This document shows positions 1 to 43,694 of a stretch of 43,694 nucleotides of DNA, in pieces. Numbering within the stretch: the first letter of the stretch is position 1; every line of letters starts with the position of its first letter. Origin of the DNA: a virus; IMG/VR virus record IMGVR_UViG_3300024520_000152, positions 1-43,694 of that record; one strand, written 5' to 3'. Below the pieces are notes generated by a model, which did no database searches, was not told the origin of the DNA, and worked only from the letters and a program-made list of their open reading frames with translations. Both the position numbers and the translations under genes were made by a program.

Positions 1-1
1 T

Positions 2-13
2 GGTAGCGCTACC
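2..13. repeat. Terminal 12-bp palindrome, left copy (cos-like or assembly overlap)
   Basis: GGTAGCGCTACC is its own reverse complement and recurs as the last 12 bases of the window (43683-43694). Partial copies lie at 62-70 (GGTAGCGCT) and 43533-43539 (GGTAGCG). A 12-base repeat at both ends has the length of a lambda-type cohesive end, and the large terminase is of the lambda GpA family. An assembler overlap of a circular contig would look the same. If the two copies are collapsed, the junction reads as a 14-bp palindrome. Confidence 0.6.
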
Positions 14-61
14 CCCAGGAAATAGCCAGTTAGTGACACCCAACCTGGGTTACACCCCAGG

Positions 62-70
62 GGTAGCGCT
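62..70. repeat. Partial copy of the terminal palindrome (GGTAGCGCT)
   Basis: A third GGTAGCGCT lies 49 bases inside the left copy, embedded in AGGGGTAGCGCTTT. Repeated sites close to a packaging end are typical of terminase-binding (cosB-like) regions, but that role is inference. The spot is just upstream of the first gene if that gene starts at 99. Confidence 0.4.
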
Positions 71-98
71 TTCCGACCTTGAGGGATATAAAGGCCGG

Positions 99-491
99 AT
101 GACCTTCAAAGACGACGACTGGGCGCAACGGGACGCCGAGCGAAAGGAGGACGAGGCGGGAGAGCTCGCCGAGCTTCGCGACACACGGGCCGCGAGGATG
201 TCGAGGAGAATGAAGGACCTACGCCGGTACGCGATACTTTTCACCGAGGCCGAGCTCGTCGACGGGGCGATCTCAATCGCGAAGCTCAAGGAGTTTTGCG
301 CCATCGTCGAGAGGAATCATCGATCCTATTTCCTCACGGCTGGCGGGCTACCGACCGACGAGGCGAAGGCCCTGGCGATGCTCCTCGGCAAGCTTGAGGA
401 GAGAGTCCTCTCGATCCGACTCCATAAGGATCCCGACGACCAGACCGCCGCCGCCGAAGAGATCTCCAACGTCCGTCCTTCGAGGGGTTGA
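99..491 (+). CDS. Unknown charged protein, first gene of the packaging operon
   Basis: I do not recognise this protein. From ATG 99 it is 130 residues, starting MTFKDDDWAQ, with a strongly charged N-terminal half (Glu/Arg/Asp-rich, probably helical) and a C-terminal half containing a likely helical segment around EAKALAMLLGKLEERV. The frame is open upstream to a GTG at 33, which would add 22 residues. I prefer 99 because the DNA at 33-98 contains the repeated GGTAGCGCT element and an inverted repeat, and looks non-coding. GAGGGA at 81-86 is a distant ribosome-binding site. It lies four genes upstream of the small terminase, a place where phages often keep small regulators or packaging accessories, but no function can be assigned. 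Confidence 0.6.
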   Translation: MTFKDDDWAQRDAERKEDEAGELAELRDTRAARMSRRMKDLRRYAILFTEAELVDGAISIAKLKEFCAIVERNHRSYFLTAGGLPTDEAKALAMLLGKLEERVLSIRLHKDPDDQTAAAEEISNVRPSRG

Positions 492-494
492 GCG

Positions 495-695
495 ATGTTC
501 GGAAAGCTCATTGCCAACCTCGTTTCGCTACCGCTCGACGTTGCTCGAGTGCCCGCCAAGGTCGTCGCGTCCATCGACGAAGCAACGATCGATAGCGGCC
601 TCGGGGAGGCCGTCGAGGAGATATCCGACGCGACCCTCGGAGAGGCTTCGCGCTCGATAAAACAAATGGGCGCCGACCTCGACGACGCCGTTTAG
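495..695 (+). CDS. Small unknown protein, 66 aa
   Basis: The gene starts at ATG 495, three bases after the previous stop, with GAGGGG just upstream as ribosome-binding site. The product is acidic, with a hydrophobic N-terminal stretch (MFGKLIANLVSLPLDVARVP) that could be an amphipathic helix, then an Asp/Glu-rich tail. It has no cysteines and no motif I recognise. The spacing and ribosome-binding site support translation. The role is unknown. Confidence 0.6.
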   Translation: MFGKLIANLVSLPLDVARVPAKVVASIDEATIDSGLGEAVEEISDATLGEASRSIKQMGADLDDAV

Positions 696-726
696 ACCAG
701 ACCCGCGACCTAAGAGAGGGAAACCC

Positions 727-999
727 ATGGCCCGTAAATCCTCGGGGAGCTTCGTTTGCCCGTTTTGCTCCCGAATCATTTCGACGTATGTCCCCAAGGG
801 CGGGGACGGCTCCGCTTGCTTGTTCGTAAAGCACAACCTCCCGCCGACCGTCGAGGCCCCGATGACCCCGACGGATGAATGTCCGAGCCGACATAGAACC
901 ATCGACTTCGCGACCCTCACTCGAGGAGACGCTACCGAGCTTGGGCACCCAGCCCCCGAGTACAATGTCCTCGGCGAAGGGGAGCCCGCCGCCCAATGA
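727..999 (+). CDS. Small protein with a zinc-knuckle-like CPFC motif, 90 aa
   Basis: The 90-residue product starts MARKSSGSFVCPFC. The CPFC pair near residues 11-14 resembles half of a zinc ribbon, and later Cys/His residues (CLFVKH around 31-36, a Cys and His near 52-56) could complete it. AGAGAGGG upstream is a good ribosome-binding site for ATG 727. Its stop overlaps the next start in an ATGA arrangement (996-999), so the two are probably translationally coupled. A small zinc-binding accessory protein is plausible. The function is unknown. Confidence 0.65.
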   Translation: MARKSSGSFVCPFCSRIISTYVPKGGDGSACLFVKHNLPPTVEAPMTPTDECPSRHRTIDFATLTRGDATELGHPAPEYNVLGEGEPAAQ

Positions 1000-1397
1000 G
1001 CCGCTACTTTTCACACTCCAGCGAGACGGGATTCGAGGTCCACACGACCCGCGAGCAAGCCAAGGCGGCCGCCGAGGAGATGCTCGCCGAGTACCAAGCC
1101 GACGCCTCCGACGGATGGGACGAGGATGGAGTCCTCTCGATCCATTGGGGCGAGGTCTCCGAGCGAGCCGTCGAGACGGAGCGCCGCGACTATCGCGAGA
1201 GCGACGGCGGAGGGGATTACGAGGAATGGGTTTCGTTCGGACTTCGGACCCCAGACTCGATCGAGCTCTCCGGAGCGTTGACCGTCCTCCAGCGGATCAC
1301 CAATAAAACTGGGATCCACCAAGCCGGAGAGATATCGGAGGACGACATACGAGCACTCTCTTACCTCGTTGGCCTACTCAAGGACGCCGCCGAATGA
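996..1397 (+). CDS. Unknown acidic protein, 133 aa
   Basis: This acidic, soluble protein starts MSRYFSHSSETGFEV and is rich in Glu and Asp, with a predicted helical C-terminus (EDDIRALSYLVGLLKDAAE). It overlaps both neighbours by four bases (ATGA at 996 and again at 1394), which marks a coupled operon running into the terminase genes. I recognise no domain. The composition (acidic, no Cys) would fit a DNA-mimic or regulatory protein, but that is speculation. Confidence 0.7.
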   Translation: MSRYFSHSSETGFEVHTTREQAKAAAEEMLAEYQADASDGWDEDGVLSIHWGEVSERAVETERRDYRESDGGGDYEEWVSFGLRTPDSIELSGALTVLQRITNKTGIHQAGEISEDDIRALSYLVGLLKDAAE

Positions 1398-1795
1398 TTG
1401 TCCGAGTCGATACGGTCGTCGATTGGGCGGGACACCGATGGACGGTCGAATGCGTTATCCCCGAGGGCGTAACGCTCCATTCCCCAGGCTGGCTCAAGCG
1501 GACATCGATCCTCTCTTGCGTCGATAACGAGGGCGTCGGCCTCCCCGATCGGTCCTGGAAACGGATCGTCGTCGGCAATATGGGGGGGCTCCCGTTCCAG
1601 TTCGAAGTCGAGCGGACGATAATCGCCAGCATGGAATCTCTCGTAAAGGGTTCGAGGCAGGAATTGGCTAGGATCCGGAGCGGCCGATTGACGAACCATC
1701 GCTCGGCCGACAAGGATGGGAGCCAAGAGCAAATCGAAGAAGGACCGAAAAGGAACCTCCTCGGCATCGAGGAGCAAGCCCCCCCCGAAGAGTAA
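1394..1795 (+). CDS. Unknown protein upstream of the terminase genes, 133 aa
   Basis: The first ~90 residues (MIVRVDTVVDWAGHRWTVEC...) alternate hydrophobic and polar residues as in a small beta domain. The C-terminal ~40 residues are charged and low in complexity. The last 80 bases overlap the small-terminase gene in another frame, so the tail may be constrained mainly by that gene. ATG 1394 overlaps the upstream stop. No family recognised. Confidence 0.65.
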   Translation: MIVRVDTVVDWAGHRWTVECVIPEGVTLHSPGWLKRTSILSCVDNEGVGLPDRSWKRIVVGNMGGLPFQFEVERTIIASMESLVKGSRQELARIRSGRLTNHRSADKDGSQEQIEEGPKRNLLGIEEQAPPEE

Positions 1796-2363
1796 GCCCC
1801 TCCTCTCGCCTCGAGCATACGGCGAGCATCGCGACGTAAGCCGGGTCGCGGTAATGCATGCGATCCGCGACGGTCGCCTTACGGATGCCTCGCTCTCTCG
1901 GACCGACCGAGGCTATTGGAAGATCGATCCGGCCGCCGCCGATGTCGAATGGGAGGAGCACTCCGACCCCAACAAGCGCCGCGACGAGAAGCCGAGCGGG
2001 CGCCCCGGTCGCGCAACGTCGACGCCTCCGCTCTTCGAAGAGCAACGCGACCTCCTCGCCAACCGTGTAACGCACGCCCAGGCCTCGGCCCGGAAGGTTG
2101 ACCTCGACGCCGACCTGAAAGCTCTCCAGCTCCAGCGCGAGCGCGGCGAGCTTATCGACGTTGCGGCCGTACGGTCGGAAGCGTTCCGAGGCGCCCGCGT
2201 CGTAAGGGATTCGATCATGGCGATTCCGGACCGCATCGCCGCCGAGCTCGCCGCGGAGAGCGCTCCCCAAAAGGTCCACGGGCGGCTAGTCGAGGAGCTT
2301 GCCGCCGCGTGCGAAACGCTCTCCGAGGACTTTGCCGAAAGGGTGTCGGGTGGAGCTTCCTAG
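1716..2363 (+). CDS. Terminase small subunit (Nu1-like)
   Basis: The product is 215 residues. After a Lys/Ser/Pro-rich start (1-28) comes a winged-helix-type DNA-binding segment (about 30-75: SPRAYGEHRDVSRVAVMHAI, then RDGRLTD and a Gly-Tyr-Trp-Lys wing), the arrangement of lambda Nu1-type small terminases, which recognise the packaging site. A long helical region follows (about 105-205, DADLKALQLQRERGELIDV), matching the oligomerisation part of this family. It lies directly upstream of the large subunit, overlapping it by 14 bases. In these phages the small subunit binds the cos/pac site and loads the GpA motor. The start overlaps the previous gene by 80 bases; later in-frame starts cannot be excluded. 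Confidence 0.85.
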   Translation: MGAKSKSKKDRKGTSSASRSKPPPKSKPLLSPRAYGEHRDVSRVAVMHAIRDGRLTDASLSRTDRGYWKIDPAAADVEWEEHSDPNKRRDEKPSGRPGRATSTPPLFEEQRDLLANRVTHAQASARKVDLDADLKALQLQRERGELIDVAAVRSEAFRGARVVRDSIMAIPDRIAAELAAESAPQKVHGRLVEELAAACETLSEDFAERVSGGAS

Positions 2364-4296
2364 CGAGACGGTCGCTCGAGATGTTTTCGCCGCCGCCTTC
2401 GGCGCGGGGATCAAGCCCGATCCGCGCATAACGGTCTCCGAATGGGCCGACCAAAACCGGCGCCTCGGGACGCGCTCTAGCGCGGAGCCAGGGCCTTGGA
2501 GGACCTCGCGCACGCCCTATCTCAAGGAGCCGATGGACGCCCTATCGAGTACGTCGACGGTACAACGCGTCGTCTTTATGAAGGGCTCCCAGGTTGGGGG
2601 GACCGAGCTTGGAAACAATTGGCTCGGGTACGCAATCGATCACGCGCCGTCGCCGTTCATGCTCGTAATGCCGACCGGCGAAACCGGCGTCCGCAAAACC
2701 CACCAAACGATCGACCCGCTCCTCGAGGATACGCCGTCCCTAAAGGCAAAGGTCGCCGCAAAGAAGTCTCGCGACGCTGGCAATACAACGCGAATGAAGC
2801 TCTTTCCCGGCGGGATGCTCGTCCTCGCGGCCGCCGGATCGCCCGCCGACCTCCGCGCGATGCCCGTCCGCTTTCTCTTTTGCGATGAGGTCGACGCATG
2901 GGAGGAGGTCGGCGACGAGGGGGATCCGCTTGAGCTCGCGCGACGTGGAACGCGCACCTTCGCCAACCGCAAGGAGCTCGACGTGTCGACGCCGACGGTC
3001 GAGGGCCGCTCGAGGATCGAGCAAGAGTTTCGGTTGACCGACCGGAGGTACTATTTCGTCCCGTGTCCTTTCTGCGACGCGATGCAAAAGATCGAATGGG
3101 ACCGACTCCAATGGGAGCAAGGCGACGACGAGGAGCGGCTCGACGTTGCCAACGAGCTCCTCGAGGACCGGCGCCAGGTCTCGCTCGAGTGCCTCGAATG
3201 CAAAGAGCTTATCCCCGAGTACAAGAAAACGGAGATGCTCGCCAAGGGCGTCTGGATTCCAGAGGACCCCTCGCGCGGCGGCGCCGTCATTCGCGGATAC
3301 CATCTCTCCGCGCTCTACTCTCCTTATGGAATGTACTCCTGGCGGCAATCGGTCGCGCGGTTCCTGACGGCGCTCGTGCGCGGGGAGTCCGCGTTGCGCG
3401 TCTGGGTAAACCAGGATCTCGGCCAGACCTGGAAGGAGCGCGGCGCGGCGCCGCCCTGGCGCAAGCTTTACGACCGCCGCGAGCCCTACCCCATCGGCTC
3501 CGTCCCCGAGGGCGGGCTTCTCCTTACCGCCGGGGTCGACGTTCAGAAGGACCGCCTCGAGGCCGAGGTAGTCGCCTGGGGACTGGGTAAGGAATCCTGG
3601 TCGGTTTCCTATGAGGTAATCGTCGGAGACCCGGGCGCGAGCGAGGTTTGGCAAGAGCTCGACGCGTTCCTCGAGCGCAAGTTCGAACACGAGAGCGGGA
3701 TAATGCTCCCGATATCAATCCTCGCGATCGACTCGGGATACGCGACCCAGACCGTATATGGATGGGTCCGCCGCTACGCTCCCTCTCCGAGGGTTATGGC
3801 GATCAAGGGCCGCGACAATACTCGGATCCTCCTGGGGACTCCTACGCTTGTCGACGTCCGCCTCGGAGACGGGCGCAAGCTATCGCGCGGCGTACGGCTT
3901 TGGCCGGTCGACTCCGGCGTCGGCAAGGAGGAGCTTTATGCCTGGCTCGGCCTCGAGGCCCCGATCGAGGAGAAGGATCCTTATCCGCCTGGCTTCTGTC
4001 ACTTCCCCGAGTACGGCCCCGAGTTTTTCAAACAGCTAACCGCCGAGGTTTTGGTCGGTCGCGATGTCCGGAGGACGGGCCGGAAAAAGTTCGAATGGGA
4101 GAAGACTCGAGAGCGCAACGAGGCGCTCGATTGCCGGGTCTATGCTCGCGCCGCCGCTTCGGCCCTTGGAATCGACCGCTTTGGGCCGCAAGATTGGGAG
4201 AAGATCAAGGCGAGCCTCGGGTCGGCAATGGCCAGGCCTCGCAAGAAACGGAAGCGCAAAGAGGATTCGAGATGGCATGGACACAACAGGACCTAG
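2350..4296 (+). CDS. Terminase large subunit (lambda GpA family)
   Basis: This is the ATP-driven DNA packaging motor and nuclease. From GTG 2350 it is 648 residues, close to lambda gpA (641). The Walker A-like loop KGSQVGGTE is at about 78-86 and the Walker B FLFCDEVD at about 175-182. CPFC (239-242) and CLEC (281-284) form a zinc-ribbon-like insertion typical of GpA proteins. The nuclease domain shows acidic strands GVDVQ (Asp about 397) and LAIDSG (Asp about 461), and the late LDCRVYA element. I chose GTG 2350 over the upstream TTG 2299 because GAAAGGG at 2337-2343 is a well-spaced ribosome-binding site and the extra residues are low in complexity. The 3' end overlaps the gpW-like gene. Confidence 0.95.
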   Translation: MELPSETVARDVFAAAFGAGIKPDPRITVSEWADQNRRLGTRSSAEPGPWRTSRTPYLKEPMDALSSTSTVQRVVFMKGSQVGGTELGNNWLGYAIDHAPSPFMLVMPTGETGVRKTHQTIDPLLEDTPSLKAKVAAKKSRDAGNTTRMKLFPGGMLVLAAAGSPADLRAMPVRFLFCDEVDAWEEVGDEGDPLELARRGTRTFANRKELDVSTPTVEGRSRIEQEFRLTDRRYYFVPCPFCDAMQKIEWDRLQWEQGDDEERLDVANELLEDRRQVSLECLECKELIPEYKKTEMLAKGVWIPEDPSRGGAVIRGYHLSALYSPYGMYSWRQSVARFLTALVRGESALRVWVNQDLGQTWKERGAAPPWRKLYDRREPYPIGSVPEGGLLLTAGVDVQKDRLEAEVVAWGLGKESWSVSYEVIVGDPGASEVWQELDAFLERKFEHESGIMLPISILAIDSGYATQTVYGWVRRYAPSPRVMAIKGRDNTRILLGTPTLVDVRLGDGRKLSRGVRLWPVDSGVGKEELYAWLGLEAPIEEKDPYPPGFCHFPEYGPEFFKQLTAEVLVGRDVRRTGRKKFEWEKTRERNEALDCRVYARAAASALGIDRFGPQDWEKIKASLGSAMARPRKKRKRKEDSRWHGHNRT

Positions 4297-4511
4297 ATAA
4301 GCTCGAGGCGAGACTCCGCTCCGGCGCCCTTCGGACTCAGTACGAGGACCGAAGAGTTACCTACCGCACGCTCGACGAGATGTTTACCCTTCGGCACGTC
4401 CTCGAGCGCAACCTCGACACGACGAAACAACGCCCGCGCCGTACGGTTGCCGCTCATTCGAAAGGGATTTCCGCCGCCGGGTTCTCCGCCTCCAACTTTT
4501 CAACGAGCTAA
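4272..4511 (+). CDS. gpW-like head-tail joining protein, 79 aa
   Basis: This small protein starts inside the end of the terminase gene (ATG 4272). Residues 1-48 form two helices around a short beta hairpin with the sequence RRVTYRTLDEMFTLRHVLE, the layout of lambda gpW, which sits in the neck and caps packaged DNA. The position between large terminase and portal is the same as in lambda. The C-terminal ~30 residues are Ser/Ala-rich and probably disordered. Confidence 0.85.
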   Translation: MAWTQQDLDKLEARLRSGALRTQYEDRRVTYRTLDEMFTLRHVLERNLDTTKQRPRRTVAAHSKGISAAGFSASNFSTS

Positions 4512-4516
4512 ATCCA

Positions 4517-6112
4517 ATGGGAATCGAGAGCACGATCGCGGCAATCTCCCCAGGTTGGGCCCTCAAACGCGCGCAAGCTCGCGCGGCGCTACAAAGGACC
4601 GAGACATCGACGCGGCGCTTCGAAGGCGCCGACCGAGGCCGCCGCACGAAAGGGTGGATAACGGTAGGGGGATCCCCAAACGCCGAAGCGCGTACCGCTC
4701 TCCACGTCCTTCGCGACCGCTGTAGGGACCTCAAGCGCAATAACCCTTGGGGCGCGTCTGCGATTCGCATCCTCGTTTCCAATATCGTAGGGACGGGAAT
4801 CACCCCGCGCTTCATCGGGACCAACACGGCGCAAGAGACGGCCGCGAGCGACCTCTGGCGCGAATGGTCGACGGATCCCTTTCAGATCGACGCCGATGGC
4901 CGATGCGACTTCGCGGGGCTCCAGAGCGCCGCTACCGAGGAGATGGTCGAGGCCGGCGAGGGGCTTATGAGACGCCGCCGCCGCCGCGCGAGCTCGGACC
5001 GAGTTGTACCCCTCCAAATCCAGCTCCTCGAGCCCGACCATATCGACACGGCCCGCGACGGGGAGGTTGACGCCAAAAGCAATAGCCGGACGGTCCTAGG
5101 GATCAAGTTCAACCGCAACGCCGAGCGTCGCTCCTATTGGCTCTATCCGGAACACCCCGGCTCGATCGGATTTATCCGCCGCGTCGTATCGGAGGAGGTC
5201 CCCGCGGCGGAGATCCGGCATATGTACCGCCTCGACCGTGTTGGCCAGGTTCGAGGGATCCCCTGGGGCTCTCCGGCCGTCCTCAGAATACACGGGCTCG
5301 ACGCGTACGAGGATTCGGAGTCTATGCGCAACATCGTTGCAACGTCCTACGCGGGCTTCGTCAAAGACATCGACGGCGGCGCCGCGCTCGGGGCCCTCGG
5401 CCCGTCGGGCGCCCTTCCGGACGTGAACGACCTCGAGCAAGAGATCGACGAAATCGAATCGGGGACGATCCAGTACCTCGACCCCGGCAAGGACATTACA
5501 TTTACAACGCCGCCGCAAAACGAGACCTTCCCCGAATACGTCCGCGTGCAATTACGGGCAATCGCGAAGGCCTACGGCGTGACATACGAGCAACTTGCGG
5601 GCGATCTCTCGAACGTCAATTTCAGCTCGGCCCGCATGGGGTGGATCGACTTCCAATCGGACGTCGAGCGTTGGCGCCGCCAAATCGTTATCCCTCACTT
5701 TTGCGAGCCGACGCTCCGTTGGTTCACGCAAACGGCGGCCGCCGCTGGGCTTATCGCGCCCGAGGGGCTTCGGTGGGAATGGACGCCGCCCAAGCGGACG
5801 ATGGTTGACCCGCGCACCGACGTAAATATGGAAATCGCAATGGTTCGCGCGGGCATGAAGTCGCTCTCCGCCGCCGTCGGTTCCATGGGCTTCGATCTCC
5901 GCCAGGTCCTCGAGGAGCTCGCCAAGGACTTGGAGTTTGCGAAGAGTCTCGGTCTCGTGCTCCAGGTCGACGGATCCCAAACCCAAGGACCCTCGCAAGA
6001 TAACGCGAACCGTCCTGGCGGCGGCGGATCGCGCGACCTAATCGATATGGTCGCGCACCAAATAGAAAAAGAGCTAGAAATGCGCGGCTCAAACGGGACG
6101 ATAACGAGCTAG
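4517..6112 (+). CDS. Portal protein (lambda gpB family)
   Basis: The 531-residue product matches the lambda-type portal family, which forms the dodecameric DNA channel at the head vertex. Supporting features are the N-terminal basic region, the segment NNPWGASAIRILVSNIVGTGITP, the central VPLQIQLLEPDHIDT block, the IPWGSPAVLRIHGLDAYEDSE region, and the conserved YEQLAGDLSNVNFSSARMG segment around residues 357-375. The C-terminal ~70 residues are more variable. It lies between the gpW-like gene and the protease-capsid gene, as expected, and its stop overlaps the next GTG start. The ribosome-binding site is weak. Confidence 0.95.
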   Translation: MGIESTIAAISPGWALKRAQARAALQRTETSTRRFEGADRGRRTKGWITVGGSPNAEARTALHVLRDRCRDLKRNNPWGASAIRILVSNIVGTGITPRFIGTNTAQETAASDLWREWSTDPFQIDADGRCDFAGLQSAATEEMVEAGEGLMRRRRRRASSDRVVPLQIQLLEPDHIDTARDGEVDAKSNSRTVLGIKFNRNAERRSYWLYPEHPGSIGFIRRVVSEEVPAAEIRHMYRLDRVGQVRGIPWGSPAVLRIHGLDAYEDSESMRNIVATSYAGFVKDIDGGAALGALGPSGALPDVNDLEQEIDEIESGTIQYLDPGKDITFTTPPQNETFPEYVRVQLRAIAKAYGVTYEQLAGDLSNVNFSSARMGWIDFQSDVERWRRQIVIPHFCEPTLRWFTQTAAAAGLIAPEGLRWEWTPPKRTMVDPRTDVNMEIAMVRAGMKSLSAAVGSMGFDLRQVLEELAKDLEFAKSLGLVLQVDGSQTQGPSQDNANRPGGGGSRDLIDMVAHQIEKELEMRGSNGTITS

Positions 6113-8241
6113 TGAAACTCCGAAGAAACATCTGCGACGCGAAGCGTCCGAACGAAGTCGGTCGAGAGGGAACGGTCCCGCGCCTATCCATGCGCGCGGA
6201 GTTTCGCCCAGACACCTTCAACGAGGACGACCGATCCGTCGAGGTCCTCTTTACGGCGGGCGCGACCGTTCGCCGCTTTGGTTTCTTCGGCGAGGATTTC
6301 TTCGGCGAGTTCGACGAATCCCTCGACTTCACCCCTGGCGCCCATCGCGACGAGCGGCTCGCGTCCAATCGCGTCGCCGTCCTCGACGCCCATCGTCGAC
6401 AAAGCATTCGCGACCAACTCGGAGTCCTGGTCGACGCGCGCCTCGACCCCGAGACCAGGACCGGAACCGGACGCGTTCGATTCTCCAACCGCGAGGACCT
6501 CGACGGTCTGGTAAGGGACGTGCGCGAGGGCATCGTCTCCAACGTCTCGATCGGATTCCAAGTCCACCAATTTCGCGACATCACTCAGCCGAGCGACGAC
6601 GTTCGCCATTTTCTCGCGATCGATTGGGAGATCCACGAGGTCTCGTTCGTTCCCGTCGGCGCCGACGGCGCCGCCAGTATCCGCAACCCCGAAACCGAGC
6701 TCGCAACCCGCGAGGACCCACAAAACGTCTGTATCCTCTGGACGGAGGCCGAAAGCATGAAACCCAAAAACACCGACGGCGAGCCGGGCGAAGAAATCCG
6801 CAACGCCCCCGCGGCGCCGGCTACGCCGGCCCCCCCTTCTACACCGCCCGCCGCAACCCCGCCGCTCGCCCCGACGCCCGATCTTGCGGCGGTCCGAGCC
6901 GAGGCTCGCCTCGAAGAACGCGCTCGCGTTGCAGGTATTAGTGAAGCGGCTCGCAACTTGGGACTCGAGGACGCCGACCCGGTTGTCGTCGGCTTGGTTC
7001 GGGGCGAGAAGACGCTCGATGGAGCTCGCGCCGACCTTATCACGCACGTCGGAACGCGCGACGAGAACCGTCCGATTCATTCAACCGGCGGTTTCCAGGT
7101 TGGCGAGGGCGACCGCGACAAGCAAACGCGGGCGATCACCGATGCAATGCACTATCGCATGGCCCCCGACCGCGGACATAAGCAGGAGAATCTCCAGGGC
7201 AACGAGTTTGTCCATATGACCCTCCTCGAGATCGGTCGCTCGGTCCTCACGTCTCACGGCATCTCGACGCGCGGGCTCTCCAAGTCTGATCTAGCTGGCA
7301 TGATCCTCGGATCCCGCTCGATGAATCTTTCGCCGGGCGGCCTGATGACGCGCGCGGGTTCTCACGCGACCGACGACTTTCCGAGCATCCTCGCAAACCT
7401 GATGAACAAGGAGCTTCGCGCTTCTTACGACGAGACGCCCGATACCTGGTCCCAATGGGTCCGTCGCGGAACACTCTCCGACTTCAAGCCTGGCCAGCGG
7501 CCGGCCCTCGGCGCCTCTCCGGCGCTCCTCGAGAAGCTCGAAGGCGCGGAGTATCAATGGGGAACCGCGGGCGAGGAGAACGAGCCGATTCAGCTCGTCG
7601 AGTACGGGCGCGTTATCTCGATGTCGCGCCAAATGCTGATAAACGACGATCTCGACGCTTTCTCCCGCTTCCCCGGAGCCTTTGGCTCTCGAGCGCGAGA
7701 TCTCCTCTCTGATCTCGTTTATGCCGTTCTGACGGATAACGCCGTAATGGCGGACGGAAACGCGCTCTTTAGCGCCGCACACAACAACCTTTCGACGGGC
7801 GCTTTTGCGGTCGCGGGCCTTACCGCGCTCCGCCTTACCATGCGGACCCAGGTCGGGATCGCTCCTGGCGACGGCGAGGCCGGCCAGGCGATCAACGTCC
7901 CGATGCGTCACCTTCGCGTACCGGCGGCGCTCGAGACAACCGCCGAGCAACTTACGGCCTCCCTCATGCCGAACGCCTTCGGCGACGTGAACCCGTTTAT
8001 CGGGTCCTTTGAGACCGTCGCGGCCGAGCCGCGCCTCGATCCCGACTCCGCGCTCATCTATTACGCGATGGGCCCGAAAAACCTGGCGGGCGTCGAGGTT
8101 GCATTCCTCCAAGGCGAGGACGGCCCCGTTACCGAAACCCGCACCTCCTTTTCAACGGATTCGATGGACCTCAAGGTACGCCAGACCGCGGGCGTCTCCG
8201 CGATCGAATTCCGCGGAATCTCCCGCAGCTCCGGCGCCTAA
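6112..8241 (+). CDS. Prohead protease-major capsid protein fusion
   Basis: One 709-residue frame joins a capsid maturation protease to a major capsid protein. Residues ~28-205 match the U35/ClpP-like prohead protease fold: His in VLDAHRRQS (His94) and Ser in VSNVSIGF (Ser146) are the likely catalytic pair, and the IHEVSFVPVGAD strand follows. Residues ~216-265 are a Pro/Ala-rich linker, then a helical delta-type region (~265-330). The HK97-like capsid domain follows (~335-709), including QLVEYGRVISMSRQMLINDD and an Asn-rich E-loop-like stretch. Such fusions occur in other phages. GTG 6112 overlaps the portal stop; ATG 6190 is an alternative. A strong internal start at 6757 could give free capsid protein. 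Confidence 0.93.
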   Translation: MKLRRNICDAKRPNEVGREGTVPRLSMRAEFRPDTFNEDDRSVEVLFTAGATVRRFGFFGEDFFGEFDESLDFTPGAHRDERLASNRVAVLDAHRRQSIRDQLGVLVDARLDPETRTGTGRVRFSNREDLDGLVRDVREGIVSNVSIGFQVHQFRDITQPSDDVRHFLAIDWEIHEVSFVPVGADGAASIRNPETELATREDPQNVCILWTEAESMKPKNTDGEPGEEIRNAPAAPATPAPPSTPPAATPPLAPTPDLAAVRAEARLEERARVAGISEAARNLGLEDADPVVVGLVRGEKTLDGARADLITHVGTRDENRPIHSTGGFQVGEGDRDKQTRAITDAMHYRMAPDRGHKQENLQGNEFVHMTLLEIGRSVLTSHGISTRGLSKSDLAGMILGSRSMNLSPGGLMTRAGSHATDDFPSILANLMNKELRASYDETPDTWSQWVRRGTLSDFKPGQRPALGASPALLEKLEGAEYQWGTAGEENEPIQLVEYGRVISMSRQMLINDDLDAFSRFPGAFGSRARDLLSDLVYAVLTDNAVMADGNALFSAAHNNLSTGAFAVAGLTALRLTMRTQVGIAPGDGEAGQAINVPMRHLRVPAALETTAEQLTASLMPNAFGDVNPFIGSFETVAAEPRLDPDSALIYYAMGPKNLAGVEVAFLQGEDGPVTETRTSFSTDSMDLKVRQTAGVSAIEFRGISRSSGA
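6757..8241 (+). CDS. Possible internally initiated capsid protein (nested in-frame)
   Basis: ATG 6757 is in frame with the fusion gene and has GGAGG at 6744-6748, eight bases upstream. This is the best ribosome-binding site in the local region and much better than that of the GTG at 6112. Translation here would give 494 residues starting MKPKNTDGEPGEE, that is, linker, delta-like region and capsid domain without the protease. The start sits exactly at the end of the protease domain. A nested product of this kind, like lambda C/Nu3, would let capsid subunits outnumber protease copies. The evidence is the position and ribosome-binding site only. Confidence 0.5.
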   Translation: MKPKNTDGEPGEEIRNAPAAPATPAPPSTPPAATPPLAPTPDLAAVRAEARLEERARVAGISEAARNLGLEDADPVVVGLVRGEKTLDGARADLITHVGTRDENRPIHSTGGFQVGEGDRDKQTRAITDAMHYRMAPDRGHKQENLQGNEFVHMTLLEIGRSVLTSHGISTRGLSKSDLAGMILGSRSMNLSPGGLMTRAGSHATDDFPSILANLMNKELRASYDETPDTWSQWVRRGTLSDFKPGQRPALGASPALLEKLEGAEYQWGTAGEENEPIQLVEYGRVISMSRQMLINDDLDAFSRFPGAFGSRARDLLSDLVYAVLTDNAVMADGNALFSAAHNNLSTGAFAVAGLTALRLTMRTQVGIAPGDGEAGQAINVPMRHLRVPAALETTAEQLTASLMPNAFGDVNPFIGSFETVAAEPRLDPDSALIYYAMGPKNLAGVEVAFLQGEDGPVTETRTSFSTDSMDLKVRQTAGVSAIEFRGISRSSGA

Positions 8242-8278
8242 AACCCCGTCCCCGCCTCAACAGAACCAGCTCCCGCTA

Positions 8279-8317
8279 GGGGAGAGGTTGGACACAGGAC
8301 TCTTCCAACCTCTCCCC
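8279..8317 (+). terminator. Strong 13-bp hairpin between capsid and cement genes
   Basis: GGGGAGAGGTTGG (8279-8291) and CCAACCTCTCCCC (8305-8317) are perfect inverted copies with a 13-base loop. No T-run follows, so it is not a classical intrinsic terminator. It may be a partial terminator, an mRNA-stabilising end or a processing site that sets capsid and cement levels. It fills the largest gap in the head module. Confidence 0.55.
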
Positions 8318-8344
8318 GCCCTACTCCCCTGGAGGGGAAAACCC

Positions 8345-8698
8345 ATGACCAAACTCTTTTCACAGCCCGGCGACCATATCGGCGGCCTAGTCGCCCCCGC
8401 TGGCGGCGTTACTTCCGGGGTCGGGTATATGATCGGCGACCTGTTCGTCGTCGCCGAGGACACCGCCGCCGCCGCCGCGACATTCGTCGGAATGAGGGTT
8501 GGGGTACACAACCTCACCCGTAACGCCGCGGACGTATTCACCCAAGGACAACGTATCTGGTGGGACGATACCGCGAAGGAAATAACCAACGCGACCGCCG
8601 TCGGAGACTTCTCCGTTGGCGTTGCGGTCGAGGCTCAAGGCGCCGCCGCGGGCCGGATCCGCGTCGCCCTCGACGGCATCATGGTCCTAGCATCCTAG
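8345..8698 (+). CDS. Capsid cement/decoration protein (DUF2190 family)
   Basis: The 117-residue product has the DUF2190 pattern: a Gly/Ala/Thr/Val-rich beta fold with GYMIGDLFVVAEDTAAA, FTQGQRIWWDDTAKEI and a closing VGVAVEAQGAAAGRIRVALDG. Family members decorate the outside of HK97-fold capsids. ATG 8345 has GGAGGGG a few bases upstream. The position right after the major capsid gene fits. A second DUF2190-like domain is fused to a fibre-type N-terminus at 33338-33877. Confidence 0.85.
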   Translation: MTKLFSQPGDHIGGLVAPAGGVTSGVGYMIGDLFVVAEDTAAAAATFVGMRVGVHNLTRNAADVFTQGQRIWWDDTAKEITNATAVGDFSVGVAVEAQGAAAGRIRVALDGIMVLAS

Positions 8699-8708
8699 GG
8701 ATCGCCCT

Positions 8709-9065
8709 ATGTCCTGGCGCGACATCGCCGACGATCTCCAGGACGTTCTCCTAGACGAGTATTCCGAAACGGACTCCGCCGGGGACCCGATAGTTGTCTC
8801 GTTCGAGCCGGCCGACGGGTCCTCGGCGACTTTGATTCGGGGCGTCTTTCGCGACGCTCATACGGAGATCGAGGTCGGGCAGGAGGTTTTGATCTCGGCC
8901 GTCTCGCCGAGGATCGGCGTCAAAATCTCCGACCTCCCATACTTTCCGCCCCTCGAAAACGACCGCATACTTATCGCGCGTCTCAATCTCCGTTGGCGGA
9001 TAGTTGACCATCAACCCGACGGCGAGGGCCTCGTTACCTTCGAGCTCATCCTGGCGCGACAATGA
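8709..9065 (+). CDS. Head-tail connector, FII-like
   Basis: The 118-residue protein has the layout of the lambda FII / Gifsy-2 attachment family, which joins the head to the tail: a short helical start (MSWRDIADDLQDVLLDEY), then beta strands with FRDAHTEIEVGQEVLISAVSPRIGVKISDLP, LENDRILIARLNLRWRIVDHQPDGEGLVTFELIL. The order of motifs (Val/Asp-Gly-Glu-Gly before the last strand) is characteristic. It sits between the cement and tail-terminator genes and overlaps the latter by four bases. Confidence 0.85.
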   Translation: MSWRDIADDLQDVLLDEYSETDSAGDPIVVSFEPADGSSATLIRGVFRDAHTEIEVGQEVLISAVSPRIGVKISDLPYFPPLENDRILIARLNLRWRIVDHQPDGEGLVTFELILARQ

Positions 9066-9667
9066 CCCTCGAGCGAATAGAGATCCGGAGATGGGCACGC
9101 GACCTATTGCTCGGCAATACGGACGCTGGGGATAACGTGAAGGTCTCGAGGAGCGTTCCCAACATCGGCTCGAGGGCCGCCGGCCTGGCGATCTATACCT
9201 CGGACGAGAATATCGAGCGTGTCGGAAGCTCCCCCGCCGTCTTCGAGCGCGTCCTGGAGCTCAACGTCGAGGGCTTTGTCCGCGAGGACCCCGAGCTCGA
9301 CGCCGACGCCGACGCCCAGGATCTCGTCGACCGGCTTATGGAGCAGGTCGAATGCTGCATCCTTCCGCAGCTCAACCCAGCTGGATTCGGGGCGATCAAG
9401 GTCCGAGGGAGAACGATCGACGAGGACCCAGGATGGAACCCGAGCAAGTCGGGGCTCGTCGGATTCGATAGCGATTTCGCGGACGACGCGGAGCAAATCT
9501 ACGGTGCGGGGCGTTTGCGCTTTGAAATCGTTTACGCGACGCTCGTTGACGAAAGCGAGCTCGCTCAAGTAGCCCGAGGGGATCACGTCGCTATCGACTA
9601 CGATATCCACGCCGACGCGGGCGCCGAGGCCGAGGATCTACTGGAGATCGACCACACGACGAGCTAG
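9062..9667 (+). CDS. Tail terminator / minor tail protein (gpU-like)
   Basis: The 201-residue protein starts with a helix (MTLERIEIRRWARDLLLGN) followed by beta strands such as VFERVLELNVEGFV and a helix EDPELDADADAQDLVDRLMEQVE. This is the pattern of tail-terminator (gpU-like, Mu gp37-type) proteins that cap the tail tube at the neck. The C-terminal third is acidic and variable. The call rests on this pattern plus its place between the FII-like connector and DUF2635/sheath. Confidence 0.7.
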   Translation: MTLERIEIRRWARDLLLGNTDAGDNVKVSRSVPNIGSRAAGLAIYTSDENIERVGSSPAVFERVLELNVEGFVREDPELDADADAQDLVDRLMEQVECCILPQLNPAGFGAIKVRGRTIDEDPGWNPSKSGLVGFDSDFADDAEQIYGAGRLRFEIVYATLVDESELAQVARGDHVAIDYDIHADAGAEAEDLLEIDHTTS

Positions 9668-9680
9668 GATTTTTCCACCC

Positions 9681-9905
9681 ATGAAGGTCTATCCGAAAAA
9701 GGGTCTCCGCGTCGCGTACGAAGGACGCCCCAAACACTACATCGCGGCCGCCGGTTCAGAGGTCCCCGAGAGGCCCTATTACTACCGCCGCTTGCGCGAT
9801 GGCGATCTCGTCCTCAAGCCCGCAACCGATCGCGATCCCGAACCCAAGGCCGACCCCGTTTCTTCCAAGCCGCGCCGCCGCTCCCGCTCAATCGCGGAGG
9901 AGTAA
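9681..9905 (+). CDS. DUF2635 family protein (Mu gp38-like), 74 aa
   Basis: The sequence starts MKVYPKKGLRVAYEGRPKHY and continues with EVPERPYYYRRLRDGDLVLK, which is the DUF2635 signature found just before the tail sheath gene in Mu-like phages. The C-terminal 25 residues are basic and probably disordered. The molecular role is not established for this family; position suggests a neck or tail assembly factor. Confidence 0.85.
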   Translation: MKVYPKKGLRVAYEGRPKHYIAAAGSEVPERPYYYRRLRDGDLVLKPATDRDPEPKADPVSSKPRRRSRSIAEE

Positions 9906-9908
9906 ACC

Positions 9909-11393
9909 ATGCCGCCCGTAAGCTTTATCGACGTCCCCGCCTCGACGAATGTCCCCTTTACCTTTGTCGAGATCGATCCGACACAAGCCCAACAAGGGCC
10001 GTCGATCCAGCCTTACGCGATGCTTTTCATCGGGCAACGCTTGGCCGCCGGATCCTCCGCGGAGAACGTCCTCCAACTTGCGACCTCGGCCGACGAGGTT
10101 GGCGAGCTTCACGGGTTCGGCTCGATCGTTCACAACATGGCGCAACGCGCGTTCCAAGCGAACCGCTTTACGCCCGCCTGGTTTATCGGCATCGACGACG
10201 CGGCCGGAACGCAAGGAACGCAAACTCTTACCGTCTCGGGTGCGGCGACGGCGGCGGGGACAATCAATGTCTACATCGCCAACCGTCGGATCCAGGTCTC
10301 CGTCGCATCGGGCGACGCGTCGACCGTAGTCGCGGCCGCAATCGACGCGGCGATAACGGCTAGCGAGTTCGCGGCCGAAATCCCCATGACCCCCGGCGTT
10401 GCTACGAGCGTAGTCACGCTCACCGCTCGCAACGACGGAACGCAAGGCAACTTGATCGACGTTCGCCTGAACGTGAACCAAGGCGAAGAGCTCCCCGCCG
10501 GAGTGTCGATCGCCATCGCCGCCGGAATTACCGGAGCGACCGATCCGACGCTTACCGCAGCAATTACGGCGATGGGCGACAAGCAGTTCCACACGATCGC
10601 CGTCGGCCTCAACGATACCGGCGTCGGCTCGACCTTCGCCGCCATGGGCGTCGAGCTTCTCGACCGCTTCGGATCCACTCGCCAGCTCGACGGCCAGGCT
10701 TTCTATTGCCGCGAGGACACGGTTGGAGGCCTGACGACGCTCGGTGGAACGGTCAACGATCACACCCAAACGATCGTCGCATGGAACCTCGCTCTTTCGC
10801 CGCCCTGGGAAGTCGCCGCATCATGCGCCGCGGTCGTCGCCCGCTTCGGGATGGACGACCCCGCCCGCCCCTTCCAGACGCTCCAGCTTCCGGGCATTGG
10901 CGGCCCGGTCCTGGCGGATCAATTCACGCTCTCCGAGCGCGACATCCTCCTCGGAAACGGCCTGGCCTCGCTCAAGGTCGACGATTTCGGAGTCGTCCGA
11001 ATGGAGAGGATGGTTACGACCTTCCAGACCAACACGTCGGGCGCCGCGTCGACGGCGTTCAAGGACGTAAATACGAAGCTCACGCTTTCTTTTTTGCGCT
11101 ACGACTTCCGGACCCAATTCTCGACCCGCTTCGGGCGCTTCAAGCTCGCAAACGACGGAACGCGCTTCGGCGCCGGCCAGGCGATCGTAACGCCCAAGAT
11201 CGTTACGGCGTTCGCTGTGAATCTCTTCCGCCAATGGGAGGACAAGGGGCTCTGTGAAGGCTTCGAGCAATTCACGCGGGACCTCGTTATCGAGCGCGAC
11301 ACGGCCGATCCGAATCGCCTCAATATCCTCCTCCCGACCGATCTCGTAAACCAGCTCCGCGTCGCCGGAGTCTCCTTCAAGTTCCTCCTTTAA
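9909..11393 (+). CDS. Contractile tail sheath protein (Mu gpL-like)
   Basis: The 494-residue protein matches Mu-like tail sheath proteins, whose subunits surround the tube and contract on infection. It shows the N-terminal strand region (VSFIDVPASTNVPFTFVEID), the QPYAMLFIGQRLAAGS block, a variable Gly/Ala/Thr-rich outer domain (~95-230), and the conserved C-terminal core ending in IEVERD-type RDLVIERDTADPNRLNILLPTDL, which donates strands to neighbouring subunits. The gene lies between DUF2635 and the tube gene, the canonical Mu order, and establishes a contractile tail. Confidence 0.95.
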   Translation: MPPVSFIDVPASTNVPFTFVEIDPTQAQQGPSIQPYAMLFIGQRLAAGSSAENVLQLATSADEVGELHGFGSIVHNMAQRAFQANRFTPAWFIGIDDAAGTQGTQTLTVSGAATAAGTINVYIANRRIQVSVASGDASTVVAAAIDAAITASEFAAEIPMTPGVATSVVTLTARNDGTQGNLIDVRLNVNQGEELPAGVSIAIAAGITGATDPTLTAAITAMGDKQFHTIAVGLNDTGVGSTFAAMGVELLDRFGSTRQLDGQAFYCREDTVGGLTTLGGTVNDHTQTIVAWNLALSPPWEVAASCAAVVARFGMDDPARPFQTLQLPGIGGPVLADQFTLSERDILLGNGLASLKVDDFGVVRMERMVTTFQTNTSGAASTAFKDVNTKLTLSFLRYDFRTQFSTRFGRFKLANDGTRFGAGQAIVTPKIVTAFAVNLFRQWEDKGLCEGFEQFTRDLVIERDTADPNRLNILLPTDLVNQLRVAGVSFKFLL

Positions 11394-11406
11394 GGGAGAT
11401 CTCACT

Positions 11407-11763
11407 ATGGCACGTATTGGCGGCATTATCTCCGTCGCGACCAACGGGACGCGCCTTGACGCGAAGGGCTCCTTTTCCTGGAACCTGGGTATTCCTGTAA
11501 AGGAAAACATCATTGGACACGACCGCGCGCACGGGCATAAGGAAATGCCTCAAACGGCGTTCATCGAGGGCGAGGTCTCCGTTACGCCCGCGCTCGACGT
11601 TGTAGCTCTGTGCGAGCTCCAGGACGCAACGGTCTCTCTGGACCTCCCCAACGGGAAAACGGTCGTCCTAAACGACGCTTTCTCGGCAATGGAGGGGACG
11701 GGCCAGACCGAGGAGGGTAACCTACCCGTACGCTTCGAGGGCTCCTCGGCCGATTACGTTTGA
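11407..11763 (+). CDS. Tail tube protein (Mu gpM-like)
   Basis: The 118-residue product (MARIGGIISVATNGTRLDAKGSFSW...) matches the Mu-type tail tube family, a small beta-barrel that stacks in rings to form the inner tube. The conserved pattern includes an early Gly-rich turn, FIEGEVSVTP near residue 58, and a late Gly-Arg-like EGNLPVRFEG. AAGGGAGA precedes ATG 11407. It follows the sheath gene directly, as in Mu. Confidence 0.92.
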   Translation: MARIGGIISVATNGTRLDAKGSFSWNLGIPVKENIIGHDRAHGHKEMPQTAFIEGEVSVTPALDVVALCELQDATVSLDLPNGKTVVLNDAFSAMEGTGQTEEGNLPVRFEGSSADYV

Positions 11764-11858
11764 TCGCCCCGCTCCTCGAATTCCTGGCGGAAGCTCTCGC
11801 CTTGATACCCGAGGACGATGGGCCGCTCCGCGAAACATAGTCGCGAGAGGGCGACCCA

Positions 11859-12476
11859 ATGACCGAAATCGTATACGGGGACGGAACCGTTTCCGAACCT
11901 CTAAGCGGGCCCCAGGAGGTTCCGCTCCAGCATGGAATCGAATGGGGAAAGACGACGATCAAGCTCCTCGAGCTTCAACCCCTCAAGGCGAAGCATCTCC
12001 GAGGCCTTGACGGTTCCCAGGGAATGACGACGGACCTCCTCCTGGGGATCGCCGGCCAGCTCTCGCAACAAACCGACCGGGCGCTCGATCTCCTCTCGAT
12101 GCCCGACCTTTCCAAGCTCCTGAATACGGTCGTTAGGATGCTCTGGCCGGTCGGCAACCTTCCCAAGCCGACGCTCGATAATCCTCTCCACGATATCGCG
12201 ATCCCCGAGACGCCGCATATCGTCACGCTCGAGCACGAGATCCGGAAGGGCGACGACGTTGTAACGAAGCTCGAATTTCGAGCCCTTCGAACGGGCGACG
12301 TTCGAAAGATCAACCTCGACCATATCCCGATCGGGACGCTTATCCCGATGATCGAGAAGCTTACCGGCGCCCATCGCCGCGTGATCGACGAGCTCGAAGG
12401 CGTCGACCTCTATCTCGCGCTCGAGGCTATCACTCTTTTTTTTCTCGATTTCCACCGAGCTACAAGCGGGCCCTAG
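11859..12476 (+). CDS. Tail assembly chaperone, zero-frame product (Mu gp41-like, duplicated domain)
   Basis: The 205-residue product is a Mu gp41-type tail assembly chaperone, which binds the tape measure protein during tube assembly. It appears to hold two copies of the usual ~90-residue domain: about 25-105 (IEWGKTTIKLLELQPLKAKH, LLSMPDLSKLLNTVVRML) and about 115-195 (VTLEHEIRKGDDVVTKLEF, RKINLDHIPIGTLIPMIEKL, DLYLALEAI). A run of eight T at 12436-12443, read CTT TTT TTT CTC, lies ten codons before the TAG. This is the expected place for the -1 frameshift that makes the longer chaperone form. Confidence 0.9.
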   Translation: MTEIVYGDGTVSEPLSGPQEVPLQHGIEWGKTTIKLLELQPLKAKHLRGLDGSQGMTTDLLLGIAGQLSQQTDRALDLLSMPDLSKLLNTVVRMLWPVGNLPKPTLDNPLHDIAIPETPHIVTLEHEIRKGDDVVTKLEFRALRTGDVRKINLDHIPIGTLIPMIEKLTGAHRRVIDELEGVDLYLALEAITLFFLDFHRATSGP

Positions 12477-12610
12477 CGGTTCTGGCCGTAAAGTTCCGCT
12501 GGCCTCCGGCGGTCCTTGAGAGCTTGAGCGCGGAGGACTTGGTTTTCTGGTTGGAGATCGCGAAGATAGGCACGAACATCCTCAAGGAGGGACAAAACGC
12601 CCTCGAATAG
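11859..12610 (+). CDS. Tail assembly chaperone, -1 frameshift product (~250 aa)
   Basis: A -1 slip on the T8 tract (12436-12443) joins 195 zero-frame residues to 55 residues in the -1 frame, ending at TAG 12608-12610. The -1 extension reads RFPPSYKRALAVLAV followed by KFRWPPAVLESLSAEDLVFW and a short helix. A Trp-Pro-Pro, Leu-x-x-Leu-x-x-x-Asp/Glu-Leu pattern like this is typical of the shifted part of tail chaperones (lambda gpGT, P2 gpE', Mu gp42). The -1 frame has no start codon of its own nearby, and the gap before the tape measure gene is otherwise unexplained. Confidence 0.85.
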
Positions 12611-12622
12611 GAACCTAACCGC

Positions 12623-14389
12623 GTGGCCTTCAAAACCTTTCCGCTAGGGATCCCGATCCGGGCAAGCGATGGCGTCTCCAACGTCCTCGATAAAATCTCG
12701 GGCAAGTTTGGGAAGTTCGGAGCAAAGCTCCGCAACGTAGGGAAGGGCCTCACGCTCGGTGTAACGGCTCCCCTCGTTGCCTTCGGTACGTTGTCGGTCG
12801 GCGCCTCGGTCAACTTCGACAAGGCGATGAACCGCGTCCAGGCGAAGCTTGGAGAGACGGTCGATGGCGTCTCGGTCCTTCGCGACCAGGCCAGGAAGCT
12901 CGGAGCGGACACCGAGTTTTCGGCGACCCAGGCCGGCGAGGGAATGGCCTTCCTCGCGCAAGCGGGCTTCGATACCCAAGAGACGTTCAAGGCGATCCCG
13001 AGCATCCTCACGCTTGCGGCCGCCGCCGAGCTCGACCTTGCGACGGCCGCCGACCTGGCGACCAATGTCCTTACGGGCTTCGGGAAGTCCGTCGACGAGC
13101 TACCCCAGGTCGTCGACAACCTCGCGAGCGCGACCGTCCGCGGCAATACCAACCTCGTACAGCTCGCCGACGGGCTCAAGTTTGCGGGACCGACGGCCAA
13201 GGCCTTGGGCCAGGACTTCGTACCGACGATCGCGCTCCTGGACAAGCTCGCCGACGCCGGTTTCCAGGGCGAGCTCGGCGGGAACGCGCTCAAGCGCGGG
13301 ATGCTCTCGCTCATCAAGCCCTCTCGCTCGGCGAAGGACGCCTTTCGAAAGCTCAAGATCGCGAGCGCGGACATCTTCACCGAGGAGGGCCAGCTCCGGA
13401 AGTTCGACGAGATCCTCGCTCTCCTCGAGAAGCGCGGCGTAAAGGGAATTCAGATCTTCGATATCTTCGGAGCCCGCGCCGGTCCGGGTATGGCGGCGCT
13501 CCTTGGAATCGGAACGGAGGAGATCAAGCGGCTTGCGGCGGCGATCGACGGCGACTTGAACCGCGCGACCGAGATCCAAAATATCCAAATGCAAGGGACG
13601 ATCGGCCAGCTCGCCCGGTTGCGCTCGAAGTTCGAGGCCTTGCTGATAACGATCGGAGAGTCGGGGTTGATCGACGCCTTTTCCTTCCTGATCGACAAGC
13701 TCTCGAGCTTGATCGATTGGATGAAGGACGCCGACCCGCGCATCCTTCGCCTGGGGCTCGTTTTCGCCGGAGTCGCGGCGGCGGTCGGCCCGCTCCTGAT
13801 CGTCCTCGGTACGCTCGCCTCCGGCCTCGGCGGTATCGTCACTGTCGGCGGGGTCCTTATGCCGATCCTGATTAGCCTCTCGACCTGGATCCTTGCGACA
13901 GCGATACCGGCAATCGGGGCCTTTGCGCTGGCCATCGCGACCGCGCTCGGCCCGGTCGGCCTGATCCTTATCGCGATCAACGCGATAGTAATAGGCGGCT
14001 TCCTCCTTGTGAAAAACTGGGACACGATCAAGGAGAAAGCCAAGGCGGTTTGGGGAGGGATCCTCTTCGCGATCAAAAACCCCATAACCGCGATCAAGGC
14101 CCTCCTCTTGAGCGTTATCGATCTCGTCCCCGATTGGCTCCTGAATTTCCTCGGGGGGAACACGGGCTCGCTTGACGCGTTGAATACGGCGGCGACGGGT
14201 CCGGAGCCGAGCGAGGCAACACTTCGCGCCGCGGGCGCGGGAACCGTCTCTCGAAGCGAATCAGTAACGACCAACGAATCCCGCGTAACCATCGACGTAA
14301 AGGCCCCGCCAGGTACTCGAGCGGAAGTCGAGGGCGGGGCGATCCCCATCGACGTCGACCTCGGCGTAACGATGCTGGCCCCAGGATAG
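12623..14389 (+). CDS. Tape measure protein, 588 aa
   Basis: The N-terminal ~320 residues match the TP901-type tape measure core: VNFDKAMNRVQAKLGET, the ATQAGEGMAFLAQAGFD and AAAELDLATAADLATNVLTGFG segments, GGNALKRGMLSLIKPS and the KRGVKGIQIFDIFG region. Residues ~355-460 contain several hydrophobic segments (for example GLVFAGVAAAVGPLLIVLG and GPVGLILIAINAIVIGGFLL) that could insert into the host membrane during DNA ejection. At roughly 1.5 angstrom per residue the length predicts a tail near 90 nm, an estimate only. The start is GTG 12623, 12 bases after the end of the frameshifted chaperone. Confidence 0.93.
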   Translation: MAFKTFPLGIPIRASDGVSNVLDKISGKFGKFGAKLRNVGKGLTLGVTAPLVAFGTLSVGASVNFDKAMNRVQAKLGETVDGVSVLRDQARKLGADTEFSATQAGEGMAFLAQAGFDTQETFKAIPSILTLAAAAELDLATAADLATNVLTGFGKSVDELPQVVDNLASATVRGNTNLVQLADGLKFAGPTAKALGQDFVPTIALLDKLADAGFQGELGGNALKRGMLSLIKPSRSAKDAFRKLKIASADIFTEEGQLRKFDEILALLEKRGVKGIQIFDIFGARAGPGMAALLGIGTEEIKRLAAAIDGDLNRATEIQNIQMQGTIGQLARLRSKFEALLITIGESGLIDAFSFLIDKLSSLIDWMKDADPRILRLGLVFAGVAAAVGPLLIVLGTLASGLGGIVTVGGVLMPILISLSTWILATAIPAIGAFALAIATALGPVGLILIAINAIVIGGFLLVKNWDTIKEKAKAVWGGILFAIKNPITAIKALLLSVIDLVPDWLLNFLGGNTGSLDALNTAATGPEPSEATLRAAGAGTVSRSESVTTNESRVTIDVKAPPGTRAEVEGGAIPIDVDLGVTMLAPG

Positions 14390-14393
14390 ACCC

Positions 14394-15599
14394 ATGGCGG
14401 ATTGGAAAGACCAATTACGAGAGGCAAACTACGGCGGCGCGGCCTTCGGCGTGCGGAGCCACGATCGCTCCGGAGGTCGCCGGATCGGGGTTCATACCTT
14501 CGTTTTGCGCGATACCCCTTTCGTTGAGGAGCTCGGCCGCCAGGTCCGCCGCTTTGCGATCGAGGGATACATCGTCGGCGACGATTACACTCGAAACCGC
14601 GACCGCCTCCTCGGCCGCCTCGAGGGTCAATCCCCTAACGCCCCGTTCTCTCCTGGGCGGCTCCTGATTCATCCGACCTACGGCGCCTTGCGCGTTGTCT
14701 GTGAGTCCTTCTCCGTTCGCGAGACGACGGCCGAGGGACGCATGGCGCGATTCACGATGAATTTCGTCGAGGCCGGAGTCGCCGCCAACCCGTCCGCTCG
14801 AGGAACCCTCGTCGGTACGATTGACCGCAACGCGACCGCGCAAAACGTCGCCGCCGGAGATCAGGTTGTCGACGATATGAATACGGTCGGGGTTCCCGAG
14901 GCGGTCCGAGAGTCGGCGGCGAACAAGCTCCGCGAGCTCGCCAACCGCCTAAATTCGCTCGACATCTTCACGGGACCGGCGGCCGAGGTCGCGGCCCTCC
15001 AGGACGACATAACCCAGCTCCTCGCGACCGCCTCGACGCTGGCGACCGCGCCCGCTTCGCTTGTGGCATCGGTGCAAACGACGCTCGGCAGGATCATCGC
15101 CGCGACGAGTAACGCCGCTGGGGCGCTCTTCGCTTACGAGTCTCTTTTTGACATCGCCCCGACGTTGACGGGCGGAACCGGCGCGAACGACATCGCGGCC
15201 GACGAAAACTCGACCCTCGTTTCCAACCTGATCGGACAGGCTTCGGTCGTCGGCGCCGGCCGCGCTGCCGGCCGCTCTAGCTTCACGACCCAGGAGGAGG
15301 CCTCGGCCACGCGTACGCGTCTCTCCGAGAGGATGGACGCCCTCGCGGGAGATCTCTCCGACGACGCTTTCCAGGCGCTCGAGGAGGTACGCGGGGCCGT
15401 AACGAACGCCGTCCCGCCACCGGGCGTCGACCTTCCCCGTCTCAAAACGATAAGGCTCCAGACGGAGCTCCCCGCGCTCGTCCTCGGCTTCGATATCTAC
15501 GGTGTGAATACTCGGGACGCCGAGATCGTCTCGAGGAATAGGATCCGACACCCCCTCCGGATCCCTGGACATAACGCGCTCGAGGTCCTGAGCTCTTGA
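14394..15599 (+). CDS. Tail/DNA circularisation protein (Mu gpN-like)
   Basis: The N-terminal ~130 residues (MADWKDQLREANYGGAAFGV, GGRRIGVHTFVLRDTPFVEELG, NRDRLLGRLEGQ, LLIHPTYGALRVVCESFSVRETT) match the DNA-circulation N-terminal domain of Mu gpN, a baseplate hub component. The rest (401 residues in all) is helical and Ala-rich with a conserved C-terminal beta end. It lies between tape measure and gp44-like genes as in Mu. Its TGA overlaps the next start by three bases. Confidence 0.92.
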   Translation: MADWKDQLREANYGGAAFGVRSHDRSGGRRIGVHTFVLRDTPFVEELGRQVRRFAIEGYIVGDDYTRNRDRLLGRLEGQSPNAPFSPGRLLIHPTYGALRVVCESFSVRETTAEGRMARFTMNFVEAGVAANPSARGTLVGTIDRNATAQNVAAGDQVVDDMNTVGVPEAVRESAANKLRELANRLNSLDIFTGPAAEVAALQDDITQLLATASTLATAPASLVASVQTTLGRIIAATSNAAGALFAYESLFDIAPTLTGGTGANDIAADENSTLVSNLIGQASVVGAGRAAGRSSFTTQEEASATRTRLSERMDALAGDLSDDAFQALEEVRGAVTNAVPPPGVDLPRLKTIRLQTELPALVLGFDIYGVNTRDAEIVSRNRIRHPLRIPGHNALEVLSS

Positions 15600-16729
15600 C
15601 GGACCGGAACGCAACCCCCGCCAACCTCGACGAGGTTCGCCTCCTCGTCGACGGAATGGAATTTACGGGCTGGTCGACGATCCGAATCATTCGCCAGCTC
15701 GAGAGCGCGTCGGGAAGCTTCCGCGTTGAGGGCGCCCATCGGATCCCATGGCCTCTCCTTCCCGGCGCTCCCGTCGAGGTCGTAATCGCCAACCGCGAGC
15801 GCGAGGATACGATTCTCTCCGGCTTTATCGACGATCTGAACGCGACCGGAAGGACCGACCGCCGCTCCGTTACGATCGCCGGGCGCGACAAAACCGCGGA
15901 CCTTGTAGATTGCTCGGAGATCACCGAGCCAGGCGAATGGACCGGCCTCACTCTTCGAGAGCTTGCGATAGAGATCCTCCGGCCATTCGATATCGATCTC
16001 CGGACCGAGCTCACCGCCCAGGGCGAGCCTTTCCCTACGTTCAAGATCCAGACCGGCGAGAAAGCCTGGAACGCCCTCGAGCGAGCTTGTCGCATGCGCG
16101 CGACGCTGGCCTTTGCCGAGGGGGACGGCGCCCTCGTCCTCGCCAAGCCCGCCTCGCGCTTCTCCAACGTCGCGCTCGTCGAGGGGGAGAATATCACCGA
16201 ATGGACCGTAAACCTCTCGAGGCGGCAACGCTTCCAAACCTACATTGTCCGAGGCCAGGGGCGCGGCTCCAACGCCGGTTGGGGCGAGGCGGTCGCGCAA
16301 GTCGAGGGACGTGCGACGGATCCCCAGGTTACGCGCTACCGGCCGCTGATCGTCCTCTCCGAGGGTACGGCGACCTTTGATAGTGCCAGAGACCGGGCCC
16401 AATGGGAGGCCGCGTTCCGCGCCGCGCGGGCTCACACGATCGATATCGAGCTCCCCAATTGGCGCCAGGGCGGACCCGAGACCGATCTCTGGGCGATCAA
16501 TACCGAGCTCCCGGTCGTAATCCCGTCAGAGCAGATCGACGCCCAATTCCTCACGCGCGAGGTAGCCTTTACGCGGACCGCCAAGGAAGGTAATAAGTGT
16601 ACGATCAACCTCACGCGCCCCGACGCGTACACGCCCAAGCCCGAGGTTGAGATGGGCGAGGATCCATTCGACGAGCTATTTGACCAGACCCTCGTCGAGG
16701 GTTTGACTACCGACGAGGGGGGACTCTAG
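15596..16729 (+). CDS. Baseplate hub protein (Mu gp44 / gpD-like)
   Basis: The 377-residue product matches the Mu gp44 / P2 gpD hub family, a trimer that carries the spike. It begins NLDEVRLLVDGMEFTGWSTI after a short leader and contains IRIIRQLESASGSFRVEG and GDGALVLAKPASRFSNVALVEGENI. The C-terminal half has the AQWEAAFRAARAH and TELPVVIPSEQID blocks. The TTG start at 15596 overlaps the gpN stop; GTC/CTC-rich flanks leave no better start nearby. Order gpN-gp44-gp45 is the Mu baseplate order. Confidence 0.9.
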   Translation: MTDRNATPANLDEVRLLVDGMEFTGWSTIRIIRQLESASGSFRVEGAHRIPWPLLPGAPVEVVIANREREDTILSGFIDDLNATGRTDRRSVTIAGRDKTADLVDCSEITEPGEWTGLTLRELAIEILRPFDIDLRTELTAQGEPFPTFKIQTGEKAWNALERACRMRATLAFAEGDGALVLAKPASRFSNVALVEGENITEWTVNLSRRQRFQTYIVRGQGRGSNAGWGEAVAQVEGRATDPQVTRYRPLIVLSEGTATFDSARDRAQWEAAFRAARAHTIDIELPNWRQGGPETDLWAINTELPVVIPSEQIDAQFLTREVAFTRTAKEGNKCTINLTRPDAYTPKPEVEMGEDPFDELFDQTLVEGLTTDEGGL

Positions 16730-16732
16730 CGA

Positions 16733-17290
16733 ATGCCCGACATTGCCCAGCTCGTTAAGAGGATGCTCGAGCCGCTGGCCTCGCGCGTAAACCTCGCCAT
16801 ATCTCGGGGGGTCGTAAAGCTCGTCGACGACGCCCCTCGGATGCAGGAGCTCCAGGTAACGCTCCTAAAGGGCGAGGTCCTGGATAAGGTCGAGCATTTC
16901 CAACCGCTCGGGCTCTCGAGCGTTCCTCTTACCGACGCCGAGGTCGTCGTCGCATGCGTCGGCGGGCTCCGCGAGCATCCCCTGGCGATCGTCGTCGACG
17001 ACCGCAATTACAGGCCGACCGGCGGAGCGCCGGGAGAGGTAACGATCTATCACCCGACCGCCGGCCAACGGATCGTCCTCAAGGCGAGCGGCGACGTGGA
17101 GATAACGACGAGCGGCGGAAAGGTGACGATCGCGGGCGACCTCGAAGTTTCCGGAGACGTGACCGCGACGGGCGATGTCGAGGATTCCGGCGGGACCTTG
17201 CAAGGGTTCCGAAACATCTACAATATCCACACCCATAAGGAAACGGGCGCGGGCGGCGGAACGACCCTCCCGACGACCTCGACGGCCTAG
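16733..17290 (+). CDS. Central spike / baseplate protein (Mu gp45-like)
   Basis: The 185-residue protein has the Mu gp45 / P2 gpV architecture: an N-terminal OB-like domain (~15-100, with QELQVTLLKGEVLDKVEHFQ and GLSSVPLTDAEVVVACVGG) and a beta-helical stalk (~105-160, repeated Gly/Asp-rich strands such as VTIAGDLEVSGDVTATGDVE). The tip carries a His-x-His element in IHTHKETG, which binds an iron ion in related spikes. The trimer pierces the outer membrane on contraction, so this gene fits a Gram-negative-type host. Confidence 0.92.
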   Translation: MPDIAQLVKRMLEPLASRVNLAISRGVVKLVDDAPRMQELQVTLLKGEVLDKVEHFQPLGLSSVPLTDAEVVVACVGGLREHPLAIVVDDRNYRPTGGAPGEVTIYHPTAGQRIVLKASGDVEITTSGGKVTIAGDLEVSGDVTATGDVEDSGGTLQGFRNIYNIHTHKETGAGGGTTLPTTSTA

Positions 17291-17292
17291 CG

Positions 17293-17787
17293 ATGACGGA
17301 CCTCCAAACGGAAATCCAGGACGGAACAGGCGACCTCGTTGTTTCAGGAGGGGATCTCGCCAACGACCCTACGCTCTCGACGGCGTGCTTTATCTCGCTT
17401 TTCTCCGACGGTCGCGCCGATGTCGACGAGCCCTCCCTTACCTCTCCGGACACAAACGACCTCCGCGGTTGGTGGGGAGCTCGGCTCTTGCCGTCCGACA
17501 CAGACGACGATTTTGGCTCTCTCCTCTGGCTTCTCGAGCGACAAAAGATTACGAGCGAGGTCTTGAACCGAGCTCGCGAGGTAACAGAAGACGCCCTCTC
17601 CTGGCTTTCCGAGGACGGCATCGCCGAGGAGGTCGTCGCTACGGTCTCGCGCCTGGATTTCGATCGGCTATTGATCGCGGTCGAGATTACGCGCGGCGCG
17701 GCGACGGAATTCGCCGAGGTCTGGGAGGGAGTCCTCGACGCAAAGTTAGAGACGGGGCCGGGGCGCGTGAAACTCCTCTTTCGATAG
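17293..17787 (+). CDS. Baseplate protein, Mu gp46-like
   Basis: The 164-residue protein matches Mu gp46 (GP46 / T4 gp25-like group), a baseplate component. Diagnostic stretches are DLVVSGGDLANDPTLSTACFISLFSDGRA, DLRGWWGARL and GSLLWLLERQKITSEVLNRAREVTEDAL. The gene sits between gp45-like and gp47-like genes with two-base and 17-base gaps, in Mu order. Confidence 0.92.
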   Translation: MTDLQTEIQDGTGDLVVSGGDLANDPTLSTACFISLFSDGRADVDEPSLTSPDTNDLRGWWGARLLPSDTDDDFGSLLWLLERQKITSEVLNRAREVTEDALSWLSEDGIAEEVVATVSRLDFDRLLIAVEITRGAATEFAEVWEGVLDAKLETGPGRVKLLFR

Positions 17788-17804
17788 GGCAATATGGAGA
17801 CGCT

Positions 17805-18872
17805 ATGGCATTCGATCGACCGACCCTCTCCGAGCTCGCCGCCAGAATGGAGGCGGACACACGTACGCGACTAGGCCTCGGCCCGTTGCTACGCCGCTCC
17901 AACCTCGCGATCCTGTCCAGAGTTTTCGCCGGAGCCGCTCACGGCGAGCATGGACATCTCGCGTACATCGCCGACCAGATCATCCCCTCGAGCGCCGAGG
18001 CCGAATTCCTGGAGCTCCACGCCGACGAGCGCGGACTCCAGCGTAAAGCCGCCGCCTTCGCCGTTGGGTCGACAACTTTCACCGGAACTAACGCGACCGT
18101 AATCCCCATCGGTACGGCGGTCCAGAGGGCCGACGGGACGCGGTATACAACCGACGCCGCGGCGACCATCGCCTCGGGGATCGCGCTCGTCGCGGTAACC
18201 GCGGAGGTCGCGGCGCTCGCCGGAAACGCGGACGCCGCAACGATCTTGAACCTCGTCGCTCCCATTGCAGGAATCAACACGGCGACGACGGTAGGCGCGA
18301 GCGCTCTCACCGCGGGAACCGATACGGAATCCGACGCCGATCTCCTGGCCCGCCTGCGGTCGCTCGTCCAGGCCCCGCCTAACGGCGGCTCCGAGAGCGA
18401 CTACGAAATATGGGCGCTAGAGGTCGCGGGAGTAACTCGAGCCTTCACGCTCCCCGCTCACTTCGGACTCGGAACCGTCGGGATTATGTTCGTCGTTGAC
18501 GACGACCCCGCCGGACCTATCCCGTCCGCCGCCCAGGTCGCACTCGTCCAGGCGCGCGTCGACGACACGACCCGCCGCGACTCGAGGCCGGTCACGGCGG
18601 CGGTTACCGCGCTCGCCCCGGTCGGCGTCCCTCTGGCCTTCACGATCGCCCTCACGCCCAACACGGCCGCCGTCCGCGCGGCGGTTACGGCGAACCTGAC
18701 CGACCTCCTGATCCGTCTGGCGACGCCTGGCGGAACGATCACGATCTCCCAAATCCGCGAGGCCATTTCGACAAGCGCAGGCGAAACATCTCACACGCTC
18801 ACCGCCCCCTCGGCCGACGTAACGGTTTTGGCCGGAGAGCTCACGACTCTCGGAACGATCACCTACTCCTAA
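17805..18872 (+). CDS. Baseplate wedge protein J-like (Mu gp47)
   Basis: The 355-residue product belongs to the baseplate J / Mu gp47 family that forms the wedge with gp46 and gp48. It starts MAFDRPTLSELAARMEADTR at ATG 17805 (GGAG just upstream) and contains FLELHADERGLQRKAAAFAVG, the GTDTESDADLLARLRSLVQAPP block and GGSESDYEIWALEVAGVTRA. The frame is open further upstream, but that region overlaps gp45/gp46 and is not coding in this frame. Confidence 0.93.
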   Translation: MAFDRPTLSELAARMEADTRTRLGLGPLLRRSNLAILSRVFAGAAHGEHGHLAYIADQIIPSSAEAEFLELHADERGLQRKAAAFAVGSTTFTGTNATVIPIGTAVQRADGTRYTTDAAATIASGIALVAVTAEVAALAGNADAATILNLVAPIAGINTATTVGASALTAGTDTESDADLLARLRSLVQAPPNGGSESDYEIWALEVAGVTRAFTLPAHFGLGTVGIMFVVDDDPAGPIPSAAQVALVQARVDDTTRRDSRPVTAAVTALAPVGVPLAFTIALTPNTAAVRAAVTANLTDLLIRLATPGGTITISQIREAISTSAGETSHTLTAPSADVTVLAGELTTLGTITYS

Positions 18873-18873
18873 A

Positions 18874-21693
18874 ATGGTCGTCGTAATCGCAACCGGACGC
18901 GCCCAGCTCGCGCTCTCTGGGTCGTTCCAGACGTTCACCGCGGACATGGGCGGGACGGTTCCCAAGCTCGCGCTCTTCCGGGTATCGGGCTCGACGCTCG
19001 TCGGGACTAGGGCGCCTGGCGCGGTCCTCGCCTTCGGCGCAACCGATGGGGTTACGGATGCGACGATCGGCATCGGATCACGAGACAATAACTCGAGCGC
19101 CCAGGAGCTTATGGGGGCCCAATTCGGGGCGCCCGGCAACGTCGACAACACCGACGGCCAGGTAATCAGGTCCCACGATTCCCAATCGCCCTTCCAGTAC
19201 ACGGGGGGGCCCGAGTCCTTCTGGGATTCGTTCTCGGCCGACTCCGTAAGGGTTGCGATCGACCGCTTTCCAACCGAAGCGGTTTGGGTCGATTACATCC
19301 TCCTCGGCGGCGCGGAGTTCGAGGTTGATATCCAGAACATCCAGGGGAGCGGAGCCGCCGGGACGAGTACGGATCACACGGCGCTCGGAGAGCCCGCCGA
19401 CGCGGTTATATGCTGGCGGGGCCAGCTCACGATCCCGTCGGTCGGCTCCTCGATCGTTCATATATACGAGGGTTTTTGGAGCCGCTCCGCCCATTCGGAT
19501 AACCCAGGAGTCCACGTCGCGACAACTTGGTCGACCGAGCTCGGCGTCCTCGCGCACGCTCGAGCCGACGTTCGAGACGACTCGATTTCCTCCCATATCC
19601 TTTGGGGCGCCGGAGGCCGACCGCCGATCGAGCGATTGGGCGTATCGGAGCACGCCTCCGGCTTTACGCTGGATCGGATCGATTCCGTCTCCTCGGGCAT
19701 CGATGCGATCTTTATCGCGATGTCCTTCGGCGGTCAAAAGGTCGCATATGCCGGGACCGCGCTCACTCCGACGACGGCCGCGCCGGTCGTCCAGGACCTC
19801 GAGACGCCGCTCCTTACCGCCGACCTTTTTATGGGGTCGCTTTCGCGACGTACGATCCTCAACGCCGACGGAACCGGAGATAGCCCCGACGCGGGAAGCT
19901 CCGACTCGAGCGTCCATGCGGCTTTTGCCGGAACGCCCGGGGTCAATTCGGGAAATTGCTCGACCGTTCACTATGAGCATGGGCCGCTCCCGACCAACAC
20001 GGGATCGCTCTCGGATGATCGGATTTTCAATCTCTTGAACCCCGACGGGAGCTCGACGGCCGGCGCGGTCCGCGCGACGCTTGGCATCCCGCTCCCCGGT
20101 AAGGGTCTCCGGCTTCACTACCAGGCGACCGATACGGTCGACGCCCATCGCTTCGCGTTCCTGGTTATCGGAGACACCCAGACCCTCGTCCCCGAGGAGG
20201 TCCGCCTCCGCGTTGCGCCGACGCGCAACCTCCTCCCAGGAACCGCCGACTTCGCCGGTTGGGCCGAGTTTGACACGATCCTTACGACCCTAAACGATGT
20301 TGTCGACCCGCTCGGGGGAACGACGGGCATCCGTCTCGGCGACCGCGCCGCAGGGAACCAGGCCTCGAAGTCCTTCGATACGGGCGTCGCCGATGGGATG
20401 GTCGACGAGAGGGTCCATCGCTGGTCGATCTCCATTCGCGAGATCGATTCTCTCCGCCCAGGCTTCCGCGTAACCCAGTTTGGCGGCTCGGCCGATGTCG
20501 TTGTCGACTTCACCTGGTCAACGCTCCTCTGCTCCGTCGTAGTCGTCAACGCCCCAACGGGAATGACGCCCGTCGGAAGTTGCGCCTCGGAGGGCAACGG
20601 TTGGTATCGGCTCTCGCTGGCGATGAAATTCTCCGTTGCCGACTCCGCAACGATCCGCTTTGCGGTAATCCCCGACCGAGAAAATAGCTCCCAGCTCGAC
20701 AATCATTTTTGGGGGCCGACGCTCGAGATCGCGAATTCCCAGAACCCGCTAGACGATCACGATTACAGCGTCCTCGGCCCGGTCGAGGGGATCATCGTCA
20801 CGATCCTTCCGACGCCAGTCGTCCTGGCTCTCGCGCCCGTAGCGATCGAGATCCTCGGCCCGACGGTTCAGACCCCGACGCCGGTCGTCCTCGCTCTCGT
20901 CGCAACCCAGCCCTTTACAGGGCACGTATTCCCGACGCCGGTCGCCCTCTCGATAACCGCCCTCCTCCCGATTGTGATTATCCCGGCGGGGCCCGCGGCG
21001 ATCCTCCCGACCTCTGGCGATGTCGCTTTCGAGGGGATCTTCGACCTCCTCCCGCGCGGTCTCCTCTGGCGCCGCGACTCGACGACCGAGCTCGCCAAGG
21101 CGATACGGGGTTGGGCGGAGGAATGGGGCCGGATCGACGACCGGGCGGTCGACGTTACCGCCGAGGCTTTCACGCGTACCGCGACCGAGCTCCTCTCCGA
21201 ATGGGAGGTCTGGCTCGGCGTCGAGGAGGATTGCGGAGGCCTCGAGGACACTCTCCAGGAGCGCCGGTTTGCTGTCTTCTCGAAGGCCACGCGCACGGGG
21301 GGCCAGTCTCTCTATCACTTCTCCCAGCTCGCCCAGTCTCTCGGATACCTCGTCGACGTTGAGGACATAACCGAGGTCCAGGAATTCGCGGTCGGCCGCT
21401 CGGCCGTCGGGGATCCGCTCTCCAACGGCGGCGAGGCTTTTGTCTGGACGGTCCACGCCCCGGAGGCGACCCCGCGCTTTGCTCGAGCGTCGAGCTCGAC
21501 GACCCAGGAGCCGCTAACGACCTTTGGGAATACGCTCCTCACTTGCGCTTTCAATCGCGACAAGCCCGCGCATACATTCGTCGTTTACGTGTTCGATAAG
21601 AAATGGACGGGGTACGCGCCCTGGACGACGATTTACCCCAATCCCGTCGTCCTCGACCTGGCTCCGCAACAAGTCTCGAGGAGCACTACCTAG
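18874..21693 (+). CDS. Baseplate wedge gp48-like protein with a very large N-terminal extension
   Basis: This 939-residue protein ends with a Mu gp48 / YmfQ-type (DUF2313) wedge domain, about residues 715-925: FEGIFDLLPRGLLWRR, FTRTATELLSEWEVWLGVEEDCG and ERRFAVFSKATRTGG. Normal gp48 proteins are about 200 residues, so some 700 residues are added in front. The extension has a ~430-residue Gly/Ser/Thr-rich beta region, a second beta region to ~640, and a few degenerate Pro-Thr-Pro-Val-x-Leu repeats (~645-705). The first part resembles the N-terminus of the reverse-strand 882-residue protein at 26031-28679. I infer a host-recognition module built onto the wedge. Confidence 0.88.
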   Translation: MVVVIATGRAQLALSGSFQTFTADMGGTVPKLALFRVSGSTLVGTRAPGAVLAFGATDGVTDATIGIGSRDNNSSAQELMGAQFGAPGNVDNTDGQVIRSHDSQSPFQYTGGPESFWDSFSADSVRVAIDRFPTEAVWVDYILLGGAEFEVDIQNIQGSGAAGTSTDHTALGEPADAVICWRGQLTIPSVGSSIVHIYEGFWSRSAHSDNPGVHVATTWSTELGVLAHARADVRDDSISSHILWGAGGRPPIERLGVSEHASGFTLDRIDSVSSGIDAIFIAMSFGGQKVAYAGTALTPTTAAPVVQDLETPLLTADLFMGSLSRRTILNADGTGDSPDAGSSDSSVHAAFAGTPGVNSGNCSTVHYEHGPLPTNTGSLSDDRIFNLLNPDGSSTAGAVRATLGIPLPGKGLRLHYQATDTVDAHRFAFLVIGDTQTLVPEEVRLRVAPTRNLLPGTADFAGWAEFDTILTTLNDVVDPLGGTTGIRLGDRAAGNQASKSFDTGVADGMVDERVHRWSISIREIDSLRPGFRVTQFGGSADVVVDFTWSTLLCSVVVVNAPTGMTPVGSCASEGNGWYRLSLAMKFSVADSATIRFAVIPDRENSSQLDNHFWGPTLEIANSQNPLDDHDYSVLGPVEGIIVTILPTPVVLALAPVAIEILGPTVQTPTPVVLALVATQPFTGHVFPTPVALSITALLPIVIIPAGPAAILPTSGDVAFEGIFDLLPRGLLWRRDSTTELAKAIRGWAEEWGRIDDRAVDVTAEAFTRTATELLSEWEVWLGVEEDCGGLEDTLQERRFAVFSKATRTGGQSLYHFSQLAQSLGYLVDVEDITEVQEFAVGRSAVGDPLSNGGEAFVWTVHAPEATPRFARASSSTTQEPLTTFGNTLLTCAFNRDKPAHTFVVYVFDKKWTGYAPWTTIYPNPVVLDLAPQQVSRSTT

Positions 21694-21703
21694 GGCAATC
21701 CCA

Positions 21704-22942
21704 ATGCACAGAATCGACACACCGACCGCCGTCGGCGGGCTCTTCACCGAGGGCAATCAACAATTCGGAATTCCCCCGACGGTCGTTAGCGACGATTGGG
21801 CCAACGCGGTCCAGGAGGAGGTCTCCGGATACATCGAGTCGCGCTCGATCGTCCTCAACAAGGCGGACAATACCCAGCTCCGGACCGCAATTGAGGGACA
21901 CGTCAGAAGCGAGATAAACGCGGGCTTCAGAAACCTCGTACATAACGGCGTGTTTCGCTTCTGGGAGCGGGTCGACCAGGCATCTACGCCCTTCACAATG
22001 CCGACGACGGACATCGACATAAGCGACGTATCGTTCGTCGACCGTTGGTATTGCACGGCCGGCGGCGGCGGCGCGGGGACGATCGCGCGCAACGTGTTTA
22101 CATCGGGCCAAACCGACGTCCCGCTCAACCCGTCCCACTACCTGACGTTTATCCAGACATCAAACGCCACGACGAGCGACCCCGCCCTTATTACATCAAT
22201 CGAGGGCGTTGCGACGCACGCGGCCGAAAGCGTAACCGTCTCTTTCCAGGCGAGGGTCTCGAGCGGAACGCTCGACATCGATATCGACTTCCTCCAGGAC
22301 TTCGGCCCGGGCGGCTCCTCCGATGTCGCCTCCTCTAGCGTTACGCGCACGGTCAATACGACATGGAACAAGCTCCAGGCGACGATCCCTCTCGGGAGTA
22401 TGACGGGCCTCACGATCGCCGCCCAACATAGTCGCCTCGCGCTACGCCTTCGCTTGCCCCAGGGCTCGACGTTCACGCTCGACATAACCCAGGTCCAGGT
22501 CGAGCCCGGCTCCGGCGCTTCCGACTTCGAGGTCCGAACCGAAGGCGACGAGCTACGTCTCCTGCAACGCTATTACGAGAAGATCGGCCCAGGCGCGGGG
22601 CTTCCCGCCGATCACGCATCCAGCCCGAGATTCTATGGCATGACCAACTCCAACGGAGGCGGGGAAAACAGTGTCGCTCCGATTATTGGGTTGCTCTTCA
22701 AGGTCGAAAAGCGAACGGAGGGAACGGGGTCGGGCGGCGCGTTTCTCGTTTTATACGAAAATGGAGGGACCAATGCGCTCGATGTTATTGCAGGGGCGGG
22801 ATCATCCACTGGAGGTATCGACAACATAGTAATTACTGCGCACGGAGCCGAGTCTGGTCAATGGACGGCGAATTTCCCCGCCGCGGGGCTCTACGCCTTC
22901 GGAGCTTCCTGGGCGTGCGACGTGGAATTCGGAACGGAGTAG
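21704..22942 (+). CDS. Probable tail fibre / receptor-binding protein, 412 aa
   Basis: ATG 21704 gives a protein starting MHRIDTPTAVGGLFTEGNQQ followed by DDWANAVQEEVSGYIES, an N-terminal module seen in fibre and collar proteins and in the second gene here at 33338. Residues ~65-280 hold a jelly-roll-like carbohydrate-binding pattern (FRFWERV near the start, then a YCTAGGGGAGTIARN turn, strands ending TLDITQVQVEPGS). The C-terminal ~130 residues form another beta domain. The position after gp48 is the usual fibre position. Which glycan or receptor it binds cannot be read from the sequence. Confidence 0.8.
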   Translation: MHRIDTPTAVGGLFTEGNQQFGIPPTVVSDDWANAVQEEVSGYIESRSIVLNKADNTQLRTAIEGHVRSEINAGFRNLVHNGVFRFWERVDQASTPFTMPTTDIDISDVSFVDRWYCTAGGGGAGTIARNVFTSGQTDVPLNPSHYLTFIQTSNATTSDPALITSIEGVATHAAESVTVSFQARVSSGTLDIDIDFLQDFGPGGSSDVASSSVTRTVNTTWNKLQATIPLGSMTGLTIAAQHSRLALRLRLPQGSTFTLDITQVQVEPGSGASDFEVRTEGDELRLLQRYYEKIGPGAGLPADHASSPRFYGMTNSNGGGENSVAPIIGLLFKVEKRTEGTGSGGAFLVLYENGGTNALDVIAGAGSSTGGIDNIVITAHGAESGQWTANFPAAGLYAFGASWACDVEFGTE

Positions 22943-22951
22943 CGGCCCCCT

Positions 22952-23278
22952 ATGATCCTTGCAATCCAGGAGACGGTCTCGGCGTTCGAGATCGGCGGAG
23001 CGTTCGCCGTCGTAATGGCCTCGATGAAGCTCGTGGAGTTCACTATCGCAAGGACGACCAACGGCGGAGGGAAGGGCTTCACCGAGAAGGATCGGACAAA
23101 GCTCTATCGCATCGCGGACGATGCGAACGTTATCAAGGTCTGGCATGAACCCGACGCGCGCGGGGTCCAGGGATGGAAGAATTTCGGCGCCGAGGAGACG
23201 CGCGAGGCTTACCAGACCATGATCGATCTACAACGCGAGACACTGGCGGTCCTGGAGCGGATCGCGGAGAAGCAATAA
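22952..23278 (+). CDS. Small membrane-anchored protein with helical tail, 108 aa
   Basis: Residues ~12-32 (FEIGGAFAVVMASMKLVEFTI) can form one membrane helix; the rest is charged and helical, ending DLQRETLAVLERIAEKQ, a likely coiled coil. This architecture and the position after the tail fibre gene would fit a lysis accessory (holin- or spanin-like), but no family signature is visible. A hairpin at 23284-23313 follows the stop. Confidence 0.6.
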   Translation: MILAIQETVSAFEIGGAFAVVMASMKLVEFTIARTTNGGGKGFTEKDRTKLYRIADDANVIKVWHEPDARGVQGWKNFGAEETREAYQTMIDLQRETLAVLERIAEKQ

Positions 23279-23283
23279 GAAAA

Positions 23284-23313
23284 GCGGCCCCGACTCCTAA
23301 GAGCCGAGGCCGC
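23284..23313 (+). terminator. Hairpin after the tail operon
   Basis: GCGGCC at 23284-23289 pairs with GGCCGC at 23308-23313, and GACTC / GAGCC extends the stem with mismatches around a short CTAA loop. No T-run follows. Six bases after the last stop of a 23-kb forward gene series, it is the natural transcript end. Confidence 0.5.
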
Positions 23314-23382
23314 AATCGCCCGAACTGAGTTAACGAGAGTAAGGAGCCTGGAGTAGGACGGGACGACCTCCTGGCTCCGATC

Positions 23383-23907
23383 CTAGCCGTCCAGCGGCAT
23401 ATGCCGAAGGCTGACGGTGATACCCTCGCCCCGACAGTTTCCCCTAAGGAGTGTCGCGTCGAATTGGAAATCGTGCGAGTACGGCGCGAGCGAGACGGTG
23501 TTCGGACCGTCGAGCGGGATGTCGGTCGAGAGGATCGTGAGGCGGCCCGCTTCGTAGGTGTAGGTCCCCGCGAAGGTCGCCTTTCCGCAACCGGCCGCCT
23601 CGCCGTTAGCGACCCCGAAAAACTGGTTCGGCGTTGCGAAGAGGACGGCGAATTTCCCGACCTTCTTACCCTCGAAGCGCGAGCGCCAGGATCCGACGAA
23701 AAGCTCGCCGACGATCGTCTCCAGGTCTGGGGCCTCGACCTCGACATCTCGGACCCCCTCCTCGATTGAGGGCGCCAGATCAGCGCCCCCGAGGCTCGGA
23801 ACCGGATCGCGGATCACGTTGCGGCCTTCGGCATCGGCAGCATGTTGGGCAATGGCGGGAGCCAGGAAGAGAGCGAAGGCGGCGGCGGCGATAGAAAACT
23901 TACGCAT
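23383..23907 (-). CDS. Exported protein with signal peptide, 174 aa
   Basis: The product begins MRKFSIAAAAFALFLAPAIA followed by QHADA, a standard Sec signal peptide with an Ala-x-Ala cleavage site near residue 20. The mature part has an acidic region (~40-65) and a beta-rich domain (VGSWRSRFEGKKVGKFAVLF, GTYTYEAGRLTILST) with two Cys (in AAGCGKA and RGNCRGE) that could form a disulfide. The layout recalls small lipocalin-like or calycin-like domains, and the lipoprotein at 24615 has a similar Trp-x-Gly start and Gly/Thr pattern, so the two may be distant relatives. Function unknown. Confidence 0.75.
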   Translation of the reverse strand: MRKFSIAAAAFALFLAPAIAQHAADAEGRNVIRDPVPSLGGADLAPSIEEGVRDVEVEAPDLETIVGELFVGSWRSRFEGKKVGKFAVLFATPNQFFGVANGEAAGCGKATFAGTYTYEAGRLTILSTDIPLDGPNTVSLAPYSHDFQFDATLLRGNCRGEGITVSLRHMPLDG

Positions 23908-24076
23908 GGATTGTCTCCGGTTTGGTTTGCGCGGCGAGGCGAGTCCTCTCCGCTACCCAATCCCTTCGGCACCCAGCTCGGTGGGCCTTGAGATAAAGTT
24001 TTGGGGAACCTTTTGCCGATGGATTACGCAAGGCGGGACTGGGACGAGCTCGGACCCCTCGAGAGAAGGGAAGCGA

Positions 24077-24325
24077 TTGGGAAAGCAGATCGAGAGAATT
24101 TACGACGGATGGCCCGTCGAGGTTATCCAGGCCGAGGCGGAGGCTCGGCTCCAGACGGCGGCGACGGCGGCGCGCGTAGCGATTGCGCTTCTGCGCATTC
24201 TGGGCAAGAGGGAGGGCGACATCGGAGACGACATCGGACACGCAATGGGGCTTATCGTGCTACGCCTGAACGCGCTCCAAGTCGAGATGGGCAAACCCAG
24301 GATGGAGCCCCCATCCTTGGTATGA
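24077..24325 (+). CDS. Small helical protein, TTG start, 82 aa
   Basis: From TTG 24077 (AGAAGGGA six bases upstream) the product is GKQIERIYDGWPVEVIQAEA and onward, almost entirely helical and Ala/Glu/Arg-rich, with VAIALLRILGK and IGHAMGLIVLRLNAL as amphipathic or weakly hydrophobic helices. No ATG start is available in this stretch. A T-tailed hairpin follows at 24360-24408. Function unknown. Confidence 0.5.
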   Translation: MGKQIERIYDGWPVEVIQAEAEARLQTAATAARVAIALLRILGKREGDIGDDIGHAMGLIVLRLNALQVEMGKPRMEPPSLV

Positions 24326-24359
24326 AATTCCCCCTTTGGGGCGGAGGTTGGCTTGGAGA

Positions 24360-24408
24360 GGGGCGGCGCAAACCCTTCTCTTTCGTCGGCTTCCGCCCCT
24401 TTTGTTTT
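24360..24408 (+). terminator. Intrinsic terminator
   Basis: GGGGCGG (24360-24366) pairs with CCGCCCC (24393-24399) and is followed at once by TTTTGTTTT, the form of a rho-independent terminator. It ends the short transcript of the 24077-24325 gene. Confidence 0.65.
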
Positions 24409-24417
24409 GCCTCAAGG

Positions 24418-24606
24418 TTGAAGGACCCGACGACCGAAGGGGAATTCGATTGCGGCGGGACACCCATAAAGGGCGCCGTTTTCATCGACAAGTCGGGGGA
24501 GTTCCTGTATCCGCACGGGAACACGCTCCTTCCGACGAGCTTTAGAACGCGGGCGATCCGACAGGTCGCCCTCCGAACCTGGACCCATTACATAACCAAG
24601 GAGTGA
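24418..24606 (+). CDS. Possible small protein before the lipoprotein gene, 62 aa
   Basis: A frame from TTG 24418 to TGA 24606 encodes KDPTTEGEFDCGGTPIKGAV and continues FIDKSGEFLYPHGN with good codon use. The stop overlaps the start region of the lipoprotein gene. There is no clear ribosome-binding site, and the frame is open further upstream through the terminator, so the start is uncertain. It may be a real small gene or a remnant. Confidence 0.35.
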   Translation: MKDPTTEGEFDCGGTPIKGAVFIDKSGEFLYPHGNTLLPTSFRTRAIRQVALRTWTHYITKE

Positions 24607-24614
24607 TCGAAAGA

Positions 24615-25154
24615 ATGAATCTATCTAACGCACTGTCCGCGCCCATCGAGCAAGCCGCCTCGATCTTCGCGCTCGCCCTACTCTTCCTTGCCGGAGGTTG
24701 CTCAAGCGGCTCCGTCGGAGGCTCCGTCGCCTTGCCCGACCCGCCCGCTCCGCGCCTCGACGGCGAATGGATCGGGACCTGGGAACGCCATCCCAACTCG
24801 CCTCTCGAAGAGATGGGCGAGGCGACCCTTACGGTCGGGACCGCTCCCGCCGGAGAGGCCTTCGGGAAGCTCTTCCTTTGCGGGAACACCGTCGCGCCCA
24901 ACACCTTGACCTTTGCCGGAATGACCGTGGGAGCCGACGGCCTTCAAGCCAGGTTTGAGGGCGGGCCAGAGGAGGGGGTCCTCCTCCTCGACCTGCTCGA
25001 CGAGCGCCTCGGAGGAGCTTACTACGTGATCGGCGAGAACGGAGACCAGCTTGGGATCCTCAAGCTCCGCCGAATAGAAAGCGACCCCGCACCCGACGTA
25101 AGTCGGATCCAGGGCCGCGAGGATGTCGAGGAGATGGTCGAGAGAGAGATCTAG
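24615..25154 (+). CDS. Lipoprotein, 179 aa
   Basis: From ATG 24615 (AAGGAG at 24598-24603) the N-terminus is MNLSNALSAPIEQAASIFAL then ALLFLAGGC, a type II signal with lipobox LAGGC, so the mature protein should be lipid-anchored. The mature part starts with a Gly/Ser/Pro linker, then a beta-rich domain beginning RLDGEWIGTWERHP with a pattern like small lipocalin-type folds. Its 3' end overlaps the convergent lipoprotein gene at 25151 by four bases. Candidate roles are superinfection exclusion or another envelope function; neither is shown. Confidence 0.75.
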   Translation: MNLSNALSAPIEQAASIFALALLFLAGGCSSGSVGGSVALPDPPAPRLDGEWIGTWERHPNSPLEEMGEATLTVGTAPAGEAFGKLFLCGNTVAPNTLTFAGMTVGADGLQARFEGGPEEGVLLLDLLDERLGGAYYVIGENGDQLGILKLRRIESDPAPDVSRIQGREDVEEMVEREI

Positions 25155-25564
25155 CCGGATGGGGGCGGCGGCGGGGCGATACCCCCTGGGAGGACAGTAG
25201 CCTCGCCGCGTAGCCTTCGCCGGTTGTCGCGCGACTTGTTGACCCCAACGAAGGCCGCGCCCCCAGCGAGTACCGATCCGAGGATCGTGTCGAGGAGGAC
25301 ATTGCCGGTAAGGTTCTTACCGCTTGCAAGGACCGCCTCGGTGCGGTCCTTTATGTCGTTTATAACCTCCCCCGTTTTAGACATTCGCTCGTCGTTGGCA
25401 TCCTTGAAGGCCTGGAGCTTCTCGGTCGCGGTCTTATCCGCGTCCGCCATGATTCCCGAGATCTCCCCCTCGAATTGGACTTGCGCAACCTGGAGCCGCT
25501 GGAGGTCCTTGGCGGTCACGCAAGAGAAGAGCGAGAGAGCGAGGAGCGCTATGAGCTTGGGCAT
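25151..25564 (-). CDS. Lipoprotein with C-terminal membrane helix, 137 aa
   Basis: The start at 25564 (GAAAGG nine bases upstream) gives MPKLIALLALSLFSCVTAKD, with lipobox LFSC at residues 12-15. A coiled-coil-like region (~20-82) follows, then a hydrophobic segment VLLDTILGSVLAGGAAFVGV (~89-108), a basic patch and a Pro-rich tail. A lipid anchor, a helical stalk and a membrane helix in one chain resemble a unimolecular spanin (as in T1 gp11), although u-spanins usually have a beta-rich middle. It is the last gene of the reverse operon. Spanin is my best guess, not an assignment. Confidence 0.7.
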   Translation of the reverse strand: MPKLIALLALSLFSCVTAKDLQRLQVAQVQFEGEISGIMADADKTATEKLQAFKDANDERMSKTGEVINDIKDRTEAVLASGKNLTGNVLLDTILGSVLAGGAAFVGVNKSRDNRRRLRGEATVLPGGIAPPPPPSG

Positions 25565-25596
25565 GGGTCGTTGCCTTTCGTCGTTGGGCCGTCGGC

Positions 25597-26031
25597 TTAT
25601 GTCACCGTTACGGCGATGTTGTAGAGACGGACTATCACGGGTTGTGGCGTGAGGATCAAGCCAGGCGGTCGGATATTGGCCTCGACCTCGAAGGTCGCGA
25701 TTTCCGAATGGAACCGCCCGTCGGTCGCGGTCGCGCCTGGAAGGTCGACGACCCCCTGGACACTCCATTGCCCGATCTCGTTTAGCTGGCCTGCGAGCAT
25801 TTTGTAGCGTGCGAGCCCGTCGACGCCGCCCGAGGAGAGCGCCGCTGTAACCCGTAAGAGGGCCCCCGAGGGCTTAAGAAACTCGAAGGTAAGCTCGCCC
25901 CCGGAGTCGAGCGCCGTCGAGATGTCGACCGCGACCCGCTGGGGCGGCGTTACGGCCTCGTTGACCTCCTGGAAGAGAAGCTCGACCAGGGGCTCGTCGA
26001 GGAGGCGATTGGCTTTGGGGGTCGCGACCAT
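25597..26031 (-). CDS. Probable baseplate/fibre-associated beta protein (BppU-N-like), 144 aa
   Basis: The sequence runs LLDEPLVELLFQEVNEAVTP, ISTALDSGGELTFEFLKPSGALLRV, then a gap and ARYKMLAGQLNEIGQWSVQG. The pattern (strands, LKPSG turn, Tyr-x-x-x near the middle, Gly-x-Trp-x-x-x-Gly before the last strands) resembles the immunoglobulin-like N-terminal domain of siphophage BppU baseplate proteins. ATG 26031 overlaps the stop of the 882-residue protein (TAATG), so the two are coupled and probably act together in the virion. Confidence 0.7.
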   Translation of the reverse strand: MVATPKANRLLDEPLVELLFQEVNEAVTPPQRVAVDISTALDSGGELTFEFLKPSGALLRVTAALSSGGVDGLARYKMLAGQLNEIGQWSVQGVVDLPGATATDGRFHSEIATFEVEANIRPPGLILTPQPVIVRLYNIAVTVT

Positions 26032-28679
26032 TACGGTTTCCTTCGGATGTTCGCCTCGAGGGCCAGGGTAGTTTCCTGGCGAGCTCGCAAACGGAATTGG
26101 CGGCGGGACAAAAGACTAGCGGATTGAGTCGGGGATATCCGCGTCGGGAGAGTGAACGCGCGGAAGATCTCGACGGCGAGCTCGATGTCGGGCGGGAGAG
26201 GCGCGGGCTCGTCCTCGAGGGACCTCCGGATCGTAGCCCCGAGCGCGAGCGTAATCTCCTGGCGAGCGACGAGCGATACGGTACGGCGCCCGAGGACGGC
26301 CCTGGCTTGCGTCCTGGCGAGGATTGTCGATCGGGCGACGATCCGGCAAACCGTCGCCGCAAGCTCGATGTCGGCCAGGAGGACGGCGATCCCAGGCCCC
26401 GCGAAGCGGATCTCGGCGACGACCGGGACGACAAGGGGGATCGCCAGAGGGGCGGGGAAGATCGTAAACCCGACATCGACGACCGGAACGACCAGGGGAA
26501 GCGCGAGCGCGTCGGGGAGGACCGTAACGAGCCGCGCGACGACGGGGACGACGAGCTCCAGCTCGAGCGCGGCCGGGAGGATCGTAACGAGCCGCGCGAC
26601 GGCGGGCGCGACGAGCTCCAGCTCGAGCGGCGGCGGCATGATGAGCATTCCGACGCTCGCCGCGGGGACGACCAGCGGGAGCTCCAGGGCGAGCGGGAGG
26701 ACCGTAACGAGCCGCTCGACGACCGGAACGACCAGCGGGAAAGCGAGCGCTAGGGGGACGACGGTAACCAGGCGCGCGACGCTGGGGACGACTAGCGGCA
26801 ACGCGAGCGCCGTCGGGAAGATCGTAAACCCGACATCGACGACCGGAACGACCAGCGGGAAAGCGAGCGCTAGGGGGACGACGGTAACCAGGCGCGCGAC
26901 GGTCGGGAGGACGAGGGGAATCGCCAGAGCGAGGGGGGTCTGGGTTGTACCGGAGACAACAACCGAAACGACCGGGACGAGGAGCGGGAGCGCGAGCGCA
27001 AGGGGAACGACCGTAACCAGGCGCGCGACGTTGGGGACGACTAGCGGCAACGCGAGCGCGAGCGGGACGACCGTAACCAATCGCTCGACGTTGGGAACGA
27101 CAAGCGGGAGCGCGAGCGCAAGGGGAACGACCGTAACCAGGCGCGCGACGCTGGGGACGACTAGCGGCAACGCGAGCGCCGTCGGAAAGATCGTAAACCC
27201 GACATCGACGACCGGGACGAGGAGCGGCAAGGCGAGCGCGAGCGGGACGACGGTAACCAGGCGCTCGACGACCGGGACGAGGAGCGGCAAGGCGAGCGCG
27301 AGCGGGACGACGGTAACCAGGCGCTCGACGTTGGGGACGACAAGCGGGAGCGCGAGCGCGAGCGGGACGACCGTAATCAGCCGAGCGACGTTGGGCGCCA
27401 GGAGAGGCAGCTGGATCGCCTCTGGAAACTGGATCAAGTCCTCCCCGATTACGAAGTCGAGGCGGAGCCGGTTGCCAATCGTGTTGTTGTACGATGTCGT
27501 ATAGCCGGTCGCTGAGAACGAGCTATGAGTTACCTCGATCGCGTCGGTGTCGCCGATGTTGGGGAGGTCGATTGCGAGGGCGCTCGAGAGAGAATCGCAA
27601 TCCGTTGTCGACGCCGAATGGTCGATGAGGTTTGCAATCGAGCGCTCCTCGCTCGCGCTCCATTGGCCCAAGGCCCATTGCGCCCCGCGCTGGTTGTTTA
27701 CCGCCCGATTTACATCGGTAAAGACCATTATTGTTTGAAGGCCGATAATCGTCAGAGGGCGGAAGCCGACGGCGCGCGTCTGGGTCGTATTGGTCGTCGG
27801 GGTAATGACCTCCTCTAGTGCGACGCGGTTACCATTTTGGAAGCGTATTGCGCACCAAGCAATCGCCATCGCGTTGGCCTCGTCGACGGTCGTAAGCCGG
27901 AAATCCTTGTTGTTGTGTGCGGGGAAAGTGACGTTTACCGCTTCGTGAAGGACCGGAACATACGCCCCAGGAAATCCAACGAGGTCGATCCGTACGCTTT
28001 GAAGGGCTCGGTTCGACCTGATTGTCCCGCCGACCTTGTGGCCCGCTACGTTGTCGCGGTCCGCCATCGCGAAAAAGGCCTGGTCGACTCCGGCGCTCTC
28101 TCTTACCGCGCCGCCAAACGCAAAGCGATAGTGATTCGAGCGGCCTTCGTTTAAGCCTCGGTCGATCGTACCGAGGAAAACCATTTGCGGAGGTTGCTCT
28201 TCGCTCCAGCCCGGATCGACATCGACCTCCCCGTCGATGCTCGAGGAGGAGGTCGCTCTCCCACAACCGAAATCGATCTCGCCAAAGAAGCAAACGACAG
28301 TAATAAGTACGGCCGCCGTGGGGAAGTTTGTCGACGTGATTCGAGCTCCTCCAGAGATAAGCGCCGCCGTCCATCGGGCGTCGACCGCGTTGGTCGTTCC
28401 GCTTAAGAGGATAAACCCAGTCTCGCTACCGCCCCGCCCCGAGTCGGTTACGGACGCGTTTCCGTCCTCGGACCGCGCCCCAAAGTTTACATGATTGGTC
28501 CCGTCGTAGAACCCTATGGAATACCGCGCATGATTCGCCCTAGTGCCGACTGTGAGCGCTCCGGTAACGATGAACCAGATTCCAACGGGCGTCCGCGACT
28601 CTCCCCCAATCGTAAAGTCCTGGGTCGGCCCACCGGACGTGATCGCCGCCGCGGTTACGTTCCGAATGGAGATGGCCAC
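26031..28679 (-). CDS. Large fibre-like protein with 17 tandem 20-residue repeats, 882 aa
   Basis: Residues 1-~415 form a Gly/Ser/Thr-rich beta domain that resembles the N-terminus of the gp48 fusion (shared GTRA, FPTxAV and GVDxxFxAM-type stretches). Residues ~418-755 are about 17 tandem copies of a 20-residue unit, typified by VVPLALALPLVVPNVERLVT. The C-terminal ~110 residues hold two ~50-residue related copies ending in LARQEITLALGATIRR and RARQETTLALEANIRR. Start is GTG 28679. The unit is too Pro-rich for membrane helices and more likely forms a stacked extended fibre. I infer an alternative or additional adhesin. The forward ORF over the repeats is a shadow. Confidence 0.8.
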   Translation of the reverse strand: MAISIRNVTAAAITSGGPTQDFTIGGESRTPVGIWFIVTGALTVGTRANHARYSIGFYDGTNHVNFGARSEDGNASVTDSGRGGSETGFILLSGTTNAVDARWTAALISGGARITSTNFPTAAVLITVVCFFGEIDFGCGRATSSSSIDGEVDVDPGWSEEQPPQMVFLGTIDRGLNEGRSNHYRFAFGGAVRESAGVDQAFFAMADRDNVAGHKVGGTIRSNRALQSVRIDLVGFPGAYVPVLHEAVNVTFPAHNNKDFRLTTVDEANAMAIAWCAIRFQNGNRVALEEVITPTTNTTQTRAVGFRPLTIIGLQTIMVFTDVNRAVNNQRGAQWALGQWSASEERSIANLIDHSASTTDCDSLSSALAIDLPNIGDTDAIEVTHSSFSATGYTTSYNNTIGNRLRLDFVIGEDLIQFPEAIQLPLLAPNVARLITVVPLALALPLVVPNVERLVTVVPLALALPLLVPVVERLVTVVPLALALPLLVPVVDVGFTIFPTALALPLVVPSVARLVTVVPLALALPLVVPNVERLVTVVPLALALPLVVPNVARLVTVVPLALALPLLVPVVSVVVSGTTQTPLALAIPLVLPTVARLVTVVPLALAFPLVVPVVDVGFTIFPTALALPLVVPSVARLVTVVPLALAFPLVVPVVERLVTVLPLALELPLVVPAASVGMLIMPPPLELELVAPAVARLVTILPAALELELVVPVVARLVTVLPDALALPLVVPVVDVGFTIFPAPLAIPLVVPVVAEIRFAGPGIAVLLADIELAATVCRIVARSTILARTQARAVLGRRTVSLVARQEITLALGATIRRSLEDEPAPLPPDIELAVEIFRAFTLPTRISPTQSASLLSRRQFRLRARQETTLALEANIRRKP
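26418..27426 (-). repeat. Tandem 60-bp repeat array encoding Pro/Leu/Val units
   Basis: About 17 units of 60 bp (one is 69 bp) encode a 20-residue motif of the type Val-Val-Pro-Leu-Ala-Leu-x-Leu-Pro-Leu. Some stretches are nearly identical over 90 bp or more (26760-26850 against 27120-27210), so the array could expand or contract by recombination or slippage. The copies at the two ends are more diverged. Confidence 0.9.
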
Positions 28680-28688
28680 GCGCGCAAC

Positions 28689-29018
28689 CTACGGGCCAGG
28701 GGCGGGGATCGTCAAACCGTCGTCGGCGAGATCCATAAGGGTCGCGACCCTCTCCTCGTCCATCGCCCCAACCTCTCCGAGTATGAGCCAACGCAACACG
28801 TCGACGCCGTTGTAGTCGTCCGCGTTGATGCTCTTAACGATGGATTGGGCGTGCGCGAATTCTCCGTCCGTTAGACCGAGCCGCGTCCGTACTGGACCCG
28901 GCTGTATCTCATTCTTACGGACGGCCTCGATCAACGCCCAGACCTCGATCGAAGAGAGCGGAAACTCCTCCTCGGCGCTAGGGCTTCGGATTACCCTACG
29001 GATCAGACTCGAGCGCAT
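28689..29018 (-). CDS. Small helical protein, 109 aa
   Basis: I place the start at ATG 29018, where GGAGGAGGAGG lies nine bases upstream on the reverse strand. Longer versions would read this Shine-Dalgarno tract as a run of ten Arg, which argues against them. The product MRSSLIRRVIRSPSAEEEFP continues with SSIEVWALIEAVRKNEIQPG, a helical protein with an acidic C-terminus. The pattern recalls small tail-chaperone-like or linker proteins, but I recognise no family. It ends ten bases before the 882-residue gene. Confidence 0.65.
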   Translation of the reverse strand: MRSSLIRRVIRSPSAEEEFPLSSIEVWALIEAVRKNEIQPGPVRTRLGLTDGEFAHAQSIVKSINADDYNGVDVLRWLILGEVGAMDEERVATLMDLADDGLTIPAPGP

Positions 29019-29200
29019 GCGTCGCCGCCTCCTCCTCCGCCGCCGCCGCATCCGTTTTCGCCCGCCCATCCTCGAACTATCGACGGGCGCCAGGAAGCCC
29101 ACGAGCGGGCCCTCGACCGAAGAGGCATCTTGGCGCATAGCTGATCGATGTCCGGAGCCTCGAGCGGCTCAATAAGGGTGGGCGGGTCAAAGAGGGCCAT
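29003..29200 (-). CDS. Small Gly-tailed protein, 65 aa
   Basis: From ATG 29200 (AGGAAG just upstream) the product is MALFDPPTLIEPLEAPDIDQ and ends in a Cys followed by eight Gly. The start codon is well placed nine bases after the previous gene in the operon. Its 3' end overlaps the Shine-Dalgarno tract and start of the next gene by 16 bases; the poly-Gly tail is that purine tract read in another frame. Probably translated, function unknown. Confidence 0.5.
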   Translation of the reverse strand: MALFDPPTLIEPLEAPDIDQLCAKMPLRSRARSWASWRPSIVRGWAGENGCGGGGGGGGDACARV

Positions 29201-29208
29201 CGGACTTC

Positions 29209-29640
29209 CTATGTAAACTGGATGATTCCGGCGGCGTTCCACTGGATCGTATTATTGGAGCCGGTCCCCTGAAAAGGGAAACCGCCCGTGTCGATCCACG
29301 CGACCGGGACCTCCAGCCCTGGCGTAGCGTTGTGGATATGCAGGAACGCGCCAGCGTTGGCCGACGTACCGGCGCCGAGAGTTGTAAAAACCGCGTCGTT
29401 GGCGTCGATATACGTGTAATCGTTGGGGTCGTCTCGGGTCGAAACAACCGCCGCGAGGTCCACGCGGGCATAGGAGGCCCCGTCGCATTCGTCGGTGGTC
29501 GTAAAGCCGGAATAGAGGTCTACATCGTCCTCGGTGTCGAGGGTCGTTAGCGCCATATGGAGCGAAACTCGGAGGTCGGCCGTCGAGAGCGCGAGGCCGT
29601 CGGCGATGTCCTCCTTTATCGTGTTGTAAACGAACGACAT
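29209..29640 (-). CDS. Phage structural protein, first gene of the reverse operon, 143 aa
   Basis: The start at 29640 has AAAGGAGA seven bases upstream. The sequence MSFVYNTIKEDIADGLALST, then DDVDLYSGFTTTDECDGASYARVDLAAV, DANDAVFTTLGAG, and the ending NNTIQWNAAGIIQFT matches a common family of small phage virion proteins (N-terminal KEDIADG-like helix, late FTIQWNxxGI strand) often encoded near fibre genes. The exact virion position is not known to me. It opens the divergent operon facing the 29784 gene. Confidence 0.8.
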   Translation of the reverse strand: MSFVYNTIKEDIADGLALSTADLRVSLHMALTTLDTEDDVDLYSGFTTTDECDGASYARVDLAAVVSTRDDPNDYTYIDANDAVFTTLGAGTSANAGAFLHIHNATPGLEVPVAWIDTGGFPFQGTGSNNTIQWNAAGIIQFT

Positions 29641-29783
29641 CGGTCGTTCTCCTTTGGTTTGGGTTGCGGGAACGGGGCGGCCTTTCGGCCCCAAGTTAAG
29701 TCTAGGATTCCCCCCTCGCGTCTCCAAGCTCCCCCCGATATCCTTCCTCGCGTCCCCTGGCGACGAAAAGGACATTCCAAACG

Positions 29784-30245
29784 ATGAGAACCTCCCTCGA
29801 GAAGCCGTTCCGGATCAAGTCGGCCGCCTGGAAGCCCGCCGGAACGGGCTCCCAAAAGATCCATACCCTCCGCACCGTCCTTGAGTATTGCGGCGACGGC
29901 CGAGCGATGGTCTGCGAATTCCTGACGAGCGTCGACCAGGCGCTTATCCAATGTAAATTTTCAACGGACGCGGGCGACCCTCACGCGAGCTCGCTCACGG
30001 TCCATGGGAAATTCCAGACGGCGACGATTGCCTCGCCCAAAACGCGCGACGGAAAGGGAACGGTGCGGCTCGTCCTGATCCTGGCCAAGGACGACGTTAC
30101 CGAGATGCGCGAGCTTCTCGTTTTTCTGACGGAGGCCGCCCGCGTCGAGACATTTGAGGTCGACTGTTCATTCGAGATCTTCCAGCAAGATCTCCCCAAA
30201 GAGGTCGATCCTCCCGGCCCCCAGCTATCGCGCAATGCAGGGTAA
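29784..30245 (+). CDS. Unknown protein, 153 aa
   Basis: ATG 29784 (AAAAGGA upstream) gives MRTSLEKPFRIKSAAWKPAG, beta-rich with alternating hydrophobic residues (TVRLVLILAKDDVTEM) and a late helix (RELLVFLTEAARVETFEVD). It is divergent from the reverse structural operon, with a 143-bp shared intergenic space. I do not recognise a family. Its GC content and codon use match its neighbours. Confidence 0.7.
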   Translation: MRTSLEKPFRIKSAAWKPAGTGSQKIHTLRTVLEYCGDGRAMVCEFLTSVDQALIQCKFSTDAGDPHASSLTVHGKFQTATIASPKTRDGKGTVRLVLILAKDDVTEMRELLVFLTEAARVETFEVDCSFEIFQQDLPKEVDPPGPQLSRNAG

Positions 30246-30528
30246 AGGCGATTACCTAGTCCCATACGGAGTCGCCGCCAAATTATGCTCGTGCGGCGAC
30301 CGGATCGCCCTGGTTGGTACGTTAAGCGGGAAGCGTATGCCCGTAAGCCTCTCCCGTATGCGTCGCGACGAGGAGCGTTGTTGCGAATGCGCGGGAACCG
30401 GGGCGGCCCTCGGCGGCCTCGTCTGCCCAGTTTGCAAGGGCAATCGAACGGTCTATCGAGTATATGCCCCATCGCATTGGGCAACTTGCGCGCACGCCAA
30501 CCGCTTCCGTAGGAAGGTCGCGAAGTGA
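30235..30528 (+). CDS. Zinc-ribbon protein with DnaJ-type CxxCxGxG motif, 97 aa
   Basis: The product has several Cys pairs: CSCGD near residue 19-22, CCECAGTGAALGG around 49-61 and CPVCKGNRTVY at ~64-74. CxxCxGxG followed by CxxCxG is the zinc-finger signature of DnaJ-like and related proteins. Small phage proteins with this motif may act in protein folding or nucleic-acid binding. ATG 30235 overlaps the previous gene by 11 bases. Confidence 0.7.
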   Translation: MQGKGDYLVPYGVAAKLCSCGDRIALVGTLSGKRMPVSLSRMRRDEERCCECAGTGAALGGLVCPVCKGNRTVYRVYAPSHWATCAHANRFRRKVAK

Positions 30529-30755
30529 TGGAGAACGTCCCCACGATCGGCGTCGACGGAGAGACCTACGACCGCATTTCCGGACATAAGGAGTTCGCCT
30601 ATACGAGCGACCGGCTCCCCGACGGGGTTTTCGAGGGCGGCTCGGTTTGCTTCGAATGCCCGCACGGCCGGCGCTTTGTCCGGAGGATTGAAGAGATAGA
30701 GCCCCGCCCCCCGTTGGGGACGAGTCTCCGTTTGCGCAACATCTCGAGGAGCTAG
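30528..30755 (+). CDS. Small unknown protein, 75 aa
   Basis: ATG 30528 overlaps the previous TGA in a TGATG arrangement, with AGGAAGG upstream (a GTG one codon earlier is an alternative). The product MENVPTIGVDGETYDRISGH continues with a CFECPHG segment that may bind metal with other residues. The stop overlaps the convergent 52-residue gene. No family recognised. Confidence 0.65.
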   Translation: MENVPTIGVDGETYDRISGHKEFAYTSDRLPDGVFEGGSVCFECPHGRRFVRRIEEIEPRPPLGTSLRLRNISRS

Positions 30756-30910
30756 TCGGCGGCCGCTTCGCCCGCTGGGGCGAGGAGGTCGACGATCCCC
30801 GAGAGGAGCTCGACAACGCCGTCGGGGTTCCAGGCGGTATAGGAAGCGGCGAGGCCGGCCAGGATGCCGGCGGCGAGGAGGTAGGTTCTGCGGTTGTTCT
30901 GGGGCTTCAT
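30752..30910 (-). CDS. Small membrane protein, 52 aa
   Basis: The product starts MKPQNNRRTYLLAAGILAGL and continues AASYTAWNPDGVVELLSGIV, with a basic N-terminus, one clear membrane helix (~9-26) and a second amphipathic hydrophobic segment. It lies just downstream of the 792-residue gene in the same direction. A holin-like or pinholin-like role is possible on size alone. The ribosome-binding site is weak (GAGG far upstream). Confidence 0.5.
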   Translation of the reverse strand: MKPQNNRRTYLLAAGILAGLAASYTAWNPDGVVELLSGIVDLLAPAGEAAAD

Positions 30911-30919
30911 GGAGGGAAC

Positions 30920-33298
30920 CTAGCCTCGGAGGAACCTTTGCGCCAGGGCGACCAATTGGGATTGGGAGCCAAGCTTTTGCCCGTAAAGGCCCTTTTGCTT
31001 TACCGTCTCGACGAGCGAGCGGGCCGCCTCGACCAGCGTCGGGGCCCCGGTGTAGGCCTTGAACGCATCGAACATCCCGAGGGCCTTCGGGTTGTAGCCC
31101 TCGAGGCCGAGGCCGAGGGGGATAATCAGAGCGCTTTGATAGGAGTCGCTCTCGACCTGGGTTTGGATATCCCAGGGAAGCTCGGAGCGGCTCGAGTAGC
31201 CTGGCCCGTCGATGTCGCGGACCGCGAGCCTCTGGAAATTCCCGTTGGCGGGGTTGGTCCCGTCCTGAGCTCGACGCCAGGCGAACGACCAGAAGCCCGC
31301 GCAAAGCTTCAAGATCGCTTCGCGTACCGGCGCTGCGTTTTCGGGGAGCGGTCCCTCGACATCGGGGAAGGGCGTCCCGAAAACGGAATTATGGGCACCG
31401 AGGAGAGCGAACCCGATATAGAGCTCCTCGTTGGGACGCGTGACACCGTAGCGCGCGGGCTTCGGGAAAGGCTCCTGGTCGGCGACCTTGCCGGTCGTTT
31501 TCGCGGCGAACATTCCCGAGGGCGTTTGAGCCCAGCGGAGCGCGTCGCATTGGGCAACGATCCAGGGTAGGAACCGCTCGCGACAATCGTCGTCGCCAAA
31601 GGCGTACGCGTTCACCATTACGTCGAGCTTCCAGCCCGTCTCGCGCCCGAAGCCTCCGAAGCCTCGAGCGGGGTTGCGGGCAAGTTGCTCGAGGACCTCG
31701 CGGAGGTCGCCGCCCTCGGTCTCCATCGCCTCCATGCGGCCCATCGTCGCCGCTTTGTAGAGATAGAGCTTCGCGAGCGGGTCGTTGCCGACCGTCGCCA
31801 GAAACTTCGCCGCCTTGTCGCAACGAATATGATGCTGCCCGTCGATCGGGTCGATGCCATGGTCGTATTGGTTCGAGGGGTCGCCCTTGAGGATCGAGCG
31901 ATACGGCGCGTCGAGCTCGGGAACGCGGTTCCCGTCTCCGGCGGCGAAGTATCCGAAAGGGCCGTCCCCGCCAGGTTGCCAACGCTCGTTGTAGATGTTC
32001 CAGCCCGGCTTGCCCTCGCCGTCGAGATGGTTCTCCGGGTTGACCGGCAAGCCGCCGGAGGCATAGAGGCCGCGTTGACGCGCCGCGTATCGGCAAAACT
32101 CGATCTCCATCGAGACTTTGCCCTCGACGCTCCCGGTCGCGAGGATGTCGGGACGGATCCAGGGCGTGATATCCCAACCGCCGGTCCATCCTCCATACTT
32201 CCCCGATCGGAATTGGAGGTAACCGGCATTCTCCGCGCCGGTCGTCGGGGAATTCCAGGCCTTCGCGAATCGCTGGCGCTCGTCGACGGCCTCCTCCGCG
32301 ATGTCGTCGCGGAGATGCTCGAGATCGGTTGGCGCCGTCGCGCATTGCACAAGGTAGCGCGGCGACAACGGGGAGCCCCAGCTCGCCAGGTCCTCGCCCT
32401 CGGCGTTAGTTCCGTCGATGGCCACGCCCCAGGAGCGCCCGCCTTCGGGTTGGTATCCGCCCTCGCGATGGACGACGAGCCGCCAATGCCTCTCCCGCAT
32501 CATATCGAGGAGGTTCATGCGCCCGCCCTCAAGCGGCGCGACGAGCGGGTAAACCCGATGCCCGCCCTCGAGATAGGCCTCGCCGACATGCGGGTCGTCC
32601 CATTCACTCGTAACGCGCCAACCGTCGGGGACGGCCAGCTCGAGGGAATCAAAGTGGAGATCGCCGACGAGGGGGATCGCGGCGTTATGGAAATTCAGGA
32701 GGAGCTCGATCGCGTCGAGGCGATGTCCAACGGAGATGAACGCTTGAGCCGCGCCGGCATAGGGGAGGAGCTTCGATCTCATCTCGCCCGACGAGCCGTT
32801 GGGCTTATGAGTAAGCCAGGTCGGGCGCATGCCCGTTATCGCGACCGGCCCGAATCGCTCCCATCGGGGAGCTTTGGATCCCCCATGTTGGAGCCCCGTC
32901 AACGACGACCGATAAACACGTCCGTCCGCGTCGCGCAAGCGGAGCCCCATCGCGCCATACGGCAAAACGAGATCCCAGACCCCCTCGCCCGGGTCGGGCG
33001 CCCCGAAGCTCGACGCGGCCTCCTCTCGGACCTCGAAGTCGAATGGAGTCGCCCACGTAAGGAGACCTTTCGGAACCGCCGCGAGGACCTCGATCACCGC
33101 TGGCTCTCCGAAGGCGTCTCGGCGACATACCTCGACCTGGGTCCGAAGCGGCGTCGATCCGGCGAAAACGCGACAGGGGTAATACCCCCCGCGTCCCCGA
33201 GTCCAGGTCGGCGTCTCCCGAGGCATGGGAAAGGTTGCGCGGACGACATGGGCGCCCTCGAGGGGCGTAGCTCTGAAGATTCCTAAAACGCGGGACAT
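30920..33298 (-). CDS. Large probable glycan-active virion protein, 792 aa
   Basis: The start at 33298 has AAAGGAGA seven bases upstream (an extra nine residues are possible). The N-terminal ~170 residues are beta-rich, and the middle (~150-320) contains further sandwich-like strands. From ~330 on the chain is helical with aromatic/acidic motifs (GWDITPWIRPD, NIYNERWQPGGDGP, NQYDHGIDPIDGQHH, KLYLYKAATMG, GRETGWKLDVMVNAYAFGDD), the look of an (alpha/alpha) toroid as in polysaccharide lyases and glycoside hydrolases. The overall layout recalls the YetA/PcRGLX rhamnogalacturonan-lyase-like group, from memory only. I infer a capsule or exopolysaccharide depolymerase. Confidence 0.6.
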   Translation of the reverse strand: MSRVLGIFRATPLEGAHVVRATFPMPRETPTWTRGRGGYYPCRVFAGSTPLRTQVEVCRRDAFGEPAVIEVLAAVPKGLLTWATPFDFEVREEAASSFGAPDPGEGVWDLVLPYGAMGLRLRDADGRVYRSSLTGLQHGGSKAPRWERFGPVAITGMRPTWLTHKPNGSSGEMRSKLLPYAGAAQAFISVGHRLDAIELLLNFHNAAIPLVGDLHFDSLELAVPDGWRVTSEWDDPHVGEAYLEGGHRVYPLVAPLEGGRMNLLDMMRERHWRLVVHREGGYQPEGGRSWGVAIDGTNAEGEDLASWGSPLSPRYLVQCATAPTDLEHLRDDIAEEAVDERQRFAKAWNSPTTGAENAGYLQFRSGKYGGWTGGWDITPWIRPDILATGSVEGKVSMEIEFCRYAARQRGLYASGGLPVNPENHLDGEGKPGWNIYNERWQPGGDGPFGYFAAGDGNRVPELDAPYRSILKGDPSNQYDHGIDPIDGQHHIRCDKAAKFLATVGNDPLAKLYLYKAATMGRMEAMETEGGDLREVLEQLARNPARGFGGFGRETGWKLDVMVNAYAFGDDDCRERFLPWIVAQCDALRWAQTPSGMFAAKTTGKVADQEPFPKPARYGVTRPNEELYIGFALLGAHNSVFGTPFPDVEGPLPENAAPVREAILKLCAGFWSFAWRRAQDGTNPANGNFQRLAVRDIDGPGYSSRSELPWDIQTQVESDSYQSALIIPLGLGLEGYNPKALGMFDAFKAYTGAPTLVEAARSLVETVKQKGLYGQKLGSQSQLVALAQRFLRG

Positions 33299-33337
33299 TG
33301 GGTTTTCTCCTTTGGGTCGAGACACTACCCTCTAGGC

Positions 33338-33877
33338 ATGCATCGGATCGATACGCCTGGGAACGAAAATGGTATGTTCTCTGCGGGCAACCCCGTCGCC
33401 GGCATCGAGGGGACCGTCCTCGGCTTCGATTGGTTCAACGCCCTTCAAGAGGAGGTCGCGTTTACCATCGAGCAGGCGCCCGCGTCTGGGGTCCTGGTCA
33501 AGGGGACAAACACCCAACTTCGGACCGCTATCGTCGCGATCATCGACAACCTTACGGCGCGAGTCTTCACGTTCACGGCGCCCGAGGACCTCACGGCGGG
33601 CGAGGGGTTCCTATTCGAGGACTCTTTTGGGGTAATTCGGGAGACGGTACTCGACACGTTCACGGCCAACATGGAACGCACGGGGACTTTCACGCTCGAG
33701 AAGAACGCTACGGAGCCGATGACCGCGGGCGATAGGGTGTACTGGAACCAAGCGGGCCGCGAGGTACGCAACACGGCCGGCGGCGGGTCGCACGTATACA
33801 TCGGAACGTGTCGGGTTTCGGAGCTCGCGGCGGCGACGACCGTTTCGGTCCTCGTTGGGCAACCGCAAAACGTCTAG
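33338..33877 (+). CDS. Fibre-type N-terminus fused to a DUF2190-like domain, 179 aa
   Basis: Residues 1-~70 (MHRIDTPGNENGMFSAGNPV, FDWFNALQEEVAFTIEQ, KGTNTQLRTAI) are clearly related to the start of the fibre protein at 21704 (MHRIDTP, DDWANAVQEEV, DNTQLRTAI). Residues ~75-179 look like a DUF2190 cement domain (FTAPEDLTAGEGFLFE, EPMTAGDRVYWNQAGREV, GTCRVSELAAATTVSVLVG). The chain thus combines a tail-type attachment module with a capsid-decoration fold. The ribosome-binding site is weak. It is divergent from the 792-residue gene, with 39 bp between. Confidence 0.75.
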   Translation: MHRIDTPGNENGMFSAGNPVAGIEGTVLGFDWFNALQEEVAFTIEQAPASGVLVKGTNTQLRTAIVAIIDNLTARVFTFTAPEDLTAGEGFLFEDSFGVIRETVLDTFTANMERTGTFTLEKNATEPMTAGDRVYWNQAGREVRNTAGGGSHVYIGTCRVSELAAATTVSVLVGQPQNV

Positions 33878-33879
33878 GG

Positions 33880-33902
33880 CTCGGGGAAGGGTTTCCCTCG
33901 AG
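33880..33902. terminator. Hairpin between convergent genes
   Basis: CTCGGGGAA (33880-33888) pairs with TTCCC and CGAG (to 33902) around a GGGT loop with a single bulged T. It lies between the end of the 33338 gene and the end of the reverse methyltransferase locus, so it may end transcription from both sides. Confidence 0.4.
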
Positions 33903-33968
33903 GGTCTCGCCCGGCGATCGTTTCGGAGAGATTGCGATACCTCTCCTCCGAGTAAGCCTCGCGGCATG

Positions 33969-34917
33969 TCATTGGGTTTCCATAAAAGATCGAATGAACG
34001 TGGCCGCGAGAGGCGCGACTATGGCGTTTCCGTAACCGCGCAATCGTCCCACACGGGCGGGAGTCCCATGAGCCAGCGGGAATGTTCCGGGTTCAATTGG
34101 GCGCCATCGGTGACCGCTCGGGTCGTTACAGAGGACCCATTCTGGACGATCCCAGAAGCGAGCGAGGTCTCCGTCGGTAGCGGCGCCCTGTCTATCCCCC
34201 GAAACTCCCCCGAGCGAACCTTCGAGGCCGCCGTCGGCGTCGCCCAGGCCACGTAATTCTCCATCGTGTTGCCGAGCTCCGTCGCGACCGGCGTCGCCCA
34301 GGCCGCCGCCGCCGTCGCTCCCGCGAGCTTGTGTTTCTCCTGGACCTTCGCCCAATCGACGTTGGGCCCCGTGTCCTTGTGATCCCTCGAGCATGGAGTC
34401 GGCCAGGTCGCCGCGAGCGCCGCCGCTTGAAGATCCCCCGCCGCTTCCGCCGACTCCGCTCCCCCGGTCGGCGTCCGAGGGGTCGGCCAGCTCGCGTAAC
34501 TCGTCGCATCGACGAGATTGGTCCCCGCGTGGCCCGCCTTCATATGCTCCGCTCGATGGTTGCTCGAGTGATCCTTGGCGGTCGTCGTTGGCCACGAAGT
34601 AAAGCCTTTGCCGGATATGCGGAGCCCCGACGCTCGCCGCGCCAAGATCAACCGAGCCGACGGCGTAACCCGCGTTTTCCAGGTCAGCGTAAACAAGGTC
34701 GATCCACTCGAGGCCACCAACCGGCCAGGCGAAGCGCATAGCTCCAGACGCCGATACCGGCGAAGAGATGAACCTGGGTGTACGGTTCGAGCTCGTCGGG
34801 ATCGATGTTCTGGACTCGTCGCTCGTCGACAACGCCGTCCGCGATCAAGCCGCGCTTTATCAAGCGCCGAAGCCAGGCGGCGGCGAAAGCGTCGATCTCG
34901 TTATAAAACGCAGTCAC
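33969..34917 (-). pseudogene. C5 cytosine DNA methyltransferase relic with internal out-of-frame deletion
   Basis: The 5' part (GTG 34917 to TGA 34684) starts VTAFYNEIDAFAAAWLRRLI and reaches motif I, VHLFAGIGVWSYALRLAGW. The 3' part (another frame, to 33969) holds the target-side end: GLEWIDLVYADLENAGYAVG, motif VIII-like GAPHIRQRLYFVA, and motif X-like GRLRGYGNAIVAPLAATFI. The Pro-Cys-Gln catalytic loop (motif IV) and the following Glu-Asn/Gln-Val segment (motif VI) are absent in every frame: LAGW runs straight into GGLEW. About 60-70 codons are missing, and the frame changes at the join (around 34710-34720). As written it cannot methylate DNA. The 5' start overlaps the upstream gene's stop. 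Confidence 0.85.
34019..34720 (-). CDS. WPTP-repeat protein overprinted on the methyltransferase relic, 233 aa
   Basis: A complete frame covers most of the methyltransferase 3' part in a different phase. From TTG 34720 (or GTG 34717) it begins SSGSTLFTLTWKTRVTPSAR and has five Trp-(Pro/Ala)-Thr-Pro/Thr units, each followed by small polar residues (SWPTTTAKDHSS, SWPTPRTPTG, TWPTPCSRDHKD, AWATPVATE, AWATPTAAS). It ends QLNPEHSRWLMGLPPVWDDC. I recall both the SGSTLF start and the NPxxxRWLMG end as conserved in phage proteins often labelled methyltransferase-associated, which argues that this frame is translated. The other frame over the same bases is low-complexity Gly/Asp. Biochemical function unknown. 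Confidence 0.7.
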   Translation of the reverse strand: MVASSGSTLFTLTWKTRVTPSARLILARRASGLRISGKGFTSWPTTTAKDHSSNHRAEHMKAGHAGTNLVDATSYASWPTPRTPTGGAESAEAAGDLQAAALAATWPTPCSRDHKDTGPNVDWAKVQEKHKLAGATAAAAWATPVATELGNTMENYVAWATPTAASKVRSGEFRGIDRAPLPTETSLASGIVQNGSSVTTRAVTDGAQLNPEHSRWLMGLPPVWDDCAVTETP

Positions 34918-35207
34918 TTCGGACGCTCGAGCGAGACCGTCGTATCGGGCTTGCCGCAAAGCTCGCAATTGCGAATCCATTCAGTATGCGAATGCGCCGG
35001 AGCCGCCGACCTCCCCGAGCTCGAACCGTACACCCAGGACCCAAAGAGATGGGCGCGGCAATGCGACTCTCGATCGGCCTGTTCGTCGTTCAAGGCGACT
35101 TCGAGGATCGAGTCGTCTCGGGCTAGCTCCTGGATCTCGCGCTCGGAGAGGCGCATTCCGCCGCCCTCTTTCGCCTTGGCGACGATCCGTTGATGGGGGG
35201 TATTCAT
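34914..35207 (-). CDS. Small Cys/His protein, 97 aa
   Basis: The start at 35207 has AAGAGA upstream. The product MNTPHQRIVAKAKEGGGMRL, SEREIQELARDD is helical first, then has His/Cys residues (SHCRAHLFG at ~48-56 and CELCGKPD at ~81-88) that could bind zinc. It overlaps the methyltransferase relic by four bases (GTGA), so the genes were once a coupled unit. Role unknown. Confidence 0.7.
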   Translation of the reverse strand: MNTPHQRIVAKAKEGGGMRLSEREIQELARDDSILEVALNDEQADRESHCRAHLFGSWVYGSSSGRSAAPAHSHTEWIRNCELCGKPDTTVSLERPK

Positions 35208-35216
35208 GGTCTCTTT

Positions 35217-35525
35217 TTAGTGGCGGCGAAGCTCGCCGGGGTCTTGATTGACGATCCTCCGCAAGGGATCGCTCGGGCCCATGATCCGCTCGCTGGCGAG
35301 ACAAAGGTCCTGTAAGACAAACGCGAGGTCTATCGCGCTTCGCCGGCCGTCGGGGTTGCGTGCGACTGCGATCCTGGCGGCCTCGCCGAGGAGATCGATC
35401 GAGAGCTCGTACCTATGCCGCATCCGAGTCGCAACCCGGAGCGCCCCGACAAGGGCGTCGACGGAGAACCCGCTCTCGGCGGATACCGCCTCGATTGTCT
35501 CCATGAATCCCTGGGCAACGAACAT
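35217..35525 (-). CDS. Small helical protein, 102 aa
   Basis: The product MFVAQGFMETIEAVSAESGF is Ala/Leu/Arg-rich and mostly helical, with a late RRSAIDLAFVLQDLCLASERI helix. It lies nine bases upstream of the 35207 start in the same direction and probably heads the reverse operon that includes the methyltransferase relic. ATG 35504 is an alternative start. No family recognised. Confidence 0.6.
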   Translation of the reverse strand: MFVAQGFMETIEAVSAESGFSVDALVGALRVATRMRHRYELSIDLLGEAARIAVARNPDGRRSAIDLAFVLQDLCLASERIMGPSDPLRRIVNQDPGELRRH

Positions 35526-35624
35526 CGCCCGAGCCTAGCGCAACCCCGCCCTTTTTGGGGAACCTGGCTCAAAAACGCACGCGACCCAAAAGGTTTGGGG
35601 CCCTCGAGTCCGATAGATAGGGGT

Positions 35625-35825
35625 ATGAGCGGGACATACACCAACAAGCGGAAGGGCCTCGGCCACAAAACGATCTCCCAGGGCGACGCGACGAACATCG
35701 CCGAGCTTGAATACCGCACCGAGGCGGGCCTTCCCGTCGTCCAGACCCTCCGCCTTGCCGAAGAGACCCCCGCCGCCATCGCGTCCAAGCGCCTGGAGTC
35801 CATCGCCGCCATCTTCGGAGAGTAG
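35625..35825 (+). CDS. Small unknown protein, 66 aa
   Basis: ATG 35625 begins MSGTYTNKRKGLGHKTISQG, a small basic-then-mixed protein with a helical C-terminus (SKRLESIAAIFGE). GGGG lies directly before the start, closer than ideal. The longer frame upstream overlaps the reverse gene and looks non-coding. Function unknown. Confidence 0.55.
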   Translation: MSGTYTNKRKGLGHKTISQGDATNIAELEYRTEAGLPVVQTLRLAEETPAAIASKRLESIAAIFGE

Positions 35826-35872
35826 ATCGCTCGCGACGAAAGGGGGACCATGCAATCGGGTAGCCTTTCAAG

Positions 35873-36013
35873 ATGGAAAGACCCTCGCCGCGAGTCGTTA
35901 CGGCCGCCGCCCTCCTAGTCGGGGCGGCGGCCGCTTTCTATTTTCGCGAATGGACCTCCGCCGCGCTCCTGGCGGGCTCTGGCTTGATCCTCCTCCCCGA
36001 CCCGTCGAAATAA
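35873..36013 (+). CDS. Small membrane protein, 46 aa
   Basis: ATG 35873 encodes MERPSPRVVTAAALLVGAAA, then AFYFREWTSAALLAGSGLIL and a short polar tail, two hydrophobic stretches separated by FYFREW. This is a small double-pass or hairpin membrane protein. A 22-codon frame starting at ATG 35850 with AAAGGGGG upstream overlaps the start and may couple its translation. A holin-type role is possible but unsupported. Confidence 0.5.
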   Translation: MERPSPRVVTAAALLVGAAAAFYFREWTSAALLAGSGLILLPDPSK

Positions 36014-36062
36014 GCGATCGATTCCCCCTGATCCGGCAATTCGCGATAGGGTCGAGCCGCTT

Positions 36063-36344
36063 ATGAGTGACTTCCCCAAGGCGATCCATCGCTGGCAACC
36101 GAACGGAAAGACGACTTGCGGGCGCCGTATAGAGCGCGGCGGCGCGTGGACCAATGTCCGCGCGCTTTTCGCCCTCCTGGTCCTTCCGCCGGTTTACGAC
36201 CAACCCAACGGCGGTCGAGTCCTTCAACCCTCAATGTACGGCGTAACGTGCCAGCGTTGCCTCAAAGTGAAGGTCCTTCCGACGCGGACCCCAGGCCCCG
36301 ACGATCTATATCCTGGAATCGCGACCTTCGATGCCAGAGCTTAA
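36063..36344 (+). CDS. Small unknown protein with two Cys clusters, 93 aa
   Basis: The product MSDFPKAIHRWQPNGKTTCG contains single Cys at ~19 and a CQRCLKVKVLP pair near 64-67, possibly a zinc site with the early His and Cys. The start is well placed but the ribosome-binding site is poor. It overlaps the next gene by 14 bases, suggesting an operon. No family recognised. Confidence 0.65.
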   Translation: MSDFPKAIHRWQPNGKTTCGRRIERGGAWTNVRALFALLVLPPVYDQPNGGRVLQPSMYGVTCQRCLKVKVLPTRTPGPDDLYPGIATFDARA

Positions 36345-36522
36345 TTACAACGAGCCGACGGCGGCCGAGCGCCAGGTCCGCCGCGACGTTCTGGCGTTTC
36401 TGCGCAAGGCCGAGCATCCGAGGGGTTGCCCTAAGAGCCGCCGAGGGCGCATAGAAGCGGCTTGCGTCTGTGATTGTGGCCTAACGCCGTTGCGCCGCCA
36501 ATTGGGCATCGAGGAGAGATAA
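36331..36522 (+). CDS. Small basic Cys-containing protein, 63 aa
   Basis: The product MPELNYNEPTAAERQVRRDV has a helical N-terminus and Cys residues in RGCPKSRR and ACVCDCGL. The cluster may bind metal. It is the last gene before the non-coding structured region at 36523-37190, and the outer arm of the cloverleaf-like element begins at its stop codon. Confidence 0.6.
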   Translation: MPELNYNEPTAAERQVRRDVLAFLRKAEHPRGCPKSRRGRIEAACVCDCGLTPLRRQLGIEER

Positions 36523-36632
36523 GCCAGGGCGAGGTCTCGCCGTCGCGAGCGCTCGGATATGCCCCCCCTCGGCGTGACCGAGGGTAGCCCCGAAGCCGTC
36601 GTCACGCGACGCCCTGGCTCCGAGGGAGCTTA
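36519..36632 (+). ncRNA. Cloverleaf-like inverted-repeat element, possible structured RNA or ssDNA
   Basis: AGCCAGGGCG (36522-36531) is exactly complementary to CGCCCTGGCT (36610-36619). Between these arms lie three perfect short hairpins: CTCGC/GCGAG at 36536-36549, CCCTCGG/CCGAGGG at 36566-36584 and CGTCG/CGACG at 36597-36611. The overall shape is a four-way junction about 98 bases across. It is not a tRNA: the loops have 4-5 bases and no T-loop sequence is present. It could be a non-coding RNA, a replication-initiation structure or a terminator. Confidence 0.45.
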
Positions 36633-36882
36633 TCCGACCGCAACGCCTGGAGCGAGGTAGCTTTGGGGTGTGGAAAGCAATCGACCCCGCCTGGGCCTCT
36701 CTCCTCCCCGCTACGGGGCCCGCTCTCCCCGTCGACTCCGACGCCCCATCGGTTCCCGCTCTCCAAGCCAACGGTCCCCCAGGCGCTCCGACGCCCGTCC
36801 CCGTTCGCTAGGTCAAGCGGGATGGGCGCCGTCGATTCCGTCGTCCCCCCCCAGACGCTCGGGTCGGCGGTTTTTTTTTTGC

Positions 36883-36891
36883 TGTGGATAA
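36883..36891 (-). promoter_or_regulatory. Consensus DnaA box next to a T10 tract
   Basis: TGTGGATAA on the forward strand is TTATCCACA on the reverse, a perfect match to the bacterial DnaA box (TTATNCACA). Three bases upstream lies a run of ten T (36871-36880). A short AT-rich stretch (36947-36976) follows about 60 bases downstream. One box alone can occur by chance, so an origin is only suggested. Confidence 0.5.
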
Positions 36892-37031
36892 CCCGTGCAA
36901 AAGCTCGATTACGCGTCGAGAACGCGCGAAGAAGTTTCCACCCTCAAGCATTAAGAAGGGGAATTTTTAGAAGCGTATGGGCAGGCCCGCTCTCCCGAGG
37001 CGCTCGGACGCCTTCGGCGACCGACCGGCTC

Positions 37032-37059
37032 TTGACGGATTACCTCGCCGTTTTCTACT
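37032..37059 (+). promoter_or_regulatory. Candidate sigma70-type promoter
   Basis: TTGACG (37032-37037) and TCTACT (37054-37059) are separated by 16 bases, matching 5/6 and 4/6 of the -35 and -10 consensus. Transcription would start near 37066 and run through the hairpin at 37083-37121 into the 37191 gene. Confidence 0.35.
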
Positions 37060-37082
37060 GTCCGACTTGCGGGTAACTGAAA

Positions 37083-37121
37083 GACGGACCCCAGGAGGGA
37101 GAGGCCTCCTAAAGGTCCGTC
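37083..37121 (+). promoter_or_regulatory. Double-stem leader hairpin before the putative initiator gene
   Basis: GACGGACC (37083-37090) pairs with GGTCCGTC (37114-37121); inside it AGGAGG (37093-37098) pairs with CCTCCT (37105-37110) around GAGAGG. All pairs are perfect. No T-run follows. In a 5' leader this could act as an attenuator or an antisense/regulatory target, and it masks an AGGAGG sequence. Terminator is the alternative. Confidence 0.5.
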
Positions 37122-37190
37122 GGTAGGAGCCGCGAGACAATGACCGTTACGACGACGCGACCCCTACTCGGAGAATCATAAGGGGATCTT

Positions 37191-38135
37191 ATGGGCGCCG
37201 CGAGACTCCTCCCCTACGACGAGCGCGGAGACATCGATCCCGTCGCTTTTCTCGAAGAGAGATCCCGCCGCCTTACGAATATTGTCGAGGCTACAAGCCG
37301 CCGGAAGGACGTTCGGGAGTTTCGAGCTCGGCTTTTGATCCTCCTCCTCGACATGCGATGCCCGCTCAATCTTCGGCCAAATCGCAAATGGTACGTCCCC
37401 GGTGGAGTCGCTCGAGTAGGCCCCGAGGGGTTGCGCCGCGCCTGGCGAACGTATTACGGCGAGGAGCCGAGGTCGCTCCGGACGTTCCGCGCTCACCTTT
37501 CGGCGCTCGAGCAAAGCTTGGCGATCATGCGCTCCCCTGGAGACTGGATCCCCGTCTATACGACGAGCCCCGAGAAGCGGCCTCGCTATGCGGACACGAT
37601 CCATATCCTCGAATCCGACCGCGCGGCGGTTTGGTGGGAGGAAGTCGGTCGCGAGCTACTGTCACAAAAGCCCAAAACACGCCACAACCCCGATAAATGG
37701 GCCGACGCGTTCGGTTCCTGGCGTGAGGACGCGGCCGTCGAGAGGCGAGACCTATTCTCCACCCTCCGCGCGGTAGGATCCGCGAGCGAGCCCGTTCCCC
37801 TCGAGGACTATGAGGAGCCCGCAAAGGTCGAATCGAAGGTCGCGGCCCTTGAGCTCGCGAAGCTCATACGCGCCAAAGCCGACCCGCTCGAGATAATGAT
37901 CGGGCTCCGGAGGATCGGTTGCCCGCTCCGCGGCCGGAACACTTGGCGCCTTGCCGCCGATCGGAAACGATTCGAGGGATCGGTAGCCCTGCTCGCTTGC
38001 GCCTTGGCCAGGGGAGACAGGATCCGCTCGAGGGCGGGTTGGCTTGTCCGCGCCTGGAGGAGCGCGGGGCTCTCCGAGATTGTCCAGGCCCTCGGAATCA
38101 TCCGAGGGAAGGGGCTACCGACTCTAGTGGAATAA
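37191..38135 (+). CDS. Basic DNA-binding-type protein, possible replication initiator, 314 aa
   Basis: The product is basic overall, Arg/Leu-rich and mainly helical, with MRCPLNLRPNRKWYVPGGVA, EGLRRAWRTYYGEEPRSLRT and FRAHLSALEQSLAIMRSPGD, a segment that could form a winged helix (helix, Leu-Arg-Thr-Phe turn, recognition helix, then strands). No family is recognised with confidence. The location, directly after a region with a DnaA box and structured repeats, is typical for plasmid- or phage-type Rep proteins. The ribosome-binding site is AAGGGGA before ATG 37191. A transcription regulator is the main alternative. Confidence 0.6.
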   Translation: MGAARLLPYDERGDIDPVAFLEERSRRLTNIVEATSRRKDVREFRARLLILLLDMRCPLNLRPNRKWYVPGGVARVGPEGLRRAWRTYYGEEPRSLRTFRAHLSALEQSLAIMRSPGDWIPVYTTSPEKRPRYADTIHILESDRAAVWWEEVGRELLSQKPKTRHNPDKWADAFGSWREDAAVERRDLFSTLRAVGSASEPVPLEDYEEPAKVESKVAALELAKLIRAKADPLEIMIGLRRIGCPLRGRNTWRLAADRKRFEGSVALLACALARGDRIRSRAGWLVRAWRSAGLSEIVQALGIIRGKGLPTLVE

Positions 38136-38163
38136 TTTCACCCCAAAAATCACGCCTCTCGTT

Positions 38164-38490
38164 ATGGTCGAGCCAATGGAGAACGAAAAGCCCCGCGAAG
38201 CGCCCGACCTCACGCTTCGCCGCCCGGTCGACTTTGAATTCGTGTTCCGCGGCTGGTTTTGGATCGGCCGCGCGGTTATCGAGCCAGGAGACAACCCCGA
38301 AGAGCTCCAATGTCGGACGGCGATCCTCAGAGTCGAGGAGATTGTCGGAGGCAAGCGCCGGCCGGTGTCTCACGACGAGGTAAAGACGTGCAAGCTCGGA
38401 CACGGCCCCGAGCTCGACCGCGCCGCTACTCGAGCGGCGTCGACGGCCGCCTTCGGACCCGACGCATCGATAAGGATCGGCTCGCGATGA
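38164..38490 (+). CDS. Unknown protein, 108 aa
   Basis: The start is ATG 38164 (ATG 38176 is an alternative; neither has a strong ribosome-binding site). The middle is beta-rich (VDFEFVFRGWFWIGRAVIEPG) and the end is Ala/Arg-rich. The stop overlaps the next start as ATGA. No family recognised. Confidence 0.55.
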   Translation: MVEPMENEKPREAPDLTLRRPVDFEFVFRGWFWIGRAVIEPGDNPEELQCRTAILRVEEIVGGKRRPVSHDEVKTCKLGHGPELDRAATRAASTAAFGPDASIRIGSR

Positions 38491-39266
38491 TATGGGACAT
38501 CGATCCGGCGCCGAGGACGCCCGAGCCTTTGCCGCCCGAGCGCAAGGGCCCGCTATGGGATTGGGTAATTATTGGAGGTCTATTCATGGCGTCGACCGCC
38601 TTTTTCCTCCTGGGTTTCATCGACAAGGAGGGATCTCCTCCCCAATCCGGGCCCGACCCGATCGACAACCCCGCTCGAGGCCGAATGTATCGTCGAATCG
38701 CGCGCGACCTCGATGGGATGCTCAGCGAGACAAAGGTCGAGCATACCGAAAGCCTGGCCGACGGCCTCGAGCTAGAGCATGCGCTCGCGGCGATCTCGAC
38801 CGCGCGCCCCGACCTGGCCCTCGAGAAAGAGCTTTGGGAGCGCCAGGACTGGAGCAAGGTCTCGCCCGACTGGATACCGAGTCCCGAGTCGATGGAGTAT
38901 TGGCTTCGGTTGCGGATCGACCAAATCCAAAAGATCATCGGCGACGACGAGGGCAAGGCTCACCGATACGGATGGGATCGAGAATGGCCTCCTTATGAGG
39001 GTTTCCCGACCCCCGACGATTACGACCGCCTGACCCATAGCGACCTCGAAGCCTTCGAGCTTGTTATGACCTACAAAACGACCCAGGCGATCATCTCGGA
39101 TATCCAGGACCGCGCGACGACCAAGGACGACCGGAGCAAGCTCAAGCGCCTATGGCTTGGGTACGAGCCGTGGATCGCCTCGGCATACGATAAAGTTGGG
39201 ATCGGCGACGCCTATCTCGGCTGGAACGACCTTATTCGGCTCGGCGGGCGAATGGGGATCGAATAG
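38487..39266 (+). CDS. Membrane-anchored unknown protein, 259 aa
   Basis: ATG 38487 (AAGGATCGG upstream) gives MIWDIDPAPRTPEPLPPERK and a membrane helix at ~23-44 (LWDWVIIGGLFMASTAFFLL). The remaining ~210 residues are soluble and helical, rich in Trp/Tyr/Asp, with repeated acidic-aromatic segments (RYGWDREWPPYEGFPTPDDY). The N-terminus is likely cytoplasmic and the large domain outside, but topology is inferred. No family recognised. Confidence 0.65.
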   Translation: MIWDIDPAPRTPEPLPPERKGPLWDWVIIGGLFMASTAFFLLGFIDKEGSPPQSGPDPIDNPARGRMYRRIARDLDGMLSETKVEHTESLADGLELEHALAAISTARPDLALEKELWERQDWSKVSPDWIPSPESMEYWLRLRIDQIQKIIGDDEGKAHRYGWDREWPPYEGFPTPDDYDRLTHSDLEAFELVMTYKTTQAIISDIQDRATTKDDRSKLKRLWLGYEPWIASAYDKVGIGDAYLGWNDLIRLGGRMGIE

Positions 39267-39303
39267 ACGACCCCCGCCAAAAACCTAAATGAAAGGAGGA
39301 AGC

Positions 39304-39504
39304 ATGCGGCTTTTTACGCTTGCTTCAACGACACTAGCGCTTGCGGCAATTGCTTCGGCGGACGTCGCCGACGGCGACAAATACAAGTGCGGGCCCAACG
39401 GAACCGTTACGGCCCACGTCTCGGTCGACGCAATTGGCAACGTCGCCAATGTCAGGCCGCCGAGGCTGAACGCGCCGAAGGGGTGGTTTTCGTGGGCGAA
39501 ATAA
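39304..39504 (+). CDS. Small secreted protein, 66 aa
   Basis: AAAGGAGG is four bases before ATG 39304, one of the best ribosome-binding sites here. The product MRLFTLASTTLALAAIASAD has a Sec signal peptide with cleavage near Ala19, leaving ~47 residues with a single Cys. Function unknown. An upstream in-frame ATG at 39289 would put the ribosome-binding site inside the gene and is unlikely. Confidence 0.65.
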   Translation: MRLFTLASTTLALAAIASADVADGDKYKCGPNGTVTAHVSVDAIGNVANVRPPRLNAPKGWFSWAK

Positions 39505-39580
39505 TCCCCGCTCCTGAATTTTCGGGGTAGGTTTTAGGGGTCGCCGATTTTTCTTGGCGGCCCGAATACGAGCTGAAACA

Positions 39581-39605
39581 CCCCCGCGGCGACTGATCGC
39601 GGGGG
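39581..39605 (+). promoter_or_regulatory. Perfect 8-bp GC hairpin upstream of the 39624 gene
   Basis: CCCCCGCG (39581-39588) pairs with CGCGGGGG (39598-39605) around a nine-base loop and ends about eight bases before the AAAGGAG ribosome-binding site of the next gene. A smaller stem, CCCCG/CGGGG, lies at 39506-39527. The first may end the 39304 transcript; the second could control translation. Confidence 0.45.
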
Positions 39606-39623
39606 GAAACCAAAGGAGAAAAA

Positions 39624-40427
39624 TTGCGACCCTCACACCTTTTCGCGCTCCTCGCCCTCGTGGGCGGAGTCTTTGCGCAAACGAACGGCCGTTCCGGCCC
39701 ACTGACAACGGAGGACGAGCGCGATTCAGCGCTCCCGGCTGAATTCCACTTCACCCCGACCCTTTCGGGATCGTTCGCGTCGCTGGAGGTCGACGGCCAG
39801 GCCCCCCACGTTCTAGTCGGGATCTCGGGTGTCGCGAAGTTGCTGGGCGGTCGGTTTGGAGGTGGCTCCCAAGCGATCACGACGGACGGGATCGCCGGAA
39901 GCGGGGATGTCATGTCGATCTCGTGGGAGTCGGACCACTGGTTTTCCGGCGACTGTAAAACGGTCACGGTTCGGTATGAACGGAGCCCCGGTCAGAGCCA
40001 GGACGACGCGCTCGAAGAGTTCCAGGATCTCGTCGCCCAGGCCGCCGAACTGTATCCCCCAAGCTGTTCCCACGACGCCGCCGGAAGCTCGGGGATCGTT
40101 TTTGGAGGAGGGGCCACGGCGGCCGGCGCTCGTGGTCAGCTTCCATGGGCTCCAGAAATGAATCCTGGAGAAGAGGGCGGAAGCCTTCCCATGACGGAAG
40201 GAACCCAGCCTAGGGACGTCTTGTCGATCGACTGGGAACACGACTTCGACGGAAACGGCCCACTGAAGCCGGTTCGAGTCACCGCGTCAGTCGAGAAACG
40301 ACCGAACGAAGGTTCGGCGTCGGCGGCCCGGAGACTCGGAAAACTGGCGAAGGCGCTGGCGAAGGTCTTCCCGCCCAACGTCCCGAAACCCGCTCCGCCG
40401 CCCATGCCCCCGGGCGGCGGGGGCTAG
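39624..40427 (+). CDS. Secreted protein with two related domains, 267 aa
   Basis: The TTG start has AAAGGAGA just upstream. The N-terminus MRPSHLFALLALVGGVFAQ is a Sec signal peptide. The mature part contains two similar units: ~94-148 (GDVMSISWESDHWFSGDCKT, VTVRYERSPGQS, a helix, LYPP) and ~198-255 (RDVLSIDWEHDFDGNGPLKP, VRVTASVEKRPNEGS, a helix, VFPP), probably from an internal duplication. Only the first unit has Cys. The C-terminus is Pro/Gly-rich. Function unknown; codon use looks slightly different from the virion genes, so late acquisition is possible. Confidence 0.7.
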   Translation: MRPSHLFALLALVGGVFAQTNGRSGPLTTEDERDSALPAEFHFTPTLSGSFASLEVDGQAPHVLVGISGVAKLLGGRFGGGSQAITTDGIAGSGDVMSISWESDHWFSGDCKTVTVRYERSPGQSQDDALEEFQDLVAQAAELYPPSCSHDAAGSSGIVFGGGATAAGARGQLPWAPEMNPGEEGGSLPMTEGTQPRDVLSIDWEHDFDGNGPLKPVRVTASVEKRPNEGSASAARRLGKLAKALAKVFPPNVPKPAPPPMPPGGGG

Positions 40428-40754
40428 AGAACGGACGCCCGGCCAACGGACGGGCGACCCTGGGAACGGCGCTAGTTTCGCGACTGTCGCGCCCTCCCCG
40501 ACCGCGCCGGCCTGGCCCCTTTGGGAGCTAGGCCGGCGCGAATACCAAAATGGAAATGGGGACTGGATCGACGCCGGCTCTCCCAGAACGGCCCAAAGAG
40601 GAATGCAATTTTTCACGGCCGGAGGAGGCGGATATGGCGGGACGGTCCACGTTGACGAGGAGGTAACGAGCCTGCCGCTCACGCCCGCGCAAACTGGAGG
40701 AATTTCGCCGCCATCGAGACCTCGCTGGACAAGCCGGGCGAACCGGCCTAAGTA
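40423..40754 (+). other. Open frame without a start codon, possible gene remnant
   Basis: In the +1 frame the sequence from 40423 to TAA 40752-40754 is open and reads in its middle PLWELGRREYQNGNGDWIDA and then QRGMQFFTAGGGGYGGTVHV. This composition looks coding, yet there is no ATG, GTG or TTG until ATG 40603 (49 residues, poor ribosome-binding spacing). It may be a fragment that lost its 5' end, read-through of the 39624 gene by a +1 shift, or chance. The 440-bp gap 40428-40868 holds nothing else coding. Confidence 0.25.
40503..40540 (+). terminator. 11-bp perfect GC-rich hairpin
   Basis: CGCGCCGGCCT (40503-40513) pairs with AGGCCGGCGCG (40530-40540) around a 16-base loop. It lies about 75 bases after the 39624 gene. 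No T-run follows, but the stem is very strong. It overlaps the start-less open frame noted at 40423-40754. Confidence 0.5.
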
Positions 40755-40781
40755 AGGCCTTCCCTTCCTGCTAGGAAAACT

Positions 40782-40828
40782 GGAGCCGCTCCCTTTTGAA
40801 CGAGGGGGTCGGCTCCCTTGCTTTTCTT
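40782..40828 (+). terminator. T-tailed hairpin
   Basis: GGAGCCG (40782-40788) pairs with CGGCTCC (40810-40816), followed by CTTGCTTTTCTT. This is the usual form of an intrinsic terminator and separates the preceding region from the 40869 gene. Confidence 0.55.
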
Positions 40829-40868
40829 AGTCTACGGCTTACCGTTGGGCTTCCTGGAGAAAACGACT

Positions 40869-41249
40869 ATGGCCAAAAGATCAAAAGCAAAGCCCCCCGC
40901 CAAATCCGACGACCCGCGTAAGGCCGAGCTCGACCCAAAGGTGGGGGCGATCGTCACGGTCTACTATAGAGGGACGCCTCGGCGCCGCCTGGAGGGCCAT
41001 GGCGAAGTTATCAAAGTGCGCGAGAGCGGTTGTCTCGACGTAACAATGGTCCTCCCCAACGGGTCCGACTACGACCTACGGAACCTGGCCCGATGCAACG
41101 ACCCCAATCACTTCCCAAGCTGGGACGCTCCGAGCGACCCGACGGTAAAGTCGATCGTCAAAAAGAAGACCGCCAAGAAGCCGAAGCCCGTCGGCCCCGC
41201 GCCGGTCGCTCCCGAGGCAAAGCCGGCCGAGCCGCGCTCCTTCCCCTGA
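40869..41249 (+). CDS. Lys/Ala-rich protein with a small beta domain, 126 aa
   Basis: ATG 40869 (GGAGAAAA upstream) gives MAKRSKAKPPAKSDDPRKAE, then a beta domain (VGAIVTVYYRGTPRRRLEGH, CLDVTMVLPNGSDYDLRNLA) that resembles an SH3/KOW-like fold, and a Lys/Pro/Ala-rich tail of ~40 residues. The composition would suit nucleic-acid binding. Its last 157 bases overlap the next lipoprotein gene in another frame. Confidence 0.6.
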   Translation: MAKRSKAKPPAKSDDPRKAELDPKVGAIVTVYYRGTPRRRLEGHGEVIKVRESGCLDVTMVLPNGSDYDLRNLARCNDPNHFPSWDAPSDPTVKSIVKKKTAKKPKPVGPAPVAPEAKPAEPRSFP

Positions 41250-41659
41250 TCCTCGCGCTCGGCGGTTGCGCCGGCATGATCCCCGACGGGGTTTACTTCG
41301 AGGTAATGAGGAGCGACATCGACGGCCTTCGCTCTGGCGGTCTCGATGGAGAGGCGTTCCTCTTCGGCGTCCGGTATCAGGTCAAGCCGACTCGGGTGGT
41401 TCAGGAGGAGAAGACCGCCTTTCGAATCGATACGGATCGGCTCGTCGATTCGATCCATCATGCGGCCGACGAGGTTGTCGAATCGCAAGCGCACGCGGCC
41501 TTGTCGCACGCAAAGGACACGGCCACGGTCGTAGTCGATAACAACCGCGCCGAATGGGCTCTCGGCGGAGGAAGCGCGGCGGCGTTGGTCGGTATCTTGC
41601 TCGTCCTCCGCCGCTTCGGGTTGCTCCCCGGAGCCGGCAAGGGCGACGACGATGGTTAG
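41093..41659 (+). CDS. Lipoprotein with C-terminal membrane helix, 5' end nested in the previous gene, 188 aa
   Basis: The frame holds a lipobox (LLPLILALGGC) around 41240-41273, preceded in-frame only by ATG 41093 or TTG 41030. That gives an unusually long, Arg-rich leader before the hydrophobic core, so the true start may be non-canonical. After the Cys come a soluble domain (GVYFEVMRSDIDGLRSGGLD), an Ala/His/Val-rich helical part and a membrane helix near the end (AALVGILLVLRRFGLL). A later start at ATG 41276 would remove the lipobox. The lipid anchor plus helix plus membrane segment resemble the protein at 25151. Spanin-like function is a guess. Confidence 0.55.
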   Translation: MQRPQSLPKLGRSERPDGKVDRQKEDRQEAEARRPRAGRSRGKAGRAALLPLILALGGCAGMIPDGVYFEVMRSDIDGLRSGGLDGEAFLFGVRYQVKPTRVVQEEKTAFRIDTDRLVDSIHHAADEVVESQAHAALSHAKDTATVVVDNNRAEWALGGGSAAALVGILLVLRRFGLLPGAGKGDDDG

Positions 41660-42293
41660 AGGCGTAAAGCTTCAAATCGGAACGAAGGACGCGAAGCGGG
41701 CCTCGAGGGAATGGAAGGCGATGGCGAAGCGTCAGATGCCCTTTGCGATCTCGAGGGCGATCAACGACGTTGCGATCGACGCAAGGCGTAATGTCGTTCA
41801 GAAGTTCCCGCGACACTTCAAGGTAAGGCGAAAGAACCTGGCCAAGTCGGCGATATGGGTCAAGCGATCCCATAAGAACCAGAAGCCGATTACCGCGATC
41901 GTCGGTACGAGGAAATGGGCGGAGTTCCTAACGCTCCAGGCGATCGGTGGAACCAAGAAAGCCAAGCGCGGGCATCGCCTCACAATCCCGACACGGCTCG
42001 TAAAGCGGACATCGACGGGACGCATCCGAAAGGCCGACAAGCCGCGCACGCTTCGAGACAAGCCGGGTTTCCAGGCCAAGGAGCTCGAAGAGAAACAACG
42101 GATCACCGTCCGCCCGAAGCGTCGGCGTAAGACGACGGGCAAGCTCGGGATCTTCTATCTCCTCCGAAAGCGCGTGAAGATCCGCAAGCGATGGCCGATC
42201 CGGCGCGAGGTAAAGGAGGTCGCCGCGAGGCGCATTGGACCGGCCTTCGAGCTTCGATTGCGGCAAGCGATCAAGAGCGCAAAGCAAAAGTAG
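41652..42293 (+). CDS. Very basic protein resembling phage minor structural proteins, 213 aa
   Basis: The product is rich in Lys/Arg throughout. The stretch AMAKRQMPFAISRAINDVAI and DARRNVVQKFPRHFKVRRKN resembles the start of a family of phage minor structural (tail-completion-like) proteins that read 'xxxxxPFAxxxALNxTAxxxR'. The middle AIVGTRKWAEFLTLQAIGGT also fits. The call is from memory. It is far from the main tail cluster, so it may instead be a DNA-condensing or ejected protein. AAGGGCGACGACG precedes ATG 41652. Confidence 0.6.
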   Translation: MVRGVKLQIGTKDAKRASREWKAMAKRQMPFAISRAINDVAIDARRNVVQKFPRHFKVRRKNLAKSAIWVKRSHKNQKPITAIVGTRKWAEFLTLQAIGGTKKAKRGHRLTIPTRLVKRTSTGRIRKADKPRTLRDKPGFQAKELEEKQRITVRPKRRRKTTGKLGIFYLLRKRVKIRKRWPIRREVKEVAARRIGPAFELRLRQAIKSAKQK

Positions 42294-42349
42294 ATTGCCC
42301 AGGAGAAGGGCGACGGTCCAGACGATGCCGACCCAAAGAGCTCGCTCCA

Positions 42350-42661
42350 TCAATCGTGAAGGCCGTAAAAGATCTCGAGCGAGGCAGCGGTCGCGCGTAG
42401 GTCGCGCTCCCAGCTCGTGCAATCGTCGAGACGCGCGCCGCGCACGCTTGGAAAGGCCTTGGAGAACTTGTCGATGCTCTCTTGAGCCGATTCGCGTAGC
42501 TCTATAACGACGCCTCGGATCATCTCAAGCCGCGCGGCGTCGCTACCATCGAGAAAGAACGTCGAAAGCTCCTGGGATCGCTTACGGCCGCTTTCTCCCA
42601 ATGCTCGGGACGCGAGCCAAATAAGCGACTCGGCGACTTTGATTCGGAAAGACGCAATCAA
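42350..42661 (-). CDS. Small helical protein, last gene of the right-end reverse operon, 103 aa
   Basis: I place the start at TTG 42661, overlapping the upstream TGA (TTGA), with GAAGGG nine bases before. The product IASFRIKVAESLIWLASRAL continues with GESGRKRSQELSTFFLDG and helical segments to a C-terminal EIFYGLHD. ATG 42712 would overlap the upstream gene more. No family recognised. The stop forms TGATG with a possible membrane-protein frame running into 41928. Confidence 0.55.
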   Translation of the reverse strand: MIASFRIKVAESLIWLASRALGESGRKRSQELSTFFLDGSDAARLEMIRGVVIELRESAQESIDKFSKAFPSVRGARLDDCTSWERDLRATAASLEIFYGLHD

Positions 42662-42843
42662 AACGGATCGCCCTTCACAAGGCCTCTCCAGACCGAGACT
42701 ATCGAGACACATGCTCCGGTTTGAACGACCTCCGCGACGACGAGCTCCCAAGTCCCTTCCTCGACCGGCTGGTCGATCTCAAGCTCGTTTGTCATTGCCG
42801 CAAGGTCGATGGGTTGGGACTTCGCGACATGGCGGACTCTCAT
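42658..42843 (-). CDS. Small unknown protein, 61 aa
   Basis: ATG 42843 overlaps the upstream stop by four bases. The product MRVRHVAKSQPIDLAAMTNE is a short beta-rich protein with ELVVAEVVQTGACVSIVSVW near the end. It is part of the reverse operon 43513-42350. Function unknown. Confidence 0.6.
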   Translation of the reverse strand: MRVRHVAKSQPIDLAAMTNELEIDQPVEEGTWELVVAEVVQTGACVSIVSVWRGLVKGDPF

Positions 42844-43046
42844 TCCGGACCCCCCATCGCTTCGTGATAGGCCTCGGCGAAGGCCAGGAGGGTTTGAGCC
42901 GTTGGGCGACCTACGCGCGTATCGTAGGTCTCAACGACGACACGCAAAGCCAACACAAGGACCTCGGTAGTAAACGAGCGCTCCGCCTCGTCCGAATCGC
43001 AAAGCTCCAAAGCCCGCTCCATGATTTTTTTCTCCGCGCTTTTCAT
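42840..43046 (-). CDS. Small helical protein, 68 aa
   Basis: The product MKSAEKKIMERALELCDSDE is helical and acidic, with a second helix EVLVLALRVVVETYDTRVGR and a third TLLAFAEAYHEAMGGPE. Starts and stops overlap both neighbours by four bases. No family recognised. Confidence 0.6.
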   Translation of the reverse strand: MKSAEKKIMERALELCDSDEAERSFTTEVLVLALRVVVETYDTRVGRPTAQTLLAFAEAYHEAMGGPE

Positions 43047-43513
43047 TGGCCGAGGTCCTCAAGGTGGAGCCAAAGGTCGACATCGGGACCGCGATCCGCC
43101 CCGCATTGGGAGCAATTCGTAACGGCCAAAGGCCAAAGGGAGCCGCAACTACAAAGGTAGCGATAGGCGTGGAGAGGAAGCGGAGCGCCGGATAGCGTAG
43201 CGGTCCCCCAGAAGGTCTTGTCCTCTGGTCGGAAGTCCCACCAACGAGCCGGAGGGTTGGGCATGGAGGCGAGAGCTCCTATATGATCGACGGCCGTACG
43301 TGAGCGCATGAGAGAGCCCCTACGCCCGCGCGCAAGGTCGGCCTCTGACCCCTCCCCCAGTACGAGGAGGTTTAAGCCCCCCATTGACCCATACCCCAGC
43401 ACCATGGCCGCAAGGGGAGGATATTCGATGGGGTTCTCATCGTCCTCGGTGTTGTCTCGACGATAATAAAGAACGATCTGCCCAAGGGAGGGCTTCGGTT
43501 GGCTGGAGGTCAT
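43043..43513 (-). CDS. Zinc-ribbon-like protein heading the right-end reverse operon, 156 aa
   Basis: The product MTSSQPKPSLGQIVLYYRRD has a beta-rich N-terminal half (LAAMVLGYGSMGGLNLLVLG) and a C-terminal zinc-ribbon pattern: YLCSCGSLWPLAVTNCSQCG, two CxC/CxxC pairs separated by 10-11 residues. The Tyr-Arg-Arg start and Gly-rich turns recall a KOW-like fold. It is the first gene of the operon and reads away from the right end of the molecule. Function unknown. Confidence 0.7.
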   Translation of the reverse strand: MTSSQPKPSLGQIVLYYRRDNTEDDENPIEYPPLAAMVLGYGSMGGLNLLVLGEGSEADLARGRRGSLMRSRTAVDHIGALASMPNPPARWWDFRPEDKTFWGTATLSGAPLPLHAYRYLCSCGSLWPLAVTNCSQCGADRGPDVDLWLHLEDLGQ

Positions 43514-43532
43514 TGTCGCGCAATTCGGTAGG

Positions 43533-43539
43533 GGTAGCG
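43533..43539. repeat. Partial copy of the terminal palindrome (GGTAGCG)
   Basis: GGGGTAGCGTG at 43531-43541 matches seven to nine bases of the terminal palindrome and mirrors the left-end partial copy AGGGGTAGCGCT. It lies in the 181-bp non-coding right end. Confidence 0.35.
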
Positions 43540-43573
43540 TGTTGGCTCAATCAAGGGCCGTTCTTTCAGCATA

Positions 43574-43672
43574 CCCCCCTCGTGGGGCCTGTGGGGGGGA
43601 ATCGTTTGCCTGGAAGGAATGACAGGGAGGAAGGTATACCCCACCCCCCTTACGGGTCCTTCCGGGGGGGGG
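43574..43672. repeat. Two tandem C-tract/G-tract hairpins in the right-end non-coding DNA
   Basis: CCCCCC (43574-43579) faces GGGGGGG (43593-43599), and CCCCCC (43644-43649) faces nine G (43664-43672). Both units begin with an ATACCCC-type sequence, so they look like a duplication. They could terminate transcription entering from the right end, or mark a packaging or replication structure. 43514-43694 has no gene. Confidence 0.5.
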
Positions 43673-43682
43673 CCTCCCTGCG

Positions 43683-43694
43683 GGTAGCGCTACC
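43683..43694. repeat. Terminal 12-bp palindrome, right copy
   Basis: GGTAGCGCTACC ends the window and is identical to bases 2-13. The base before it is G here and T at the left, so the identity is exactly 12 bp. Confidence 0.6.

Follow-up and report, generated by a model that had tools for sequence, protein, structure and literature searches.

We suggest that two overlapping phage genes, here designated frames A and B, encode the two subunits of a single C5 cytosine methyltransferase (MTase), a reading to which we assign a probability of roughly 0.8. Frame A would encode the catalytic polypeptide with motifs I-VIII and, in the subtype found in the DNA under study, motif X. Frame B, nested within A and provided with its own internal start codon, would encode a second polypeptide comprising a β-hairpin, a variable number of WPTP/LPTP units occupying the site of the target-recognition region, and motif IX. 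Most likely these products would combine into a single heterodimeric enzyme which methylates the phage DNA, probably against host restriction. What the analysis demonstrates is constraint on both frames, a conserved internal start for B, the partition of motifs and homology between B and the C-terminal part of single-frame C5 MTases; we infer that the frames are translated as two polypeptides, that these form an active enzyme and that B would set its sequence specificity.

Two frames in a damaged locus

The window, i.e. the entire 43,694-nucleotide stretch of viral DNA analysed, contains two frames on its minus strand which are both open over the same DNA (34019-34724), where the third frame contains six stops. 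Frame A encodes a C5 MTase with motifs VIII and X, while frame B, in the +1 phase relative to A, encodes a WPTP-repeat protein (Table 1). The translated product of window frame B matches two PHROGs families (phrog_1008; e-value: 9.7e-21; phrog_31772; e-value: 6.9e-14) and the C-terminal part of frame A matches a third (phrog_363; e-value: 6.7e-24), with DNA methyltransferase being the PHROGs label for all three. The original prediction had supposed that the two frames are annotated as two unrelated families; the families are indeed separate in PHROGs, but those of B already carry the methyltransferase label. Four of the five W[PA]T[PT] units in B sit one base off the A-frame units LADP, LADS, LGDA and LGDA, so that the proposed conversion of Leu-Ala-Asp-Ala repeats into WPTP repeats one base over was recovered, four units against four. 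The last motifs of both frames likewise lie on the same bases, as had been claimed (34093-34055 in B and 34088-34029 in A), and the motif X region of window frame A reads RVGRLRGYGNAIVAPLAA.

Table 1. Coordinates of the overlapping MTase frames and their features in the window
Feature	Position	Strand	Support
Frame B, 233-codon WPTP-repeat ORF, 3′ part of putative nested MTase subunit (variable region and motif IX)	34019..34720	-	PHROGs match
Frame A, C-terminal C5 MTase part (motif VIII, linker, motif X), +1 to B	33969..34724	-	phrog_363
MTase N-terminal fragment, motif I HLFAGIGVWSYALRLAGW, frame differs from rest of A	34684..34980	-	phrog_363 (e-value: 1.2e-23)
Deletion junction, ~34719	34712..34724	-	Comparison with L057
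B: SGSTLFTLTWK, predicted β-hairpin strand 1, counterpart of TWPxSGxM module	34676..34708	-	
A: motif VIII GAPHIRQRLYFVA, over RRASGLRISGKGFTSWP of B	34590..34628	-	
B: repeat 1, WPTT	34583..34594	-	
B: repeat 2, WPTP (A: LADP)	34478..34489	-	
B: repeat 3, WPTP (A: LADS)	34394..34405	-	
B: repeat 4, WATP (A: LGDA)	34289..34300	-	
B: repeat 5, WATP (A: LGDA)	34235..34246	-	
B: NPEHSRWLMGLPP, MTase motif IX	34055..34093	-	hhalign alignment
A: GTFPLAHGTPARVGRLRGYGNAIVAPLAA, motif X region, overlaps motif IX of B	34002..34088	-	
A: GTFPLAHGTPARVGRLRGYG	34029..34088	-	

The window copy is damaged. Approximately 165-170 bp (size estimated against L057, an intact relative) are missing at ~34719, a segment which in intact relatives encodes motif IV (PCQ) and motif VI, plus the matching part of B. 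Motifs IV-VI are absent from the window copy, motif I (A frame, 34980-34684) is not in the same frame as the remainder of A, and the junction at 34712-34724 fuses frame B on its upstream side with frame A on its downstream side, resulting in an ORF at 33969-34832. Both MTase frames are disrupted at this junction and both are stop-free downstream of it, and the PF00145 score of the window copy (14.3 bits) does not reach the cut-off of 22. Since the corresponding stretch of B is lost with the missing segment, the B ORF (233 codons) is 5′-truncated, and its TTG "start" is merely the first start-type codon in the ORF list. Judged from its sequence, the window copy cannot be active as it stands, without motifs IV-VI. 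The missing segment may represent a real deletion in the phage or an assembly error, either of which fits; an exact 28-mer search of viral_contigs for a phage closely related to that of the window, made in order to date the deletion, found none.

Other genes in the vicinity include a short plus-strand ORF (33338-33877) whose translated product combines a tail-fibre-like N-terminus (phrog_2617; e-value: 2.7e-12) with a head-decoration-like C-terminus (phrog_122; e-value: 9.8e-10). Two large minus-strand ORFs (30920-33325, 801 aa; 26031-28679, 882 aa) showed no PHROGs match at an e-value ≤ 0.001.

Motif partition and the start of frame B

In intact relatives the PF00145 motifs I, IV (PCQ), VI and VIII are all encoded in frame A (N15 gp58; PF00145 e-value: 1.1e-15; L057), and B extends back over motifs I-VIII, so that the overlap reaches beyond the variable region in which the second protein had been proposed to lie. 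A split type is observed in TiroTheta9, Vash, Renna12, Sassafras and others, where A ends soon after motif VIII and B harbors TWPxSGM, LPTP units, EWMMG (motif IX) and GNGVV (motif X). An A stop located 4-29 codons past motif VIII, with motif IX in B, was found in 45 distinct loci, mostly of actinophages and metagenomic phages. The annotated start of TiroTheta9 gp77, at 1606, may have been placed too late, since the same open frame already encodes the conserved TWPxSGM part upstream of it.

Single-frame relatives are encoded by prophiFSIL01-1 (gp6), by further phages and by a Tsukamurella plasmid (WP_074850583.1). These enzymes share the LPTP units, the EWMMG motif IX and motif X, but have them following motif VIII within a single frame and polypeptide; the Tsukamurella enzyme also has a KWPRTGTM module, without overlap with motif VIII. 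A profile built from 47 split-type B proteins matched 16/16 single-frame MTases (e-values: 8e-52 to 2e-70). Alignment of window-type B against these profiles with hhalign gave one match over the hairpin and first repeats (probability: 97; e-value: 5e-11) and a second over the repeats and motif IX (probability: 96; e-value: 8e-9), with the RWLMG of B aligned to motif IX. Motif IX is missing from A exactly where B has it. Since the B modules share one frame with motifs I-VIII in other phages and in a plasmid, B is, on these sequence comparisons, the variable region and motif IX of the same MTase, and not the unrelated second protein that was originally envisaged.

The predicted structure of a single-frame member shows a C5 MTase fold, with M.HhaI as best PDB match (e-value: 6e-14); motif IX (pLDDT ~90) and motif X are modelled with confidence and the repeats are predicted to be disordered. 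Modelled alone, the window B protein reaches a pLDDT of 58, with only the hairpin (residues 10-32) and the WLMG helix better predicted. The recognition role of the repeats is putative and unproven, given their predicted disorder and the poor predicted folding of B alone. Among closely related phages with single-frame enzymes (L398, L399, L447 and L469), the number of LPTP units varies widely, as if units had been gained and lost.

When 277 distinct loci were classified by regular expressions, repeats and motif IX were in the +1 frame and motif X in A in 191 loci (plus 21 in which motif X was not found), repeats and motifs IX and X were in the +1 frame in 37 (and in one more whose repeats were assigned to the third frame), everything was in one frame in 19, and repeats were in the +1 frame with motifs IX and X in A in eight, a tally which pools several searches and indicates that the classes exist, not their frequencies. 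The partition of the M.EcoHK31I type, with motif IX on B only and motifs I-VIII and X on A, is that of ~190 of the 277 classified loci.

Of 206 loci, 198 have a frame-B ATG 11-68 nt ahead of motif I (shuffled: 140, sd 6). It is preceded by a GGAG-like sequence in 121 loci (shuffled: 32, sd 5, maximum 44), with a Shine-Dalgarno-like sequence at the B start being present in 59% of loci only. The usual form of the start is GACGAACGGAGCATCGAAGATG, the bases of which are read as D-E-R-S-I-E-D in A, and in the divergent locus L238 and its relatives the B ATG follows A's own start by a few bases. Independent internal initiation of B would be the simplest reading.

A single fused polypeptide could also arise by programmed ribosomal frameshifting, with translation starting in A and slipping into B near motif VIII. 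Split-type A frames do end just past motif VIII, with B supplying the missing modules, and fused single-frame relatives exist. We nevertheless consider this improbable, as the A stop differs between the 45 loci in codon (TGA, TAG or TAA), context and position, the window type would need two shifts because the A frame is needed again for motif X, and B has its own conserved start; no shared slippery site near the end of A was evident among the 45 loci by inspection. Somewhat less probable again is that B represents an independent protein with another function, for instance in anti-restriction or regulation, sitting on the MTase gene. B is constrained in its own right (see below) and has no match by sequence among Pfam families, NCBIfam families or PDB chains, as such a protein might, but its modules occur in one polypeptide with motifs I-VIII in the single-frame MTases, and motif IX lies in B exactly where A is without it.

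Constraint on frame B

The openness of B does not stem from the way in which loci were sampled. A set of loci was fetched via A motifs upstream of B (QCHFFAG and VDERSIED), of which 66 distinct loci could be placed by motif search. Over ~268 codons in these 66 loci, A contained no stops, B three and the third frame 799; B is fully open in 63 of them, and two of the three B stops fall in N15-type loci, where a later ATG can start B. The B frame is hence not stop-ridden. When the A protein was held fixed and its own synonymous codons were permuted, a mean of 2.9 stops appeared in B, which remained open in 7.5% of shuffles (the observed number of stops there being zero by construction). The B profile score across 248 loci decreased from an observed 329 bits to 119 (sd 15), with the observed score exceeding all 40 shuffles in 246/248 loci and in 201/203 of those outside the training set of the profile. 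For the window itself, B scored 190 bits, compared to a shuffled mean of 24 (sd 12; maximum 66; 1000 shuffles), and its open frame was retained in 2.6% of 1000 synonymous shuffles of A, which bears out the original claim of two protein-coding frames over the same DNA. The overprinting thus extends beyond chance, since synonymous shuffling with A fixed rarely keeps B open and lowers its score. About one third of the B signal (~119 of 329 bits) is a shadow of A, and the other ~210 bits stem from synonymous choices.

The phase of substitutions was compared across 67 independent pairs with nucleotide identities of 78-97.5%. Outside B, A displays the usual third-position excess (third/first position ratio: 2.26; 67 pairs). 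The catalytic overlap changes in the same direction as A outside B, with third-position change of 0.269 versus 0.419. In the linker the third/first ratio is inverted (0.77; 0.69 in pairs with ≥ 85% identity, 20 pairs against 2), and in the C-terminal motif region it is intermediate (1.38). Because its freedom falls mostly at the third position of B, the "LADA" linker is mainly B in evolutionary terms. Constraint is therefore not confined to the MTase frame, in the substitution phase as in the synonymous shuffling.

It is very improbable that there is no second protein, and that the openness and motifs of B only reflect the conservation of the MTase protein and GC-rich codon choice. A alone does yield the ~119 bits noted above, and long alternative ORFs are common in the GC-rich DNA of the window. 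The remaining bits, however, reside in synonymous choices, the linker evolves in the phase of B, B has an open frame in genes with a GC content of 52-57%, for which 3-6 stops would be expected, and B modules are found in the MTase frame elsewhere. Chance and codon shadow were ruled out on the strength of the shuffled synonymous codons, the stop counts of the third frame and the phase of substitutions.

An out-of-frame insertion like the hidden HNH endonuclease (ShiLan domain) of actinophage methylases, which concerns the same kind of gene and also provides an open second coding frame within it (PMC11855218), can practically be dismissed, as B overlaps the catalytic motifs themselves, beyond any insertion, and shows no HNH domain match in Pfam, NCBIfam or PHROGs, as relatives free of an insertion were not seen, and as the ShiLan domain is a homing insertion in another frame relation whose protein is unrelated to B.

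Distribution, related systems and implications

A scan of viral contigs with B recovered 56 loci, each with A overlapping in the same relation, and in wider searches B was positioned at +1 to A in 226/226 loci, so that the dual coding is widespread and conserved in phages, as foreseen. Among annotated phage records, matches number 179 for B and 218 for A. The divergent B of L238 matches 373 records, chiefly of Mycobacterium, Paenibacillus, Arthrobacter and Streptomyces phages, and the L238 MTase also has a full-length open B frame. A window-type B freed from its partner, alongside a dead MTase frame, was expected, but none was present among the 226 loci, in all of which A is recognisable. The N15 locus gave no megablast match in E. 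coli genomes. In L074, L129 and L179 frame A is interrupted and B is open, through sequence errors or through retention of B alone; these loci are unexpected for an obligate pair unless they contain sequence errors.

The principle itself is not new, given that M.EcoHK31I is known (PMC3404938) and that some records already carry annotation for both frames, namely gp60 of Paenibacillus phage Sitara ("g59 internal gene") and two overlapping methyltransferase genes in PhiXhv-5. In the actinophage records L269-L274 the frames are annotated as two adjacent genes, mostly both as "DNA methylase".

In M.EcoHK31I, a C5 MTase composed of two polypeptides, the large subunit contains motifs I-VIII and X and the small one motif IX alone (PMC3404938). 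The resemblance of this enzyme (YGGCCR) to window-type loci lies in motif IX alone being carried on a small polypeptide, as in B. Its small-subunit gene is said, by Lee et al. in 1995, to lie within the large-subunit gene in another frame, both products being needed in vitro. With that nesting the phage loci share a nested gene in another frame with its own start, here in the same phase throughout and with a conserved ATG and GGAG. The two are likened by motif partition, and they differ in that the target-recognition domain of M.EcoHK31I is predicted on the large subunit, whereas in the phage loci the linker is constrained in B, and in that M.EcoHK31I belongs to a restriction-modification system, whereas the loci here are mostly phage genes. 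M.AquI carries motifs I-VIII on one polypeptide and the distal variable region with motifs IX-X on the other (PMC3404938). This is the same split as in the actinophage subtype. The AquI genes overlap by a few bases only, whereas in the phage loci B runs back over motif VIII and further.

The recognition half of the enzyme may, as a tentative and rather doubtful reading, have been born from the enzyme's own gene, with its modules later moved between frames. The +1 frame of the conserved motif VIII block would already have spelled TWPxSGxM..(W/L)PTP; overprinting of this frame would have given rise to a second subunit with the recognition region and motif IX, which may later have been freed into single-frame MTases (tandem in Tsukamurella). 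The reverse direction, compaction of a single-frame enzyme, also fits.

A literature search of limited reach yielded no described phage case of the overlap, nor any account of how widely it occurs, of the conserved internal start, of a linker whose evolution is inverted or of modules that shift between frames. An arrangement known from a few enzymes thus appears to be far more widespread and conserved than has been described. Under the two-subunit reading, anonymous phage WPTP families gain a likely function, and an explanation is provided for the many phage cytosine MTases which seem to be without motif IX and to contain a low-complexity linker. It also serves as a warning that an annotated MTase, when expressed alone, may be an inactive enzyme. 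Hundreds of phages furthermore provide a large natural set of long, conserved same-strand overlaps. Because the same modules are found there with and without overlap, it becomes possible to test how overlapping genes evolve and are expressed.
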